Assembly (NCBI GenBank): GCA_947259505.1
Contig: CAMYLT010000002.1
Location: 186,001-250,000, forward strand
Length of the DNA: 64,000 nucleotides
Reading direction: 5' to 3'
Source: an uncultured Porticoccus sp.
Lineage (GTDB): Bacteria > Pseudomonadota > Gammaproteobacteria > Pseudomonadales > Porticoccaceae
Below are positions 1-64,000 of the stretch, one piece after another. How positions within the stretch are numbered: position 1 is the stretch's first letter; every line of letters begins with the position of its first letter. Under the pieces are notes generated by a model. It made no database searches and was not told the DNA's origin. It worked only from the letters and a program-made list of their open reading frames with translations. The translations under genes were made by a program, and so were the position numbers.

Positions 1-1
1 G

Positions 2-28
2 AGCCCAGCAGGCGGAGCCAAATACTAA
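2..28 (+). CDS. Possible 3' end of an upstream gene
   Basis: One frame from the window edge reads SPAGGAKY and then TAA, directly against a plus-strand terminator hairpin. This fits the tail of a plus-strand gene lying outside the window. Eight residues are too few to identify it, and other frames also stop nearby, so this is a positional inference only. Confidence 0.2.
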   Translation, partial: SPAGGAKY

Positions 29-58
29 AAGGACTGTAGCGATACGGTCCTTTTTTTT
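27..58 (+). terminator. Rho-independent terminator
   Basis: AAAAGGAC and GTCCTTTT pair around an inner GTA/TAC step and a GCGA loop, followed by eight T. The A-rich left arm means it could also work on the other strand. It would end whatever plus-strand gene enters from the left. Confidence 0.8.
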
Positions 59-123
59 ATGTCCAAAAAAACTTGCTCCGAGTAACTACTGGGGTCACAA
101 ACGCACTCGATATTTGCAGACAC

Positions 124-156
124 AAAAAACCCCGGTCATGGGGAGTGATCCGGGGT
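124..156 (-). terminator. Minus-strand rho-independent terminator
   Basis: Read on the minus strand, ACCCCGG pairs with CCGGGGT across a 14-nt loop and is followed by TTTTTTG. It lies about 30 nt past the stop of a 38-codon minus-strand ORF and some 225 nt past djlA, so it probably ends the djlA-side transcript. Confidence 0.65.
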
Positions 157-184
157 CTGCTTTGGGGAGAAGCAATGTACTTAA

Positions 185-301
185 TTAGTCATCGGCAGTG
201 ACAGAAAGTTCATAGTTCATCTTCTTTTCTATTAGCTCACCCCTAAGCACCTCCACATTCTTCGTCGCTGAAATCGCCAGCTTGATCTGCCGAGGTTCCA
301 T
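185..301 (-). CDS. Small hypothetical ORF, 38 aa
   Basis: The frame starts MEPRQIKLAISATKN and ends in SVTADD. It is charged, without long hydrophobic runs, and has protein-like codon use. The same frame stays open about 20 codons further upstream (back to a TAG near 365) without an ATG, so it may be the tail of a longer gene that has lost its front. A good terminator follows the stop. I do not recognise the family. It is below the length cut of the supplied ORF track. It could be a real small protein downstream of djlA or a decayed fragment. Confidence 0.3.
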   Translation of the reverse strand: MEPRQIKLAISATKNVEVLRGELIEKKMNYELSVTADD

Positions 302-381
302 ACCTAACTCGACACACACTTGGCTATCAGGTTTTAAGAAGCACGCCTTCCAAGCTACGTCCTAGGCATCTCTCTGTTTTT

Positions 382-1167
382 TCAAGCGCTTTTCTTGCGG
401 ATATCCTTGATCACGTCATAGGCGTGGCTGATTTCCTGGGTCCGCTCTTCCGCCATCTCTCTCATGCTTTCAGGCAGACCCTTGCCGGCCAGTTTGTCGG
501 GATGGTTTTCGCTCATCTGTTTACGGAACGCCTTCTTGATCTCGGCATCGCTGGCAGAGGGCGATACACCCAGCACCTTGTAGGAATCATCAATCTGCTG
601 TGTGGTTTGGCCATGACTCGGGCCGGCACCAGCGTGTCCAGCATGAGCTCCACGCAACATGGCTTCCAGCTGATCGACCTGGCTTTCAGGCAGCCGCAGT
701 ACTCGGGCGGTGCGCACCAGCATTTCATGCTCTGCAGGGTGGATGACACCATCGGCCGCGACGGCGGATACCTGCACCTGTAGAAACATCTTTAGTAAAG
801 CCGGTTGCCCACCACTGATATGCAGAAAATGATTGAGTTCCGCATCCAAGTCAAAGTCCGGTGCTTTGCCTCTGTTGAAGGCGGCCTTGGCTTTGGCTTT
901 CTGGTCTTCATTCAGGCGAAAGCGAGCAAACATGGTTTCCGCCATCTGTATCTCGTCTCTGGATACCACACCGTCGGCTTTGCACAGGGCTCCCATAACC
1001 GCGAAAACAGATTCAACGAAGCCGGCCTGTATCTTCTGAAGTTTGCCAAAAAGGTGGCCTTTCATGAAGTTAAGAAATAAAGCACCTATGGCAGCACCAA
1101 TAAGTAAGCCAGGTAATTTCCCAAAGGCGTAGCCGAGCAGGCCGCCAACAATGAGAGCAAAGCGCAT
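382..1167 (-). CDS. djlA: Co-chaperone DjlA, membrane-anchored J-domain protein
   Basis: DjlA is an inner-membrane DnaJ-type co-chaperone that stimulates DnaK. The protein opens with a glycine-rich membrane segment (residues 1-33 from the chosen start), has a central TerB-like acidic helical domain, a short Gly/His/Ala linker, and a C-terminal J domain with the HPD motif (SENHPDKL) about 40 residues from the end. The track starts 33 codons upstream, but ATG at 1167 is preceded by AGGACA at proper spacing and gives the family's usual length of about 260 residues with the membrane segment at the very N-terminus. The 33 extra codons belong to the remains of a neighbouring nuclease gene. Confidence 0.9.
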   Translation of the reverse strand: MRFALIVGGLLGYAFGKLPGLLIGAAIGALFLNFMKGHLFGKLQKIQAGFVESVFAVMGALCKADGVVSRDEIQMAETMFARFRLNEDQKAKAKAAFNRGKAPDFDLDAELNHFLHISGGQPALLKMFLQVQVSAVAADGVIHPAEHEMLVRTARVLRLPESQVDQLEAMLRGAHAGHAGAGPSHGQTTQQIDDSYKVLGVSPSASDAEIKKAFRKQMSENHPDKLAGKGLPESMREMAEERTQEISHAYDVIKDIRKKSA

Positions 1168-1243
1168 TAATTTGTCCTGAGTCAGAGGTGAAAAAGGCTT
1201 AAGAATATACGTGTTTTTCAATAGATATTCACGAAGAGCCTTT

Positions 1244-1465
1244 CTACCCCCTTTCTGGGGCATCAATACCAGTCAACCTGACCTTGTGAAGAACGTTTCC
1301 AGCTTCAAGGACATTAACCGTGTCGCCATCAGTGATGTTGACCACCGTCCCGGTAAAGTCGGCATAGACAAAGATTGAGAGAAGAATAGTAGAGAGGAAA
1401 TAATTGGCTTGAGCATTACGAAGATCTAAAAAAGCCCAGCAAGCTAAAACTCCCTTGGCTTTCAT
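1244..1465 (-). pseudogene. Truncated thermonuclease (SNase-like) fragment
   Basis: This 73-codon frame has a signal-like hydrophobic stretch and then GTVVNITDGDTVNVLE...KVRLTGIDAPERG, the opening strand block of staphylococcal-nuclease-like proteins including the conserved DGDT and (G)IDAPE signatures. It stops right after APER, so most of the roughly 150-residue fold is gone. The next frame reads GGRKALREYLLKN, similar to the helix that usually follows (SKxAL...), which suggests a short deletion or frameshift followed by wider loss. It lies immediately upstream of djlA on the same strand. A nuclease function is unlikely to survive. Confidence 0.7.
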
Positions 1466-1507
1466 CCCCTTCTATTCCGTCAGAGGCAGCTCAAGCTGCA
1501 CTCCTAC

Positions 1508-4267
1508 TCAATTAGTCTTCAGCATTTCCCGCACCACATAATGCAAAATGCCACCGTTTTTGAAGTACACCGCTTCATTTGCGGTATCAATCCGCGATGT
1601 TAAATCGCAGGTTATAGTTGAGCCATCCTTGTAGGTAATGGTCATTTTCAGGATTTGCCCTGTTTCGATTTCACCAGACATGCCTTCTATACTGATGGTT
1701 TCTTCACCGGTCAGTTTTAGGCTTTTGCGATTCGTGTCGAGAGGAAACTGCAATGGCATCACGCCCATACCAATCAGGTTGGAACGGTGAATCCGTTCGA
1801 AAGACTCGGCTACTACGGCGTTAACGCCCAGCAATCGAGTGCCTTTTGCTGCCCAGTCGCGGCTGGAGCCTGTGCCGTATTCTTTACCGGCAATGACGAC
1901 TAAGGGAGTGTTCTGCTCTTGGTATTTCATCGCGGCATCGTAAATGGCCATCTGCTCGCCTGTGGGCACGAACTTGGTGTAACCACCTTCAACATTATCC
2001 AGCATTTCGTTTCTTATACGCACGTTGGCGAAGGTGCCGCGCATCATCACTTGATGATTGCCCCGGCGTGAGCCGTAGGAATTGAAGTCTTTAGGGTCGA
2101 CACCGTTTGCTTGCAGGTATTTGCCCGCTGGGGTATCGGGCTTGAAAGAACCGGCGGGGGAGATATGGTCGGTTGTCACCGAGTCGCCCAACAAGACGAG
2201 AATATTGGCATCCTTGATGTCGCTTATCGCATCTGGCTCTTCTCGCAGCCCTTCAAAAAAAGGCGGGTGCTGAATATAAGTCGAACTGTCAGTCCATTTA
2301 TAGACTTTTGTTTTCGGGAATTCGATGTCCTGCCAAATGGCATCGCCGTCGAACACTGCGCCATATTCTTTATGGAACATATCGGTTTTTACTTTTTCAA
2401 CCGCTTCGGCAACTTCCTGTTGGCTAGGCCATAAATCTTTCAAGTACACCGGCTCGCCGTCTGAACCAATGCCGAAAGGCTCTTTGGTCAGGTCCAGTCG
2501 TACGTTGCCTGCTAAAGCGTAAGCTACAACTAGTGGCGGGGATGCCAGCCAATTGGTTTTTACTAGCGGATGCACGCGGCCTTCGAAATTTCGATTACCA
2601 GAAAGGACCGAAGCCACGGTCAGGTCGCCGTCGGTTATGGCTTTCTCAACTTCATCTGGCAAAGGTCCTGAGTTACCAATACACGTGGTGCAGCCATAAC
2701 CGACGAGATTAAAGCCTAATTTATTGAGCTCAGTATCGAGCCCAGCCACTTTCAGATAGTCGGTGACCACCTTAGAACCCGGCGCCAGCGAGGTTTTAAC
2801 CCAAGGCTGAGTTTTCAAACCTTTGGCTACCGCTTTTTGGGCGATCAAACCAGCGGCCATCATCACGCTGGGGTTAGACGTGTTGGTGCAAGAGGTAATA
2901 GCGGCGATCACAACGGCACCGGGATTAAGATGGAATGTCATTCCTCCCATCTCCAGTGGCTGACTTGATGAATGCTCATAGCTAGCGTGAACACCCACGG
3001 CGGTTTGGCCGCCTTCGGAATCAAGTTTGGTTTGCTGAGTTTGAGCAGGGTCTTCGGCGGTTTTCATTAATAACTCAAACGACGCCTTCATATTTTTCAG
3101 GGCCACCCGATCTTGCGGGCGCTTAGGGCCTGCAAGGCTGGTTTCGACCTCGCCCATGTCTAGTTCAAGCTTGTCGGTATAGACCGGCTCATACCCAGGC
3201 TTACACCATAATCCTTGAGCTTTGGCGTACTTTTCGATCAGCTCAAGTTGGCTTTCTTCGCGACCGGTTAAGCGCATGTATTTGATAGTTTGCTCGTCCA
3301 CCGGGAAGAAGCCGCAAGTCGCACCGTATTCCGGTGCCATATTGGCAATGGTAGCGCGGTCTGCCACGGGCATGTCGTGCAGGCCGTCACCATAAAATTC
3401 AACGAATTTGCCGACGACGCCTTTCTTGCGCAGCATTTCGACAATAGTCAGCACTAGGTCTGTGGCGGTTATCCCTTCTTTAAGTTTACCGCTGACTTTA
3501 AAACCCACTACTTCTGGAATCAGCATAGATACCGGCTGGCCCAGCATAGCGGCTTCGGCCTCAATACCACCCACGCCCCACCCAAGAATACCAAGGCCAT
3601 TGATCATAGTGGTGTGGGAATCTGTACCCACCAACGTGTCTGGGTAGGCAACTGCTTTGCCGTCAATCTCTTTATGCCAGACCGTTTTACCTAAGTATTC
3701 GAGGTTAACTTGGTGGCAAATGCCAGTACCGGGTGGCACGACGCGGAAATTATCAAACGCATGCTGACCCCAGCGCAAAAACTCGTAACGCTCTTGGTTA
3801 CGCTTCATCTCAATGGCTACGTTATCTTTAAATGCGGAGGCATTACCGAAGTGATCGACCATCACCGAGTGATCAATGACCAAATCCACAGGGGTTAGCG
3901 GGTTGATCATTGCAGGATCTTTGCCCGCCGCTTCAACGGCAGCACGCATGGCCGCGAGGTCTACTACGCCGGGGACACCGGTAAAGTCTTGCATCAGAAC
4001 TCGCGCGGGGCGGAATTGAATTTCGGTGTCTGATTTGCGGTCTTTCAGCCATTGCACCATGGCTTCAATGTGCTTGCGATCAACCGTGGAGCCGTCTTCG
4101 TTGCGGAGCAAATTTTCGGTTAGCACTTTGAGCGAGAAAGGTAGCCGGTTCAAATCTCCCAGCGTTTCTGCGGCTTTGGACAGGCTGTAATAGTGGTAGG
4201 TTTTACCGCCAGCTTCGAAGCTGGATAGCGTGTTGAGACTGTCTTTATTCAGTCCTGATATCGACAT
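1508..4267 (-). CDS. acnA: Aconitate hydratase A
   Basis: Aconitase converts citrate to isocitrate through cis-aconitate in the TCA cycle using a [4Fe-4S] cluster. The three cluster cysteines are visible in SCTNTSNP (one) and GYGCTTCIGNSGPL (two). The 919-residue length and the C-terminal swivel domain (GKEYGTGSSRDWAAKG) fit the AcnA/IRP1 type, not AcnB. The start ATG follows AGGGGGTACCAG, a strong ribosome binding site. The gene stands alone with about 220 bp of AT-rich sequence upstream. Confidence 0.97.
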   Translation of the reverse strand: MSISGLNKDSLNTLSSFEAGGKTYHYYSLSKAAETLGDLNRLPFSLKVLTENLLRNEDGSTVDRKHIEAMVQWLKDRKSDTEIQFRPARVLMQDFTGVPGVVDLAAMRAAVEAAGKDPAMINPLTPVDLVIDHSVMVDHFGNASAFKDNVAIEMKRNQERYEFLRWGQHAFDNFRVVPPGTGICHQVNLEYLGKTVWHKEIDGKAVAYPDTLVGTDSHTTMINGLGILGWGVGGIEAEAAMLGQPVSMLIPEVVGFKVSGKLKEGITATDLVLTIVEMLRKKGVVGKFVEFYGDGLHDMPVADRATIANMAPEYGATCGFFPVDEQTIKYMRLTGREESQLELIEKYAKAQGLWCKPGYEPVYTDKLELDMGEVETSLAGPKRPQDRVALKNMKASFELLMKTAEDPAQTQQTKLDSEGGQTAVGVHASYEHSSSQPLEMGGMTFHLNPGAVVIAAITSCTNTSNPSVMMAAGLIAQKAVAKGLKTQPWVKTSLAPGSKVVTDYLKVAGLDTELNKLGFNLVGYGCTTCIGNSGPLPDEVEKAITDGDLTVASVLSGNRNFEGRVHPLVKTNWLASPPLVVAYALAGNVRLDLTKEPFGIGSDGEPVYLKDLWPSQQEVAEAVEKVKTDMFHKEYGAVFDGDAIWQDIEFPKTKVYKWTDSSTYIQHPPFFEGLREEPDAISDIKDANILVLLGDSVTTDHISPAGSFKPDTPAGKYLQANGVDPKDFNSYGSRRGNHQVMMRGTFANVRIRNEMLDNVEGGYTKFVPTGEQMAIYDAAMKYQEQNTPLVVIAGKEYGTGSSRDWAAKGTRLLGVNAVVAESFERIHRSNLIGMGVMPLQFPLDTNRKSLKLTGEETISIEGMSGEIETGQILKMTITYKDGSTITCDLTSRIDTANEAVYFKNGGILHYVVREMLKTN

Positions 4268-4487
4268 CTGGTACCCCCTGTTTGTTAAAATCCAGCTTAC
4301 CGTAACCCTGATGCCCCCTGAACGTTGCCACTTACAACAGGAATGCCATCTTAAGGATGTTGTCTTTCTCGGGTTTTAGTAAGGTATGGAAAAGGCCATT
4401 TAGTTCATATTTAACCCCAACCCACTTCTTGGTTCGCGGTTTTATATGGCTCAAATGCCAATAACTTACCTGGCGTTTATGAGCTAA

Positions 4488-4607
4488 CTACTCATACCCA
4501 GAAATCACATCAAACTGCTCTTCATCAATAGCGCTTTGGCCAAGCACGTTGAATTCGAGCCCAAACTTTCCTTGCAGTTCATTGATGTTCTTTTCAACGC
4601 GTTGCAT
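4488..4607 (-). pseudogene. Protein-like open stretch without a clear start
   Basis: From ATG at 4607 the frame reads MQRVEKNINELQG...QFDVISGYE, 39 residues that look like real protein. The frame is open further up to about 4713 (reading WQPLKKSIVCTKK) but has no ATG, GTG or TTG there, so it may be the remaining C-terminal part of a lost gene just downstream of the BLUF gene. The two longer ORFs listed in the track here (4505-4741 minus, 4536-4766 plus) look less like protein. I do not recognise a family. Confidence 0.3.
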
Positions 4608-4728
4608 GGCGGCTGGCACTTTCTTCGTGCATACGATGCTTTTTTTAAGAGGTTGCCATTTAGCTGTGGAGAAAGAGGAAAGCGTGTCGTTAGATACTTA
4701 GGAATCTTATTGCGGGTGTTTTTCTCGG

Positions 4729-5166
4729 TTATTTTTTCCAAACCGGCAACTCCCGCATCAATTTGACATCATTAATCAATGATAGCGCCTTCCACTCTTC
4801 TAGAGGGAAGCGAATCCCGTCCTCCTCAGCGCCATACTTTTCCATCAGCTCTGATTCAATTTTTGTATTCAGCTCAAAAGTACCTATACCGAGCATTCCC
4901 CATCCACGAAAAAGCCTGGCATCAATGACAGAAAAGCCAATGATACTTAACTCATCATGTCGATCATCATGAAAAATGCGTCGGAAAAGTGCATTAACAT
5001 CCTCGAATTTACCCTCTAACACTTGCAGAAAATGTGTTTCACTCGCCAACAGAATACCTGTAATGCCAGATGCTTCATTACTTGGCACACTGGACATGAT
5101 GATGTCCTGAACCAAAGTCCAATTAAGCGGAGTGACACTGCGGCTCTTGTAGATAATTCGATACAT
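4729..5166 (-). CDS. BLUF-domain blue-light sensor protein
   Basis: BLUF domains bind FAD and sense blue light. The whole 145-residue protein is one BLUF domain (about 1-95) plus a short helical tail. The key residues sit at Tyr6, Asn30, Gln48, Trp89 and Met91; their spacing (24, 18, 41, 2) is the same as Tyr21, Asn45, Gln63, Trp104 and Met106 of AppA, so the photocycle residues are intact. Signature stretches are GITGILLAS and FLQVLEG. No output domain is present, so it must act through a partner protein. The start follows AAGGGG. It is about 4 kb from a light-stress regulon on this same window, but no direct link is visible. Confidence 0.92.
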   Translation of the reverse strand: MYRIIYKSRSVTPLNWTLVQDIIMSSVPSNEASGITGILLASETHFLQVLEGKFEDVNALFRRIFHDDRHDELSIIGFSVIDARLFRGWGMLGIGTFELNTKIESELMEKYGAEEDGIRFPLEEWKALSLINDVKLMRELPVWKK

Positions 5167-5233
5167 GATGCAACCCCTTAACCATGAATATAATTTCTTT
5201 TTTTATTGTCGTTAGCGCTTGTAGACATCAGGC

Positions 5234-5326
5234 TCAAGCCTGAACGCAAGCATGTTTTATAATTTCCTGACCATCCTCTAGCCTAGCTTTAATCAGCTCT
5301 ATCCCTCGTTCATCTTCAGGCTTCAT
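5234..5326 (-). CDS. Small hypothetical ORF, 30 aa
   Basis: The frame begins MKPEDERGIELIKARLEDG and ends HACVQA. A GTG at 5347 would add VTIAWSD and give 37 residues. The sequence is charged and helical in look, but there is no strong ribosome binding site and no recognised family. It lies between two minus-strand genes. It could be a real small protein, a remnant or chance. Confidence 0.22.
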   Translation of the reverse strand: MKPEDERGIELIKARLEDGQEIIKHACVQA

Positions 5327-5389
5327 ATCAGACCAGGCGATCGTCACTCTATATGTCTTAAACCTGCTAGATCATTGCCGACTAATTCG

Positions 5390-5935
5390 CTACTCATCTG
5401 GGGAATAGCGCAAACCGCTTTTAGCAAGCTCGCGCCACATGCCAATATAAAACTCCTGAGAGGGAAGATTTTTTACGCAAACCGTCACGGTTGCCGAAAG
5501 GTTATCAAAAAACGTTGATGTGCCCGTGTTTGATGTTGACGCTATTTCTGCTGCCAGAAAAGTTCTCATCGAGCCAGGCATTTCGGTTGAAACTGATTTT
5601 GCAATATTCCAAACAGCATCAAACTTTTCTTGAGTCATTTCGTCATGAAGTGAGTCTGCGACTGTAGCCATGATGATGGCTATTTCCGCCCCACCTGCTA
5701 ACTCACTCAACTGTTGTGATCTTGCAGGGGACGAGTCAGACACAATATAGGCAAGTGTGTCATAGGCTGCCGAGCACATCGCCCATGCCTCTGCCTGGCG
5801 ATTCACATCAGTAATCTCAAAAAAAGGTTCGTCCGCATTAATGTATGAAATGCCACTTTCCGATGCATGCACATCAACAATATAAAGTAGCCATATGATA
5901 TAGACCGCTATAGATACCGTTTTTTTCTTCGTCAT
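5390..5935 (-). CDS. Secreted hypothetical protein
   Basis: I do not recognise this 181-residue protein. It begins with lysines and a hydrophobic stretch ending VHA-SES, a typical Sec signal peptide, so the mature part should be periplasmic. That part is mostly helical, with EITDVNRQAEAWAMCSAAYDTL near the front and two cysteines (in MCSAAYD and VTVCVKN) that could form a disulfide. ATG at 5935 is preferred over the GTG three codons earlier because GGTGG sits just ahead of it. It stands alone, with about 600 bp of empty sequence upstream. Confidence 0.6.
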   Translation of the reverse strand: MTKKKTVSIAVYIIWLLYIVDVHASESGISYINADEPFFEITDVNRQAEAWAMCSAAYDTLAYIVSDSSPARSQQLSELAGGAEIAIIMATVADSLHDEMTQEKFDAVWNIAKSVSTEMPGSMRTFLAAEIASTSNTGTSTFFDNLSATVTVCVKNLPSQEFYIGMWRELAKSGLRYSPDE

Positions 5936-6549
5936 AATATCCACCCATTCTCACAGCCTAATCATCCCGTTCAGCACCTCTTCCCGCATACCATATTACT
6001 TAGAAGTCATGCCAGGATTTGCTTACCTATTTAGCGGCATCTGTGATGCGCCCTTAACGATTTCCATCGAAGATGTAAGCTCGATGTTTTAACCCTTAGT
6101 TTGTACGTGTATAAATCAACCGCGGATCTATTCGTAGTTTGAGCACATCGCAATTCAGTTCCTGATAGTTATCGCGGAGGTAACTTTTAGGGAATATAAA
6201 AAGATCTAACGACACGTTTCTACGCCATTTTTGGCTCTCTAATGGCGTACCTTCTACCCAAATAGCGTGGCTTATTCAATGGGCTTCTGTGGCACTATCA
6301 GTCCTACTTAGAAACACTGTATGTCTACAACCTGAATAGCTGCTGGCCCCATTAGGTTGCTCGCTGTGCCCCAGGAGGGGGCGCCAAACAAGAAAAAGAG
6401 CGGTATGATTGCAGCCCTTTTTTTATACCTCTAAACTGATCCCCGCATTAGCCATGACAAGCCGCCTCCAGTCAACAAAAGTGGGGTGCAACCAACGCTA
6501 GTTCACAAGCTAAAACTGAAAATAACAACTAAAGCGACAGGCACTTGAT
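5936..6549. other. Intergenic region without convincing genes
   Basis: About 600 bp between divergent genes. I found no long frame, tRNA or strong hairpin-plus-T terminator. Short AT-rich stretches and a run of T near 6418-6425 could belong to promoters. A TGATCC at 6438 lacks a matching -10 at the spacing seen in the stress island. Nothing here can be named. Confidence 0.5.
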
Positions 6550-6885
6550 ATGAAAACCATACCCTTGGTTCGCACACTGGCCATTTTTTCTGTACTGGCA
6601 ACCCCGTGTTTCGCAGACGCCACCTTTGACGATACGCTGCTGGAAGCCCAAAACGGCAACCCTCTGGCACAGCGAGAACTCGGTATTCTTTACGCCAATG
6701 GCTCGGGCACACAACAAGACAATATCAATGCCTATATCTGGCTATCTGCAGCAAAGCACAATGGCGACGACATCGCGGCAAAAAATATCCCCATATTAAA
6801 AAAGCACATGTCGTTGCAAGAAATCCTCAAAGGACAGGCAAGAGCAGCACGCTGTATCGGTTCCAACTACCAGCGTTGCAAGTAG
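6550..6885 (+). CDS. Small exported Sel1-repeat protein
   Basis: The 111-residue protein has a signal peptide (MKTIPLVRTLAIFSVLATPCFADA) and then one to one and a half Sel1-like repeats: AQNGNPLAQRELGILYANG followed by the matching NINAYIWLSAAKHNGD. Sel1 repeats are alpha-helical hairpins used for protein-protein contacts, so it is probably a periplasmic adaptor. Two C-terminal cysteines (ARCIGSNYQRCK) may form a disulfide. It lies 133 bp ahead of fadE, with no sign of shared function. Confidence 0.75.
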   Translation: MKTIPLVRTLAIFSVLATPCFADATFDDTLLEAQNGNPLAQRELGILYANGSGTQQDNINAYIWLSAAKHNGDDIAAKNIPILKKHMSLQEILKGQARAARCIGSNYQRCK

Positions 6886-7018
6886 CTCCCGGCCCAAACA
6901 GATCACATTTTCCTAATTTATGCGCCCGGACTGGGCGTCCCCACCCGAATCGTCTAAGGTTGCGTATAGAAGAACTTGCAAGGGCGACCTTGCGCCAGCC
7001 ATTAAAGGTGAAATAACC

Positions 7019-9427
7019 ATGTTGCTATCGCTATTGCTGTTTATCGCTTTATTGGTTGCGGTGCTTTATTACCGCCCCTCACTGCAGTTGGGCTCGATAA
7101 TCATGATCATTGGCACTTTTGTGCTGACAGCCTACAGCCAAGCTATGTGGTTGGTTCTGTTTCCCACTCTGGTCATCGCTGCAATACTCAACATTCCCCG
7201 CTGGCGGGAACAAGCCCTCACCAAACCTGCCTATCAATTGCTGAGACGCTCCATGCCCAGCATGAGCAAAACCGAGCGAGAAGCTCTGGAGGCTGGCACA
7301 ACCTGGTGGGAAAAAGAATTATTTAGCGGTCAACCAGACTGGGAAGTATTTGCCGATATCGATCTGCCCAGGCTGAGTGAGCGGGAGCAGAGTTTCCTCG
7401 ATAACGAAGTAGAGCAATTGTGCCAACTGGTGGACGAATGGGACATTGAACAGCGCAGGGATTTGTCCCCGGAAGCCTGGGACTTCCTCCGACAGAATGG
7501 CTTCTTCGGGCTGATTATTCCCGAGGAGTTCGGCGGACTGAACTTCAGTCCCTATGCACAAAGCCGCATCATGAGCAAAATTGCCAGCAAGTCCCCCACC
7601 ACGGCGGTCACCGCCATGGTGCCCAATTCTCTGGGGCCGGGTGAGCTACTGGTCAAATACGGTACCGAGGAACAAAAGCAGCACTGGCTACCCGGACTTG
7701 CCAACGGCACGGAGTTACCCTGCTTTGGTCTGACTGGCCCAGAGGCCGGTTCCGACGCGGGTTCCATTCCAGATATCGGTTTAGTGTGCAAGGGAGAATT
7801 CAACGGCGAAGAAGTCCTCGGTCTGAAACTGACGTTCAACAAACGCTGGATCACCCTGGCTCCGGTAGCCAGTGTCATTGGTCTCGCCTTCAAGCTACGC
7901 GACCCAGAAGGCCTGCTCGGTGACCCCAACACCGTGGACTACGGAATTACCTGTGCCCTGCTGCCGGCAACCCACCCGGGCATTGAGATTGGCCGGCGCC
8001 ACAATCCCGGTGCGCCATTCATGAATGGCCCCATAAAGGGTGAAAACATCTTTATCCCGATTGACTGGATCATTGGCGGTGCCGCCATGGCGGGCAAAGG
8101 CTGGCGCATGCTCATCGAATGCCTGGGTGCCGGGCGTGGGGTATCTTTACCCTCACTGGCGACAGCTGGCAGCGAGATGTGCTATCTCACCGTAGGAGCC
8201 TTCGCCCGCATCCGTCGTCAGTTCAATATGGAGATTGGCAAATTTGAAGGCGTCCAGGAAGCCACTGCAGAAATTGCGGCTGGTGCGTACACGCTTGAGG
8301 CGATGCGACAACTGGTTACCCGCGGGCTGGAAGACGGTGCCCCCGCAGTGCTCACCGCCATGGCCAAATACCATGCCACCGAACGCATGCGCCAGATCGT
8401 CAATCACGCCATGGACGTGGTGGGCGGCCGCGCCATCCAGCTCGGGCCCCGCAACTTTCTGGCGATCATGTACCACACTATGCCGGTGGCCATCACCGTG
8501 GAAGGGGCCAACATTCTCACTCGATCACTGATGATTTTCGGACAGGGTTCCATGCGTTGCCATCCATTGTTGTTTGAGGAATTACAGGCTCTGCAACTGG
8601 ACGATGAACAGGCCGGACTCGCCGCTTTTGAACCGCTGTTGTTGGCCCACCTGGGACACAGCAGCAACAATGCGGCCAGAACACTGGTCTATGGCCTCAG
8701 TAGTGGTCGCGGCAGTCCGTTACCGGTTGATACTGATGCCTTCAGCAAACCCTGGTACGAGAAAATCAATCATCTGAGCGCAGCCCTGGCCATCTGCTCC
8801 GACGTCGCACTGGGCACCTTGGGCGGAAGTCTCAAGCGCCGGGAGCTACTCTCTGCACGGCTGGGGGACATCCACAGTGAACTGCTAATTGCCAGTAGTC
8901 TTCTCAAATACCGCAATACTCAGCAACAGTGTGAGGCCAACGACGTCCATGCCCACTATGCGCTGCAAAACTCTCTCCACAATGCCCAGCAGGCTCTGCT
9001 GGCCTTCTGTGACAATTTTCCCCAGCGCTGGCTCGGTGTCGCATTGCGTGTTCTGTGCCTACCTATAGGACGTCGCTATAAGGCACCAGATGACAAGCAA
9101 GTTCGCTTGTTGGGAAAATTAATCATGGAACCAAACCCAGTGCGTCAGGCAATGAAGCAATATGTCTTCCTGAGCGACAACCCCGAAGATGCCGTCGGTC
9201 GAGTGGAAACCACCTACCAGGCGTTGCTCAAGGTCGACCCCGCATGGCAAGCCTTCAGCCGGGCTCGCAGCAAAGGGGAGCTGGGGGATGCCTCTGCTAA
9301 CCTGGACAGTTCTCTCGAAGAAGCTGTACGCCAAGGTGTGATCGCTGAGGCCGATGTGCTGCCGCTAAAGGACTACGATCAACGACGCTTTGATTGTGTG
9401 CTGACTGACGATTTCGACAAGCTCTAA
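7019..9427 (+). CDS. fadE: Acyl-CoA dehydrogenase FadE
   Basis: FadE is the membrane-bound flavoenzyme that performs the first step of fatty-acid beta-oxidation, making trans-2-enoyl-CoA. From the chosen start the protein is 802 residues: two N-terminal hydrophobic segments, the acyl-CoA dehydrogenase core (FGLTGPEAGSDAGS; MDVVGGRAIQLGP), and the long C-terminal DUF1974 region typical of the FadE type. The track's first ATG at 6920 adds 33 polar codons; ATG at 7019 has AGGTGA eight nt upstream and puts the membrane segment first, as in E. coli. It converges with the SDR gene downstream. Confidence 0.95.
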   Translation: MLLSLLLFIALLVAVLYYRPSLQLGSIIMIIGTFVLTAYSQAMWLVLFPTLVIAAILNIPRWREQALTKPAYQLLRRSMPSMSKTEREALEAGTTWWEKELFSGQPDWEVFADIDLPRLSEREQSFLDNEVEQLCQLVDEWDIEQRRDLSPEAWDFLRQNGFFGLIIPEEFGGLNFSPYAQSRIMSKIASKSPTTAVTAMVPNSLGPGELLVKYGTEEQKQHWLPGLANGTELPCFGLTGPEAGSDAGSIPDIGLVCKGEFNGEEVLGLKLTFNKRWITLAPVASVIGLAFKLRDPEGLLGDPNTVDYGITCALLPATHPGIEIGRRHNPGAPFMNGPIKGENIFIPIDWIIGGAAMAGKGWRMLIECLGAGRGVSLPSLATAGSEMCYLTVGAFARIRRQFNMEIGKFEGVQEATAEIAAGAYTLEAMRQLVTRGLEDGAPAVLTAMAKYHATERMRQIVNHAMDVVGGRAIQLGPRNFLAIMYHTMPVAITVEGANILTRSLMIFGQGSMRCHPLLFEELQALQLDDEQAGLAAFEPLLLAHLGHSSNNAARTLVYGLSSGRGSPLPVDTDAFSKPWYEKINHLSAALAICSDVALGTLGGSLKRRELLSARLGDIHSELLIASSLLKYRNTQQQCEANDVHAHYALQNSLHNAQQALLAFCDNFPQRWLGVALRVLCLPIGRRYKAPDDKQVRLLGKLIMEPNPVRQAMKQYVFLSDNPEDAVGRVETTYQALLKVDPAWQAFSRARSKGELGDASANLDSSLEEAVRQGVIAEADVLPLKDYDQRRFDCVLTDDFDKL

Positions 9428-9480
9428 ACTCATTTGGCTGGGTACGCCTGAAACCCCGTGGCGAAACTCATAAAGGATAT

Positions 9481-10272
9481 TTAGGCCGAGCGACAGGCAA
9501 CCCAGCGCATCAATGGCAAATAGAGTCGGTGGGGCAAAATACGAAGTAATTTCAGCCAATAGACAAAACGGGCCGGGAACGTAATTTCAAACCGGCTCGA
9601 CAGCAAGCCACGATGTATGGCTTCTGCTGCCTGCTCCGGTTCCATCAGGGCCGGCATCTGAAAGCTGTTTTTATCCGTAAGCGGTGTTCTGACAAAACCG
9701 GGATTGATCACTTGCAACCGCACCCCTGTGCCATGTAAATCCATATAAAGGGATTCACAGAGACTGATCAATGCCGCTTTACTGGCACAATACGCTGCTG
9801 CCGAAGGTAAGCCGCGGTAACCTGCCACCGATGCCATCACGGCAATTTGTCCACTCCGCTTCGCCAGGCAATGGCGCAGTGCAAAATCCAGGCAATTGAT
9901 CGTTCCCTGCAAATTGACATCCAGTAACCGGCGACAACTCTGTGCGGAAAATGCCTTTGCACCATCAGGATTGTGTGTGCCTGCATTGAGCACCATAAGG
10001 TCCGGGGAAACATCTTCCTTATCCCAACGCTCAAACAATGCCGAAATCTGGGCGGGTCGGCGAATGTCCAGCGGTACCGGAATAAACCTCCCCGGCGTAG
10101 CAGCCATAGCCCGCTGTATCTGTATCAGTTCATCGAGACTTCGTGAGGAACCGTAAACGGTACATCCCAGCTGGCAGAGGTGTTTGGCCAAGGCAGCGCC
10201 AATCCCTCTCCCGGCTCCGGTAATCCAGACTACCCGCCAGGGACAACTATCAGCATTTATATTACTGAACAT
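9481..10272 (-). CDS. Short-chain dehydrogenase/reductase
   Basis: A classical SDR of 263 residues. The Rossmann cofactor motif is WITGAGRGIG near residue 17, the active site is YCASKAAL with a serine in VMASVAGYRG, and the NAG motif is present as VLNAGTHN. The substrate cannot be read from sequence. It is the last gene of a minus-strand group DUF2878, chalcone-isomerase-like, DUF3833, SDR that starts from an ECF-type promoter at 11916-11944. SDRs recur in light- and singlet-oxygen-induced clusters of other proteobacteria, so a role in lipid or membrane change under photo-oxidative stress is an inference. Confidence 0.9.
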   Translation of the reverse strand: MFSNINADSCPWRVVWITGAGRGIGAALAKHLCQLGCTVYGSSRSLDELIQIQRAMAATPGRFIPVPLDIRRPAQISALFERWDKEDVSPDLMVLNAGTHNPDGAKAFSAQSCRRLLDVNLQGTINCLDFALRHCLAKRSGQIAVMASVAGYRGLPSAAAYCASKAALISLCESLYMDLHGTGVRLQVINPGFVRTPLTDKNSFQMPALMEPEQAAEAIHRGLLSSRFEITFPARFVYWLKLLRILPHRLYLPLMRWVACRSA

Positions 10273-10287
10273 GGCAATTCTCCACCT

Positions 10288-10848
10288 TTACCGTTTCGCC
10301 TCACACACAGACCACATGTTCTCTGGAACAACCCTTTCCACCCGGTGAATGTAGAGGGTGATTTCACCGACAGGAATCCCGAATTTACTCATGGTGGCCC
10401 GGTTAATCAGGTGGTCATCATCGAGGAGATAAAGCCAGTCGTTCAATTGAAGATGGCGAATCTTGCCGTTGACGGGCACCGCCAGGGTATAACGCCAGTT
10501 CAAGGCATTGCCTTCCGTCATCCCTACTGCCTCACCGATGACATCCCCGGCAGTTCCCCGATAGTGATTGCCAGACTTGCTCAGCCGCCAACAACGGCTC
10601 TGTTGTTCACCGTCGTCGAAAAAGAATTGTTCATCAAGAACCCCTTCTTCTCCCCGCCAGGAGGCCTGAATTTCTGCCCGAAAGCGTCTGACAACCCGAC
10701 CACGGAAATCCTGCACCATACCGTAGGCTTCCAGCTGGCCATTAAAGAACTTGTCCAAGTGCAATACGGGGGTTTCACCCTGGTAGTCCTCCATGGTGGC
10801 AGAACAGCCTGCCAGCAGCAGGCTGGCCATACAGATTGATTTTGCCAT
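10288..10848 (-). CDS. DUF3833 family lipoprotein
   Basis: The protein starts MAKSICMASLLLAGCSA, with the lipobox LLAGC, so it should be lipid-anchored. The rest matches DUF3833: LDKFFNGQLEAYGMVQDF, then alternating strands with DEQFFFDDGEQQSRCWRL. The family is small, beta-rich and of unknown function, often found in ChrR/LitR-type light-response clusters. ATG at 10848 is chosen over the track start because it puts the signal sequence first. It sits 15 nt ahead of the SDR gene and 28 nt after the chalcone-isomerase-like gene, so it is co-transcribed. Confidence 0.82.
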   Translation of the reverse strand: MAKSICMASLLLAGCSATMEDYQGETPVLHLDKFFNGQLEAYGMVQDFRGRVVRRFRAEIQASWRGEEGVLDEQFFFDDGEQQSRCWRLSKSGNHYRGTAGDVIGEAVGMTEGNALNWRYTLAVPVNGKIRHLQLNDWLYLLDDDHLINRATMSKFGIPVGEITLYIHRVERVVPENMWSVCEAKR

Positions 10849-10876
10849 CCAATGCCTCACTTTAAATGCTCCAACG

Positions 10877-11380
10877 TTACAGTTCACCGCGCAATTTGCG
10901 GGTGAGATTTGGGTATCCACTATCATCCCCGAGCCAGATATTCAGAAAGGCGTGAGAAAACTCATGCTCATGTAGAGAGCCAAGATGTTGGCCGCGATGA
11001 TAGAAATGGCCATTGCCGTGACGATCCATAAAAAACGAAAACTGTTCTCCTTTCTGCACGTCAGGCCACATGGCCTGCAAGGTTTCCAGCCAACGCTCCT
11101 TTAGCCCACCAGGCACATCATCACCAAGGCGCTTGCGGGTCTCCTTAATCAGTCGGTGACGGCTGATATCACGCTGGTAGGTCAATCGCAGCAGGTGTGG
11201 CCCGTGCATGGATTGCCACTCACCGGTGTCGTTCAACAATTCGGCTTCATAAATATTCATAAAAAATACCCTCAGCCCGGCCTGACCCACGGGCTTTAAA
11301 CCTTCAGGTAACGGTTGTGCTTGCAGCCAGCAAGGCAGCATCAGCACAGCCGATATCAACAATGTCTTAAGCCGATACAC
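10877..11380 (-). CDS. Chalcone-isomerase-like exported protein
   Basis: After a hydrophobic N-terminus ending WLQAQ the protein reads LKPVGQAGLRVFFMNIYEAELL and MWPDVQKGEQFSFFMDRHGNGHFYH, the pattern of the bacterial chalcone-isomerase-like family. These proteins share the fold of plant chalcone isomerase and fatty-acid-binding proteins but mostly lack known activity. GTG at 11380 is preferred over ATG at 11398 because GGAGG lies just upstream of it; it overlaps the end of the DUF2878 gene by 14 nt, so translation is probably coupled. Lipid binding in the envelope is a guess from the fold. Confidence 0.72.
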   Translation of the reverse strand: MYRLKTLLISAVLMLPCWLQAQPLPEGLKPVGQAGLRVFFMNIYEAELLNDTGEWQSMHGPHLLRLTYQRDISRHRLIKETRKRLGDDVPGGLKERWLETLQAMWPDVQKGEQFSFFMDRHGNGHFYHRGQHLGSLHEHEFSHAFLNIWLGDDSGYPNLTRKLRGEL

Positions 11381-11909
11381 GATGCTCCTCCATGGCACTG
11401 GCCAATTTCATCAATGCGGGAAACAACATCATCCAGATCAACGCCAACAGCAATGCCGCCTCTATTTCCGTGACGCCAAAGCTCACCGCGCCCAGCCGAC
11501 CGGCAGCAAGATAAGACGCGGCACCAGCTAACGATCCCACCAGAGCAGACAGCAGATATCGCCCCTTAAACCAGTGCAATCCCTGCCGCAAGGTGGCCGC
11601 AAACGATAGCCATAACAACGCCAGCCAAACCGGTGGCCATGCATGATCATGAGCAAACACAAAGATCCCTGTAAGGGTTAGTGAGGCGTCCACAAGCATC
11701 CCCAACAACGTACAACTGACCAACACGAACAGCTCAACTTTGGGGGTGCTGTGAAACAACAGATGAACCGCAATCAACACAGCGACAAAAGGCAATGCCT
11801 GGTTGCCATACAGAACCGACAGCCACCAAGCCAGTTGAAAACCAATCAGGTTGATCCACCACGCTTGAGACCAACCTGAAAAAATCAGATGTGTTCCGTT
11901 TTTGTTCAT
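11367..11909 (-). CDS. DUF2878 family inner-membrane protein
   Basis: The 180-residue protein has about five to six membrane segments and the family stretches WINLIGFQLAWWLSV and LWLSFAATLRQGLHWF. DUF2878 proteins have no assigned function and are often found with DUF3833, chalcone-isomerase-like and cyclopropane-synthase genes. The track start is 39 codons too early; ATG at 11909 lies just downstream of an ECF-type promoter (TGATCT-N18-TAATA) and starts before the first membrane segment. It is the first gene of a four-gene operon. Confidence 0.75.
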   Translation of the reverse strand: MNKNGTHLIFSGWSQAWWINLIGFQLAWWLSVLYGNQALPFVAVLIAVHLLFHSTPKVELFVLVSCTLLGMLVDASLTLTGIFVFAHDHAWPPVWLALLWLSFAATLRQGLHWFKGRYLLSALVGSLAGAASYLAAGRLGAVSFGVTEIEAALLLALIWMMLFPALMKLASAMEEHRVSA

Positions 11910-11915
11910 GGACAG

Positions 11916-11944
11916 TATTACGAACATGAGTGAAGGGCAGATCA
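11916..11944 (-). promoter_or_regulatory. Predicted ChrR-controlled ECF sigma promoter for the DUF2878 operon
   Basis: On the minus strand the sequence is TGATCT, 18 nt, TAATA, with CG just before TAATA. It has the same -35, spacing and -10 as the promoter in front of the amine-oxidase operon at 17202. This matches the known TGATCC-N18-TAAGA type used by RpoE of the RpoE-ChrR pair in Rhodobacter. The start codon at 11909 is 6 nt beyond the -10, so the transcript would have almost no leader. Confidence 0.65.
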
Positions 11945-11953
11945 TCTGACGGT

Positions 11954-11982
11954 TGATCCACACACTGTTACCCTGCGTATCA
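11954..11982 (+). promoter_or_regulatory. Predicted ChrR-controlled ECF sigma promoter for the DUF6482-gpx operon
   Basis: The plus strand reads TGATCC, exactly 18 nt, TATCA, with CG before the -10. It stands back to back with the minus-strand promoter at 11916-11944, only 9 nt away. It would drive the DUF6482-like gene at 12005 with a leader of about 15 nt and then gpx and the flavoprotein genes. Confidence 0.65.
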
Positions 11983-12004
11983 ATGGTTGTACGGAGCAAA
12001 TCCA

Positions 12005-12310
12005 ATGACCAAAAAACAACTGACAAAACTGTGTAAGAGCGGCCGCTCCATTCGCGTGCGCTTTATTGCACCAGCTTGCGGACCTATGGTGGCTCAAGTG
12101 TGTTTGGACCGGGATGGCAAAACCATGCGCGAGCTACTGAAAGACCCAAAGGGTCGCGTCATCACCCATCAAAATTTGTCACAAGCCTATGATCTTTGCC
12201 GGTCGGCGGGGGTTGTTGAGGCGGAACTGCTTCAGGTTATCCCCCATGACGAAGCCTGCACGGAAACCGGTGATGCGACCAATAGCCAGACTATGGCGTT
12301 GACGCTCTAA
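12005..12310 (+). CDS. Small protein, possibly DUF6482 family
   Basis: The 101-residue protein reads MTKKQLTKLCKSGRSIRVRF, later LSQAYDLCRSAGVVEAELLQVIPHDEACTE. The final pattern (a strand, then HDEAC) resembles DUF6482, small cytosolic proteins of unknown role common in Pseudomonas relatives. I hold the family call loosely. ATG at 12005 has GGAG upstream and is preferred over the track start 18 nt earlier. It is the first gene of the plus-strand operon driven by the predicted ECF promoter. Confidence 0.55.
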   Translation: MTKKQLTKLCKSGRSIRVRFIAPACGPMVAQVCLDRDGKTMRELLKDPKGRVITHQNLSQAYDLCRSAGVVEAELLQVIPHDEACTETGDATNSQTMALTL

Positions 12311-12351
12311 TTGGAGCTGAAACGAAATTGGCACTAAAGGAAATAACGAAA

Positions 12352-13014
12352 ATGTCGTGGCTTCGCACCCCATTTAACTGCCTGCTACGCAGTTATGTCC
12401 TGTTACTTCTTATCTTGGCAGCCGGGAGTTTTGCCGCTGGCACAGAGTCAGAGAAAGGAGACGGTTTAATAACAGCTGCGGCGATAACCGCCGGGAAGAC
12501 GTGTATGAATATTTACCAGTTCAGTGCCCCCGACCTGATCACCAATAAACCTGTAGATTTCTGTGAAGCTTACAAAGGCAAGGTACTGATCATCGTCAAT
12601 ACCGCCAGTAAATGTGCCTTTACCGGCCAATACGAAGGGCTGGAAGCCCTCTACAAAGAATATGCAGACCAAGGCCTGGTGGTACTGGGCTTTCCATCCA
12701 ACCAGTTTGGCAATCAGGAACCGGGCGATGCAGAGCAGATCCACAACTTCTGCCGTGTTACCTATGGCGTACAGTTTCCAATGTTTGCCAAAAGCCGGGT
12801 GAGCAAGAGTGATGGAGACCCTCTCTGGACCTACCTGGGAGAAACCACTGGCACCTACCCGAGATGGAATTTCTACAAGTACCTCATCAACCGGCAAGGG
12901 GAAGTCGTAGAGGTATTCAGCAGCATCACCTCACCCGACAGCAAGCGCTTTCACCGTGCGGTCGAAAGGCTGCTGAAAGCGAATAGCACCCTTCAGGATG
13001 AAAGTGCCCAATGA
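12352..13014 (+). CDS. Glutathione peroxidase family protein, exported
   Basis: GPx-type thiol peroxidases reduce hydrogen peroxide and lipid hydroperoxides. The three family blocks are clear: NTASKCAFTGQYEGLE with the catalytic cysteine, FPSNQFGNQEPG with the Gln, and WNFYKYLI with the Trp and Asn. Ahead of the domain is a hydrophobic stretch (YVLLLLILAAGSFAAG), so the enzyme should be exported or membrane-anchored, unusual for the cytosolic BtuE type and apt for lipid peroxides. ATG at 12352 has AAGGAA at suitable spacing. It overlaps the next gene by 4 nt. Confidence 0.9.
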   Translation: MSWLRTPFNCLLRSYVLLLLILAAGSFAAGTESEKGDGLITAAAITAGKTCMNIYQFSAPDLITNKPVDFCEAYKGKVLIIVNTASKCAFTGQYEGLEALYKEYADQGLVVLGFPSNQFGNQEPGDAEQIHNFCRVTYGVQFPMFAKSRVSKSDGDPLWTYLGETTGTYPRWNFYKYLINRQGEVVEVFSSITSPDSKRFHRAVERLLKANSTLQDESAQ

Positions 13015-13985
13015 CCTATAACGATATTGCTATTGTCGGTGCCGGGCTGGCTGGTGCAAGCCTCGCACACAGACTGTTAAAGGCAGGCTGCAAGGTGACC
13101 ATCTATGAAAAAAGTCGTGGCACGGGTGGTCGCTTAGCCCGCTGCAGAATCGGGCAAACCACTGCAAATCTCGGTGCGCCCTGGTTTGAGCCACGCTCAT
13201 CAGCATTTCGCCATTGGCTGACACAACAACCGGAGATACAACACTTCAATCTGTCCCCCAGAGACTTCTCGGGACAGTCACTGCCGCAACTTGAAATCTT
13301 TACGGCCACCCCCTCTCAAAGCAGTCTGACACGACGACTGGTGGAGGGCGCCGCCCTGCAGAGCAGCACGCGTATTGCTCGACTGCAGCCCGGTCGCAAA
13401 GGTGTACTGATTGAAGATGACCAAGGGCGGGTGCTAGCGAGTCACGATGCAGCCATCATCACTGCCCCCGCTCCGCAGGCGATACCGTTGCTCAGTTCAA
13501 AGGCAGAATTTGCCACTCAAGCCGCACGAGTTATACCGCAGCCGAGATGGGTTACCGTGATCACACTTCAGCAACCCAGTGGCGCAACGAGCAACTATTT
13601 CAGTGGGCAACATCCGCTGTTATCCAGGGTGGTAAAGCAGCCTGCCAGTTCCTGCTCTTTACGACCACTTGGGGAAGCCTGGTTGTTGGAAGCGAATACA
13701 GAATGGAGTGATCGGCACCAAAACGACGCATCCCATTCCGTGGCCGTAGATATGTTGCAAAGCTTCACCCAACTCACCAATCGTGTACTGGATATCACCG
13801 GGTTGCGAAGCCACCGCTGGTTATATGCGCAGCATACGTCACCTCTCACAGAGAACTTTTTGTGGTGCCCTGAACAGCGTATTGGCGCCTGTGGAGATTG
13901 GTTCAATCGGCCCGACAGTGAAGGAGCATGGTTCAGTGCCAACCTGTTAGCGGACAAATTGCTCGACTGCACAGAGAGTCAATGA
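13011..13985 (+). CDS. Renalase-like FAD-dependent oxidoreductase
   Basis: The N-terminus has the dinucleotide-binding fold IAIVGAGLAGASLAHRLLKAG, then EKSRGTGGRLARCR, the signature of the renalase/amine-oxidase-like flavoproteins. A C-terminal FAD motif is seen in IGACGDWFNRPDSEGAWFSANLLADKL. Length 324 fits bacterial renalase-like proteins. The bacterial enzymes in this group oxidise aberrant dihydro-NAD(P)H isomers, but that substrate is only an analogy here. It overlaps gpx by ATGA (4 nt) and the DCC gene by 4 nt, so it is tightly co-translated within the stress operon. Confidence 0.85.
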   Translation: MTYNDIAIVGAGLAGASLAHRLLKAGCKVTIYEKSRGTGGRLARCRIGQTTANLGAPWFEPRSSAFRHWLTQQPEIQHFNLSPRDFSGQSLPQLEIFTATPSQSSLTRRLVEGAALQSSTRIARLQPGRKGVLIEDDQGRVLASHDAAIITAPAPQAIPLLSSKAEFATQAARVIPQPRWVTVITLQQPSGATSNYFSGQHPLLSRVVKQPASSCSLRPLGEAWLLEANTEWSDRHQNDASHSVAVDMLQSFTQLTNRVLDITGLRSHRWLYAQHTSPLTENFLWCPEQRIGACGDWFNRPDSEGAWFSANLLADKLLDCTESQ

Positions 13986-14419
13986 GGATGGCAGCCAACG
14001 ACTCGACCATACTCGCAGCCCCAGGCAAAGGTGAAAAAACGATAATCGTTTTTTACGATGGAGGTTGTCCCCTCTGCCGTAGGGAGATTAATCACTACAA
14101 ACAGTTTGCAAGCGACGGAATCATCCGCTGGATAGATATATTCCATGATGATTCTTTATTGGGTCGGTTTAACCTGGGTGCAGATGAGGCCATGCGCCGA
14201 TTTCATGTTATCGATCAGGCCGGGAATGTCACTCGGGGGGCCGCAGCCTTTCTGGTCCTGTGGCAAGCGCTGCCAGGCTATCGGCATCTGGCCAAATTGA
14301 TAGCGCTGCTGCACCTTTCCCCGATACTAGAACTTGGCTATGAATGGTTTGCCAAGCGCCGTTACCGCCGCGCCTGTGGACGCGAGGCAGGCTCATGCGC
14401 AAATCTTCCGGACGCCTGA
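13982..14419 (+). CDS. DCC family thiol-disulfide oxidoreductase (DUF393)
   Basis: The protein opens with a short polar stretch and then FYDGGCPLCRREINHYK, the DCC motif (DxxCPLC) of the DUF393/YuxK family, thought to be thioredoxin-like redox proteins. The start at 13982 forms an ATGA overlap with the flavoprotein stop; the track start lies 18 codons earlier inside that gene. A cysteine near the end (GSCANLPDA) may take part in disulfide exchange. It is the last gene of the DUF6482-gpx-flavoprotein-DCC operon and converges with phrB. Confidence 0.85.
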   Translation: MRMAANDSTILAAPGKGEKTIIVFYDGGCPLCRREINHYKQFASDGIIRWIDIFHDDSLLGRFNLGADEAMRRFHVIDQAGNVTRGAAAFLVLWQALPGYRHLAKLIALLHLSPILELGYEWFAKRRYRRACGREAGSCANLPDA

Positions 14420-14430
14420 TAGAGTGATGC

Positions 14431-15849
14431 TCAGGCACTCCGCTGGTAGTCAGCCAAACTCATCGCCCTGGCCTGGGCATAGTCAATAATTGGGAGCGGT
14501 CTGCCCAACGTTGAGGCTGCAACGGGGTCATGGCGCTGCATCCCTTCAAGGGCAGTCAATTCTGGTAACCAGCGTGCGACATAGTCACCCTGTGGATCAA
14601 ACCGTTCTGCCTGACGCATCGGATTAAAAATACGGAAGTAAGGCGCGGCGTCTGCCCCAACTGAAGCACTCCACTGCCAACCACCAAGGTTCGAGGCAAA
14701 ATCACCATCAATCAGATGTTGCATAAAGAACTGCGCGCCACGCCGCCAATCCTGACGCAGCAGTTTGGTTAAAAAGGACGCCACTATCATCCGCACCCTA
14801 TTGTGCATCCAGCCAGTGGCCAATAACTGTTTCATTCCGGCATCAACGATGGGATAACCCGTTTCTCCATGGCACCAGGCATCGAAAAGCCTGTCGTCAT
14901 CCAGCCAGCGAATACGTGCTTCCACATCTGGCTTGAACGGCTCCCAGCGATTCATGGCGGGAAAGTGCATCATCAGGTGGCGATAAAATTCTCGCCAGAT
15001 AATTTCTGTGGCCCATTGAGAGTCAAGCCAGTCGATATGCTCGGAAACTGACGCCAGTGCGGCCAAACACTGACGCGGAGACAAGACGCCACAGCTGAGA
15101 TAGGGGGATAGCGTAGAGGTTCCGGCTATAGCAGGCATATCGCGGTTCGCACCATAGCTGAGGACCTTCTCCGCCACGAAATGCTGCAATCGCTGGTGGG
15201 CCGCTTGCGTTCCCGAAGGCCACAGCGCTTCTGACCACTGACTTTCAGAATAGATCGGGTAGTCGATGGCCGCAGGGACCTCGTCTACAGTTAGAGACGC
15301 AGTAAGGGAGCTACTGGGTTGCGGACTTGGTGCTGGCAATGGAACAGGGCCTCGAGCCAAGTATTCCCGCCGCCAGGCTTTGCTAAACGGGGTAAATACC
15401 CGGAACGGATTCCCCTGCCCATTCAGTATTTCCCCAGGGGCCATCACCACATCACCGTGCAAACCGTATACGGGGATACTTACCTGGTGAAACTGCTCAA
15501 CGACCTGCTGGTCACGCAGATTTTCGTTGAGGCAGTATTCGCGATTCAGGTACAGGCCATCACACTGGATCTGCTCAGCCAGGGCCAGTAATTGCCCGGG
15601 CACATCGGAGAATGTTTCTGCTCGCAGAACTTTCAGAGGAATATTGAGGGCCGCCAATTCATGATGCAAGGCACGTAAATTGGCCATCCAAAACTGCACA
15701 CGAACCGGGGCTTCGTCATGCTGACACCACTGGGTAGGACAAAGTAGGGCTACCGCCACCACCCCCTTATCCCCGGCATCTTGACAGGCTTTGAACAACG
15801 CAGGGTTATCAGCCACGCGTATATCGTTGCGAAACCAAACCAGTTTCAC
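14431..15849 (-). CDS. phrB: Deoxyribodipyrimidine photolyase
   Basis: Photolyase repairs cyclobutane pyrimidine dimers using visible light, with FADH- and an antenna chromophore. The N-terminal antenna domain starts MKLVWFRNDIRVADNPAL. The C-terminal FAD domain has WATEIIWREFYRHLM, DAGMKQLLATGWMHNRVRM and DGDFASNLGGWQWSASVGAD, including the Trp and Asn positions of class I enzymes. At 472 residues it equals E. coli PhrB. It follows chrR after 18 nt, so it is the third gene of the sigma-anti-sigma operon and should be induced by light-generated singlet oxygen. Confidence 0.96.
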   Translation of the reverse strand: MKLVWFRNDIRVADNPALFKACQDAGDKGVVAVALLCPTQWCQHDEAPVRVQFWMANLRALHHELAALNIPLKVLRAETFSDVPGQLLALAEQIQCDGLYLNREYCLNENLRDQQVVEQFHQVSIPVYGLHGDVVMAPGEILNGQGNPFRVFTPFSKAWRREYLARGPVPLPAPSPQPSSSLTASLTVDEVPAAIDYPIYSESQWSEALWPSGTQAAHQRLQHFVAEKVLSYGANRDMPAIAGTSTLSPYLSCGVLSPRQCLAALASVSEHIDWLDSQWATEIIWREFYRHLMMHFPAMNRWEPFKPDVEARIRWLDDDRLFDAWCHGETGYPIVDAGMKQLLATGWMHNRVRMIVASFLTKLLRQDWRRGAQFFMQHLIDGDFASNLGGWQWSASVGADAAPYFRIFNPMRQAERFDPQGDYVARWLPELTALEGMQRHDPVAASTLGRPLPIIDYAQARAMSLADYQRSA

Positions 15850-15867
15850 AAAGAGGCCCCGGTCACC

Positions 15868-16515
15868 CTAAAAACCAAACAGCGGTTGCGCCAGTTTGCC
15901 CAGCAATGTGGTGTAACGTAGCGGAAACTCTGTGGCGATCAGACAGATACAGTCGTGCTCACTGTCCACCAACGGCTGGTGGGTGATTCGGTCATCCAGG
16001 TCAGCCACATCGCCGGGGCAAAAACGGCCTACCTCATCAATAAAAGAACCGCGCAACAGTTGCGTCAGCTCACTGCCGCGATGACTGTGGGGAAGCGCCG
16101 CTTTGCCAGGAGCAACCCGGAGTAGTCTTGTCAGACCTTTGCCCTGAGCGGGCAGGTCGTAAACCCATACACCTGCTACGAGACGCTTCCAGGCTACTTC
16201 ATCCAGAGAATCGCCGATATAGCTGGCCAGCGGCCCGGGCACCTCGCTATCTGCCGCATGAGCAGGTGCGGCCGCAGTTGCTTGCGGACGCACGTCCAGT
16301 CGCTCAAGGACTTGCAACAATGCATTATCGCTGACGGGGGATAAGCTATTGTTTTCCAGCAATGCACCGCCAATTGCTTCCAGTTGCCGGGCACGATCAC
16401 GACAATACTCACACTGGGACACATGACAAGCCACAACCAGAGCTGTGCCCTGCCCCAAAGCGCCCGCCACATAGCTGAACAGCGTGGCTTCATCTAAGTG
16501 GTGCTTAATATTCAT
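15868..16515 (-). CDS. chrR: Zinc anti-sigma factor ChrR
   Basis: ChrR binds and holds its ECF sigma factor and releases it under singlet-oxygen stress. From ATG at 16515 the N-terminal zinc site is His6, His31, Cys35 and Cys38 (CHVSQCEYC), the same numbering as Rhodobacter sphaeroides ChrR. The C-terminal cupin domain carries His143, His145, Glu149 (LPHSHRGSE) and His179, each two residues beyond the Rhodobacter zinc site (141, 143, 147, 177). Both zinc centres are therefore complete. The start has a perfect GGAGGTGA Shine-Dalgarno inside the sigma gene and overlaps it by 11 nt, so the two are translated in tandem. Confidence 0.95.
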   Translation of the reverse strand: MNIKHHLDEATLFSYVAGALGQGTALVVACHVSQCEYCRDRARQLEAIGGALLENNSLSPVSDNALLQVLERLDVRPQATAAAPAHAADSEVPGPLASYIGDSLDEVAWKRLVAGVWVYDLPAQGKGLTRLLRVAPGKAALPHSHRGSELTQLLRGSFIDEVGRFCPGDVADLDDRITHQPLVDSEHDCICLIATEFPLRYTTLLGKLAQPLFGF

Positions 16516-17125
16516 AATCACCTCCGAGGACCAGCTTCAGCTTTTCGGCCGCAAGCCTAATTCGCGATTTGACGCTACCAAGGGGTATTGATAAACGTTC
16601 GGCAATTTCGGAATGGGTCCGCCCTTCATAAAATGACATGTAAATAACCTGAGCCTGATTATCGGGTAGTTGATGAATGGCTAATGCCACACGGTCTGAA
16701 ACGATCGACTGCTCTGCTTCTGACTCCTGAAGAGGCTCTCCCTCGTCACGGTGCCAGCTCTCCAGATCGTACTCTGGATATTTTTGCTTGCGCATCCAGT
16801 CAATGCTCTGATTCCTCGCCAAGGTATAAATCCAGGTACTGGCAGCAGCCTTATCCCGGTTGTACAAATGGGCCTTGCGCCACAAAGACAACATGGTTTC
16901 CTGGGTCAGCTCCTCCGCGGTTGCTTCAGTGAGTCCCAGGCGAATAATGTAGCCTTTGATCCGCGGGGCAAAATGTCGAAACAGTTGAATAAACAACTGT
17001 CGGTCCCGTGACTGACCCAGTTCCGCCAGCATTGCAGACCAATCGTTCCCCTGTGCCTCAGGGGTAGCTTCGACCTTCATGGCAACCACGTTATCCACGT
17101 TATCTCCCGGCGGTTTATCCTGCAT
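16505..17125 (-). CDS. rpoE: ECF sigma factor paired with ChrR
   Basis: An ECF sigma-70 factor of the ChrR-linked (ECF11) kind. Region 2 reads AEELTQETMLSLWRKAHLYN...STWIYTLARNQSIDWMRK; region 4 reads HSEIAERLSIPLGSVKSRIRLAAEKL. From ATG at 17125, which has AAGGAGA just upstream, it is 206 residues; ATG at 17080 would give 191. The track start adds 82 codons that cover the promoter and can be dismissed. Its own promoter matches the consensus exactly, so it is autoregulated. The symbol follows Rhodobacter usage; it is not the envelope-stress RpoE of E. coli. Confidence 0.93.
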   Translation of the reverse strand: MQDKPPGDNVDNVVAMKVEATPEAQGNDWSAMLAELGQSRDRQLFIQLFRHFAPRIKGYIIRLGLTEATAEELTQETMLSLWRKAHLYNRDKAAASTWIYTLARNQSIDWMRKQKYPEYDLESWHRDEGEPLQESEAEQSIVSDRVALAIHQLPDNQAQVIYMSFYEGRTHSEIAERLSIPLGSVKSRIRLAAEKLKLVLGGDYEY

Positions 17126-17131
17126 GTCTCT

Positions 17132-17160
17132 CCTTACGAATGGCTGCTCGGTATGGATCA
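17132..17160 (-). promoter_or_regulatory. Autoregulatory ECF promoter of the sigma-chrR-phrB operon
   Basis: The minus strand reads TGATCC, exactly 18 nt, TAAGG, one base from the Rhodobacter RpoE consensus TGATCC-N18-TAAGA. The -10 overlaps the presumed ribosome binding site (TAAGGAGAGAC-ATG), so transcription would start at or next to the ATG at 17125. Either the message is leaderless, or translation from this transcript begins at the internal ATG at 17080. Confidence 0.75.
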
Positions 17161-17201
17161 CCCAGACTAGCCCTGGCGCTGAAAAAATCCAATCAAAAGG
17201 G

Positions 17202-17230
17202 TGATCTCTCTGGAAGTGTTGTGCGTAATA
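17202..17230 (+). promoter_or_regulatory. Predicted ECF promoter of the amine oxidase-DUF1365-cfa operon
   Basis: TGATCT, 18 nt, TAATA with CG before the -10, the same form as the promoter at 11916-11944. It stands divergently 41 nt from the sigma promoter. The amine-oxidase start at 17261 would have a leader of about 25 nt with AGGA before the ATG. Confidence 0.68.
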
Positions 17231-17260
17231 TATATCACTATGTATAGACAGGATGCTCCA

Positions 17261-18646
17261 ATGAACTCCATGCCCCCGCTGGCCAACGCTACACACAAGC
17301 CCGCACGCAAGAAAGTAGCTGTGATCGGTTCCGGCATCTCCGGATTGAGCTGTGCATGGTTGCTCAACCAATCACAGGATGTGACCCTATATGAAAAGGA
17401 TGACCGTCTGGGAGGACATGCGAATACGGTGTCATTCACCCTGCAACAGCGCCAGGTGGATGTGGATTGCGGCTTTATTGTCTACAACCCGGTCAATTAC
17501 CCCAATCTAGTGGCATTTTTTGACGCTCTTGGCGTGGCAACCTGCGATACAGAAATGTCCTTTGCCGTCTCGATCAATGACGGGGAGCTCGAATATGCTG
17601 GCAGCAACCTGACCAGCCTGCTGGCACAGAAACGCAATCTACTGCGGCCGCAATTCTGGTCCATGCTAGCGGACCTGATGAGGTTCTACCGTCAATCTGA
17701 GGCACTACAAAACGCCGCGGATATTGAACAGTTAACCCTGGGAGAGCTGCTTAAACGTTATCGGTATGGCAAGGCCTTTATCTACAATCATCTACTACCG
17801 ATGGGAGCCGCCATCTGGTCAATGCCCGTAGAAAAAATGCTCGACTACCCCGCTTCCAGCTTCCTGCGTTTTTGTAGCAACCACGGACTCAACCAGCTAA
17901 AAGATCGCCCACAATGGAAAACCGTGGTCGGTGGCAGCCGACAGTATGTTGACAAAATAGCGCAAAATCTCAGCAATGGTGTGCGCCTGAATACCCGAAT
18001 ACAGTCTGTCACCCGTCTGGGTGAACAGGTAGCCGTGGATGATATTTTAGGCAACCGCGAGCTGTTCGATGAAGTGGTCTTTGCCTGCCACAGTAACCAA
18101 GTACTGGAATTATTGAGCGATGCCAGCAGAGAAGAAAAATCCCTGCTCAGTTGTTTTTCATACCAACGTAATTTCGCCTATCTGCACCTGGATACCACGT
18201 TAATGCCCCGTCGCCGTCAGGCGTGGTCAAGCTGGAATTACCTGTCTAATAAAGATGAACAGCAACATAATGTTTCTGTCAGTTACTGGATGAACCGGCT
18301 ACAGCCGCTCAATACAGATCAGCCGGTGATCGTTTCCCTCAACCCACTTCGGAAGCCTAAGCAGGGAACCATTATTCGCAGTTTTCTCTACGATCACCCA
18401 ATCTTTGGCCAGCATTCTATCGCTGCCCAAAAACATCTCTGGTCGCTCCAGGGCAAGGCCCATACCTGGTTCTGTGGTGCCTATTTTGGCTACGGCTTTC
18501 ATGAAGATGGCCTGCAATCCGGCTTGGCCGTGGCCGAAGCGCTGGGGGACATCAAACGGCCATGGCAACTGGATGAGCCCAATAGCCGCATATGTCTGCC
18601 CCCCGACTACGCCGAGGGCAACTACACAGAGTTAGCCCATGGCTGA
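17261..18646 (+). CDS. FAD-dependent amine oxidase-like protein of the cfa cluster
   Basis: The protein has the FAD motif VAVIGSGISGLSCAWLLNQS followed by EKDDRLGGHANTVSF and a C-terminal GAYFGYGFHEDGLQSGLAVAEAL, the pattern of flavin amine-oxidase-like proteins that sit next to cyclopropane synthase and DUF1365 genes. The exact reaction is unknown; an oxidation step on a modified fatty acid is plausible from context. ATG at 17261 has AGGA upstream; the track start 20 codons earlier falls on the promoter. The stop overlaps the DUF1365 start by 8 nt. Confidence 0.88.
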   Translation: MNSMPPLANATHKPARKKVAVIGSGISGLSCAWLLNQSQDVTLYEKDDRLGGHANTVSFTLQQRQVDVDCGFIVYNPVNYPNLVAFFDALGVATCDTEMSFAVSINDGELEYAGSNLTSLLAQKRNLLRPQFWSMLADLMRFYRQSEALQNAADIEQLTLGELLKRYRYGKAFIYNHLLPMGAAIWSMPVEKMLDYPASSFLRFCSNHGLNQLKDRPQWKTVVGGSRQYVDKIAQNLSNGVRLNTRIQSVTRLGEQVAVDDILGNRELFDEVVFACHSNQVLELLSDASREEKSLLSCFSYQRNFAYLHLDTTLMPRRRQAWSSWNYLSNKDEQQHNVSVSYWMNRLQPLNTDQPVIVSLNPLRKPKQGTIIRSFLYDHPIFGQHSIAAQKHLWSLQGKAHTWFCGAYFGYGFHEDGLQSGLAVAEALGDIKRPWQLDEPNSRICLPPDYAEGNYTELAHG

Positions 18647-19466
18647 TGCACTCCAATCCGCCATTTACCGCGGTCATGTCATGCATCACCGTACCCAGCC
18701 AACGCGACACCGCTTTGTCTACCGGGTGTTTGCCCTGTGTCTTGATCTGGATGAACTCACTCGGCTGGATAACAAATTACGCTGGTTTTCCCTCAACCGC
18801 TTCAACCTGTTTTCCTTCCACGAAACCGACCATGGAGCAGGAAAGTTAGGGCTAAAACAGCATATTGGTCAATTGCTCGAGGCTCGGGGTTATCCCGAGG
18901 CCACAGCACACATCAAGCTGCTGTGTTATCCGAGGATACTGGGCTATGTGTTTAATCCCCTCAGTGTGTATTTCTGTTTTGACCAACATCACCGATTGCA
19001 GGTCATTCTCTATGAGGTGAGCAACACCTTCGGGCAACGACACAGCTACCTTCTGCCAATCGATCAACACGATCCTAGCACCTGGGTTCGTCAGCAAAGC
19101 GACAAGCAGATGTATGTGAGCCCATTTATGCCCATGGCGACCCGTTACCGTTTTCGTATCTTGCCCCCGAATGATCAGCGTATCGCCCTTTGCATCCAGC
19201 AAGACCAGCGCGAAAACACCGCAACAGAAGCTCATCGCCTGTTCGCCACGTTCACCGGCCACCACCAGCCGATAGACCGTCACTCCTTGCTGAGCCTGTT
19301 TTTTCATTATCCACTGATGACCCTCAAAGTGATGGGAGGTATTCACTGGGAGGCTCTGCGACTCTGGTTAAAGGGACTGAAGCTTCAGGTACGTGACAAC
19401 CAAAAAACAGCCAGCGATATAAGCTGGCAGGATAAAAATGGAGTTATCCACCATGAAAGGCTCTGA
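18639..19466 (+). CDS. DUF1365 domain-containing protein
   Basis: The 275-residue protein opens SAIYRGHVMHHRTQPTRHRFVYRVF and has LLCYPRILGYVFNPLSVYFCF, hallmark stretches of DUF1365. The family has no established biochemical role but is nearly always found between a flavin amine oxidase and a cyclopropane-fatty-acid synthase, as here, which points to a step in modifying membrane lipids. It overlaps the gene upstream by 8 nt and cfa by 14 nt. Confidence 0.92.
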   Translation: MADALQSAIYRGHVMHHRTQPTRHRFVYRVFALCLDLDELTRLDNKLRWFSLNRFNLFSFHETDHGAGKLGLKQHIGQLLEARGYPEATAHIKLLCYPRILGYVFNPLSVYFCFDQHHRLQVILYEVSNTFGQRHSYLLPIDQHDPSTWVRQQSDKQMYVSPFMPMATRYRFRILPPNDQRIALCIQQDQRENTATEAHRLFATFTGHHQPIDRHSLLSLFFHYPLMTLKVMGGIHWEALRLWLKGLKLQVRDNQKTASDISWQDKNGVIHHERL

Positions 19467-20688
19467 TATCACGGCTTCAGCGATGAGGTCTGACACCAGC
19501 AAACATCCTGGAATGACAGAATCACTTTTCATCGCCAACATTAAAGCGCGACTGGCAACTTGCCAGGGTAGACTGCTGCTCGGGTTTCCCAGTGGTTATC
19601 AGCAAACATTTGGTTCGGGAGAACCACTGGTTTCTGTGCAGCTACACTCCCTTAAGCCACTGTTGCGCCTCTTAACCGGCGGGACCAACGGTTGGTCCGA
19701 TGGCTACCTCTGTGGAGAATGGGATAGCCCTGATCTCACAGCACTGGTGCGCTGGGCACTGCGCAACGAAGCGGCGTTATCCGGGATGTCCAAGGCACAT
19801 TGGTTCAATGATCTGTTGTACAACCTGTACCACTGGCAGCATCGCAATACCCGACGTGGCAGCCGCCGCAACATTGCCGCCCACTACGATTTGGGCAACC
19901 CGTTCTACCAACAATGGCTAGATCCCGGGATGACCTATTCCTCTGCCCTATTCCTCAATCCCGACATGACACTCCAACAAGCTCAAACGGCTAAATACCA
20001 ACGCATCCTGGCGCTATTGTCACCGAGGGAAGGCAGCCAGATCCTGGAAATAGGCTGTGGCTGGGGTGAGTTTGCCCTTCAGGCATTGCAACAATATCCC
20101 GTGGAGATTCATGGGGTAACCCTGTCTGTCGAGCAACGGCAATGGGCACAGGAAAAGCTTGTACAGGCGGGGTTTGCAGAGCAGGCAATCGTGTCGCTAA
20201 CTGATTATCGTGATATCAAGCGTCAATATGACAGCGTCGTCTCCATTGAGATGTTCGAAGCGGTGGGACAGGAACACTGGGACACGTACTTCACCAAGCT
20301 AAAAGGCGTACTGAAACCCGGTGGCAAAGCCGTGCTGCAAATCATCACAATCGATGATGAACGCTTCATGCACTATTCACGTCAGGCAGATTTTATTCAG
20401 CGCCACGTATTTCCGGGCGGCATGCTACCCAGTGTAAAAGTGTTGAAAGAAAAGTTTGCCCAGCACGGCTTCCGACTTACGCACCAGCAGATGTTTGGCA
20501 AGGACTACGCACGCACCCTGTCCTGCTGGCACACACAATTTGAACAACATTGGCCACAAATCAGTGAACAGAATTTTGACGAGCGTTTCCGGCGGCTATG
20601 GCGCTACTACCTAAGCTATTGCGAAGGTGGCTTTGAGGAAAATGCCATTGATGTGGGGCTGTTTGTTCTGGAACACGAAAGCCATTGA
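19453..20688 (+). CDS. cfa: Cyclopropane-fatty-acid synthase family methyltransferase
   Basis: This SAM-dependent enzyme methylates double bonds of phospholipid acyl chains. The fold's signatures are HYDLGNPFYQQWLDPGMTYSS, the SAM motif ILEIGCGWGEFALQA, and FIQRHVFPGGMLPS. The ending YYLSYCEGGFEENAIDVGLF is typical of the family. Relatives next to RpoE-ChrR in Rhodobacter act in making cyclopropane or furan fatty acids that cope with singlet oxygen; which product is made here cannot be told. ATG at 19453 (GGAG upstream) is preferred over 19438. It ends the amine oxidase-DUF1365-cfa operon. Confidence 0.93.
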   Translation: MKGSDITASAMRSDTSKHPGMTESLFIANIKARLATCQGRLLLGFPSGYQQTFGSGEPLVSVQLHSLKPLLRLLTGGTNGWSDGYLCGEWDSPDLTALVRWALRNEAALSGMSKAHWFNDLLYNLYHWQHRNTRRGSRRNIAAHYDLGNPFYQQWLDPGMTYSSALFLNPDMTLQQAQTAKYQRILALLSPREGSQILEIGCGWGEFALQALQQYPVEIHGVTLSVEQRQWAQEKLVQAGFAEQAIVSLTDYRDIKRQYDSVVSIEMFEAVGQEHWDTYFTKLKGVLKPGGKAVLQIITIDDERFMHYSRQADFIQRHVFPGGMLPSVKVLKEKFAQHGFRLTHQQMFGKDYARTLSCWHTQFEQHWPQISEQNFDERFRRLWRYYLSYCEGGFEENAIDVGLFVLEHESH

Positions 20689-20699
20689 ACCGTCACCCA

Positions 20700-21119
20700 T
20701 CAGCCATGGTGGGCTGCACGCCGTTGTAACCAACGCATCAATATTCCGATTATGGGCAATTGTTGATAGATGGCGGCGCTGTCCCAAAAATCCTGATGAC
20801 TCGCTACACGTCCGTCCTCTGCAAACAGTAACCGGCTGGTTCCCTGAAAATTCAGCCTGCCGGTGGTCTTGCTACTGGCGGTAAAGGTCCAATAGAGATA
20901 GGCGATCGGGCCTTTCTGAACACAATCGTGAACGGTAAAACGAACCTCATCCAACCGCTGGAACATGTCACCCAACAATTCAAGGTAACCCTCAACGCCC
21001 GTCACTTGGTTAAAGGGATCGGAGAAACGAACATCCTCGCACACCAATTCATACAACTGTCCCAGATTGGCGGGAGAAAGGCTTTCAAGGAGTGTGATGT
21101 AATGATCCAGTGTCTTCAC
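20700..21119 (-). CDS. NTF2-like (SnoaL-type) small protein
   Basis: The 139-residue protein reads YELVCEDVRFSDPFNQVTGVEGYLELLGDMF and later GTSRLLFAEDGRVASHQDFWDS, the cone-shaped NTF2/SnoaL fold, which serves as a small-molecule isomerase/hydrolase or binding domain. GTG at 21119 with AGGA nine nt upstream is the best start; the track start has no ribosome binding site. It converges with cfa (11 nt between stops) and closes the stress island. NTF2-like proteins are common members of ChrR/LitR clusters. No promoter of the TGATCY type was found ahead of it. Confidence 0.8.
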   Translation of the reverse strand: MKTLDHYITLLESLSPANLGQLYELVCEDVRFSDPFNQVTGVEGYLELLGDMFQRLDEVRFTVHDCVQKGPIAYLYWTFTASSKTTGRLNFQGTSRLLFAEDGRVASHQDFWDSAAIYQQLPIIGILMRWLQRRAAHHG

Positions 21120-21184
21120 GGGAAGGATTCCTGAGAACGTGATCTGACACGGTATCAGCATTGAAGGGGCCGGGAAACCCAAAC

Positions 21185-21211
21185 CAAAAAGGCCAGCCCG
21201 AAGGGCTGGCC
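21185..21211 (-). terminator. Rho-independent terminator after the comEA-like gene
   Basis: GGCCAGCCC pairs perfectly with GGGCTGGCC around a GAA loop; on the minus strand a run of five T follows. It lies 19 nt past the comEA-like stop and separates the housekeeping block from the stress island. Confidence 0.9.
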
Positions 21212-21229
21212 ATGATCGAGTAGTCAGAA

Positions 21230-21541
21230 TTACTCCAATACCAGTTTGGTTCGATTCTGTTCCAGAACCTTTTCACCGACGCCCTTTACCTCCAACAATT
21301 GCTCTATTGAAGAGAATGAGCCATGGGTGTCCCGGTAGGCGACAATAGCCGCGGCGCGCTTGTTACCAATACCACTTAACATCTCAGCAAGTTCTGGTGC
21401 TGTAGCGGTATTGATATTGACGGTTAATGATTGCTCTACTGCCGGTGAGGACGTCTCAGCGGCATAAACTGTCTGCCAGGACGGCAGCAGCACCACGAGC
21501 GATAACAACAAGATTTTGATCACAGATTTTAGCGATTGCAT
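21230..21541 (-). CDS. ComEA-like helix-hairpin-helix protein
   Basis: A signal peptide (MQSLKSVIKILLLSLVVLLPSW...VYAAE) is followed by VNINTATAPELAEMLSGIGNKRAAAIVAYRD and LLEVKGVGEKVLEQNRTKL, two helix-hairpin-helix motifs that bind DNA without sequence preference. It resembles ComEA, the periplasmic DNA receptor of natural competence, and short relatives in Pseudomonas. ATG at 21541 follows AAGGAG. It lies 64 nt downstream of pyrF, with a small hairpin (CGGCAC/GTGCCG) between them. Confidence 0.88.
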   Translation of the reverse strand: MQSLKSVIKILLLSLVVLLPSWQTVYAAETSSPAVEQSLTVNINTATAPELAEMLSGIGNKRAAAIVAYRDTHGSFSSIEQLLEVKGVGEKVLEQNRTKLVLE

Positions 21542-21605
21542 AGCGAACTCCTTGTGCCAAAGCACTCCATTTCACATTGACACGGCACCTCATGTGCCGC
21601 TGGGG

Positions 21606-22310
21606 CTAATCTTGCAGAATTTCTTTATTGATCGCAACCAATGTTGCGATCGGGTCAGAAGACTGGGTAATCGGTCGTCCTATCACCAGATAACTGCTGC
21701 CATTGGCGATGGCCTGACTCGGTGTGACCACACGGCGTTGATCATCACCAACCGCCGATAGAGGACGAATACCGGGAGTGACCAGTGCGAAAGCATCTCC
21801 CAGCTCCGAACGAAGACCTCGAGCTTCCATTGCCGAACAGACAACACCGTCCATACCGGAAGATTTTGCCAGAGCTGCGAGACGGAGGACCTGCTCCTCT
21901 GGACTACAGTGAATACCAATCTCCGCCAAATCGGCTTGATCAAAACTGGTCAACACCGTCACAGCAATCAGCAACATGTCACTGTTACATTGCTCCAATA
22001 CTTCCCGGGCCCCTTCCATCATGCGTCGGCCACCTGAAGCATGTACATCAGTCATCCACACACCCATATCAGCAGCGACTCTCACAGCCTTGGCAACGGT
22101 ATTGGGGATATCGTGGTATTTGAGATCCAGAAACACATCAAAACCACGTTCCACCAGACTAGCAACGAACTGCGGTCCGGATTGGGTAAACAATTCTTTA
22201 CCCACTTTTAACTTGCACAGTTGTGGTGATACAGCATCTACAAAGGGTTGAGCGGCGGTAGCGTTAGGGTAATCCAGCGCCACAATCACTTTGCTTTCAT
22301 TATTTTTCAT
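21606..22310 (-). CDS. pyrF: Orotidine 5'-phosphate decarboxylase
   Basis: PyrF makes UMP from OMP, the last step of pyrimidine synthesis. The opening [10 protein letters not shown] and the catalytic stretch [19 protein letters not shown] are clear, and the phosphate-binding end reads [14 protein letters not shown]. Length 234 is standard. It follows lapB with a short gap, as in related Gammaproteobacteria. Confidence 0.96.
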
Positions 22311-22352
22311 CTGTCATCTCATATTGGATCAATTCAACGAAGGGTGGCCAAA

Positions 22353-23546
22353 TTATTCGCCATCCACGCCTTTTACCGGCTTGACCGTTTCCCAGCACTT
22401 GCATTGAGGACATAACCAGTGCAGCTGCACCCCCTTAAAACCACAATGAGAACATCGGTAAACCGGCCGCTTGGCCTCAAGTGTCCCAAGAACATCCCGC
22501 AGCAATATCAGGTGTTCCTCCAGACCTTCATCACCTCTATTCAGGTGGAGTGTCAGCAGAGTATGCAATCCCTTGAGGGATGGTTTCGCTTTCAAATAAT
22601 CGGCGAGGAATATAATTGCCTGACTTTCACCCTGCTGGCGAGACATCTCTTCTGTCGCCATTCTGAGCAGGCTGGTGCCAGGATAGGACTCGAGCCAAAG
22701 ACGCAGCTGGGACACCAAACCATCCTGGTCACCCAAAGCCCTGTAACACTGTCTCACCGACAACAAAATCTCGGGGAGATAGTCCGGTTGCTGCTGCGGA
22801 ATCAAACCATAGCGTTTGATTGCCGCCGCATAATTACCTAACTTTAACTCCAGGTCACCCCAGAGCAGGTTAGCCCTGGCAGAGTTACCGTTGAATTTCA
22901 GCGACGATTTCAGTTGTCTCCTAGCCTGAAGGAAATCGCCTTCGGCTGTTGCCTTCACCGCCAGTTCACAACAAAAGTGGGACTGCTCAACGGCCAGCTC
23001 ATTAGGCCCCCGCACAAAACGTTTTTTTTCCATCATCTCGGCAGCGCGAATGGCCTTCTCCCATTCCTTTTCATTCTGATATATCTGTATCAGGTGGCGC
23101 AGCGCAGATTGCCGCAACTCGCCGCTGTCATCTTCCACCAGTTCCAGGAAAAGGCGTTCTGCCCTATCGAATAAGCCTGCCTTTAAAAAGTCACGACCTA
23201 ATTCGAGGTGGGCCTGACGTATGTGCAGAATACTTAGATTGGGGCGCGATAATAGATTCTGGTGAACACGGATAGCACGGTCTATTTCACCCCGCTGACG
23301 CATTAGGTTCCCTAATGCCAAGTGAGTTTCCAGAGTTGATGGCGTCACTTCTACGGAGCGAATAAAGGTATCAATCGCTTGGTCAGGTTGTTCATTAAGG
23401 AGGAAATTGATGCCCTGGAAGTAATGCCGAGCAACTTGCTGGGATGCGTCTTTTACCTCCGTTCTGCGGAGGCCATTGGTCCGCCCGGCAAACCATACGA
23501 CGGCCAATAGCAACAGCATTGGCACAACATAAAGAGGTTCGAACAT
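22353..23546 (-). CDS. lapB: Lipopolysaccharide assembly protein LapB
   Basis: LapB (YciM) is a membrane-anchored TPR protein that controls LpxC turnover and so LPS synthesis. It has an N-terminal membrane segment (LYVVPMLLLLAVVWFAG), about nine TPR units, and a C-terminal rubredoxin-like metal site (CSHCGFKG...CPQCKCW), all needed in E. coli. Length 397 matches. It follows lapA by 12 nt. Confidence 0.95.
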   Translation of the reverse strand: MFEPLYVVPMLLLLAVVWFAGRTNGLRRTEVKDASQQVARHYFQGINFLLNEQPDQAIDTFIRSVEVTPSTLETHLALGNLMRQRGEIDRAIRVHQNLLSRPNLSILHIRQAHLELGRDFLKAGLFDRAERLFLELVEDDSGELRQSALRHLIQIYQNEKEWEKAIRAAEMMEKKRFVRGPNELAVEQSHFCCELAVKATAEGDFLQARRQLKSSLKFNGNSARANLLWGDLELKLGNYAAAIKRYGLIPQQQPDYLPEILLSVRQCYRALGDQDGLVSQLRLWLESYPGTSLLRMATEEMSRQQGESQAIIFLADYLKAKPSLKGLHTLLTLHLNRGDEGLEEHLILLRDVLGTLEAKRPVYRCSHCGFKGVQLHWLCPQCKCWETVKPVKGVDGE

Positions 23547-23558
23547 GAGTTGCCCGGT

Positions 23559-23852
23559 TTATCCCCTTTTCTGCTGTTCATTGGAGTATGCGAGCCGTTG
23601 CTTGACCAGTTGTTTGTTCAGCAGATAAACCCGCCTCTTCATACGCAGCAATGCTGGCAATCCCACCAATATACCCAACAGACAACCGCAGGAAACGGCC
23701 AACAGCAGCCATAGACCTGACGGCATCGGCCCTACGGAATAGCCGAACAGCTCCAGTGACAACGGTTCTGGATTAGCCAATACCACCGCCAAACCCAACA
23801 GAATGGCCAGTAAACCTACCAGCAGCAACCAAAGTTTTTTCAGCAATGCCAT
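23559..23852 (-). CDS. lapA: Lipopolysaccharide assembly protein LapA
   Basis: A 97-residue protein with two membrane segments (LLVGLLAILLGLAVVLA and LWLLLAVSCGCLLGILVG) and a basic tail, the usual form of LapA/YciS. It is the partner of LapB in LPS control. Only about 10 nt separate it from the terminator that follows ihfB, so its promoter is not obvious and probably lies inside or upstream of ihfB, with read-through. Confidence 0.9.
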   Translation of the reverse strand: MALLKKLWLLLVGLLAILLGLAVVLANPEPLSLELFGYSVGPMPSGLWLLLAVSCGCLLGILVGLPALLRMKRRVYLLNKQLVKQRLAYSNEQQKRG

Positions 23853-23861
23853 AACATCCCC

Positions 23862-23897
23862 ACAAAAAAAAACGGCAAGTGCGATGCCTTGCCGTTT
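23862..23897 (-). terminator. Rho-independent terminator after ihfB
   Basis: On the minus strand AACGGCAAG pairs with CTTGCCGTT around GCATCGCA and is followed by a long T run. It ends 57 nt past the ihfB stop and just before lapA. Confidence 0.88.
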
Positions 23898-23954
23898 ATT
23901 GTAACCAAACTCCTGCGGACTGGTCCCGCTTATTAATACGTTAATAAGCGCAAA

Positions 23955-24245
23955 TCAGTCATCCAGGCTTTCATTGACCCGTTCCCGCAATTCTTTGCCC
24001 GGTTTAAAGTACGGAACATACTTGCCGGTAAGTTTCACGGAATCGCCTGTTTTCGGGTTACGTCCGACTCTGGGCGCACGGTAGTGCAAGCAAAAGCTGC
24101 CAAAACCGCGGATCTCAATCCGGTCATTATTGACCAGTGATTGGGTCATCCTTTCGAGAATCATTTTTACAGCCAACTCAACATCCTTGGGGGGAAGTTG
24201 ATCCTGCTGGCTGACGATGTGGTCAATCAATTCTGATTTTGTCAT
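23955..24245 (-). CDS. ihfB: Integration host factor beta subunit
   Basis: IHF-beta pairs with IHF-alpha to bend DNA. The 96-residue protein has [13 protein letters not shown] at the start, [25 protein letters not shown] in the DNA-binding arm with the conserved proline, and [15 protein letters not shown] at the end. It lies downstream of rpsA, its normal place, with a hairpin between them. Confidence 0.97.
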
Positions 24246-24261
24246 AACTGTCTGAGTTTAA

Positions 24262-24291
24262 AGTAGAAAGGGGTAATGTCTCCATTACCCC
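24262..24291 (-). terminator. Hairpin between rpsA and ihfB
   Basis: GGGGTAATG pairs perfectly with CATTACCCC around TCTC (9 bp stem). On the minus strand it is followed by TTTCTACTTT, a weak T tract. It could end rpsA messages in part while letting ihfB be read through. Confidence 0.6.
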
Positions 24292-24301
24292 TATCTAATC
24301 A

Positions 24302-25984
24302 TTACTTCTCTTTGGTGTCCATCTGTGCCTTGATCAGATCACCGATAGTAGTCGGTGCGATATTATCGGGCTCTGACTTACGGTGCTCTTTGATAGCCGC
24401 TTTTTCTTCAGCGACATCCTTGGCCTTGATGGAAAGATTGATCACGCGGGTCTTGCGATCCACATTGATAATCTTGGCCTCAACCTCATCGCCGACGTTC
24501 AGAACGTTGCGAGCATCTTCCACTTTCTCGCGTGAAATTTCGGACGATTTAAGCTGCCCTTCCACTTCACCCATCAGTGTGATGATGGCGCCTTTAGCGT
24601 CAACTTCTTTAACGGTACCATTCACAATGCTGCCTTTGTCGTTCTCACCAACATAGTTGGAGAACGGATCATCAGACAGTTGTTTCATACCTAGGGAGAT
24701 ACGCTCTCTTTCAGGGTCGATGGACAGAATAACCGTTTCTACTTCATCGCCTTTCTTGAAGTTACGCACAGCTTCTTCGCCAGTATCGTTCCAGGAAATA
24801 TCAGACAGATGAACCAGGCCATCAATACCGCCATTCAGACCGATAAAGATACCGAAGTCGGTGATGGACTTGATGCTGCCAGAGATTTTCTCGCCTTTAC
24901 TGTGTATAGAACCGAACTCATCCCAGGGGTTAGCATTGCATTGCTTAATACCCAGAGAAATACGGCGACGCTCTTCATCAATGTCCAGCACCATAACGTC
25001 GATTTCATCACCCAGCTGTACCACTTTAGAGGGGTGGATGTTCTTGTTAGTCCAGTCCATTTCAGAAACGTGTACCAAGCCTTCTACGCCATCTTCCAGC
25101 TCAGCAAAACAGCCGTAATCAGTCAGGTTGGTTACCACTGCCTTGACGCGGGCGCCTTCAGGGTAACGACCAGAGATATCGGCCCAGGGATCTTCACCCA
25201 TTTGCTTCATACCCAGGGATACACGGCTACGCTCGCGATCGAACTTCAGTACTTTTACATCGATCTCATCGCCAACATTAACGATTTCGCTGGGGTGCTT
25301 GATACGCTTCCAGGACATGTCGGTGATGTGCAACAAGCCATCAATACCGCCCAGGTCAACAAAGGCGCCGTAGTCGGTGAGGTTCTTAACGATACCCTTG
25401 AGGCTAACACCTTCTTCCAACTTGCCGAGCAGCTCATCGCGCTCTTCTGTATTCACCCGCTCCATCACAGCGCGACGTGATACCACCACGTTATTACGCT
25501 TCTGATCAAGCTTGATGACTTTAAATTCGAGGGGTTTATCTTCCAAGTGAGCGGTATCGCGAATCGGACGAACATCTACCAGAGAACCCGGCAGGAAGGC
25601 ACGCAGGCCATTGATATCAACAGTGAAGCCACCTTTGACCTTACCACTGATAATGCCTGTAACCACTTCGTCAGCTTTATGGGCTGCTTCCAGTTCAATC
25701 CAGGATTCAGCACGACGCGCTTTTTCACGGGACAGACGAGTAGCACCGAAGCCATCTTCTACAGCTTCCAGGGCTACCTGGACTTCATCGCCGATATTAA
25801 GGTCGAATTGACCGTTATCGTCGAGAAACTGAATTTTCGGAATAACACCTTCGGACTTCAGTCCTGCGTGTACGGTTACCCAGTCCTTGTCGATGTCGAT
25901 TACCACGCCGGTTATGATGGCGCCGTTACTCATTTCGACGGTCTTTAAGCTTTCTTCAAAAAGTTCTGCGAAACTCTCGCTCAT
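24302..25984 (-). CDS. rpsA: 30S ribosomal protein S1
   Basis: S1 helps the ribosome bind mRNA. From ATG at 25984 it is 560 residues with six S1 RNA-binding repeats; repeated signatures are [23 protein letters not shown] and [24 protein letters not shown]. The start [14 protein letters not shown] is the usual gammaproteobacterial one; the track adds 14 codons. A structured leader lies upstream. Confidence 0.98.
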
Positions 25985-26103
25985 TGAGTTATACCTGTAA
26001 AAATAAACGAGTCCTAAGACTCTCAAACCGCACTACCAGTGATGCGGGCTGTTGGTTTCAGGGCAACCCGGTGCGCTTCTGGTTAAGCACCGTGAATCCC
26101 AAT
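25985..26103 (-). promoter_or_regulatory. Structured rpsA leader, likely S1 autoregulation site
   Basis: Three hairpins can be drawn in the 119 nt between cmk and rpsA: GGTGC/GCACC, CCGCA/TGCGG and GAGTC/GACTC (26009-26022), the last with an AGGA running through its loop. E. coli rpsA has a leader of several hairpins with GGA in exposed loops to which S1 binds to control its own translation. The likeness is structural; there is no classical Shine-Dalgarno right before the ATG, as in E. coli. Confidence 0.5.
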
Positions 26104-26802
26104 TTATTGCGGTAGTTTGATGCCATTGGCGACAACAGTTTCCACCACCTTTTGCAATACTTCTTCAATCGTCATGCCGGTACTGTCTAGCACCAAGGCA
26201 TTGGGGGCGGGGACCATCGGCGAGACCTTGCGGTTCATATCCCGCTCATCGCGATTGCGCACCCGCTCAACGAGGGCGGCAAGGCTAACACTTTCTCCCT
26301 TACCAATCAACTGGTTATAGCGCCTCTCGGCCCGCTCCTCAGGACTCGCCGTCAGAAAGATTTTGGCGTTAGCATCGGGGAAAACAACCGTGCCCATATC
26401 GCGGCCATCAGCCACCAGTCCCGGCATCGCCGCGAAGGCCCTTTGCCGTTGCAACAACGCTGCGCGAACCTCAGGGAACGCCGCCACCATAGAAGCCTCT
26501 GTACCGACGCTTTCCGTGCGTATCAGAGAACTGACGTCTTCACCTTCCAGCATCACTCGCGGGGCATTGCCGTTGTCCTGTGTGCGAAAGGAAATATCCA
26601 TGTGAGCCGCCAACACAGCCAGCGACTCCACATTATCCAGTGCCACCCCGTGCCGTTTGGCGGCCAACGCCAAAAGCCGGTAAAGCGCACCACTATCCAG
26701 GTAATGGAAGCCCAGACGAGCCGCCAACAACTGACAGATAGTGCCTTTTCCTGACCCACTTGGGCCATCGATGGTAATCACTGGTACTCTTTTTTCGATC
26801 AT
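26104..26802 (-). CDS. cmk: Cytidylate kinase
   Basis: Cmk phosphorylates CMP and dCMP. The ATP-binding P-loop [15 protein letters not shown] opens the protein, followed by [13 protein letters not shown] and [16 protein letters not shown] at 26802 forms an ATGA overlap with the end of the tyrA-aroA fusion, so translation is coupled; the track start lies 11 codons earlier in that gene. It sits upstream of rpsA in the standard order. Confidence 0.96.
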
Positions 26803-29018
26803 CGTGCTTCCTCGGCTATCTTCAACCCGGCGCAATTGGCGAGCGCCACAAAGTCCGGGAATGATGTCGCCACATTGTTACAATTCCGTATCAGAATCGG
26901 CTGGCTGGCCCGCAATGAGGCCATGGCAAAGGACATGGCGATACGATGATCGCCCAAACTGTCCACTTCTCCGCCACCAATACTCCCACCTTGAATCACG
27001 ATGCCATCCGGTGTGGGTTCGGCGTCGACGCCCAATATGCGCAGCCCATCAGCCATAGCCTGGATGCGGTCACTTTCCTTGACCCGCAGTTCTTCAGCGC
27101 CGGTTAACACCGTTTTACCTTCCGCACAGGCTGCCGCCACAAACAGTGCCGGGAATTCATCAATCGCCAGTGGAACTTGATCTTCCGGAATATCAATACC
27201 GTGAAGTGGTGCATAGCGAATCCGGATATCGGCCACCGGCTCACCGCCCACTTCCCGGTAATTCCCAAGGGTCAGATCGGCACCCATCATCTGCAGGATA
27301 TTGATCACCCCAACACGGGTCGGATTGACACCCACATGGGTCAGGGTAACGTCTGAACCGGGAGCGATGGCAGCCGCCACCATGAAGAAAGTAGCGGAAG
27401 AAATGTCTGCCGGCACATCGATAGCCGTAGCCGTCAACTCACCTCCACCACTAAGTTCTGCCACAGCGCCATGACGCGCCACAGGATAACCAAATCCACT
27501 CAACATACGTTCTGTGTGATCGCGGGTGGGCGCTGGCTCAGTGGTGCGCGTGACACCCTCTGCGTACAGACCGGCCAACAGCACACAGGATTTGACCTGG
27601 GCACTGGCCATCGGCAGTCTGTAGTCGATGGCTTTCAGCGATTGACCGCCCTTGATACGCAATGGTGGTCTGCCGCCGTCGTTTGTATCGATGACTGCAC
27701 CCATCTGCCGCAATGGCGCCGCCACCCTTTCCATGGGGCGTTTTGACAGGGATTCATCACCGGTCAGCTCTACATCAAATGACTGACCAGATAACAACCC
27801 CGCCAGCAAACGCATGGAAGTACCAGAATTACCCAGATAGAGAGGACCCACCGGGGCCTTCAGGCCATGTATGCCTACCCCATGGATCACCACGCGACCA
27901 TTTAACGGCCCCTCGATCACCACGCCCATATCACGGAACGCCTGCAATGTAGCGAGGCTATCTTCCCCTTCGAGGAAACCTGTGACCTCAGTAACGCCAT
28001 TGGCCAGAGAGCCGAGCATAATAGAGCGGTGGGAAATGGACTTGTCACCGGGTACACGAATATCACCGGAAACAGCTTGGCCGGGCAACACCCGGTAATC
28101 GATTGTCTGTGTCATGGGCTCCAGATAGGCCTTATTTTCAAGCATTTTGGCAAAATGATTACGCGCTTCCCTGGCGCGGGTAAACACCCCGAGCAGGTAC
28201 TCGCTGTCTTTATTATTGATTGCCTCTTTGAGGCTATTCACATGGTCGGTGAAATTATCTAATACCGACAGCAGCGCAGTGCTGTTGGCCATCACAATGT
28301 CATGCCACATCACCGGGTCACTGGCAGCAATGCGAGTGAAGTCCCTAAAACCGCCGGCAGCATAACGAAAGATCTCGCGATTTTCCCGCATGTGAGACAG
28401 CGTATCGACCAAGGTATAAGCCAGCATATGGGGTAGATGACTGGTTGCGGCCAACACTTCATCGTGTTCTGCCACAGGCATTTCGCTGATCACCGCGCCA
28501 GCACCCTGCCACAGCTCCCGCACCCGCTGTAAATGAGCGGCGCCGGTTTCTGGCAATGGCGTCAAAATCACGCGATGATCATCAAATAGCGCTGAATTGG
28601 CCGCCTCAACACCACTTTTTTCGGAGCCGGCGATGGGGTGCCCGGGCACGAATTGGGGTGGAATGCCACCGTACGCCTGGCGCACAACATCGACGACACT
28701 TCCCTTGACACTGGCCACGTCAGTAATCGTCACCGTCTCGGCTAATAAAGGTTGAAGTTGACGGATGATCGCCGGCACCGTCAGAGTCGGTACGCCGATC
28801 AATACGACATCGCCTTCACCCAGTTCGGCCGCCACATCCTCCACACAGGCAACCACCCGGTCGACGACACCATTAGCCAATGCCTTTTTAAGCGTGTCGG
28901 GGTTGCGAGAACTGCCTATCACCTCATGGCACAGACCTCGCTCCCTCGCAGCCTTGGCCAGGCTGCCACCGATCAGGCCAAGTCCGACCACCAACAGGCG
29001 ATTGATGACAACAGCCAT
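26799..29018 (-). CDS. Bifunctional prephenate dehydrogenase / EPSP synthase
   Basis: Two enzymes of aromatic amino acid synthesis are joined in one 739-residue chain. Residues about 1-295 are prephenate dehydrogenase (TyrA): [19 protein letters not shown] and [18 protein letters not shown]. Residues about 305-739 are 3-phosphoshikimate 1-carboxyvinyltransferase (AroA): [35 protein letters not shown] and a C-terminal [13 protein letters not shown]. The fusion is known in Pseudomonas and relatives. It starts on the last base of the hisC stop and overlaps cmk by 4 nt. Confidence 0.95.
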
Positions 29019-30139
29019 CAGGCCCCTGCTCCTTCACTTAGCAGTTGCGCCAAGGTATCGAGGAAACGCTTATTTTCCTCAGGAAGACCGATAGATATCC
29101 TTAAGTGATCGGGCATGCCGTACAAGGCAATAGGCCGTACGATAATGCCCCTACGCAATAACGCCTGATACAGGGCAGGCACATTACCGGGAATTTGTAC
29201 CGCGATAAAATTGCCTGCTGAAGGAATATAACTGAGGCCAAGCTGCTCAAACCCCGCCGTAAGCTGCTCATAACCCTGTCGGTTACATTCGATGCTTTTT
29301 CGCAGGTAGTCGCTGTCATCCAGCACAGCCTGCGCCGCGGCTAATGCCAGGCTGTTGACATTAAATGGCTGACGTAAACGATTGAGGATATCGGCCACAT
29401 CTGGATGTGAAACGGCGTAACCCAACCGCAGTGCCGCCAAGCCATAGGCTTTGGAAAACGTCCTGGTCACCACCAGATTCGGATAGCGGCCAATCAGCTT
29501 CAGGGCGGTATCGTATTCCCCGTCAACGGCGTACTCATAATAGGCTTCATCAACGACTACCAGCACATGTTCTGGTACCTGCTGCAACAGCCTGTCAATT
29601 TCATCGAGAGAGACCCAGGTTCCCGTAGGGTTGTTCGGGTTGGCAATAAACAGCAGCCGGGTATGCTCGTCCACGGCATCGGCCATGGCCATGGCCGACA
29701 GATCGTGGCCCCAGTTGCGTGCGGGCACGATCACTACTTTGGCATTTTGAGCCGTAATCACCAACTGATAAACGATAAATGCGTGTTCGGCAACCACAGC
29801 ATTATGCTGCGAGCCCAGATACGCACGAGCAAGCAGCTCCAGCACGTCGTTTGAACCGTTGCCCAGCGTGAGCTGTTTGGCATCAACACCCAAGAGTTCG
29901 GCCAGCTTGCTTTTCAGATAAAAACCGTTGCCATCAGGATAGCGTGCGCCATCCTTAAGTGCCTTGTCGATAGCCGCCTTGGCGATAACACTTAGCCCCA
30001 GAGGATTCTCATTGCTGGCGAGCTTGATGACACCGGTAATACCCAGCTCCCGCTCCAGCTCTTCCACCGGTTTGCCACCCTGATAGGGCTGCAAATGCTG
30101 TACGCCGGGCAACGCCAGGGTTTTTAGATCCACGCTCAT
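29018..30139 (-). CDS. hisC: Histidinol-phosphate aminotransferase
   Basis: A class I/II PLP aminotransferase of 373 residues. The PLP lysine lies in TRTFSKAYGLAALRLGYAV, and the N-terminal LASNENPLG and NPNNPTGTWV fit HisC. In this gene order the enzyme is thought to serve aromatic as well as histidine synthesis. It lies 21 nt after pheA. Confidence 0.92.
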   Translation of the reverse strand: MSVDLKTLALPGVQHLQPYQGGKPVEELERELGITGVIKLASNENPLGLSVIAKAAIDKALKDGARYPDGNGFYLKSKLAELLGVDAKQLTLGNGSNDVLELLARAYLGSQHNAVVAEHAFIVYQLVITAQNAKVVIVPARNWGHDLSAMAMADAVDEHTRLLFIANPNNPTGTWVSLDEIDRLLQQVPEHVLVVVDEAYYEYAVDGEYDTALKLIGRYPNLVVTRTFSKAYGLAALRLGYAVSHPDVADILNRLRQPFNVNSLALAAAQAVLDDSDYLRKSIECNRQGYEQLTAGFEQLGLSYIPSAGNFIAVQIPGNVPALYQALLRRGIIVRPIALYGMPDHLRISIGLPEENKRFLDTLAQLLSEGAGA

Positions 30140-30160
30140 AGATATTATTCTTGATTCTGG

Positions 30161-31246
30161 TTACAACACGGCTTTTGGATAAGAACCGAGTACTCTGAGA
30201 TCGGCGACGATGCTGCTTACCTCCGCAAGCACTGCCGATACCTTGGGGTCATCCCTGTGCCCTTCAAAGTCGATAAAAAACACATAGGTCCACTTGCCAG
30301 TCCGCGATGGACGGGTCTCTACCCGCGTCAGGTCCACACCAATTCGATGGAAAGGCTCCAGCAGATTATGCAGAGCACCGGGTTCGTTGCGCACCGCCAC
30401 AATAATTGACGTTTTGTCATCGCCACTGGGTGGGATAGCCTCCCGGCCAATAATGAGGAAGCGTGTGGAATTGTCCGGCCGGTCCTCAATTTTCTCCGAG
30501 AGCTTCTGTAAATCATAAAGCTCAGCGGCCATGTCACCGGCAATCGCAGCACTATTCCACTCGCCCTTGATACGCTTGGCCGCGTCAGCATTGCTGCTGA
30601 CGGCAATCCGCTCCGCTTTGGGATAGTGGCCATCCAGCCACTGACGGCATTGGGCCAGGGACTGGGAGTGGGAATAGATACGGGTAATGTGATCAGTGTG
30701 GGTACTTGGGCCCACCAGCAGATGATGATGGATACGCAGCTCCACCTCCCCGCAGATATTCAATGTGGAATCCAGAAAAGTATCCAGGGTGTGGTTAATC
30801 ATACCCTCGGTGGAATTTTCTACCGGGACCACGCCATAGTTGACAGCTCCGGCTGCCACTTCCCGGAATACTTCATCAATAGCACCCATAGGCACTGTCA
30901 CAGCAGAATGCCCAAAATGTTTCAGCGCAGCCTCTTGAGTGAAAGTGCCCTCTGGCCCCAGAAAGGCGACCTTGACCGGCTGCTCCAACGCCAGGCAGGC
31001 GGACATAATCTCGCGAAACAGCCGGGCCATCTCCTCGTTATCCAAGGGACCCTGGTTTTTCCCCATGATGTGACGCAGCACCTGTGCTTCCCGCTCTGGG
31101 CGATAAAACACCGTCTCACCGGCAGCCTGTTTAACTTCAGCCACCTGCTGGGCACATTTCGCCCGCTCACTAATCAGAGAGAGAATCTGATCATCAATAG
31201 TATCGATCTGCTCGCGCAGCTGGCTTAGTTGCTTTTCCCCTGCCAT
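30161..31246 (-). CDS. pheA: Bifunctional chorismate mutase / prephenate dehydratase
   Basis: The P-protein leads to phenylalanine. Residues about 1-90 are an AroQ chorismate mutase (LREQIDTIDDQILSLISERAK), about 93-270 the prephenate dehydratase (VAFLGPEGTFTQEAALKHFG; DNSTRFLIIG), and the rest an ACT domain with GALHNLLEPFHRIGVDLTRVETRP, where phenylalanine acts as feedback inhibitor. It lies 12 nt past gyrA; the serC gene that is often between them is absent. Confidence 0.96.
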   Translation of the reverse strand: MAGEKQLSQLREQIDTIDDQILSLISERAKCAQQVAEVKQAAGETVFYRPEREAQVLRHIMGKNQGPLDNEEMARLFREIMSACLALEQPVKVAFLGPEGTFTQEAALKHFGHSAVTVPMGAIDEVFREVAAGAVNYGVVPVENSTEGMINHTLDTFLDSTLNICGEVELRIHHHLLVGPSTHTDHITRIYSHSQSLAQCRQWLDGHYPKAERIAVSSNADAAKRIKGEWNSAAIAGDMAAELYDLQKLSEKIEDRPDNSTRFLIIGREAIPPSGDDKTSIIVAVRNEPGALHNLLEPFHRIGVDLTRVETRPSRTGKWTYVFFIDFEGHRDDPKVSAVLAEVSSIVADLRVLGSYPKAVL

Positions 31247-31258
31247 ACCTGTCGCCTG

Positions 31259-33817
31259 TTACTCCACGCTCTCTTCGTCTGACGGTTGTTCCTGTTCTTC
31301 GATACGAGCCAGGCCCACCAGCGATTCAGCTTCTTTGAGGCGAATCACCCGCACCCCTTGGGTATTACGGCCGAGCACGGAAATTTCTTCACTTCGGGTG
31401 CGCACCATCGTGCCCTGATCAGATATCAACATGATCTCATCACCTTCAAATAGCTGCACTGCACCCACCAGCGGACCATTGCGCTCACTGGCCTGAATGG
31501 CAATCATGCCCTTGCCGCCACGCCCTTTGGTGGGAAATTCTGACAAGGCGGTACGTTTGCCATACCCGTTTTCAGACACCGTGAGCACACAGCCATTTTC
31601 TTGGGGTATAAGCATGGACAATACGCAATGCTTCTCTGGCAGGCGCATACCACGTACACCCTTGGATACGCGTCCCATCGCCCTGACATCACCTTCGGCA
31701 AAGCGCACGGCCTTGCCCTCACTACTGAACAACATCACATCGCAGCTGCCGTCAGTGATAGCAGTGCCCACCAAGTGGTCGCCCTCTACCAAATCCACGG
31801 CACGCAACCCGACGCTACGGGGACGAGAAAACTGATCGAGGGAGGTTTTCTTCACTGTGCCATTAGCCGTCGCCATGATGACATAGCGATCATCGCGGTA
31901 CTCATCCACCGGCAGGATAGAGGTTATGCGCTCATTTTCATCCAGCGGCAACAAGTTCACTATCGGACGACCGCGGGAACCGCGGCCAGCCAGCGGAATC
32001 TGATACACCTTTAGCCAGTAGACCTTGCCGAGGCTTGTAAAACATAGAATCGTACTGTGGGTACTGGCAATCAGCAGATGCTCGACGAAATCCTCGTCTT
32101 TCACTGCAGTGGCAGATTTACCCATACCACCACGCCGCTGGGCTTGATAATCGCTGAGCGGTTGTGTCTTGGCATAGCCACCGTGGGAGATCGTCACCAC
32201 ACGGTCTTCTTCGGTAATCAAATCTTCGACGGTCAAATCGTGCTGGGACTCGATGATTTCAGTGCGACGCTCATCACCAAATTCTTCACTGACTTCGCGC
32301 AGCTCCTGACGAATCACTTCCATCAGGCGGCTGTGGGAGCCGAGGATGGAAAGGTATTCGGCAATTTCTTCAAGTTTTTCCTGATACTCATTAAGCAGCT
32401 TGTCGTGCTCCATACCCGTCAAGCGGTGCAGACGCAACTCCAGAATCGCCTGGGCCTGCGCCGGCGACAGGAAGTATTTGCCATCGCGCAAACCAAACTG
32501 GGGTTCCAGCTCTTCCGGGCGGCAGGCATCGCTGCCAGCGCGGGCCAGGAACTGGTTGACCGCAGCGGCATCCCACCCTTGGGCGATCAAGCGTTCTTTG
32601 GCTTCAGCCGGAGTCGGGCATGACTTGATCAGTTCAATAACGGGATCGATATTGGCAATGGCAACTGCCAGGCCTTCAAGAAGATGCCCGCGCTCGCGAG
32701 CCTTGCGCAGCAGGAATACCGTGCGACGAGTCACCACCTCGCGGCGGTGGCGAACAAACGCCACCAGCATTTCCTTGAGGTTGAGCGTGCGCGGCTGATC
32801 ATCCAGCAGCGCCACCATGTTGATACCAAAAACACCCTGCAGCTGTGTTTGGGCATAGAGGTTATTCAGCACCACCTCACCCACTTCGCCTCGCTTGAGT
32901 TCGATCACCACCCGCAGACCATCCTTATCGGATTCGTCTCTCAGCTCTGAAATACCTTCCAGTTTCTTTTCTTTCACCAGCTCGGCAATGCGCTCAATCA
33001 GGCGCGACTTGTTAAGCTGATAGGGAATCTCGGTAATGATGATGGTTTCGCGACTGGTCTTTTCATCCACTTCAACCACTGCCCGAGCGCGCACATAAAT
33101 GCGACCTCGACCAGTGCGATAAGCCTGCATGATGCCCGCCCTGCCGTTGATGATGGCGGCAGTAGGAAAATCCGGACCGGGGATAAATTCCATCAACTCA
33201 TCAATGGTGATGTCCGGATTGTCGATCAACGCAAGGCAACCGTTCACAACTTCCTTGAGGTTGTGGGGCGGAATATTGGTGGCCATCCCCACAGCAATAC
33301 CGGAAGAACCGTTGACCAACAGGTTTGGCACTCGGGTTGGCAGCACTGCGGGAATCAGTTCTGTGCCGTCGTAGTTCTCCACATAATCGACAGTTTCCTT
33401 TTCCAGATCCGCCAACAGCGAATGGGAAATCTTCGACATACGAATTTCGGTGTAACGCATGGCCGCAGCGGAATCACCATCAACGGAACCAAAGTTGCCC
33501 TGGCCATCCACCAGCATATAACGCAGTGAAAAGGGCTGAGCCATACGCACAATGGTGTCGTAAACCGCAGAATCACCGTGGGGGTGGTATTTACCGATAA
33601 CGTCACCCACCACGCGGGCAGACTTTTTGTAAGATTTGTTCCAATCGTTGTTGAGCACACTCATGGCAAACAGCACCCGGCGGTGAACCGGCTTCAGGCC
33701 GTCTCGCACATCGGGCAGCGCCCTTCCGACAATCACGCTCATGGCGTAATCGAGGTATGACTGGCGCAATTCGTCTTCAATATTGACGGGCAGGACTTCT
33801 CTGGCTAATTCACCCAT
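31259..33817 (-). CDS. gyrA: DNA gyrase subunit A
   Basis: GyrA cuts and rejoins DNA in the gyrase tetramer. The active Tyr lies in the segment [13 protein letters not shown], the quinolone region reads [20 protein letters not shown] with the sensitive Ser and Asp, and the GyrA-box appears as QRRGGMGKS. Six-bladed C-terminal repeats follow, and the tail is acidic ([13 protein letters not shown]). ATG at 33817 gives [17 protein letters not shown], matching the family; the track uses a TTG four codons earlier. Confidence 0.97.
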
Positions 33818-33928
33818 GCTACTGCTCAATCCCCTTCTGCTTATTTTGCTGCTCAGGCGCCGAATGACCCCAAAACAAGCGCGAGATCATACCATAAAAC
33901 GGGCTGGCGACCTCCCTGTATCCCTTTG

Positions 33929-33957
33929 TTTAATGATCTTTTTTCTGCAGGTATACT
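33929..33957 (+). promoter_or_regulatory. Possible sigma-70 promoter of mtaD
   Basis: TTTAAT, 17 nt, TATACT reads as a sigma-70-type promoter; the -35 is weak. It lies 36 nt ahead of the mtaD start in the region between the divergent gyrA and mtaD genes. Confidence 0.35.
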
Positions 33958-33992
33958 GCCCTGCCCCAAGGCCGTTACAGGATTGTCGCGCG

Positions 33993-35318
33993 ATGACCAC
34001 CGAACCCATCGATTTGCTGATTTCAGCTCGCTGGATCATCCCGATAATTCCGGAAGGTCAAGTATTTGAAAATTGCAGCGTCGCCATTCAGGGCGGCGAC
34101 ATTGTCTCCTTACTGCCCACGGCGGAAGCCTTGCGCAAATACGCGCCCCAGCAGCATGTGGAACTGTCCAACCACGCCCTGATCCCGGGCTTGATCAACG
34201 CCCACGGCCATGCCGCCATGACGCTGCTGCGCGGTTTTGCCGATGACTATCCTCTGAAAACCTGGTTAGAGCAGCACATTTGGCCAGTAGAAATGCGCTG
34301 GGTCAGTGATACATTTGTTCAGGACGGCACCGAGCTGGCCATCGCCGAGATGATCCGCAGTGGCACCAGCTGTTTTTCCGACATGTACTTCTTCCCCGAA
34401 AACGCCGCCAAAGCCGCCAGCCATGCCGGCATTCGCAGCCAGATCGCCTTCCCGGTATTCGACTTCCCTTCACCTTGGGGACGAGGACCGGATGAGTACA
34501 TCCACAAAGGCCTGCAATTGCGAGATGACTACAAAGGTAGAGAGCTTACCCGTATCGCCTTTGGTCCGCATGCACCCTATACGCTGTCAGATGAGCCCCT
34601 GCGCAAAATCGCCAGCTATGCAGAAGAACTCGACACCTGCGTACAGATTCACCTTCACGAAACGGCAGGCGAGGTCTCAGACAGCCTCAAGCAATTTGGC
34701 ATGCGCCCCATCCAGCGGCTCAAGAAACTGGAGTTTTTCTCTCCATTAACGCAATGCGTCCACATGACCACCCTGGATGACAGCGACATCGAAACCATTG
34801 CCGCCTATAACGCCCAGATTATTCACTGTCCTGAATCCAATCTAAAACTGGCCAGCGGACTCTGTCCCGTAGCAAAACTGTTGGACGCTGGCATTAATGT
34901 GGCACTGGGCACAGACGGCGCAGCCAGCAATAACGATTTGAATATGTTTGGCGAGGTACACACCGCTGCCCTCGTGGCCAAGGCCGTCGCAGGCGACCCA
35001 ACGGTGGTGGACGCACACAAAGCCCTGCAACTGGCCACCATCAACGGCGCTCGCGCACTCGGCTGGGCCGATCGTATCGGCAGCATTGAAGTCGGCAAAG
35101 CAGCGGACTTGGCTGCGGTGGAGCTAGGGACAATCGAAAGTGAACCGCTGTATAATCCCGCTTCACAGCTGGTGTATACCAACTCGGGAAGTCGTGTCAG
35201 CCACCTTTGGGTAAACGGCGCAGCCCTGATGTCCGAACGGCAACTGCTAACCGTCAATGAACAGGAAATTCTGATCAAAGCCCGACAGTGGCGCCGCAAG
35301 TTTGTCGACAACCACTGA
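33993..35318 (+). CDS. mtaD: TRZ/ATZ family amidohydrolase, MTA/SAH deaminase type
   Basis: An amidohydrolase of 441 residues with metal ligands in LINAHGHAAMTLLRGFADD, the later IHLHETAGEV, and the aspartate in ALGTDGAASNNDLNMFGE. The sequence and its place ahead of ubiG match Pseudomonas PA3170, reported as a 5'-methylthioadenosine deaminase; S-adenosylhomocysteine is an alternative substrate. ATG at 33993 starts the protein at the amidohydrolase beta segment; the track extends 70 codons up into gyrA. Confidence 0.85.
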   Translation: MTTEPIDLLISARWIIPIIPEGQVFENCSVAIQGGDIVSLLPTAEALRKYAPQQHVELSNHALIPGLINAHGHAAMTLLRGFADDYPLKTWLEQHIWPVEMRWVSDTFVQDGTELAIAEMIRSGTSCFSDMYFFPENAAKAASHAGIRSQIAFPVFDFPSPWGRGPDEYIHKGLQLRDDYKGRELTRIAFGPHAPYTLSDEPLRKIASYAEELDTCVQIHLHETAGEVSDSLKQFGMRPIQRLKKLEFFSPLTQCVHMTTLDDSDIETIAAYNAQIIHCPESNLKLASGLCPVAKLLDAGINVALGTDGAASNNDLNMFGEVHTAALVAKAVAGDPTVVDAHKALQLATINGARALGWADRIGSIEVGKAADLAAVELGTIESEPLYNPASQLVYTNSGSRVSHLWVNGAALMSERQLLTVNEQEILIKARQWRRKFVDNH

Positions 35319-35356
35319 CACACCAGCAATTCATTTAGAACACCCGGAATACAGAG

Positions 35357-36064
35357 ATGTCATCACCTAATATCGACCGCGCTGAAATTGCCAAGTTTGA
35401 AGTCCTGGCCAGCCGCTGGTGGGACCGGGAAAGTGAATTCAAACCGCTTCATGAAATCAATCCGCTACGCGCCAACTGGATCGACAATCACTCTCCTGTT
35501 GCAGAGTGCAAATTGCTCGACGTAGGTTGTGGCGGCGGCATTCTGGCAGAGGCCATGGCTCACCGCGGCGCAGATGTCACTGGCATCGACATGGGCGAGG
35601 CACCGCTGGCGGTGGCCCAGCTACACGGACTGGAGAGCGGCATCGCTGTCGACTACCAGCGCTGCACTGCCGAAGAAATGGCCGAACAGCATCCGGCGCA
35701 ATTCGATATTGTCACTTGCCTGGAGATGCTCGAGCATGTGCCTGATCCTCTGTCGGTGATCAACGCCTGTGCGCAGCTGGTGAAACCCGGCGGCCACCTG
35801 TATTTTTCCACTATCAACCGCAATCCCAAGGCTTACCTGCTGGCGGTGATCGGTGCGGAATACTTGTTGCGCATGCTGCCCAAAGGCACCCATGACTACG
35901 GCAAGTTCATCCGCCCCTCCGAACTCGGAAACTGGATTCGGGATTGCGGGCTGGAATTACAGGACATGACCGGGCTGGTCTACAACCCCATCACCCGCCG
36001 CTATCGGCTGCAGGAACGCGATGTGGATGTCAATTACATGGTTTACGCCCGCAAGCCCGCCTGA
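35357..36064 (+). CDS. ubiG: Ubiquinone biosynthesis O-methyltransferase
   Basis: UbiG performs both O-methylations in ubiquinone synthesis. SAM motif I is [16 protein letters not shown]; other family marks are [19 protein letters not shown] at the front and [16 protein letters not shown] later. It overlaps the next gene by one base (TGATG), so the two are translated together. Confidence 0.96.
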
Positions 36065-36741
36065 TGCCTGAACGACAAGCCCCCACCCCCAAATACCGCG
36101 CGGTGCTGTTCGATCTGGACGGCACACTGCTGGATACCGCCCCTGACTTCCTGACCTGCACCAACCGTCTGCTAGCCAGCAAGGGAATGCCTCTGCTCGC
36201 CGAAAAGCATATCCGACGACTGGTGACCCACGGCTCTGCCGGAATTATCAGCAAGGTATTTTCCCTGGCGCAAGGCCACCCGGATTTCGAACCTATCCGC
36301 CAGCAACTGCTGGCGCTGTATCTCGAAAACCTGGCGGATCGTACCCGCCCCTTCCCCGGCATCGTGGAGCTTCTCGCAGAGTTGGCTGCACACGATATCC
36401 CCTGGGGTATTGTCACCAACAAACCGGAGCGTTACACCCTGGCCATATTGGAACAACTGCCCCTGGGGGCAGCGCCGGCTGTGGTAATCTGTCCCGACCA
36501 CGTTCAGCACACCAAACCTCACCCGGAATCGGTACTACTGGCACTGGATCAGATCGCTGTGCCACCAGAGCAAGCAGTGTTTGTCGGCGATCACCTGCGG
36601 GATATTGAAGCCGGACTGCGGGCCGGCACGGACACCATCGCTGCTAGCTACGGCTATCTCGACGAGGATGATGATCCATCCAGCTGGGGCGCTCACTACA
36701 CCGTGGACTGCGCAACCCAGTTATCAAAGCTGATTTTCTGA
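36064..36741 (+). CDS. HAD phosphatase of the MupP/Gph type
   Basis: A HAD hydrolase with the catalytic DxD motif in VLFDLDGTLLDTAPDF, the threonine in WGIVTNKP, and the lysine and acidic motif in KPHPESVLLALDQ...VFVGDHLRDIEAG. Its place between ubiG and yciK equals Pseudomonas PA3172 (MupP), which removes phosphate from N-acetylmuramate 6-phosphate in cell-wall recycling; phosphoglycolate phosphatase is the alternative reading. Start ATG at 36064 overlaps the ubiG stop. Confidence 0.85.
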   Translation: MPERQAPTPKYRAVLFDLDGTLLDTAPDFLTCTNRLLASKGMPLLAEKHIRRLVTHGSAGIISKVFSLAQGHPDFEPIRQQLLALYLENLADRTRPFPGIVELLAELAAHDIPWGIVTNKPERYTLAILEQLPLGAAPAVVICPDHVQHTKPHPESVLLALDQIAVPPEQAVFVGDHLRDIEAGLRAGTDTIAASYGYLDEDDDPSSWGAHYTVDCATQLSKLIF

Positions 36742-36751
36742 AGGAATACCC

Positions 36752-37498
36752 ATGGACCCCAAACTGTACCAAGCCCCCGCCGACCTGCTCAAGGGCAAGA
36801 TCATCGCCGTCACCGGTGCCGGAGATGGTATCGGCGCCGTTGCTGCCAAGACCTTTGCCGCCTACGGTGCCACGGTGATTCTGATTGGTCGCACGGTGCA
36901 GAAACTGGAACAGGTTTACGACGACATCGAAGCGGCCGGAGGACCACAGCCGGGGATTTATCCCATTTGTCTGAACGGTGCCATTGAAAAAGATTACCAG
37001 GATATGCACGACCGGCTCGAAGAGACGTTCGGCAAACTGGACGGCCTGCTACACAATGCCGGCGAGCTGGGCCAGCGCACCCCCATCGCCAGCTACAAGC
37101 TGGAGAGCTGGCAGAAAGTCATGCAGGTCAATGTCACCGCCCAGTTCATGATGACCAAGGCATTGCTGCCCCTGCTGGAAAAATCGGACAACGCCTCCAT
37201 TATTTTCACCACATCAGGCGTGGGTCGGGTTGGCAGACCATTCTGGGGCGCCTATGCAGTCTCCAAATTTGCCACCGAGGGACTGTGTCAGGTACTGGCC
37301 AACGAACTGGAAGGCACCAGCAATATCCGGGTGAACTGCATCAACCCCGGCGCCACCCGCACACGCATGCGTGCAACGGCCTATCCAGCGGAAAACCCTG
37401 CTTCCGTGAAAACCCCGGCAGAAATTATGCCGACCTATCTCTATCTACTGGGTGATGACAGCACAGGGGTAACCGGTCAGTCAGTGGATGCCCAATAG
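36752..37498 (+). CDS. yciK: YciK family SDR oxidoreductase
   Basis: An SDR of 248 residues: cofactor motif IIAVTGAGDGIGAVAAKTF, HNAGELG, the serine in FTTSGVGR and YAVSKFATEG. The family member YciK has no settled substrate. It is the last gene of the mtaD-ubiG-phosphatase-yciK group and converges with the acyltransferase gene. Confidence 0.9.
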   Translation: MDPKLYQAPADLLKGKIIAVTGAGDGIGAVAAKTFAAYGATVILIGRTVQKLEQVYDDIEAAGGPQPGIYPICLNGAIEKDYQDMHDRLEETFGKLDGLLHNAGELGQRTPIASYKLESWQKVMQVNVTAQFMMTKALLPLLEKSDNASIIFTTSGVGRVGRPFWGAYAVSKFATEGLCQVLANELEGTSNIRVNCINPGATRTRMRATAYPAENPASVKTPAEIMPTYLYLLGDDSTGVTGQSVDAQ

Positions 37499-37520
37499 CT
37501 TCCCGCTTATGGCCTAAGGC

Positions 37521-38801
37521 TCAGCCTTCAACCAACACTTCTGATACCTGGCGCTGCCGGCCGCGCATGTTCATTACTGGCCGTTCCACAGCCAGATAGA
37601 CCAGCGCAGCGACCAACAGACTCATGGGTATGCCGATGACTGCTGCCATGGCAATTTTTTGGGTGGAAGACAATTCGAGCGCAGACTGGAAAATGCCGGT
37701 ATAAACCCCACCGATGACAAAGGGGTGGAACAGGTAAGTCGAGTAGGCCAATTGACCGATCGGGTAAAGTACCGGCGAAGACAGCAATCTGGCCAGCCAG
37801 CCGCTAAAGCCGTAATCACCGTAGAGGGTGGCAAGGAGAATGACACCCACCGCAGCAGTGAACAGGTTGCGGTAGCCGGTGTAGTACACCGTGCTCCAGA
37901 ACTCGGAAAAACTGGCGTGCTGATTGTTGACCGGCACCGAAAGCACCAGCAATACGGTTATCACTGAGAGCAGAGCCAACAACCCCACCACCTCGCGATA
38001 ACGCCGGAAAACCTCACGGAGCTGCTCCCGGTGGAAGACATGAAAATAGGCCGCAAAAATGCCCGGCAAAAAACTGCCAAAGCGCGCCCATGGCTTCACG
38101 TAGATAGAATCGATAACATCAAAAAATCCCTCACAGGATTTCTCATACCAGCAGATGGGTAGCGACAGTTGGTAGTGCTGGACCAACAGATAGCGAATCA
38201 GCAATGAACCGACAAATGCGGCCAATGCCAAGCCAGCCAGCAACAATGCACTGCGCTTGCGCAGTATCCACAGCAACAATAATGGAAACAGGAAATAGAA
38301 TTGCTCTTCAATGGCCAACGACCAGGTCCAGGGCATGAAGTGGGTGCTGGCGGGCAACAAGTTATTGATATACAGCAGGTTACTCCAGATGTACTCCTTA
38401 TTGGGCAGCGCTAGTAAACCCAGCCCCATGGCCAACAGGTATGCCGGCATCAAGCGCATAAAGCGACGCTGGTAAAAACGGCCAAAGCGGATGTCACCAC
38501 TATCCCGATACTCAGTCATCAGGATCGATGAGATGAGAAACCCACTGATGACAAAAAACACGTCAACACCCAATTCACCGTTGAACACCCAATTGAGCCA
38601 AATCGGGGAGCCGTAGAAAAATTCGGGGGCAGTGGTATCGAAGATAGACAGAAACCAGACACTGTGGATAGCCAGCACCAACAAAATTGACAATGCCCTC
38701 AGGCCATCGATAGGACGCAGTTGTCCTGCTTCGGGCCTCAACAACATCCGCAGATTGCGGCGCAGGGAAAACGGGCTGGGAACTGACACTTGGCTACTCA
38801 C
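37521..38801 (-). CDS. Acyltransferase 3 family membrane protein
   Basis: An OafA/YrhL-type O-acyltransferase with about ten membrane segments. The family marks are PIDGLRALSILLVLAIHSVWF with the active histidine, GVDVFFVISGFLISSI, and FYQRRFMRLMPAYLLAM. Such enzymes put acetyl or succinyl groups on surface sugars. GTG at 38801, one base after the epimerase stop, is taken as start because the track start lies inside that gene; ATG at 38747 is another choice. The epimerase in front points to a surface-polysaccharide job. Confidence 0.85.
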   Translation of the reverse strand: MSSQVSVPSPFSLRRNLRMLLRPEAGQLRPIDGLRALSILLVLAIHSVWFLSIFDTTAPEFFYGSPIWLNWVFNGELGVDVFFVISGFLISSILMTEYRDSGDIRFGRFYQRRFMRLMPAYLLAMGLGLLALPNKEYIWSNLLYINNLLPASTHFMPWTWSLAIEEQFYFLFPLLLLWILRKRSALLLAGLALAAFVGSLLIRYLLVQHYQLSLPICWYEKSCEGFFDVIDSIYVKPWARFGSFLPGIFAAYFHVFHREQLREVFRRYREVVGLLALLSVITVLLVLSVPVNNQHASFSEFWSTVYYTGYRNLFTAAVGVILLATLYGDYGFSGWLARLLSSPVLYPIGQLAYSTYLFHPFVIGGVYTGIFQSALELSSTQKIAMAAVIGIPMSLLVAALVYLAVERPVMNMRGRQRQVSEVLVEG

Positions 38802-38802
38802 T

Positions 38803-39810
38803 CTACCGATTAGTAAAACTACCGCATGCTCTGAGCAGTGGCAAGGTATGTGCGACACCCTCCGCAAACCCTACTCGGGAGACAAATCCCAATTCCCGCT
38901 CCGCCTTATCGGTTGGAAACGCCACATCCCGCGACAGCAATTTAACCGCTGCTATACTGACCGGCAGGGTACGCAACAGCTTTAACTTTGCCAGAAACTC
39001 CAGCATACCCGCCACGGGCATAACCAAGCGGGCATTGACCGCTCCCGGCATATTCAGACCCAACTCGTCACGGAGCACTCTGGCCAATTCCCGCCAAGTT
39101 GGCGACTGCCTGGAACAGGCATTGTAAGTTTGACCCGCAGCCTCGGGCCGCTCCGCACAACGAACCAACATATCGGTGAGATCAGAAATGTACACCATGG
39201 GTATTCGGTTGTTGCCACCATTAATAAGTCGAAATTTTCCCTTGGCAATCATCCCGACCAACTCTGGCAGAAAGCCACCTCGACGATCGCCCGGTCCGTA
39301 GATAAAGACTGGCCTGACGATACTGACTTCAAACTTACCACTGCGATGGGCTGCCAGACACGCAGACTCAGCCTGTATTTTTGCACGACCATAAGGATCA
39401 ATACTGCTGGATAAATAGGAGTGATGTTCCTCACACATTGATGTGTTGTTCAGCTCATAAACTGCCACGCTGCTGACGAATACAAAGCGTGTTACACCTG
39501 ATATCTTTGCCGCCCTGAGCAAATTATCTGTTCCCCCAGCGATGACACGCTGAAAATCAGCGATGCTGTGACCAACACCTGTAAGCGCTGCACAATGAAA
39601 AACCACAGTCGCAGCGTTTATGGCCTCAGCAAGGCCCTCTGACTGGCAAACATCGCCCGTCACCAAGGTAACGCCCAGTGATTGCAACTTGCTGGTATCA
39701 CTCTGTGCCCGCACAAGCGCGATTACTTGCCAACCATCAGCCACCAGCCGTTCGGCAAGTGCTCCCCCGACAAAACCGGTTGCCCCGGTTACAAAGGCTC
39801 GTTTTTCCAT
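38803..39810 (-). CDS. NAD-dependent sugar epimerase/dehydratase
   Basis: An extended SDR of 335 residues with the NAD motif FVTGATGFVGGALAERLVADG and the catalytic YGRAKIQAE; the family's RPVFIYGPGDRRGGFLPELV is clear. It belongs to the nucleotide-sugar epimerase/dehydratase or 3-beta-HSD-like group; substrate is open. The acyltransferase follows with no gap, so the two should work together, probably on a surface sugar. Confidence 0.85.
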   Translation of the reverse strand: MEKRAFVTGATGFVGGALAERLVADGWQVIALVRAQSDTSKLQSLGVTLVTGDVCQSEGLAEAINAATVVFHCAALTGVGHSIADFQRVIAGGTDNLLRAAKISGVTRFVFVSSVAVYELNNTSMCEEHHSYLSSSIDPYGRAKIQAESACLAAHRSGKFEVSIVRPVFIYGPGDRRGGFLPELVGMIAKGKFRLINGGNNRIPMVYISDLTDMLVRCAERPEAAGQTYNACSRQSPTWRELARVLRDELGLNMPGAVNARLVMPVAGMLEFLAKLKLLRTLPVSIAAVKLLSRDVAFPTDKAERELGFVSRVGFAEGVAHTLPLLRACGSFTNR

Positions 39811-39914
39811 AATTGATATTATTCCGGCAACGCAACGGCGGCGCCTTTGAATTTGCTTACCGTCTGCGGGCTAGCCTGAAACTACTCAAAATCCACCTGC
39901 TACCTATGCACAGA

Positions 39915-40742
39915 CTAACGGGAAGCGGGACCTTTGGACCGCAGTCGTTTCAACTGCCGGTCCCAGCGTTTCCTATCTTGCGGCAACTGTTGTCGCTGTT
40001 TCTTGCGAACTGACATATCAATAACCGCCAGCAGATCGGCGAGAGACTTGTCATCCAGCTCAATCCATTGGCCACGACGTACATAGGAAGGCATAAAGAT
40101 TGGCCCGAAACGCACTCGCTTGAGGCGATTTACTTCGACACCCTGAGACTCCCAAAGACGACGAACCTCACGATTGCGTCCTTCCATCAATGCGACCGTA
40201 TACCAGCCGTTGCTACCAACTCTTTCACCTGGCACAACATCACTGAATTTGGCGATACCATCATCCAGCAAAACACCTTCACGCAGCCGCTTGATCATCG
40301 CATCATCGACGCTACCGTGTATGCGCACCAGATATTCCCGGTCGATTTCATAAGAAGGGTGCATCAACCTGTTTGCCAGCTCACCATTATTGGTAAACAG
40401 CAATAATCCCGTGGTGCTGATATCAAGACGACCCACGGCAATCCAGCGCTCACCGGTCAACCTGGGCAAGTGATCGAAGACGGTCTTGCGCCCCTCCGGA
40501 TCAGAGCGGGTACAAACCTCACCTTCGGGCTTGTTATAGAGCAGCACACGAATACGTTGATCCGCAGGGAGCAATTTGGCCTTCTTGCCATCCACCACTA
40601 CCGTGTCGTCAGGTGAAACACGGTCACCCAACTTGGCAACTTTGCCATTTACTTGCACACGACCATCGCTTATCCACTGTTCCAGCTCGCGTCGCGATCC
40701 ATAGCCGGCGGCGGCCAGTACTTTTTGTAATTTATCGGTCAT
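39915..40742 (-). CDS. rluB: 23S rRNA pseudouridine synthase B
   Basis: RluB makes pseudouridine 2605 in 23S rRNA. An S4 domain (KLQKVLAAAGYGSRRELEQWI) is followed by the catalytic GRLDISTTGLLLFTNNGE with the aspartate. The C-terminal tail is very basic. Its start overlaps the scpB stop (TAATG). Confidence 0.93.
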   Translation of the reverse strand: MTDKLQKVLAAAGYGSRRELEQWISDGRVQVNGKVAKLGDRVSPDDTVVVDGKKAKLLPADQRIRVLLYNKPEGEVCTRSDPEGRKTVFDHLPRLTGERWIAVGRLDISTTGLLLFTNNGELANRLMHPSYEIDREYLVRIHGSVDDAMIKRLREGVLLDDGIAKFSDVVPGERVGSNGWYTVALMEGRNREVRRLWESQGVEVNRLKRVRFGPIFMPSYVRRGQWIELDDKSLADLLAVIDMSVRKKQRQQLPQDRKRWDRQLKRLRSKGPASR

Positions 40743-41434
40743 TAGTGCTGTGTCATCTCTTTATCATCTGCGTTTTCAATTGGGACAGATTGCTCGTCCG
40801 CCAGGGCTGATATAGCTACTTCTTCTGCAGATTGCTCCTGCTCCGCACAATCATCGTCCCGTCCATCTGGGGTAGCCATATGCAGGGATAACTCTGAATC
40901 GAGGCTATCGATATCGCGGATATCGTTCAACGCCGGCAATTCCTCCAGACTTTTCAGGCTGAAATAGTCCAGAAATTCTCTAGTGGTTGCATAGAGCGCA
41001 GGACGGCCGGGCACATCACGATGGCCGACCACGCGAACCCACTCACGCTCAAGCAATGTCTTGATAATTTCTGAACTGACGGAAACCCCTCTAATCTCTT
41101 CAATATCACCTCGAGTGAGCGGTTGCCGGTAGGCAATCAGTGCCAGGGTTTCTAACAGTGCCCGCGAGTATTTCTTGGGTTTCTCCTCCCAAAGGCGATT
41201 GACCCAAGGCGCCAATTCCTGGCGCACCTGAAAGCGATAGCCACTGCCCGTGTGTTTCAATTCATAGCCGCGACCAGCGCAATCACTCCGGATATCGTCC
41301 AACACGGCCAACAGCTGCTCCTTCGGAGGCATCTGATCCAAGTCAAACAGCCCCTGCAACTGGCCGATATCCAGGGAGCGACCTGCCGCCAACAACGCGC
41401 CTTCAATGATTCTTTTTAGTTGATCGTTATCCAT
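40742..41434 (-). CDS. scpB: Segregation and condensation protein B
   Basis: ScpB is a winged-helix kleisin partner of SMC/condensin. It reads LKRIIEGALLAAGRSLD, then RALLETLALIAYRQPLTRGDIEEIRGV and GRPALYATTREFLDYFSL. The 230-residue length includes an acidic tail. It lies between scpA and rluB as in many Gammaproteobacteria. The smc gene is in this window too, at the right edge. Confidence 0.94.
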   Translation of the reverse strand: MDNDQLKRIIEGALLAAGRSLDIGQLQGLFDLDQMPPKEQLLAVLDDIRSDCAGRGYELKHTGSGYRFQVRQELAPWVNRLWEEKPKKYSRALLETLALIAYRQPLTRGDIEEIRGVSVSSEIIKTLLEREWVRVVGHRDVPGRPALYATTREFLDYFSLKSLEELPALNDIRDIDSLDSELSLHMATPDGRDDDCAEQEQSAEEVAISALADEQSVPIENADDKEMTQH

Positions 41435-41450
41435 GCTCTCATTCTACCCA

Positions 41451-42296
41451 TTAGCGCGCTTTCACGTGGATGGGACCATAGGCCTCACTCTGTACAATTT
41501 CCACCAGGGACTCTTTGATCAGCTCCATAATGGCCAGGAATGTCACGACGACACCACTCCTCCCCTCGTTCAGGCGAAACAGGCTGACAAATGGCACAAA
41601 CTGCTTACCCCGGAGCGTTTCCAATACCTGTGACATGCGTTCACGGGTAGACAGCCGCTCGAGCTGCACTTTGTGGCTCTCAAACATATCAGCTCGATGC
41701 AGGACGTCGGTGAGGGCCAGCAAAATTTCCTTCATTGCCACATCGGGCTGTGGACGCTCCTGCTGGCGATTCGGCTCTTCGATGATCGCCATAAAGACAT
41801 CCCGCCCCAAGCGTGGCAAAACATCTATGTCTTCAGCAGCTTGTTTGAACCGCTCATACTCCTGCAGGCGGCGGATCAACTCCGCCCGAGGATCGTCTTC
41901 CTCTACTTCAGCAGCCTGGCGCGGCAGCAGCATACGGGATTTTATTTCCGCCAACATCGCTGCCATCAACAGATATTCCGCAGCCAACTCCAGCTGCATG
42001 GCTTTCATCATGTCGATATAGGTCATGTACTGACGGGTAATTTCCGCGACATTGATTTCGAGAATGTCCAGATTTTGACGGCGGATCATGTAGAGCAACA
42101 GATCCAAAGGACCTTCAAACGCCTCCAGAAACACTTCCAATGCTTCTGGGGGAATATACAAATCCTTGGGCAACTCAGTGAGCTGTCGCCCCATCACCAT
42201 GGCAAAAGGCATCTCTTCCTGAGTGGGATGAGAGGGCAATTCGGCAAAGTGATCGCTCTGGATTACTTCCCCTTCCGGGACGGAGTCAGGTGTCAT
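41451..42296 (-). CDS. scpA: Segregation and condensation protein A
   Basis: The kleisin subunit, 281 residues. The diagnostic start of the domain is FEGPLDLLLYMIRRQNLDILEINVAEI, and the C-terminal winged helix that binds the SMC head ends FLAIMELIKESLVEIVQ. A 50-residue polar N-terminal tail comes first. It lies 16 nt upstream of scpB. Confidence 0.94.
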   Translation of the reverse strand: MTPDSVPEGEVIQSDHFAELPSHPTQEEMPFAMVMGRQLTELPKDLYIPPEALEVFLEAFEGPLDLLLYMIRRQNLDILEINVAEITRQYMTYIDMMKAMQLELAAEYLLMAAMLAEIKSRMLLPRQAAEVEEDDPRAELIRRLQEYERFKQAAEDIDVLPRLGRDVFMAIIEEPNRQQERPQPDVAMKEILLALTDVLHRADMFESHKVQLERLSTRERMSQVLETLRGKQFVPFVSLFRLNEGRSGVVVTFLAIMELIKESLVEIVQSEAYGPIHVKAR

Positions 42297-42327
42297 GAAG
42301 CGGCGGCCATTACTGGACTAAAGGCGC

Positions 42328-42333
42328 ATTATA
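42328..42333 (-). promoter_or_regulatory. Possible -10 element of the scpA operon
   Basis: On the minus strand a perfect TATAAT lies 31 nt ahead of the scpA start. No good -35 is seen at 17 nt, so the call rests on the -10 alone. Confidence 0.35.
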
Positions 42334-42377
42334 CTGTGAATCAGCGTCACAGCCAGCAGCGCGCAGGCCGCCCCCCA

Positions 42378-43001
42378 TCAAGGTAGGAAATCTTCGAACT
42401 GGCCAACACCCTGGCGGATGATTTCTGGAGCATCTCCGGTTAAATCGACAACAGTGGTCGCCTCCAACCCACAGTAGCCACCATCAATAATCAAATCGAC
42501 CCTGTGTTCAAGCATGTCACGAATGTCATAAGGATCCGTCAGAGGGTACTCATCATCGGGCATGATGAGTGTCACACTCATCAATGGCTCCCCAAGTTCC
42601 TCGAGTAATGCCAAGGCAATGGGATTCGCTGGCACACGCAAACCAATTGTTTTGCGCTTGGGGTGCATCAGACGGCGCGGCACTTCCGATGTGGCTTCGA
42701 GGATAAAGGTGTAAGAACCGGGCGTATGTGCCTTTAGCGTCCTGTATATCTGGTTATCCACTTTGGCATATAGCGCCAGTTCGGAGAGATCACGGCATAC
42801 CAAGGTAAAATTATGGTGTTTGTCCAGATGACGGATCAGCCGAATCTTATCCAGCGCCTTCTTGTCACCAATATGACAACCAATTGCATAGGCCGAATCT
42901 GTAGGGTAGATGATAACGCCCCCACCGCGAATGATTTCAGCAGCTTGCAGAATCAGGCGATGTTGAGGATTGTCGGGGTGAATAGAAAAAAACTGGCTCA
43001 T
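42378..43001 (-). CDS. yciO: YciO/TsaC family (YrdC-like) protein
   Basis: A YrdC-domain protein of 207 residues: GGVIIYPTDSAYAIGCHIGDKKALDKI, then FTLVCRDLSELALYA and KRKTIGLRVPANPIALALL. The family includes TsaC, which makes threonylcarbamoyl-adenylate for tRNA t6A; the sequence fits the YciO branch, whose exact role is less clear. Confidence 0.88.
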   Translation of the reverse strand: MSQFFSIHPDNPQHRLILQAAEIIRGGGVIIYPTDSAYAIGCHIGDKKALDKIRLIRHLDKHHNFTLVCRDLSELALYAKVDNQIYRTLKAHTPGSYTFILEATSEVPRRLMHPKRKTIGLRVPANPIALALLEELGEPLMSVTLIMPDDEYPLTDPYDIRDMLEHRVDLIIDGGYCGLEATTVVDLTGDAPEIIRQGVGQFEDFLP

Positions 43002-43011
43002 AATGGATTAC

Positions 43012-43041
43012 TGTAAACAAACTGTGCGTATTATCGCACAG
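43012..43041 (-). terminator. Terminator after the hybrid-kinase gene
   Basis: CTGTGCG pairs with CGCACAG around ATAATA; on the minus strand TTTGTTTAC follows. It lies 60 nt past the kinase stop and marks the end of the six-gene operon 43101-54141. Confidence 0.65.
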
Positions 43042-43100
43042 AAGCTCAAATGGAAGAGAGCGGAGGTTTACACCTGCAGACAAAAGATGTCGCAACCCGT

Positions 43101-46100
43101 TTAGCTGAGAACTGGCTGCCGAAAGTATTTTTCTGAGAAATCTGCCGAAGACAGCGGCTTACTGAAATAGTAGCCCTGACAGATGTTACAACCGCTTTTT
43201 TGCAAGATTTGATATTGCTCCTCGTTCTCAACCCCTTCGGCCACGGTTTTGAGTCCCATACTTGTGGCGAGAGCGATGATACCCGTTACAATCGCCTGGT
43301 CGTTTTCGTCTTTTTCCAAGTCCTTGATAAACATTCTATCAATTTTCAGCACATCCACCGGGAGTCGCTTCAGGTAATTGAGTGATGAAAAGCCACTGCC
43401 AAAATCGTCGATGGCCAACGTCAAGCCCATTTCTCGCAAGGCGTTCAGCTCCACCTCCAACTCTTCAGGATTTTCCATCAAGGTGCTTTCTGTAATTTCC
43501 AGCTCCAGGGATTTTGGCAAAATTTTGTGCTGTTCCACCAACTGCTGCATTTTGTCTTTAAAGTCACCCAGTTGAATGTCCTTACTGGACAAATTTACTG
43601 CCATTTGGAGGTTATGCCCCTCCGCCTCCCAGCTTTTCAACTGAAGGCAAGCATGGCTCAATACCCACTCACTGATCTGGTTGATTAACCCTGATTCTTC
43701 AGCCATCGGGATAAACATATCAGGTGAAATCACACCATGCCGAGGATGCTGCCAACGGATGAGCGCTTCGGCACCCATCATCTCACCACTCACCAGGTCG
43801 ATTTTTGGCTGGTAGTACAAGACCAGCTCGTCACTCTCAATGGCGTGCCTCAACTCCCGCTCGATTTCCATGCGACGGGCAATCTCGTCCTCCATGCCCT
43901 CCACATAAAAACAGTAACTATTGCGCTTTTCCTTGGCACGGAACATGGCGGAATCAGCGTGCTTCATCAGCGCACTAGTATCTTCGCCATCCTGAGGAAA
44001 GACTGAAATACCGATACTGGTCGTCACGAACATTTTTTGTTGCAGGAATACAAAAGGCTGACCGAGAGCATCGCAAATTTTTCCGGCGATCTTGGACACC
44101 GTCTCAAGCTCAGTAACACCTTCGAGAATCACCGTAAACTCATCTCCTCCCAACCGGGCGATGAAATCCTGGCTTCTGACACAACGTCGAATCCGCTCTG
44201 ATACCGCCTTCAAGAGCAAATCCCCGGCGTCGTGTCCGAGGGTATCATTGATCAATTTGAAGCGGTCCAGGTCCAAAAACAGAATAGCCACCTGCTTTTC
44301 TTCCAGTTGGGCGCGATTCAACATCAGACGCAACTGTTGCATTAGTTGCGTACGGTTGGGCAACCCGGTGAGGGGATCATGGTAGGCTAGTTGCTTAACG
44401 TGTTTTTCAACTTTATTGGCCTGGATTAATCGCGAGACGCGCTGCTTGAGGACCGAAAAGTGGATAGGTTTGGGAATGTAATCAGTGGCACCAGATGCAA
44501 ATGCCTTGACGATGGACTCCTCATCTTCAAGGGCGGTAACCATAAGCACGGGGGTATCGGCGCCGTTGGGTAGCTGCCGTATCCTTTCACATGCGACGAA
44601 TCCATCTACTTCGGGCATCATGGCATCCATCAGCACCAGATCAGGCATATTACGCTGGCACAATGCGATAGCCTGCAAGCCATCGCTCGCCTCTTCAATA
44701 ATGTATTCTTCCGTTTTAAAGACATTCTTGAGCGCCAATCGCATAGAGCGATCATCGTCTACGACCAGAATGTGGTAGTTATTGCCTTTTACCCGCTGGG
44801 ATTCATCGTTCTCGACAATATAATCCTGCAATGCTTTACCGAGACCGACGTAAGCCTCTTTCAACTGTTTATGTAGATTGTCCGCGCCCTCAAGGTCATC
44901 TGTAGCTCCCTTTTCTTCCAGTATCTTGGCGATATCGGTCACTTTACGTGCGCCAAAATTCGAGGCGCTACCCTTGACGGTATGAGCCAGTTCGCGGACT
45001 TTTTTTACATCACCATCCAAAATGGCATGCTGAAGAGACTGCAGATAGACCGGTGTGTCTTCCAGAAAAGCCTCTATCATAGAGACAAGTACTTCACCCA
45101 CACTATTTTTGAGTTCCTGAAGTACAAGTGGGTCAAAACTGCCCCCGAAGATATCTGCATCTTCCTTGACTACATCTGTCATTGTCTCTGTGTCATCAGT
45201 TATCGGCGTCAACTCGCCTTGATCAGCCGGAATCCACTTCAATAGCATTTTTTGCAGTGTTTCAATTCGTAAGGGCTTGGAAAGGAAATCGTCCATTCCA
45301 GCCGCCACACATCTTTCAGCTTCTGTTTGAGTATTGTTAGCCGTCATCGCGATGATCGGTATTCCACTATCGCCTACCCGGCTGTCCTCATACATCCTTA
45401 TCTGCTTGGTCGCATCGTAGCCGTTCATCACCGGCATATAGCAATCCATGAGTACCGCGTCAAAATGTTGCCGAACAACCATCTCAACGGCTACCTTCCC
45501 GTTTTCTGCCAGCTGACATTGGCAACCCATGCGCTCCAGCATCCCAATTGCTACCTGCTGGTTGGCTCGATTGTCATCAACGACTAGCACTTGGCGAGGA
45601 CGAAGATAGAGCTTCTCAATCGTGCGGCCTTTGTCACGCTTAACCTCCAGCACCCCACCCAAAAGGTGCTGTTCCAGACAGGCCTTTAGTTCTCCCGTCT
45701 TCAGCGGTTTATTTAGGTAGGACACTGCTTCAATTTTTTCCGGGCCATCTTTATCCCAAGGATTATTGAGTATTGCGATGAAGCAATTGCGCACTGAACT
45801 CTCATCTCGAACCAGTCTGAGAAAGTCGGGGGCACGCAAGCCTGGCATGTCTTCATCAATCAGCAAAATATCCAGATTGTGGCCTTTGTTTGACAACGCC
45901 CTTATATACTCCAGAGCACTGATGCCCGAATCAATAACATCACAGGCGACCCCCAGATTTTTAAGCTGCTGCGAACCATAGGCGCCCACAATGGCACTGT
46001 TGTCGATCAATAGCGCTTGCTTGCCTGCAAATGCCGTATTCGATGCGGGCAGGAATTCCTGCTTCGCGCCAGCTACAACCCCACTGGGCATGGTAAAAAT

Positions 46101-47573
46101 AAAGGAACAGCCTGTTCCTGTATGACTATCTACCCAAATAGTGCCGCCCATTAGCTCAACAATCTGTCGGCTGATGGCCAATCCCAGGCCTGTACCCTCA
46201 TATTTTTTGGTGCTAGATGAATCGACCTGAGTGAAAGCATCAAAAATACGTCGCTGGTTCTCCTCGGAAATCCCTATCCCCGTATCTCTCACCTCAACCT
46301 GAATCAGTTGGCCCTCAATACTCCCTTCTGCTTCACAACAGGTAACATAAATTGATACTTCGCCTATTTCGGTAAACTTAATGGCATTGCCTACCAAATT
46401 AATGATGACCTGCCTAATACGAGAGGTATCTCCATGGATAACTCTGGGCACACGTTGGTCAATCAAATAGCCGATATCAATTTTTTTCTTGAGCGCTTGG
46501 TTGGCCAACAGGCCAACAACCTCATCCAGCAGTTCGTGGAGGGAGCAATCTTCCCTTTTAATAGTAAGGTTGTTCGAATCAATTTCGGAAAAAGTCAGGA
46601 TTTCGTCAATCAGCTCTAACAACCCTTCACCAGAAGTCTTGGCCGTCTCAACGTATTCAAGCTGTTTTGAACTCAACCCCATGGTCATCAACAGATCGAG
46701 CATACCAAGTACAGCGTTCATGGGCGTGCGGAGTTCATGGGTCACATTGGCTGCAAATTCACCCTTGATACGAGCCGATTCAAGTGCCGCAGACATGGCC
46801 CTCATCAGTTCCTGCTGCCTGCTTTCCAGCGCTTCCATCATCGAATTAAAGGCATGTTGCATCTCAGTGATATCTGCAGGACCACCCAAGTCAGCACGAA
46901 TAATCGAATCACCTTCCTCGGCTCGCTTCATGGTCGTAGCCAGCTTTTCAAGTGGGTTGGTCAGTCGACGTGAGATCCCCAACAGCATGAGTAACAGGAT
47001 AACGGCAACCATCAGGGAAATGAGCAGATTACTCCGCAGGATACTCTGCTCCATAAGGATAGCGGCATCCTTGCCAACCTCCAGATAGATATAACCTAGC
47101 AGTTCTTCATTCTTTGTTTGAGTGGCATCAAACTCATTCCAGATATTATCCTGTGACTCACCTGCAGTAACAGGTGCACTGAATAACCAGCTCTGCTTAT
47201 CCTCCTTAAGCAGTTCGACTTGTTGGGGCCAATTATTTACCTGTATGACCGCGTCGTTACTACTGAATAAAACAGTACCTGTTTCAGTGAGAACAGCCAC
47301 CGATTTAACACCAGGAAAATTCAATGCATTGTCGACCAACTCCTTGGCACTTTCCTTGCTCTGATAGAGCAGTGCCAGCTCTCCCTGTTTAGCAAGAGAA
47401 CCAGCTACCTGTATGCCCTGCTCGATTTGGCGATCGCGAAAAATCTGGCTTGAAATATTGCTGACAGCAATGGACGTTATGAGCGCCATGAACAATATGC
47501 CCACAACAAAAATCAGGCTTAACTGATGCCTGAATTTCATGCTGCTAGCATATTTTTTCGAGGATGGAAGCAT
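43101..47573 (-). CDS. Membrane hybrid kinase with three REC, Hpt, GGDEF and EAL domains
   Basis: Domains in order: membrane segment (about 15-38), periplasmic part (40-176), second membrane segment (177-200), HAMP, HisKA with His279, HATPase (Asn396, DTGIG at 430), receiver 1 (516-637; Asp573 and Lys622 kept, one acidic-pocket residue lost), receiver 2 (660-775; Asp710), Hpt (His864), receiver 3 (934-1050; Asp983), GGDEF (1142-1146) with an inhibitory RxxD site at 1133-1136, and EAL (1269-1271) with DDFGSG at 1389. It thus holds a full phosphorelay plus the motifs to make and break c-di-GMP. The periplasmic part has no recognised sensor fold. The binding-protein gene ends 9 nt ahead of it, which suggests a sensor pair of the TorT-TorS or LuxP-LuxQ kind. 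Confidence 0.93.
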   Translation of the reverse strand: MLPSSKKYASSMKFRHQLSLIFVVGILFMALITSIAVSNISSQIFRDRQIEQGIQVAGSLAKQGELALLYQSKESAKELVDNALNFPGVKSVAVLTETGTVLFSSNDAVIQVNNWPQQVELLKEDKQSWLFSAPVTAGESQDNIWNEFDATQTKNEELLGYIYLEVGKDAAILMEQSILRSNLLISLMVAVILLLMLLGISRRLTNPLEKLATTMKRAEEGDSIIRADLGGPADITEMQHAFNSMMEALESRQQELMRAMSAALESARIKGEFAANVTHELRTPMNAVLGMLDLLMTMGLSSKQLEYVETAKTSGEGLLELIDEILTFSEIDSNNLTIKREDCSLHELLDEVVGLLANQALKKKIDIGYLIDQRVPRVIHGDTSRIRQVIINLVGNAIKFTEIGEVSIYVTCCEAEGSIEGQLIQVEVRDTGIGISEENQRRIFDAFTQVDSSSTKKYEGTGLGLAISRQIVELMGGTIWVDSHTGTGCSFIFTMPSGVVAGAKQEFLPASNTAFAGKQALLIDNSAIVGAYGSQQLKNLGVACDVIDSGISALEYIRALSNKGHNLDILLIDEDMPGLRAPDFLRLVRDESSVRNCFIAILNNPWDKDGPEKIEAVSYLNKPLKTGELKACLEQHLLGGVLEVKRDKGRTIEKLYLRPRQVLVVDDNRANQQVAIGMLERMGCQCQLAENGKVAVEMVVRQHFDAVLMDCYMPVMNGYDATKQIRMYEDSRVGDSGIPIIAMTANNTQTEAERCVAAGMDDFLSKPLRIETLQKMLLKWIPADQGELTPITDDTETMTDVVKEDADIFGGSFDPLVLQELKNSVGEVLVSMIEAFLEDTPVYLQSLQHAILDGDVKKVRELAHTVKGSASNFGARKVTDIAKILEEKGATDDLEGADNLHKQLKEAYVGLGKALQDYIVENDESQRVKGNNYHILVVDDDRSMRLALKNVFKTEEYIIEEASDGLQAIALCQRNMPDLVLMDAMMPEVDGFVACERIRQLPNGADTPVLMVTALEDEESIVKAFASGATDYIPKPIHFSVLKQRVSRLIQANKVEKHVKQLAYHDPLTGLPNRTQLMQQLRLMLNRAQLEEKQVAILFLDLDRFKLINDTLGHDAGDLLLKAVSERIRRCVRSQDFIARLGGDEFTVILEGVTELETVSKIAGKICDALGQPFVFLQQKMFVTTSIGISVFPQDGEDTSALMKHADSAMFRAKEKRNSYCFYVEGMEDEIARRMEIERELRHAIESDELVLYYQPKIDLVSGEMMGAEALIRWQHPRHGVISPDMFIPMAEESGLINQISEWVLSHACLQLKSWEAEGHNLQMAVNLSSKDIQLGDFKDKMQQLVEQHKILPKSLELEITESTLMENPEELEVELNALREMGLTLAIDDFGSGFSSLNYLKRLPVDVLKIDRMFIKDLEKDENDQAIVTGIIALATSMGLKTVAEGVENEEQYQILQKSGCNICQGYYFSKPLSSADFSEKYFRQPVLS

Positions 47574-47582
47574 TATCGGGCC

Positions 47583-48527
47583 TTATCTGGCAGGCAGGAT
47601 AAGATCAACTTTTCCCCTCACGTCATTTGAGAGGGAAATGCCCAAGTGATTTCCAGTACGTTCGTTAACGGCAACAAGAACGTCTCGGAGTGGCTTCATT
47701 TTTGGATCAGCTTCTTTTCTTAAAACCTGATTAGCAATCTCACCCAAGCTTGCCCCCATTTTTTTATTATCAGGGTACACCGCGAACAGCGCACCATGTT
47801 TGACATGCAGTGGGTTTGAAGAGAATACCACCAGATTTTTACTCCAAGCAGCATCAAGTAAAAGTGAAAAAATGGCGCTATTTACATAGGACCCATCCTG
47901 CAGTATCCACACCGCATCTGTGGAATTCGCCTTATCAATCATCTTTGCATAGAGGGAAGCGGCATCTCTAAGATCGGCAGCACGATCAATCATCAGTTGC
48001 ACACCACGACTAGCCAAGTACTCGCTCGCACCTTTTAACTGAACATCCTCACCCTGGGTTTTTTGGACAACGTGCACACGCTTCACGGTTGGCGCCAACA
48101 TCAGCAGTCGATCTAGCACCACTTCCGGATCCGGTATCATCAGGATACCAGGATAGGTATATTGACTATCATTGACAGCACCAAGAACCAGTGGAATTTG
48201 ACTGCCTGTTGCTCTCAAAACATCGAGGCTTCGCTTACCAAGAACCAGCACAACATCGGGGTTTTTAGCGTCGAGTACAGGCTTCGCACTCGTCTTTTCA
48301 TCCAGTGCCAACAAACTGGTATTGCCACCGAACTTTTCTTTGGCGCCCAGAGAAATATCTTCAAACACCTTTGAGAATGGACCCTTAACCTCCGGGTAGA
48401 GCACCATAAGCTCAGCACTCACACTCTCGCTACTGAGGCCCGAAAACATAATGATCACAAATGGCAGCAGCAGCCGCGAGGACATGTGTGCCCAAGTGAT
48501 TTTGTTACCTGAAAAAAATCTATTCAT
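47583..48527 (-). CDS. Periplasmic ABC-type substrate-binding protein
   Basis: A 314-residue protein with a signal sequence (LLLPFVIIMFSGLSSESVSA) and the two-lobed ABC_sub_bind pattern: VVLVLGKRSLDVLRATGSQIPLVLGAVND, later VWILQDGSYVNSAIFSLLLDAAW and VVFSSNPLHVKHGALFAVYPD. No permease or ATPase gene lies nearby, so it more likely presents a ligand to the hybrid kinase than feeds a transporter. ATG at 48527 has AGGA at good spacing. It lies 37 nt past the TonB-receptor gene. Confidence 0.85.
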   Translation of the reverse strand: MNRFFSGNKITWAHMSSRLLLPFVIIMFSGLSSESVSAELMVLYPEVKGPFSKVFEDISLGAKEKFGGNTSLLALDEKTSAKPVLDAKNPDVVLVLGKRSLDVLRATGSQIPLVLGAVNDSQYTYPGILMIPDPEVVLDRLLMLAPTVKRVHVVQKTQGEDVQLKGASEYLASRGVQLMIDRAADLRDAASLYAKMIDKANSTDAVWILQDGSYVNSAIFSLLLDAAWSKNLVVFSSNPLHVKHGALFAVYPDNKKMGASLGEIANQVLRKEADPKMKPLRDVLVAVNERTGNHLGISLSNDVRGKVDLILPAR

Positions 48528-48564
48528 CCTTGTATCCTGCTGAACAGCTTAATGACAGCAATCC

Positions 48565-50706
48565 TTAATATTGGTAACGAATTTCGGCCATGACACTCTG
48601 GCCAGACAATGGCAGATCATCATAAATGAGCGGCCCAAGGTCTGAATTTTGGCTAGGCTCTCTTGCATCTTTATCAAAGAGATTCTTGACAATCAGGGCA
48701 ACATCCACATTTTCCCATATTGACTTGCGCCGTAAGGTCAAATCCACGATGGCATAGTTATCAATGTCAGACCTGGGGTCACCAGTCACCCGGTTGCGGT
48801 CCATCACCCAGTTGGCTTGAACATTCATATGCCAATTCGGGATAAACTGCCAATCAGCCTGGAGATACACTTGCTTTTCAGGCGCATTTCCAGCGTCCGT
48901 ATTTGTGTTTTTATCTTCGGACTTTTGCCATGCCAAATTACCGATTAGTTCTAAGCGTTCTGTAGCCTTCCAGCGTGCTTCAAACTCCAAACCATGCCCT
49001 GTCTGCTCGCCCGCATTCTGCGCTTGGCTACCTCCTGCTGCGGGAACAAACTGGATAATATCTTCCCACTCATAATGATAAACATTCAGATTGAACGAGA
49101 GGTTATATCCAGCCCTGTAATCAAATGCCAATTCATAACTTTTTAGTTCTTCCGGATCCAAGTCTGGATTGCCTTGAAAAACCGGGTTATTTATTGCCCG
49201 CGTTTGGGAAAAAGAGGGCGCTCTAAATGCCTCACCATAGAGTAACTTAGTCGTCAAATTACGGGTGGTTGACCAGACAAGAGCCAAACGCGGATTAACG
49301 GTATCGCCAAAATCTGAATAGTGGTCATAACGCAGACCAGCCGTCAGTTCCCAATCGTTGGCAAAATGCCAGACATCCTGAAGAAATACATAATTATTTT
49401 CACGCTCATCTTCGGTCATAAAGACAAAAGGAGTATCAGTAACTTCTACCACTGGGTCTACTGGCAGAATAAGCCCAAGTGTATAGGGGTTAATGCCGTA
49501 ATTTTTGGATTCCTTCACTTTGTATACATCGCCATAGTAATAACCGGCGCCAAAGCCGACTTCGTGCTTGTCGAACCCCTCATAAAAACTAGAAACATTG
49601 AATCTCGAGTGACGCTCATAAACTTCGGGGCTACCAATTACTCCATCAGGGAAACCACCGGGGAACATTGGAACGATTGAATTGGGGAGAAAAAAAGGTC
49701 CTGTCGACCCCTCAGGGTAAAGAACCAAATTACCCTGCACTTCTTGAGTTGTCTGAAGATAGCTAGCTTGAACCTTCAAGGATAGATTTTCTGTTACTTC
49801 TTTATTTTCATAAGTGAAGTCGGTATTTATTCTCTGGCTTGAAAACCTATTGTCATCAGATAATGCCTGCGCTGCTCCGACACCATCGCCAGCGTTATTC
49901 CGCGATTGAATACCCGCCCTCAAGACAAAGTTTTTGTAGCCAAGTTCTATGCGCCCATCGTAATTTTCACGCTGCATATTGACGGAACCCGGGGCCAGAG
50001 ACGCATTAGTGCCTGTGTAGAGATCCAGAAGAGACTGTGCATCAGATGAGATTTTCTCATCGTAGCCATCCGATTTCTGAGCTTCCAAAATTCCGTAAAA
50101 CCTTATCTCACCAATTGATCCACTTTTGCTAGCCCAATACTCTTTCGTGTTATAGGTGCCGTATCGCACACCAGTTTCAAAATGATCCGTCCCATCTGCC
50201 TCTTTGGTAACTATATTAATGACGCCGGCAAATGCATCAGCTCCATACAAGGCAGATCCAGGGCCGCGAATCACTTCAATTCGTGAAATTGCGTTAACTG
50301 GCATTCCACCCCAAACAACATTCCTGTCTCCATTCAATAGGTTTGTGATGGGTATACCGTTAACCAGCATTAAAACCTGTGGATTAAAGGCCGCATAAAT
50401 TCCACGGAATGTATAAATTGGGTTATAACCGGTGCTATCTCGTGCTACATGTAACCCAGGAATTGTTTCTAAAATCTCATCTATATCCCGCGCGCCCATT
50501 CTCTCAATATCAGCTTTGGTTACAACCGAGGCTACCGCAGGAGCTTTTGCTATGGGCTGAGTAATACCGGTAGCGATACTAATAAATTCTTCGCCGCCAT
50601 ATAACGTCATAAGGTCTATGTCTGTACCTACATCCAAGTCTGACAAGTCGCCCGCAAAGCAATTTGTCACAACAAATAAAGCCAATGTTCCACAATATTT
50701 ATTCAT
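48565..50706 (-). CDS. TonB-dependent outer-membrane receptor
   Basis: The 713-residue protein has a signal peptide, a plug domain (SVVTKADIERMGARDIDEILETIPG; IEVIRGPGSALYGADAFAGVINIVTK) and a beta-barrel ending in an aromatic YQY. The front, DLSDLDVGTDIDLMTLYGGEEF, replaces a classical TonB box and resembles a receptor group whose ligands are mostly unknown. The substrate cannot be read. It starts 2 nt after the citrate-synthase-like gene, with its ribosome binding site inside that gene, so it is part of the operon. Confidence 0.9.
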   Translation of the reverse strand: MNKYCGTLALFVVTNCFAGDLSDLDVGTDIDLMTLYGGEEFISIATGITQPIAKAPAVASVVTKADIERMGARDIDEILETIPGLHVARDSTGYNPIYTFRGIYAAFNPQVLMLVNGIPITNLLNGDRNVVWGGMPVNAISRIEVIRGPGSALYGADAFAGVINIVTKEADGTDHFETGVRYGTYNTKEYWASKSGSIGEIRFYGILEAQKSDGYDEKISSDAQSLLDLYTGTNASLAPGSVNMQRENYDGRIELGYKNFVLRAGIQSRNNAGDGVGAAQALSDDNRFSSQRINTDFTYENKEVTENLSLKVQASYLQTTQEVQGNLVLYPEGSTGPFFLPNSIVPMFPGGFPDGVIGSPEVYERHSRFNVSSFYEGFDKHEVGFGAGYYYGDVYKVKESKNYGINPYTLGLILPVDPVVEVTDTPFVFMTEDERENNYVFLQDVWHFANDWELTAGLRYDHYSDFGDTVNPRLALVWSTTRNLTTKLLYGEAFRAPSFSQTRAINNPVFQGNPDLDPEELKSYELAFDYRAGYNLSFNLNVYHYEWEDIIQFVPAAGGSQAQNAGEQTGHGLEFEARWKATERLELIGNLAWQKSEDKNTNTDAGNAPEKQVYLQADWQFIPNWHMNVQANWVMDRNRVTGDPRSDIDNYAIVDLTLRRKSIWENVDVALIVKNLFDKDAREPSQNSDLGPLIYDDLPLSGQSVMAEIRYQY

Positions 50707-50708
50707 AG

Positions 50709-51515
50709 TTAATCACCCCAAACTCGGCTTTTATCATTACCTTCGAAATTAATACGCGAAACCCTTAGAGGAAAGAATGTCCCCTCCGGCTTTTGTGCAG
50801 CATCAAGAAAACAGGGAAAAACTCCCGCTGTAAAAGTCAATGTCGCCAGATGGTAATGCTGTTCTGGCGTAATGCCTTCATCTGCTAACATCCCAGCTAC
50901 AACACCTGATGCATTCACCCGGTATTTAAATCTTGAGTTGCCTAAATACTCATCAACCCTGAATGCGAGATCGGTAAACCTCCCCTGCCCTGCCCCCATA
51001 GAATGAGCAAACTCCAACAAAGGCTCCACTCTCTCGTCTCGATCAACCAGCGGGCGGCCATAGCCATATATTCCCCGATACTTCTTCAACTCAGATGAAA
51101 CCAGCTCCTCAAAGTCTTGACCTTTATTTAACTCTCGATCGATTCTATAGAGAAAGTCCATTCCGCCTTTTATTGGCTTCAAGCCATATATTGTGGCCTC
51201 AGAAACAGCCAAAGCCCCTGCAGAACCCAAAACCCCAGTAGAGCGGGCTGTTGCCGAAAGTGCAGCAATACGGTTGTTCCACAATCGTGGATCTGGAAAA
51301 CTCGTGCAAATTACCCACATCCCCTCGATAAGCCTAGCGATACGAGGTGAATGACGACCAGTGATACCGAACAGCAGGTATTCCAACCATCTATATTCTT
51401 TTAATTCCGTAAGTACATTTTTTCCTCGAAGAAACACTTTCTCACCGGGAATCCAGCCACCAATTTCAGTTTCCCAGTTATCTTCATATTCTTCTAATTT
51501 ATTGGGGATATTCAT
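50709..51515 (-). CDS. Citrate-synthase-like protein lacking catalytic residues
   Basis: This 268-residue protein aligns by eye with the next gene upstream and with the citrate synthase/citryl-CoA lyase fold. Where the family has DH it has LW (residues 78-79, PRLWNNRIAAL); where GHP/GHR is expected it reads YGYGRPLVDRDERVEPLL; where the Asp is expected it has Asn (YRVNASGVVAGML). All three catalytic positions thus look replaced. It may be a non-catalytic partner of the other paralogue or have a new activity. Its start overlaps the previous stop by 4 nt. Confidence 0.65.
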   Translation of the reverse strand: MNIPNKLEEYEDNWETEIGGWIPGEKVFLRGKNVLTELKEYRWLEYLLFGITGRHSPRIARLIEGMWVICTSFPDPRLWNNRIAALSATARSTGVLGSAGALAVSEATIYGLKPIKGGMDFLYRIDRELNKGQDFEELVSSELKKYRGIYGYGRPLVDRDERVEPLLEFAHSMGAGQGRFTDLAFRVDEYLGNSRFKYRVNASGVVAGMLADEGITPEQHYHLATLTFTAGVFPCFLDAAQKPEGTFFPLRVSRINFEGNDKSRVWGD

Positions 51516-52336
51516 TTCCCCTCCTTCTGCTCTTCCGCACCCGACTTATCAATTAGTTTTAACCCATCCCCAAAAAACGGATATTTCCGCCAGCCCAATT
51601 TTTCCTGCTCCAGGGAATGAACGGCAGCACCAGGCAACCGCAACAAGAGATAAAGAATTTCAGATTGCTCTGGAGACAGTTCCAAAGCCACCATGACGGC
51701 AGCGGCTGCGCCGGACATCGCCAAAGGTAATTCTGCAGCTTCTTCCAATTCCGAGCGGTTCTGCTGCAACCAGATCAAGTTTTCAGCACCGCTTACTTCA
51801 GTAAGATGAGCGAGAGTCTGCAGAACTGGTGCAGGACAACTGACTCCGTTGGGGTCAAAACCAGGTGGGTGTTCCATTGGCATCCAGACATCAGCACGTT
51901 CTTCCACCGGAGGTTCTTTAATCATTGCCTTCCAGGCATCCAGATCCATCCCACACTGATTCCAATACTGAACAGCAGTAAAGACTTCTCTCCCTCCCCC
52001 CAGATTACCAGCACCTACGGATATGGCGGCAATCAGAGCAGATGCATGTGTCGAACCGCCTACCCCTGCACACATCGCTGCGCGAACACTGTGATCCCTG
52101 GGGCCGGGATTTGCCAAAGCAACAGCCAAACCTTCCAGCAATCTTGTCTGGCTGGGAGAAGGGCGTTCCAATTTGAACAAAAGATATAGATATTCGATAT
52201 AGCTAGCTTTGCCTAGCAAGTCGCCATAGACGTCATACCCGGCACAATAGCAAGCGGAAGCAGCGAAGGGGTTGTCCTCCTCCGCTGTTTCGTTCCATAT
52301 CCTTGTGGTAATTTTTTCGATTTTTTTTTCGGTCAT
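51512..52336 (-). CDS. Citryl-CoA lyase/citrate-synthase-like protein
   Basis: A 274-residue protein with the core stretch PRDHSVRAAMCAGVGGSTHASALIAAISVGAGNLGGGREV, matching citryl-CoA lyase and the C-terminal part of ATP-citrate lyase (DH with the catalytic His, here His82). A second His is kept in EHPPGFDPNG, and the terminal LPGAAVHSLEQ resembles the family's GxxAHxxEQ. The third catalytic Asp appears lost (PLAMSGAAAAV). Length suits citryl-CoA lyases. What it cleaves or joins is unknown. It overlaps the ThDP enzyme and its paralogue by 4 nt on each side. Confidence 0.72.
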   Translation of the reverse strand: MTEKKIEKITTRIWNETAEEDNPFAASACYCAGYDVYGDLLGKASYIEYLYLLFKLERPSPSQTRLLEGLAVALANPGPRDHSVRAAMCAGVGGSTHASALIAAISVGAGNLGGGREVFTAVQYWNQCGMDLDAWKAMIKEPPVEERADVWMPMEHPPGFDPNGVSCPAPVLQTLAHLTEVSGAENLIWLQQNRSELEEAAELPLAMSGAAAAVMVALELSPEQSEILYLLLRLPGAAVHSLEQEKLGWRKYPFFGDGLKLIDKSGAEEQKEGK

Positions 52337-54141
52337 ACCATCTGCTTTAAGGCCTTCGCCCGCATTCCCATGGGCGGGACCTCGTCTGGATCAATTCTGA
52401 CGTCGAGCAGCGTAGGTCCTTCCCTGTGACAAATCGCATCGACATCCAGTGCCAGAAGGTCTTCTGGCGACTCGATTATATGACTCTCCGCACCCATGGA
52501 CCGTGCAAAGGTCGCAAAATCAATGACAGGCAGTTCAAAACCAATAGGCTCAGCGCCGGTCAATTGCTGACCGTGACGCACCATGCCGTAACAACTGTCA
52601 TTGAGGATGACAAACACCACAGGCAGCTTTTCCTGGATTGCCACGGTAATTTCCTGCCCGCTCATCAGCATGCTGCCATCACCCGTGATGCAAACCACCG
52701 GGCACCCCTTCTCAGCCAAGGCAGTCCCTACTGCACTACCAATGGCCCAGCCCATGGAAGCAAACTCCAATGACGCGCGGAACAGACCACCTCTGCCATT
52801 ACGTTTCCCGGCAATACGCCGATCGTAGGGATGAAGATAATGGGTGGCCCAGGTGAAACTACCGCCGGAGTCCGCCAAGTAACGCGTATGGGGAGGAAAA
52901 ATTCTGGGTAATTCTCTCATTAACCTCTGGGGCTTGATGGGTGTTGCGTCAGAGCAAAAACCATCGACATCCTGCATCTGAAAATGCAAGGTCTTCTCCG
53001 CGCCCGACGCTTCCTCCATCTGCTGGAGCCGATCACCCACTGCGTGGATTTTACTGCGCTGATCCGCTTCGAACCGGTCAACTAATCGATCAAAAATGCT
53101 GGAGAGCCGCCCCCGAACATGCAGTTTCGCCATGGGTGTGCGGGTAAAGTTCTCTTCGACAGACTCAACATGAATCATGCGAGTTGTTAACAGGGACTCA
53201 GTATCCCAGCCATCACTCGCCCATTCACCCAGCGTAGCGCCAATCGCCACGACCAGATCCACATCGGTATCACAAAGAACATCCCGCGCACTCTGATGGC
53301 CAGCAAAGCCAATCACACCTCGAAAGAGCGGATGATAAGGACTCACCAGACCCTTCCCATGAGGCGTTACCAAGATACGGGCATCAAGATCCACCGCCAG
53401 GGTCAGGATGCTGCCAATTGCCTCACTGGCTTCATCACCGATCAGAAATACCGGTCTTTTGGCGTTCACCAATTCTTCATAGAACTGGTCAACAGCCACA
53501 TCATCCACAAGAGAAGGTTTGTGCAGCAAATTCAGGAGGTCATAATTGGGTTTCGGCGACAGCGCGCGATCACGCATGATATCCAGCGGCACACTAAGGT
53601 GCACGGGACCACCGGGAGATTGAAAGGCGGTCATGATGGCAGAAACCAGTTTTGCCTCAAATTGTCCGGCATGAGATACCAACGTGTTATAGCGGGTACA
53701 GTACTCGAACAGACCGACAGTATTGGTACCAGTGCACGAAGACTCCTGAAACGCACCCCGTCCAAACGTTGAAAGGGCTGTCTGAGCAGTAATCACCAAC
53801 ATGGGGATATTATTTTCGTAAGCGGAAGCCACCCCGGTAATCAGGTTGGTGGCCCCTGGGCCGGTTGTTGCGCAGCAAACTCCCAGCTTGCCAGTATTGC
53901 GCGCATACCCGTCAGCCATAAACGCTGCCCCGGTTTCATGCCTGGCGATGACGGCTCGTGGGCCGCCCCTGCGCTCGCTGCGAGCCAGAGCACTGTAGAA
54001 TGGCTCAATGGCCCCACCGGGCACACCGAACACATATTCAACACCGAGCTGCTCCAAGTAGGAAATCAACAAATCCCCAAATTCAGCTTCCACCTGCAAC
54101 GGTAAACTCTCTTTCTGCTTGCTGGCCCCGAGAGCGCCCAT
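52333..54141 (-). CDS. Thiamine-diphosphate enzyme, acetolactate-synthase type
   Basis: A 602-residue ThDP enzyme with the three-domain layout of acetolactate synthase and relatives: YVFGVPGGAIEPFYSAL, catalytic Glu69 in RHETGAAFMADGYARN, TTGPGATNLITGVASAYENN, and the ThDP/Mg motif GDGSMLMSGQEITVAI...LNDSCYG. It is not followed by a regulatory subunit (ilvH), and its neighbours are not branched-chain genes, so a separate carboligase or decarboxylase role is likely. ATG at 54141 has AGGGA upstream. It is the first gene of a six-gene operon. Confidence 0.85.
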   Translation of the reverse strand: MGALGASKQKESLPLQVEAEFGDLLISYLEQLGVEYVFGVPGGAIEPFYSALARSERRGGPRAVIARHETGAAFMADGYARNTGKLGVCCATTGPGATNLITGVASAYENNIPMLVITAQTALSTFGRGAFQESSCTGTNTVGLFEYCTRYNTLVSHAGQFEAKLVSAIMTAFQSPGGPVHLSVPLDIMRDRALSPKPNYDLLNLLHKPSLVDDVAVDQFYEELVNAKRPVFLIGDEASEAIGSILTLAVDLDARILVTPHGKGLVSPYHPLFRGVIGFAGHQSARDVLCDTDVDLVVAIGATLGEWASDGWDTESLLTTRMIHVESVEENFTRTPMAKLHVRGRLSSIFDRLVDRFEADQRSKIHAVGDRLQQMEEASGAEKTLHFQMQDVDGFCSDATPIKPQRLMRELPRIFPPHTRYLADSGGSFTWATHYLHPYDRRIAGKRNGRGGLFRASLEFASMGWAIGSAVGTALAEKGCPVVCITGDGSMLMSGQEITVAIQEKLPVVFVILNDSCYGMVRHGQQLTGAEPIGFELPVIDFATFARSMGAESHIIESPEDLLALDVDAICHREGPTLLDVRIDPDEVPPMGMRAKALKQMV

Positions 54142-54369
54142 AATCAATTTCCCTTATAAAATCAATAGAATATGGATCATTCTTAAATTCTTTATATCAC
54201 TTTCCGCATTATTGCCTTATTTTTGCACAAAATTCAACCATAAGCAGGCTGAAACAAGAAACTGTCACCAGGGTGTGAATTGGTTGGTGAGCCATTGCGA
54301 CAATACTCGATTCCACTGGCGCTATCCCTTACAATCGACGCCTTTCTTCGCTCGACAAACTGTAATCTG

Positions 54370-55107
54370 ATGTCCCAACATGCACCTGTTAAAAACACCG
54401 CCAAAGCTCAGGGAAAAAGCGAAAACCTGCTCCTTAACTTAGCCTTCAACATCATTTTGCCAACGCTCATTCTGACGAAGCTAAGCTCGGACGAATATTT
54501 GGGCACCCGCTTGGCCATTGTTGTGGCGCTGGCTTTTCCGATCATCTACGGGCTAAAAGATTTTGTCGCCACGAGAAAAATCAATTTTTTCTCAGCCCTC
54601 GGCGTGCTGAACGTAGTACTCACCGGAGGCATCAGCCTACTGGAGCTGGATCCGGCCTATATCGCTATTAAAGAGGCAATGGTGCCGGCCATTTTTGGGT
54701 TGGCAACGCTGGTTTCATTGAAGACGCCATATCCTCTGGTGAAAACATTCCTCTACAATGACAAAATCCTGCAAACCGACAAAATTGCTGCCGCCTTGGA
54801 ACAAAATGGCCAAGGCAGACTCTTTGAAAAGTTATTGGCCAATGCCTCGTGGTTGGTAGCGGGTTCCTTCTTCCTGTCTTCCCTGCTCAACTACCTACTG
54901 GCCACTTTATTAATTACCAGTCAGCCGGGAACGATTGAGTTTAATGAACAGTTGGGCAAAATGACGGCGTTGAGTTTTCCTGTGATCGCCCTGCCGGCGA
55001 TGCTGGTACTGATGGGCACATTGTTTTACCTATTTCGAGGCATTACCAAGTTGACAGGCTTGTCGCTTGAAGACTTTATTCACCACCACGAAAAGCACGG
55101 AGACTAA
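54370..55107 (+). CDS. VC0807 family integral membrane protein
   Basis: The 245-residue protein has about six membrane segments and the family stretches LAFNIILPTLILTKLSS, LNVVLTGGISLLELDPAYIAIKEAMVPAIFGLA and PYPLVKTFLYND. The family (named after Vibrio VC0807) has no known function; its layout resembles septation protein YciB. ATG at 54370 is preferred over the track start 30 codons earlier. The yciI gene follows after 3 nt. Confidence 0.78.
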   Translation: MSQHAPVKNTAKAQGKSENLLLNLAFNIILPTLILTKLSSDEYLGTRLAIVVALAFPIIYGLKDFVATRKINFFSALGVLNVVLTGGISLLELDPAYIAIKEAMVPAIFGLATLVSLKTPYPLVKTFLYNDKILQTDKIAAALEQNGQGRLFEKLLANASWLVAGSFFLSSLLNYLLATLLITSQPGTIEFNEQLGKMTALSFPVIALPAMLVLMGTLFYLFRGITKLTGLSLEDFIHHHEKHGD

Positions 55108-55110
55108 CCC

Positions 55111-55410
55111 ATGTGGTACGCCATTATGAGTGAGGATACAGAGAATAGTCTGGCTAAACGCCTCACAGCCCGGCCGGCGCACCTCGCAAGACTGGAAGCG
55201 CTCAAGACCCAAGGAAGACTACTACTGGCGGGGCCACACCCTGGCATTGATAGTGAAAATCCAGGAGAAGCAGGATTCACAGGAAGCTTGGTCGTCGCTG
55301 AGTTTGATTCCCTTCAGGATGCCCGCCAGTGGGCCGACGAAGACCCCTATCTCAGCGCCGGCGTCTACGCCAGCACCACCGTTAAACCCTTTAAAAAAGT
55401 GCTCCCCTGA
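55111..55410 (+). CDS. yciI: YciI family protein
   Basis: The 99-residue protein reads [42 protein letters not shown] and [22 protein letters not shown], with the His-Asp pair of the YciI fold (a dimeric ferredoxin-like protein). The role is not known. It follows the membrane-protein gene, an order often seen in Pseudomonas relatives. Confidence 0.9.
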
Positions 55411-55440
55411 TCCGGGCGCAGCCAGAAAATGGAACCCATT

Positions 55441-56100
55441 ATGAGGATACTGATCGCGGCCGTATTGGGCCTGCTAACCATCACAGCACAGGCAGAAACC
55501 ACCTACGTCTCAGACGAATACCGAGTCCCCCTCCGCTCATCGCCTTGTCCCCGCTGTAGCATCCTGCACAAGGGCATCAAAAGCGGCACCGCTATGACCT
55601 TGGTTGAAACCAACGGTGAGGGTTGGAGCCATGTCACCACTCGCAGTGGCCTGGATGGCTGGATGCCCTCCCAGTATCTCCAAAAGGAACCAACTGCCCG
55701 GAATCAACTCGAAAGCTTGAAAATCAGAACGGCAGCTGCCGAGGGACAGGCCAGTGAACTGAAAGAGCAGCTATCCGTTCTTCAAGAGGAAAACAGCCAG
55801 CTCAGCAGTCAACTGGAAAGCCTGCAGACCAACAATCAGGATATCAGTAGCGAGTTGCAATCCATCAAGAAGGTCTCCTCCAATGCGATCTCTATCAGTC
55901 AGCAAAATAAAGAACTGCTGGAGCGAAATGGGATGTTGCAAAGTGAAATCGACGTACTCAAAGCATCCAATGAGAGACTGATCAACAATGAACGCAATAC
56001 CTGGTTTCTCTATGGGGCTCTTGCAGTAGTCATGGGTTCGCTGCTGACCCTGCTGTTACCAAAATTGAAAAAACGTAAACGCTTTTCAGAGTGGGCATAA
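55441..56100 (+). CDS. SH3-domain protein with coiled coil and C-terminal anchor
   Basis: The 219-residue protein has a signal peptide (RILIAAVLGLLTITAQA), a bacterial SH3 domain (TTYVSDEYRVPLRSSPC, GWSHVTTRSGLDGWMPSQYL), a long coiled coil (about 85-180) and a C-terminal membrane segment with a basic tail. This is the layout of the TIGR04211 family, thought to act in the cell envelope. ATG at 55441 is preferred to the track start four codons earlier. Confidence 0.82.
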   Translation: MRILIAAVLGLLTITAQAETTYVSDEYRVPLRSSPCPRCSILHKGIKSGTAMTLVETNGEGWSHVTTRSGLDGWMPSQYLQKEPTARNQLESLKIRTAAAEGQASELKEQLSVLQEENSQLSSQLESLQTNNQDISSELQSIKKVSSNAISISQQNKELLERNGMLQSEIDVLKASNERLINNERNTWFLYGALAVVMGSLLTLLLPKLKKRKRFSEWA

Positions 56101-56102
56101 TC

Positions 56103-56672
56103 ATGAAACATACTATCTTCGCCATTTTTTTGGCCCTGACGACCCTGTTTGTTCAGGCCGATGACAGCAAACCCGTACAGGTCTTATTCAATACCGATAT
56201 GGGTGATATCAAACTGGAACTCTACCCGGATAAAGCGCCTAAAAGCGTTGCCAACTTCAGTAATTATGTGAACGCCAAACATTACGATGGCCTGGTATTT
56301 CACCGGGTCATCAAAGGCTTCATGATCCAGGCGGGTGGATTTAACGAATATATGAGTCCACGGGAGCCCTCTGGCAGACCGGTTCGCAACGAGTCCTACA
56401 ACGGACTGAAAAACGTTCGCGGCTCCGTTGCAATGGCACGCACATCTGACCCGGACAGTGCTATGGCGCAGTTTTTCATTAATTCCGTGGATAATTCGTT
56501 CCTTGACCGCAACGGCCAGAATGCCGGTTATGCTGTATTCGGCAAGGTGATTGAAGGCATGGACGTGGTCGACAAGATTTCCAATGTCCCCACTGGCCAG
56601 GTTGGTCCTTTTGGCGATGTGCCAAGAAAACCGATTCACATTATCAGCGCCCAAATCATCGGTAACGAATAA
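56103..56672 (+). CDS. ppiA: Periplasmic cyclophilin-type peptidyl-prolyl isomerase
   Basis: After a signal peptide (MKHTIFAIFLALTTLFVQA) comes a cyclophilin domain: VANFSNYVNAKHYDGLVFHRVIKGFMIQAGG, RGSVAMARTSDPDSAMAQFFIN and GYAVFGKVIEGMDVVDKI, with the catalytic Arg of FHRV. It should help fold periplasmic proteins. The 2-nt gap to the SH3 gene suggests co-transcription. Confidence 0.9.
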   Translation: MKHTIFAIFLALTTLFVQADDSKPVQVLFNTDMGDIKLELYPDKAPKSVANFSNYVNAKHYDGLVFHRVIKGFMIQAGGFNEYMSPREPSGRPVRNESYNGLKNVRGSVAMARTSDPDSAMAQFFINSVDNSFLDRNGQNAGYAVFGKVIEGMDVVDKISNVPTGQVGPFGDVPRKPIHIISAQIIGNE

Positions 56673-56674
56673 CT

Positions 56675-57436
56675 GTGGCAACTGCCCTCAGTGTCAATCT
56701 GAATAAAATTGCCCTGATCCGCAATTCGCGGGAGGGCAATTATCCGGACGTCGTGGAGCATGCCAAAGTCTGCATCGCGTCCGGTGCCGAGGGCATTACA
56801 GTGCACCCCCGCCCAGACCAGCGCCACATTCGCCCTGATGATGTGCGACAACTGGCAAAACTGTTGGCGCCCATGAAAGCACTGGAATTCAATATTGAGG
56901 GCAATCCATTCGCGCCGCGCCGGGGTAACTACCCAGGGCTGCTTGTCCTGGCAGAAGAAACACGACCGGATCAGTGCACACTGGTGCCCGACAGTGACAA
57001 TCAGCTCACGTCAGACCACGGCTTTGACCTGACCCGCTCCGCTGAGCAGTTGGCACCCATGATTACCCGGTTACAGGCACAAGGTATTCGGGTCAGCCTG
57101 TTTATGGACCCGATTCCAGAGCAGATCCGGCTCGCCAAAGAAGTGGGCGCAGATCGCATCGAACTCTATACCGGCCCCTATGCTGCAGCTTGGGGCACTC
57201 AAGAATTGGAAACTATTTACCGGCAACATTTTTTAGCGGCAGAGCTGGCTACTGAACTTGGTCTGGGGGTCAATGCCGGGCATGATCTCAACCTGATCAA
57301 CCTGCCAAAATATGCCTCTGTACCTGGGTTGCTGGAAGTCTCTATTGGTCATGCTCTCACAGTGGATGCCATTGCCTTGGGGCTGGCCAATGCGGTTCAA
57401 GCCTACAAGAACATTCTCACCGAGGCCGTCAGCTAG
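56675..57436 (+). CDS. pdxJ: Pyridoxine 5'-phosphate synthase
   Basis: PdxJ joins 1-deoxyxylulose 5-phosphate and 3-amino-2-oxopropyl phosphate to make vitamin B6. The family stretches SVNLNKIALIRNSREGNYPD, GITVHPRPDQRHIRPDDV and ELYTGPYAAAW, and the ending LLEVSIGHALTVDAIALGL, are plain. The start seems to be GTG, two nt past the cyclophilin stop. The stop shares the palindrome CTAG with the convergent DksA-type gene. Confidence 0.95.
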   Translation: MATALSVNLNKIALIRNSREGNYPDVVEHAKVCIASGAEGITVHPRPDQRHIRPDDVRQLAKLLAPMKALEFNIEGNPFAPRRGNYPGLLVLAEETRPDQCTLVPDSDNQLTSDHGFDLTRSAEQLAPMITRLQAQGIRVSLFMDPIPEQIRLAKEVGADRIELYTGPYAAAWGTQELETIYRQHFLAAELATELGLGVNAGHDLNLINLPKYASVPGLLEVSIGHALTVDAIALGLANAVQAYKNILTEAVS

Positions 57437-57795
57437 ACAACTGTTTCAGTCAACTGCTGGCAACTTACACAGAGCACTGATTCCGGCTGGATATCCAGAC
57501 GACGAGGATCAATGTCCTCCCCACACGTTACACACCAACCGTATTCGCCCTCACTCAGCAGCGCCAGAGCCCGATCCACAGCTAGCAGACGCTGGCGGTA
57601 AGCAGCTCGGCTTGCTTGGCTCATCTGCTGCTGTTGTATGGCATCCATACGCGACAATCGACCCACCCGAGACTGGTCCAGAATGACCACATCACTGGCC
57701 TGGGAAGAAATCGCCAACAGATGACCAAGTTCTTCGCGGAGGCTCTCCAAACTTGCCTGAAAATGCTCTAGCTGTTTATCAGTTAATGGGGCCAT
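57433..57795 (-). CDS. DksA/TraR-type zinc finger protein
   Basis: A 120-residue protein with a helical coiled-coil front (LEHFQASLESLREELGHLL) and a C4 zinc finger at the end, CVTCGEDIDPRRLDIQPESVLCVSC. DksA/TraR proteins reach into the RNA polymerase secondary channel, but this one is shorter than DksA and its tip residues are unclear, so a role in transcription is only likely. The track start is far too early (267 aa); ATG at 57795 fits the family. It starts 39 nt from the divergent methyltransferase gene. Confidence 0.85.
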   Translation of the reverse strand: MAPLTDKQLEHFQASLESLREELGHLLAISSQASDVVILDQSRVGRLSRMDAIQQQQMSQASRAAYRQRLLAVDRALALLSEGEYGWCVTCGEDIDPRRLDIQPESVLCVSCQQLTETVV

Positions 57796-57834
57796 GGCCC
57801 TATAATAGCCCTTTGAGTTTAGGCTGACAGACAT

Positions 57835-58638
57835 ATGACTCCGCGTCACGAACAGGGCGATGCCCAAAACGACACCCAAGGCAACTACCAAAAGCGCAAG
57901 CGTTTCTTCGATCGTATGCTGACTATCTATGGCCGCAAGCCGGTGCTGGAAGCGCTGCAGGATGAGCAAACCCCCTGCTACCGGTTGCACCTGGCAGACT
58001 CCAACAAGCCGGGAGGTATCATCAGCGACATCATCGCCTTGGCAAAGCGACGCAATGTGGAAATCTGCTATCACGATCGGCTGGCGCTCTCCCGCATCTC
58101 CCGCAATAGCAAACAGGACCAGGGCGTAGCCGCCGACCTTGCCTGCCCCAATCATCTGCAATTTGAAGATTTTCTGGCGAACCCTCCGGCCGTCAATTTC
58201 AGTCTGATCGCCCTGGATGGCGTCACCAACCCACAAAATCTGGGAATGATTATCCGCTCAGTCACCGCCAGCCCCTGTCACGGTATTCTACTGCCCAAAC
58301 AGGGGACCGCTGCCATCTCACCATTAGTCATTAAAGCCAGTGCGGGCACCGTATTTAAGAGCCGCTTAATCCACTGTGACAATCTGCCCCATGCACTGAA
58401 AGCACTCACACAACTGGGCGCTACCTGCTGCACGTTATCCTCCCATAGCAAGACAACCCTCGCCGAGTTCAAACCGGCAACACCTTTAGTCTATGTTTTG
58501 GGTAATGAGACAGAAGGGGTTTCGCGCCAAGTCAGCGACTGTTGCAGCGCACATATCCGTATCCCGATGAATAACGGTGTGGAATCCCTCAATGTAGCAG
58601 TTACTGCAGCACTGCTGGCCTTTCGTCAGCAGACCTAA
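57835..58638 (+). CDS. TrmH/SpoU family RNA 2'-O-methyltransferase
   Basis: A SPOUT-fold RNA methyltransferase of 267 residues. Motif 1 is ALDGVTNPQNLGMIIRSV, motif 2 YVLGNETEGVS, motif 3 IPMNNGVESLNVAVTAALLAF. The N-terminal part with YGRKPVLEAL is the substrate-binding domain of the RlmB-like group. The RNA target could be 23S rRNA (as RlmB) or tRNA. Confidence 0.9.
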   Translation: MTPRHEQGDAQNDTQGNYQKRKRFFDRMLTIYGRKPVLEALQDEQTPCYRLHLADSNKPGGIISDIIALAKRRNVEICYHDRLALSRISRNSKQDQGVAADLACPNHLQFEDFLANPPAVNFSLIALDGVTNPQNLGMIIRSVTASPCHGILLPKQGTAAISPLVIKASAGTVFKSRLIHCDNLPHALKALTQLGATCCTLSSHSKTTLAEFKPATPLVYVLGNETEGVSRQVSDCCSAHIRIPMNNGVESLNVAVTAALLAFRQQT

Positions 58639-58644
58639 GCATGG

Positions 58645-59880
58645 TTACGATCGCAAGGATTCCCGGTCCCGCTGTTTCCACAGGTCGCTGAAGACAATAG
58701 CGACCAAGGCGGCGATCACGGTCAGCAACCCCAACAGACCAATTGCGGGCAATACGCCGATAGCAGCAATCGCATGCCCACTCAACCAGGCGCCCACCGG
58801 CGCTGAGCCAAACAGCGCCAGCTGATAAACCGACACCACCCGTGCCCGGTAGGCCTGAGGGGACTCTTCATGGGTCATTGACCGCCCCAGCATCATCGCC
58901 ACACCGGAGGCTCCTCCCCACATCGTCACCAACACGAACAATAACCAAGCGGGTGGATGACAGGCAATCGCCAGCAAAAAAAGGCCTCGCAACAACAGAC
59001 TGATCAACAACGTCCGCCCGGGCTTCGAAAAACGCCCCACCAGTCGGATAATCACCAGATTAGAAAGAATCACCCCGAACATAAAACTGAACTGAATCCA
59101 GGCAAAGAAGGAAGCGCCCTGCTGGTATACCTCACGAGTCAGCAGCGGCATTGCCACAAGGTAGAGACCAAAGCCGAGAAAACCCGTCGCCGCAACTACC
59201 ATCATCAGTTGCCGCAGCCGCCGGTGTTGACGCACCAGTTGCAGACCAGATGTCATCTCCTGCCAGGTGGAACTGCGCCGCCGTGCAGGCCCCTCCGCCA
59301 GCACCCCAAGACTGCGATGCAACAACCAACCTGAGAGGGTCAACAACAGCAACTGACCCGCCAGCAGCACCATCAAACCAATGTGGTCCAAATAGCCCGC
59401 CAGTAAAATACCCAGACTCTGGGCAGAGAACTGTACAAAAGATGCACGGGCCACCGCCTGTTGCAGCTGGCCCTCCACCACTCTCGACAACAGGCTCTCC
59501 CGAGCTGGCTGAACAAATGCCGTGATGGTGCCAAAACAAAAACCAAATACCAGCATTAACCCATAGGACAACTGCCCCAACCACAGCGCACCCAGCAACA
59601 AGAAGCAAGGCAAGTTATACAGCAGATAAAGGCGTAACAGGTGTCTCGCCGGGTGACGATTGTCCGAGAGCACACCACCCCAGAGAACAAAGAGCAATTG
59701 TGGCAGCATCAGCGCCATCTGGGCCAATCCAACCCGCTCCGGCGTTTCACCCAAAACACCGACCAGCAGCCAGGGAAACAGCACAATCTGCAAACCCTGG
59801 GCAAAAGAACTGGTACCAACACCTTGCAGATATGAACGAAAGTTGCCCGTGGGGCTATTGGAGGGAGCGAGGGGAGACAT
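58645..59880 (-). CDS. MFS transporter, EntS-like
   Basis: A 411-residue protein with about twelve membrane segments; LVLFGFCF... and RVVEGQLQQAVARASFVQFSAQSLG lie in the region typical of the MFS_3/EntS-like exporters. Such proteins export siderophores or drugs. It follows ligA after 6 nt and is likely co-transcribed; there is no siderophore gene near, so the substrate is open. Confidence 0.85.
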   Translation of the reverse strand: MSPLAPSNSPTGNFRSYLQGVGTSSFAQGLQIVLFPWLLVGVLGETPERVGLAQMALMLPQLLFVLWGGVLSDNRHPARHLLRLYLLYNLPCFLLLGALWLGQLSYGLMLVFGFCFGTITAFVQPARESLLSRVVEGQLQQAVARASFVQFSAQSLGILLAGYLDHIGLMVLLAGQLLLLTLSGWLLHRSLGVLAEGPARRRSSTWQEMTSGLQLVRQHRRLRQLMMVVAATGFLGFGLYLVAMPLLTREVYQQGASFFAWIQFSFMFGVILSNLVIIRLVGRFSKPGRTLLISLLLRGLFLLAIACHPPAWLLFVLVTMWGGASGVAMMLGRSMTHEESPQAYRARVVSVYQLALFGSAPVGAWLSGHAIAAIGVLPAIGLLGLLTVIAALVAIVFSDLWKQRDRESLRS

Positions 59881-59886
59881 GCCGTA

Positions 59887-62855
<2,969 letters not shown>

Positions 62856-62935
62856 CGTCGTTTAAATCCTGTCAGGTTGAGCGGTATTGTAAAGAGAATT
62901 ACCCAATTTCGACACCAGGGCACAACAGCCTGTTA

Positions 62936-64000
62936 TCAAGCTTCAGCCAGTTCCACGGCCTGATTAACGTCCACACTCACCAGACGGGATACCCCAGGCT
63001 CATGCATCGTTACCCCCATCAACTGATTGGCCATTTCCATGGCAATCTTGTTGTGAGAAATATAAATAAACTGCACCTTGGATGACATTTCCGAAACCAT
63101 CCGCGCATAGCGTCCGACGTTGGCGTCATCCAATGGCGCATCGACCTCGTCCAGCATACAAAACGGTGCCGGATTAAGGTGAAAAATGGAAAACACCAGA
63201 GCAATGGCCGTCATGGCTTTTTCGCCTCCAGACAACAAGTGAATAGTGGAATTCTTCTTGCCAGGCGGTCTAGCCATGATGGCAACGCCGGTATCCAGCA
63301 GATCGTCACCAGTCAGTTCCAGATAAGCATGACCACCCCCAAACAGTTTGGGGAACAATTCCTGCAGTGAACTATTGATACGGTCAAAGGTTTCCCTGAA
63401 GCGAGTCCGGGTTTCCCTGTCAATCTTGCGAATAGCATTTTCCAGTGTTTCCAGCGCCTCAACCAGTTCTGCATTCTGGGCGTCCAGGTAGGCCTTGCGC
63501 TCAGACTCTATCTTGTACTCATCAATGGCTGCCAAATTGATGGGGCCAAGCCGCTGGATACGGCTGGCGAGTTTTTCCAACTCCCCTTCCCACTGGGCAA
63601 GATCGGCATCCTCCGACAATTCCGCCAACAGCGCGTCGAGATCGAAATGGTGTTCACTGATCTGCTCAACAATCGTCTTGCTGCGCGTGACCAGATCCTG
63701 GGCAATCAACCGCTGTTGTTCCAAATCGCTGCGCTGCACCTGAATATCCTGTTCCAGCTGAGTGCGGCGCTTCTCGGTTTCGCGCATCTGATGCTCAACC
63801 GTTTCCAGTGCACGACGAGCATCCGCCAGTTCTTTCTCGACGATCAGGCGACGTTCCAGTTGTTCGGCCAATTGCTCCTGTAATTCCAGCGTTGGGTCTT
63901 CATTCTCATTGAAGGCGGCACGCAACTGTTCGCGGCGCTCCTGTAAGCGTGCGACCTGAATTTCCAGTCGACCAATACCCTCGCGGATGGAGTGTAGCTG
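62936..64000 (-). CDS. smc: Chromosome segregation protein SMC, 3' part
   Basis: The frame is open past the right edge, so only the C-terminal part (about 355 residues) is here; the track's start at 63925 is not the true start. It holds the end of the coiled coil and the C-terminal head with the ABC signature [19 protein letters not shown] and the Walker B motif [19 protein letters not shown] works with ScpA and ScpB, both coded in this window at 40742-42296. Confidence 0.96.

Follow-up and report, generated by a model that had tools for sequence, protein, structure and literature searches.

Candidate dual translation starts at the autoregulatory promoter of an ECF11 sigma factor gene

An ECF11 sigma factor gene in the 64,000-nucleotide stretch of an uncultured Porticoccus sp. 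genome analysed in this study (hereafter the window) appears to have two in-frame translation starts, an ATG at 17125 and a GTG nine codons further in at 17098, both lying behind a promoter of the type recognized by the sigma factor itself. We consider it probable that the autoregulated mRNA starts no more than about four bases from ATG 17125 and is translated mainly from the GTG into a 197-amino acid protein, with some leaderless 206-amino acid product, and that mRNA from further upstream yields the 206-amino acid form. The analysis revises where translation of this widespread light-stress regulator starts: the conserved start is the GTG, and the annotated ATG probably sits at the 5′ end of the induced mRNA. 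The features of the locus, in window coordinates, are:

16505–17125, minus strand: ECF11 sigma factor gene (rpoE-like; Pfam Sigma70_r2/r4), long form from 17125, short form from 17098
15868–16521, minus strand: ChrR-type anti-sigma factor gene (PF12973, ChrR cupin), overlapping the sigma stop
17155–17160, minus strand: −35 element TGATCC of the autoregulated ECF11 promoter, by consensus match
17135–17138, minus strand: −10 element CGTA, 16-nt spacer, by match to the consensus TGATCC-N16-CGTA (PMC5507510)
17130–17135, minus strand: SD1, AAGGAG, putative ribosome site for ATG 17125, located after the −10 and before the predicted transcription start
17125–17129, minus strand: predicted range for the transcription start of the autoregulated transcript, from mapped ECF promoters
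17123–17125, minus strand: ATG start of the long form (206 amino acids), at which the autoregulated mRNA would begin, from ortholog spacing and coding periodicity
17104–17108, minus strand: SD2, GGGAG, 5 nt before GTG 17098, the second Shine–Dalgarno peak in 84 orthologs
17096–17098, minus strand: GTG start of the short form (197 amino acids), from start-codon conservation in 84 orthologs
17202–17227, plus strand: divergent promoter of the same type (TGATCT-N16-CGTA) for an FAD oxidoreductase gene, by consensus match

Judged by its gene content, the locus is an ECF11 RpoE–ChrR sigma operon with its singlet-oxygen regulon in a Porticoccus-like gammaproteobacterium. The best solved relative of the sigma factor is RpoE (2q1z, E value 1.6e-40), Pfam finds regions 2 and 4 only, which is the ECF architecture, and the ChrR translation carries the zinc-ligand pattern H-x3-C-x2-C as ACHVSQCEYC. 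Downstream of the sigma gene come the ChrR cupin anti-sigma gene and then a photolyase gene; a divergent FAD oxidoreductase, DUF1365 and a cyclopropane-fatty-acid-type (CFA-like) synthase lie opposite, and a nearby operon with its own ECF11 site encodes DUF2878, a chalcone-isomerase-like protein, DUF3833 and an SDR. The neighbourhood thus holds the ECF11 core regulon members photolyase, CFA-like synthase, DUF1365, FAD oxidase, DUF2878, DUF3833 and SDR. The nearest relatives of the sigma locus are found in Porticoccus, Neptuniibacter, Amphritea, Neptunomonas and Marinobacterium.

Two of these neighbouring promoters also place a start codon close to the −10 element. On the plus strand (17224–17258), an ATG of the FAD oxidoreductase gene at 17240 is just 16 nt from where its CGTA begins, and a second ATG at 17258, preceded by AGGA, is the likelier start on the regulated transcript. 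At the second ECF11 promoter (11909–11944, minus strand), the DUF2878 gene has ATG 11909 at CGT+13 and lacks a Shine–Dalgarno site; we rejected it as a second leaderless case, as two Porticoccus relatives have ATT there and a Shine–Dalgarno-led TTG further in, and the arrangement is not conserved.

Read along the minus strand, TGATCC (17160–17155) is followed by ATACCGAGCAGCCATTCG (18 nt), TAAGG (17136–17132), AGAGAC and ATG (17125), exactly the letters that the first-pass annotation had read as a TGATCC-N18-TAAGG promoter ending 6 nt before the ATG. It had also placed the −10 inside AAGGAG; the overlap is real, but the −10 that is recognized is CGTA, which shares a single base with AAGGAG, and the consequence drawn from the overlap is unchanged. 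Experiments on this sigma class gave the consensus TGATCC-N16-CGTA (PMC5507510), the Shewanella ECF11 promoter reads TGATCC...CGTATT (PMC4336711), and autoregulation is known in the ECF11 family (PMC5507510, PMC4336711). Exact TGATCY-N15..17-CGTA sites occur four times in the window against 0.42 expected, ECF11 sites genome-wide number 10 against 2 for the reversed pattern, and all 84 distinct orthologs have the promoter ahead of the sigma gene (spacer 15–17); because of these three counts, we do not regard it as a chance match. The −10 reads CGTA in all 84 orthologs, of which the search pattern demanded CGT and left the fourth base free, and the −35 is TGATCC in 64, TGATCT in 19 and TGACCT in 1. 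By these sequence criteria, the promoter before the sigma gene is an autoregulatory ECF11 promoter.

Apart from the one shared base, AAGGAG occupies the stretch from the −10 to the predicted transcription start. The mapped start of ecfF lies 6 bp past the −10 (PMC3420878) and that of RpoE9 9 nt past CGTC (PMC3616915); the Shewanella transcription start is an A (PMC4336711). Starts 6–9 nt past the −10 would correspond to about 17129–17126 here, and transcription should begin at 17125–17129, which is 0–4 nt before ATG 17125, so that autoregulated transcripts would lose AAGGAG. By analogy with the mapped promoters, we regard this loss as highly likely, in agreement with the first-pass annotation, which had proposed that transcripts from the sigma factor's own promoter lack the ribosome site and are either leaderless or translated from an internal start; both modes are plausible and evolutionarily conserved. 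Unlike strictly leaderless genes, this clade does have the Shine–Dalgarno site AAGGAG in the DNA before the ATG.

As to which internal start is used, the earlier suggestion of ATG 17080 found no support: at that offset, the orthologs show no Shine–Dalgarno signal (mean +0.2 kcal/mol) and the codon is not conserved as NTG. The conserved internal start is instead GTG 17098 (197 amino acids) with GGGAG at 17108–17104. Across the 84 orthologs, the codon aligned with it is GTG in 71, TTG in 5 and ATG in 1; among the other seven, five close Porticoccus relatives have GCG and then TTG one codon later, one has ACG and one TCG. An NTG at this exact codon is thus missing in three small Porticoccus lineages, made up of these five relatives and of L191 and L193, which have none. 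Wherever the aligned codon encodes valine, it is GTG (71 of 71), against 35% GTG for valine elsewhere in these genes. A tree built from the remainder of the gene places no third-base change at this valine, whereas 24 other four-fold conserved sites have a median of 27.5 such changes and never fewer than 17. A codon that shifts almost only among GTG, TTG and ATG behaves as a start codon, and we are confident on this comparative ground that GTG 17098 is a real start.

The anti-Shine–Dalgarno energy profile of the 84 orthologs has two separate peaks, one for the ATG (mean −6.3 kcal/mol) and one for the GTG (mean −6.9 kcal/mol). Synonymous shuffles of the SD2 region average −5.5 against the observed −6.9 kcal/mol; because the Gly-Asp/Glu peptide encoded there itself favours Shine–Dalgarno-like letters, the strength of SD2 alone is weak evidence, and the strong evidence for the GTG start is the codon itself.

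ATG 17125 appears from its conservation to be used as a start too. Of the 84 orthologs, 68 carry an in-frame ATG or GTG at CGT+11..16, and the offset is almost invariably 13 or 14. Where an ATG lies 27 nt before the GTG (42 orthologs), the changes inferred for codons 2–9 number 16 at the first codon position, 17 at the second and 58 at the third (chi-square about 38 against equal rates); codons 2–6, which lie before SD2, show 13, 14 and 32 in the same set, and the periodicity is weaker in the 26 orthologs with an ATG at −30 (33, 25 and 45). The extension is therefore under coding constraint in this group. The long form begins MQDKPPGDNVDNVVAMK, and its nine additional residues form an N-terminal tail ahead of residue 21, where similarity to RpoE (2q1z) begins; the two forms may differ in function.

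SD1 behaves as a partner of this ATG. Its mean energy is −7.1 kcal/mol in the 68 orthologs with a start and −3.5 in the 16 without. The corresponding position averages −0.6 both in a set of 77 distant ECF11 sigma promoters and in 53 promoters from elsewhere in the regulon, most of which come from the same genomes. The position of SD1 tracks that of a displaced ATG (rho 0.40, p 6e-4); the p-values of these SD1/ATG comparisons are optimistic owing to species relatedness. Being specific to the sigma gene and moving with the ATG, SD1 most likely serves translation from the ATG rather than the promoter. We rejected the idea that the AGG after CGTA is a promoter discriminator, since it is missing in the same 77 and 53 promoters and moves with the ATG.

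Most orthologs in the group of the window encode Pro-Pro-Gly at residues 5–7 of the long form (17125–17096). Pro-Pro-Gly slows ribosomes without EF-P, and it might affect use of the long-form start.

The GTG and a Shine–Dalgarno site, usually GGAG or GGAGG, are retained in most orthologs that have no usable ATG. These carry ATT (L190, L192 and L250), AAG (L169) or stops (L214) in its place, lack it altogether (L232 and L240) or have it out of frame (L242, L245, L248 and L249). In the last four, all from genus g115, an ATG does stand where transcription is predicted to start, but in another frame than the sigma gene, and GGAGGC-gat-GTG is perfect; this ATG might open a 5′-terminal overlapping upstream reading frame. 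In L191, only the ATG start is present and the −35 is changed (TGACCT), and in L193 the ATG, SD1 and the aligned NTG codon are all lost; each of these two lineages seems to have shed one arm of the design.

AAGGAG can work only in transcripts that start further upstream; the fact that it is conserved implies that these are made, and is the sole hint of them. The second upstream promoter postulated by the first-pass annotation was not detectable: the 84 upstream regions, scanned for sigma-70 promoters, scored no higher than their shuffled versions (mean z −0.23), and the candidate TTGGAT-N17-TAGTCT in the window scores at chance level. Read-through from an upstream gene gained no support as a source: where the flanks, often too short to judge by, show a long upstream reading frame (about 460–480 codons), that frame is divergent. 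RNA folding gives the same access to SD2 and the GTG in short and extended transcripts, and RNA structure was rejected as the switch on that ground.

In the mechanism we favour, the autoregulated transcript would begin at 17125–17129 and lack AAGGAG, and ribosomes on it would initiate mainly at GTG 17098, guided by GGGAG behind a leader of about 27–31 nt, to give the 197-amino acid protein. Some ribosomes may load on the 5′-terminal AUG in leaderless fashion and make the 206-amino acid form, which a transcript from further upstream, keeping AAGGAG, would also yield from the ATG. The evidence for two in-frame starts is comparative, and on it we think it reasonably likely that both forms are made. 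That the choice of promoter switches the isoform ratio is a more tentative proposal, somewhat below even chances, and a light-dependent switch between the forms is something we infer. The fullest version would have the switch built into the promoter position, with basal upstream transcripts giving the long form through the hidden ribosome site and light-freed sigma giving the shorter GTG form from its own transcript. Most members of two bacterial families would retain this design, which would descend from an older, leaderless one that other classes still show; we regard this fullest version as speculative and rather doubtful. Should the gene make both forms, their ratio would reveal which promoter is at work, a layer of feedback undescribed for ECF11 in the literature searched.

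Three other accounts compete with the mechanism proposed above. Under plain misannotation, as in Bradyrhizobium ecfF, GTG 17098 would be the sole working start, the ATG a relic or chance, and the product one 197-amino acid protein from an ordinary short-leader mRNA. The GTG is indeed the more conserved start, several lineages have lost the ATG or have it out of frame with the GTG intact, and the ecfF precedent exists (PMC3420878); a relic or chance ATG is hard to square with the 16/17/58 periodicity of codons 2–9, with a conserved SD1 tied to the ATG and with an in-frame ATG at CGT+12..14 in 61 of 82 orthologs, and we consider this account improbable, though the strongest of the three. Less probable still is that the autoregulated mRNA is read from the 5′-terminal AUG alone and that the GTG is merely a conserved valine codon. 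In its favour, ECF11 sigma genes of other classes often have an ATG at CGT+12/13 with no Shine–Dalgarno site, and the spacing of the ATG here matches theirs. A mere valine would not be expected to be GTG in every one of 71 cases, nor to be exchanged almost only for TTG or ATG, and the GTG outlives loss of the ATG.

The third account, an ordinary leadered gene with its functional transcription start upstream, AAGGAG–ATG as sole start and the promoter-like sequence idle, can point to a textbook ribosome site. It would leave unexplained why the promoter is kept at fixed spacing in every ortholog, it conflicts with known autoregulation in the family (PMC5507510, PMC4336711), and the 84 upstream regions hold no promoter signal to replace the idle one; we give it very little credence. 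The two-start mechanism remains our preferred reading.

ECF11 loci outside this group were drawn from named genomes of Rhizobium, Devosia and Variovorax and from a sample spanning the phylum. Among sigma promoters of other classes, 38 of 53 have an in-frame ATG 12–14 nt from the start of CGTA, where other offsets have a mean of 1.2 ATGs, and these genes show no Shine–Dalgarno signal before the ATG (mean −0.9). The simplest reading is that their mRNAs are leaderless and start at that ATG, and we predict leaderless autoregulated mRNAs for ECF11 sigma genes of other classes (candidate loci with the ATG 12–13 nt from the first base of CGTA, in Rhizobium, Devosia, Variovorax and other genera: L068, L069, L070, L071, L076, L066 and L074; phylum-wide: L264–L333). 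ATG 17125 stands at this same spacing, and these genes independently support the transcription start predicted here. The spacing is one which only 2 of 79 other gammaproteobacterial ECF11 genes share, most of them starting 24–60 nt downstream.

A leaderless autoregulated sigma gene, promoter-selected isoforms and an ECF transcription start overlapping an annotated ATG are each already known separately. The RpoE–ChrR (ECF11) systems of R. sphaeroides, P. syringae and S. oneidensis share the sigma/anti-sigma pair, the promoter consensus and the core regulon, and we found no dual start in the literature on them; nor did the ECF11 literature searched contain an in-frame 5′ AUG whose Shine–Dalgarno site is hidden in the autoregulated promoter, combined with a dedicated conserved GTG. 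In Bradyrhizobium japonicum ecfF (PMC3420878), the mapped ECF start likewise coincides in part with the annotated ATG, and a start codon further downstream was preferred by the authors, but that gene belongs to ECF16 and was treated as a misannotation, with no evidence for both starts. Certain E. coli mRNAs have a 5′-terminal AUG able to bind 70S ribosomes, followed by a Shine–Dalgarno-led start that binds 30S (PMC4965119); their 5′ AUG is out of frame, whereas that of the window sigma gene is in frame and would make an isoform. M. tuberculosis sigE, with its P1, P2 and P3 promoters (PMC10027907), has a sigma-dependent autoregulatory start (P2) at the main start codon, which makes that mRNA leaderless, and internal non-canonical starts that give shorter isoforms. 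It belongs to a different ECF group, and a separate internal promoter, P3 (SigH), makes its short forms, whereas the short-form start in the window has its own Shine–Dalgarno site on the autoregulated transcript. Streptomyces coelicolor SigR/SigR′ (PMC5472188) also has promoter-chosen in-frame starts, one autoregulated promoter and a link to oxidative stress, with the opposite polarity: its autoregulatory promoter lies upstream and gives the longer, unstable form (a 58-residue extension), whereas that of the window sigma gene lies downstream and should favour the form shorter by 9 residues.

Follow-up and report, generated by a model that had tools for sequence, protein, structure and literature searches.

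Six genes of an uncultured Porticoccus sp. are kept together in three classes of Proteobacteria and probably constitute a single signalling system not described before. They encode a ThDP enzyme, two paralogous proteins related to citryl-CoA lyase (A and B), a TonB-dependent outer-membrane receptor, a periplasmic binding protein and a hybrid membrane kinase. Their observed gene content, linkage and co-distribution are reported here together with a reading of the operon as one self-contained make-and-sense system, in which a self-made small molecule is re-imported and sensed to set c-di-GMP; we judge this reading, by a narrow measure, to be probable.

The window analyzed, a stretch of 64,000 nucleotides, contained all six ORFs on the minus strand as the preliminary description had laid them out (Table 1). 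An ORF check gave the same junctions: -4 nt for both ThDP/A and A/B, +2 nt for B/receptor, +37 nt for receptor/binding protein and +9 nt between the binding-protein gene and the kinase gene downstream of it. A putative -35/-10 pair (54237/54208) upstream of the first gene is conserved in an alignment of upstream regions from Porticoccus-type relatives. At the operon end, where a terminator had earlier been placed, there is a terminator-like hairpin at 43041–43022, but the frequency of such hits in the scan was near chance level (15 against 11.3 expected). Scanning the window for Rfam families and tRNAs gave no matches.

Table 1. Features of the six-gene operon, in window coordinates.
Feature	Position	Strand	Basis and remarks
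ThDP enzyme	54141 (ATG) to 52333	-	ORF; TTG 6 nt upstream at 54147
Protein A	51512..52336	-	ORF; predicted citryl-CoA-lyase fold without catalytic triad
Protein B	50709..51515	-	ORF; paralogue of A, triad lost
TonB-dependent outer-membrane receptor	48565..50706	-	Pfam Plug and beta-barrel
PF04392 periplasmic binding protein	47583..48527	-	Pfam; apparent signal peptide
Hybrid membrane kinase	43101..47573	-	Pfam
sCache_4 sensor domain of kinase (residues 50-174)	47052..47426	-	PF09984
GGDEF and EAL output domains of kinase (residues 1063-1473)	43155..44387	-	PF00990, PF00563
Promoter-like pair TTGAAT-18-AATAAT, upstream of first gene	54208..54237	-	Consensus scan
Terminator-like hairpin with T tail	43022..43041	-	Consensus scan; 60 nt past kinase stop

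The six genes recur together in Gamma- and Betaproteobacteria, and 35 of 62 named-genome loci have them in identical order on a single strand; the remaining loci are mostly interrupted by contig ends or rearranged. All six were also present in a different order in Alphaproteobacteria (L103–L105) and rearranged in two gammaproteobacterial loci (L077 and L111). Among 98 related genomes, A co-occurred with the ThDP enzyme in 42/42 carriers (p 1e-25) and with the binding protein in 38/42 (p 4e-20), giving p 7e-14 and 5e-10, respectively, when collapsed to genera, and co-occurrence held in 274 gammaproteobacteria as well (28/30, p 5e-26), all p-values being inflated by the relatedness of the genomes. 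Where a strong binding-protein match was found with no A, the ThDP enzyme lay at another locus in four of six genomes checked. Two genomes (G197 and G232) carried the ThDP enzyme and A without the binding protein, and two others (G308 and G327) the binding protein without a ThDP enzyme at threshold. Hybrid kinases are common, and those matched in the flanks include unrelated ones, so that the kinase by itself is of little use as a marker; conclusions rest on the ThDP enzyme, A, B and the binding protein.

The functional link earlier suggested between the enzymes and the receptor/kinase genes withstood the genome-distribution test set out with it, the two groups sharing a distribution and staying together in several gene orders. 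Since this co-distribution covers three Proteobacteria classes, we regard the cassette as a genuine conserved unit whose gene content is defined. Functionally independent transcription units that have stayed neighbors through chance or conserved gene order might be invoked for Porticoccaceae, where the flanking genes are conserved as well. However, the set remains joined across different orders, classes and flanks, within the genus it is either present or lost as a unit, and sets split between loci in some genomes still co-occur. Co-distribution largely refutes this explanation, leaving it most improbable.

The ThDP enzyme comprises PF02776, PF00205 and PF02775 domains, and the catalytic Glu, GDG and Asn of the ThDP motif were invariant in 53/53 homologues. 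Its best PDB matches were BbmA and CsmA, and it shares a superfamily with acetolactate synthase and ScyA-like enzymes. From its sequence it is predicted to be a carboligase-type member of the acetolactate-synthase superfamily; by the TIGR00118 cut-off it is not an acetolactate synthase (286 bits against 538.35). It fell under every curated equivalog cut-off shown. Two further differences from acetolactate synthase are that no small-subunit gene adjoins the ThDP gene and that an IlvB-type enzyme proper is encoded elsewhere in the same genome, as found by family search, the method used for own-genome checks.

Proteins A and B had no Pfam match, and their matches to citryl-CoA lyase NCBIfam models were far under cut-off. 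Citryl-CoA lyase 6hxp was the top PDB match of both AlphaFold models (pLDDT 84 for A and 87.5 for B; E 3e-8 and 5e-10, respectively; TM about 0.76-0.79 for B). On these models both proteins are predicted to retain the fold of the citryl-CoA lyase/citrate synthase superfamily, along with the overall length of the 270-residue lyase. They depart from it in having lost the equivalents of His264/His305/Asp362 and in being paired as two paralogues in one cassette. The residue alignment, which leaves out L144 and L145 (wrong reading frames), showed non-His, non-His and mostly Ser/Thr/Pro at the triad positions of A, and non-His, Arg and mostly Ala/Ser/Gly at those of B, where the Arg at the second-His site is accompanied by a conserved DER motif. 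Loss of the triad was observed in A and B of all sampled homologues, a single residue of one protein excepted. In this alignment L143, a family member that exceeds the cut-off, has both the second His and the Asp, the column of the first His being imperfectly aligned. Because both proteins lack the triad, the classical citrate-synthase or lyase type of C–C bond chemistry that the preliminary description had envisaged for them is unsupported. No homologue of A was present in a plasmid collection, and neither protein had a PHROG match.

Triad loss on this scale speaks for a sub-variant of the make-and-sense system in which A and B, as sensors or scaffolds without catalytic activity, would adjust the ThDP enzyme in response to metabolites of acyl-CoA or citrate-like type and so link signal production to central metabolism. 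The two proteins also covary tightly (r = 0.88) and less so with the ThDP enzyme (0.56-0.60), although these gene-distance correlations are weak evidence because vertical descent was not factored out. Against a purely regulatory role, A and B are very strongly conserved, and the ketosynthase-III protein that replaces them in L133 keeps its Cys/His/Asn residues, which suggests a chemical step. We consider this sub-variant rather unlikely.

Module swaps of this kind were observed in two lineages (L133 and L165), in which a ketosynthase-III protein stands in for A and B while the ThDP enzyme, receptor, binding protein and kinase remain; one lineage has a methyltransferase where A and B would be. 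Variant cassettes also bring in tailoring genes for a reductase (SDR), an O-methyltransferase, a carbamoyltransferase and an Asn-synthase-type amidotransferase. The tailoring enzymes and the ketosynthase-III replacement argue for biosynthesis rather than catabolism, and of the two possibilities raised earlier, make-and-sense and find-and-use, they favor the former and disfavor the latter. In a sense-and-use system, an external keto-acid or thioester-derived compound would be detected by the receptor and binding protein, the ThDP enzyme, A and B would degrade or assimilate it, and c-di-GMP would mark the feeding site. Nutrient detection does typically pair a TonB receptor with a binding protein, ThDP lyases exist, and Cycloclasticus cassettes adjoin genes resembling 2-oxoglutarate dehydrogenase and fumarase. 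Such a system is nevertheless improbable, as an inner-membrane importer for the compound is missing, methyl, carbamoyl and amide transfer and the ketosynthase swap are ill-suited to catabolism, and A and B are without the residues for classical lyase chemistry.

The receptor carries Plug (PF07715, 7e-25) and beta-barrel (PF00593, 1.4e-48) domains. No curated NCBIfam receptor type was reached at cut-off, and its best curated matches, all below cut-off, were models of haem, B12 and siderophore receptors. The binding protein matched PF04392 with 45.9 bits (cut-off 25.9). It had been described as having no transporter partners, and indeed no ABC permease or ATPase adjoins its gene, either in the window or in related loci as mapped. 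In L071, L113 and probably L117, the position of the binding protein is occupied by a YfiR-like periplasmic protein. Binding proteins are known as activators of kinases and c-di-GMP enzymes (PMC9602780).

These receptor matches, the presence of the TonB receptor in the core of nearly all cassettes and that of tailoring enzymes suited to a secondary metabolite would accord with a metallophore that is itself sensed. The enzymes would then produce a small hydroxy-keto or hydroxy-acid compound that binds metal, the receptor would re-import the metal complex, and its arrival would be reported by the binding protein and kinase, with the c-di-GMP change as a secondary effect. The gene maps, however, show no recurring ABC permease/ATPase, inner-membrane siderophore transporter or metal-release enzyme, and no obvious iron-regulator site was noticed on viewing the alignment of the upstream region. 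We therefore rate a metallophore as unlikely.

The kinase has the architecture sCache_4-HAMP-HisKA-HATPase-REC-REC-Hpt-REC-GGDEF-EAL. Its periplasmic part, previously left unassigned, is an sCache_4 domain (PF09984, 40.2 bits; cut-off 22.1), which we take to be BarA's own sensor type. BarA-type hybrid kinases share the sCache_4, HAMP, HisKA, HATPase, REC and Hpt domains; the kinase here differs in its extra REC-GGDEF-EAL tail and in being encoded with a binding protein and a receptor, and it scored 485.8 bits against the BarA equivalog (cut-off 890). The output domains matched with 164 bits (PF00990) and 275.7 bits (PF00563). Output is variable, with GGDEF and EAL motifs in 30 of 35 ordered cassettes and GGDEF/EAL absent from some cassettes. 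Chemosensory or SpoIIE/STAS genes flank some cassettes, consistent with a motility output.

The sensing half is a reusable module. Contiguous triads of TonB receptor, PF04392 protein and sCache_4 hybrid kinase were found at a second locus of this genome (L182) and at L169; they comprise the same three sensing parts, with distant sequences and no biosynthetic genes beside them. A self-made compound is therefore not necessarily what the module senses in every case.

For the make-and-sense system of the six-gene operon, we infer the enzyme chemistry, the identity of the ligand and the direction of signalling as follows. By analogy with its family, the ThDP enzyme would couple two small units, 2-oxo acids or aldehydes, to give a core of the acyloin or keto-acid type. 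A and B, which probably form a heteromeric complex of citryl-lyase fold, would act on a CoA thioester or on the core itself to give the finished product, a step that ketosynthase III would perform in other lineages. The product would exit the cell (no exporter for it was found) and return across the outer membrane through the TonB receptor. The PF04392 protein would bind it in the periplasm and contact the sCache_4 domain of the adjacent kinase instead of an ABC transporter, and the phosphorelay would tune the kinase's own GGDEF-EAL output and, through c-di-GMP, the choice between motile and sessile life. A point against make-and-sense is that the usual ligands of TonB receptors are scarce, large or bound to metal, and a simple acyloin is none of these.

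In the LuxS/LuxP-LuxQ (AI-2) system, a periplasmic binding protein and a hybrid membrane kinase likewise respond to a self-made ligand. LuxS is absent from the six genes, which unlike that system unite synthase, receptor and kinase in one operon, add a TonB receptor and have a GGDEF-EAL output. The closest known logic, with different parts, is that of ScrABC in Vibrio parahaemolyticus (S-signal, swarming/capsule switch), where the enzyme that makes the signal, the periplasmic protein that binds it and a GGDEF-EAL receptor in the membrane are all products of one operon (PMC11315295). Here too the binding protein is encoded with a membrane receptor of GGDEF-EAL output, in this case behind a phosphorelay. 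In contrast to ScrA, an aminotransferase, the synthase comprises a ThDP enzyme and two proteins of predicted citryl-lyase fold, and a PLP aminotransferase-type enzyme is absent from the six genes; the TonB receptor, the phosphorelay hybrid kinase as receptor and the PF04392 family of the binding protein are further differences. Literature on the gene set, BbmA/CsmA, citrate-synthase-like proteins with ThDP and TonB, and PF04392 with a kinase, drawn mostly from papers outside subscription, gave no description of the system. The earlier statement that no described system with this gene set is known calls for the qualification that ScrABC shares its logic (PMC11315295).

A new signal family may tentatively be envisaged, somewhat short of probable, in which a ThDP carboligase and a catalytically reshaped citryl-lyase heteromer (or ketosynthase III) make signals whose decoration gives each lineage its private 'dialect'; a dedicated TonB receptor would re-import them into the periplasm, for a binding protein and kinase to read out as c-di-GMP. 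To our knowledge, such a family would have no precedent among self-made signalling systems in counting its own outer-membrane receptor as a core part. Tailoring genes that differ between lineages lead us to predict products of distinct chemistry, which are open to comparison. Because the unit is conserved, three possible novelties can be tested directly in culturable hosts that carry the cassette, such as Collimonas or Porticoccus: a small molecule, a role for the citrate-synthase fold and a path that leads from an outer-membrane receptor to c-di-GMP.

An ORF check of the window confirmed the six-gene operon of the preliminary description, including its strand, overlaps and gaps. The ThDP enzyme, the paralogous proteins A and B, the TonB receptor, the binding protein and the kinase follow in that order, with junctions of -4, -4, +2, +37 and +9 nt. 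A promoter-like pair, kept in close relatives, lies 5' of the first gene and a terminator-like hairpin 3' of the kinase gene. Conservation of the 5' leader in relatives extends beyond the promoter-like pair, and this element is possibly an operator or leader.

Coordinates of features in the window and at compared loci (L).
Feature	Position	Strand	Remark
ThDP enzyme gene	start ATG 54141	minus	first gene of operon
Conserved 5' leader	window 54142-54200		possible operator or leader element
Second contiguous receptor-PF04392-kinase triad	L182:3539-9401		no enzyme genes; contig 7 of the source genome G000
Ketosynthase-III genes replacing A and B	L133:8551-9501; L165:4691-5683		two lineages
Two A and three B genes after a single ThDP-SDR pair	L076:8182-12647		Rhodocyclales genome

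Protein A as query against named bacterial genomes returned 62 loci, from Porticoccaceae and SAR92-type bacteria, Cycloclasticus, Hahella, Rhodocyclales, Collimonas, and MAGs labelled Methylococcaceae and Thiohalobacter. Nearly all of these have the ThDP enzyme and B next to A, and 35 carry all six genes collinear on a single strand, as judged from gene maps built on mechanical ORFs, of which selected members went through family searches. Among 98 related genomes, every A-carrier has the ThDP enzyme (42/42) and 38/42 the binding protein; the sampled genomes share descent, so p-values of this co-occurrence overstate independence. The association holds when collapsed to genera (17/17 and 14/17, respectively), and 28 of the 30 A-carriers among 274 gammaproteobacteria have the binding protein. 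Within the genus, the set is present or missing as one unit. At L141 (genome G009) only a ThDP fragment remains, adjoining the kinase gene, with the four genes in between missing; it is likely a remnant, marking an apparent natural deletion of the system.

The set is complete but reordered in alphaproteobacterial L103-L105, and other orders occur at L077, L109, L111 and L121. Binding protein and kinase sit at a locus apart from the enzymes in G173, G133, G252 and G292, with co-occurrence kept. In G160, G299, G301 and G274 the ThDP enzyme is present elsewhere in the genome although A was not found. Because the genes co-occur across rearranged and split loci, the functional link proposed between enzymes and sensing genes is favoured.

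Some cassettes have other surroundings. The ThDP-A-B cassettes of L107 and L108, with no receptor or binding protein nearby, adjoin a ~1730-residue Ser/Thr kinase - AAA - GAF - histidine kinase protein (Pfam scan: L108). Cycloclasticus-type cassettes (L054, L055, L056, L058, L059) lie downstream of 2-oxoglutarate dehydrogenase-like genes and upstream of a fumarase-like gene.

The gene maps contain no ABC partners of the binding protein, in agreement with its earlier description. A YfiR/HmsC-like periplasmic protein occupies its place in L071, L113 and probably L117. The periplasmic part of the kinase, previously called unassigned, is an sCache_4 domain; HAMP, HisKA, HATPase, two receivers, Hpt, a third receiver, GGDEF and EAL complete the protein. 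GGDEF and EAL motifs were found in the kinases of 30/35 ordered cassettes, the others finishing in receivers or Hpt, with one cut by a contig end. Since triads of TonB receptor, PF04392 protein and sCache_4 hybrid kinase occur without adjoining enzymes at L182 and L169, the triad is a reusable sensing module, here joined to a synthase. Cassettes or ThDP genes at L042, L049, L057, L061, L078, L122, L165 and L180 adjoin chemosensory (including MCP, CheB and CheD) or SpoIIE-phosphatase/STAS genes.

The citrate-synthase-like assignment of A and B stands for the fold, the best match of both AlphaFold models being citryl-CoA lyase. Alignment with the organism's own citrate synthase and with a citryl-CoA lyase scoring above the family cut-off showed the catalytic His/His/Asp to be absent in both, most firmly for the second His and Asp, as the first-His column is imperfectly aligned. 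In B the second-His site is an invariant Arg and a DER motif is present; in A the Asp site is mostly Ser, Thr or Pro, and the second-His site is His in a single homologue (L105). Neither A nor B is therefore an ordinary citrate synthase or lyase. Their common fold (hhalign E 1e-11) and co-varying distances (r 0.88) are consistent with a heteromer.

The cassette ThDP enzyme scores below all curated cut-offs shown, and its homologues have an invariant catalytic Glu and ThDP motif; the organism encodes a separate acetolactate synthase elsewhere. Among relatives, cassettes variously carry an SDR, either nearby or, in Collimonas and Rhodocyclales, between the ThDP gene and A; an O-methyltransferase at L045 and L112; a carbamoyltransferase plus SDR at L057; and an amidotransferase of Asn-synthase type at L111 (identified by Pfam) and L109 (identified from the start of its sequence). 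L133 and L165 lack A and B; the place between ThDP enzyme and TonB receptor is filled there by a ketosynthase-III protein, whose L133 copy retains Cys, His and Asn by eye, and in L164 by a methyltransferase. ThDP enzyme, receptor, binding protein and kinase are constant across the variants. The added or replacing enzymes are biosynthetic in function, and the system is best read as making rather than breaking a compound. Of the two options first raised, make-and-sense is thus favoured over find-and-use.

The claim that no comparable system is known has to be qualified: the Vibrio signal system ScrABC shares the logic of synthase, periplasmic binding protein and GGDEF-EAL receptor (PMC11315295). 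With another type of synthase, and with an outer-membrane receptor and a phosphorelay in addition, the cassette does not belong to ScrABC. Binding proteins are established activators of kinases and c-di-GMP enzymes (PMC9602780). The literature searched, mostly open-access, gave no description of the system, an absence that is no proof of novelty. The TonB receptor would also suit a metallophore, a less probable reading. On the best reading, for which we infer the chemistry, ligand, exporter, role of A and B and direction of signalling, the cassette enzymes would produce a small molecule that returns through the TonB receptor, is captured by the binding protein in the periplasm and sets c-di-GMP by way of the kinase.
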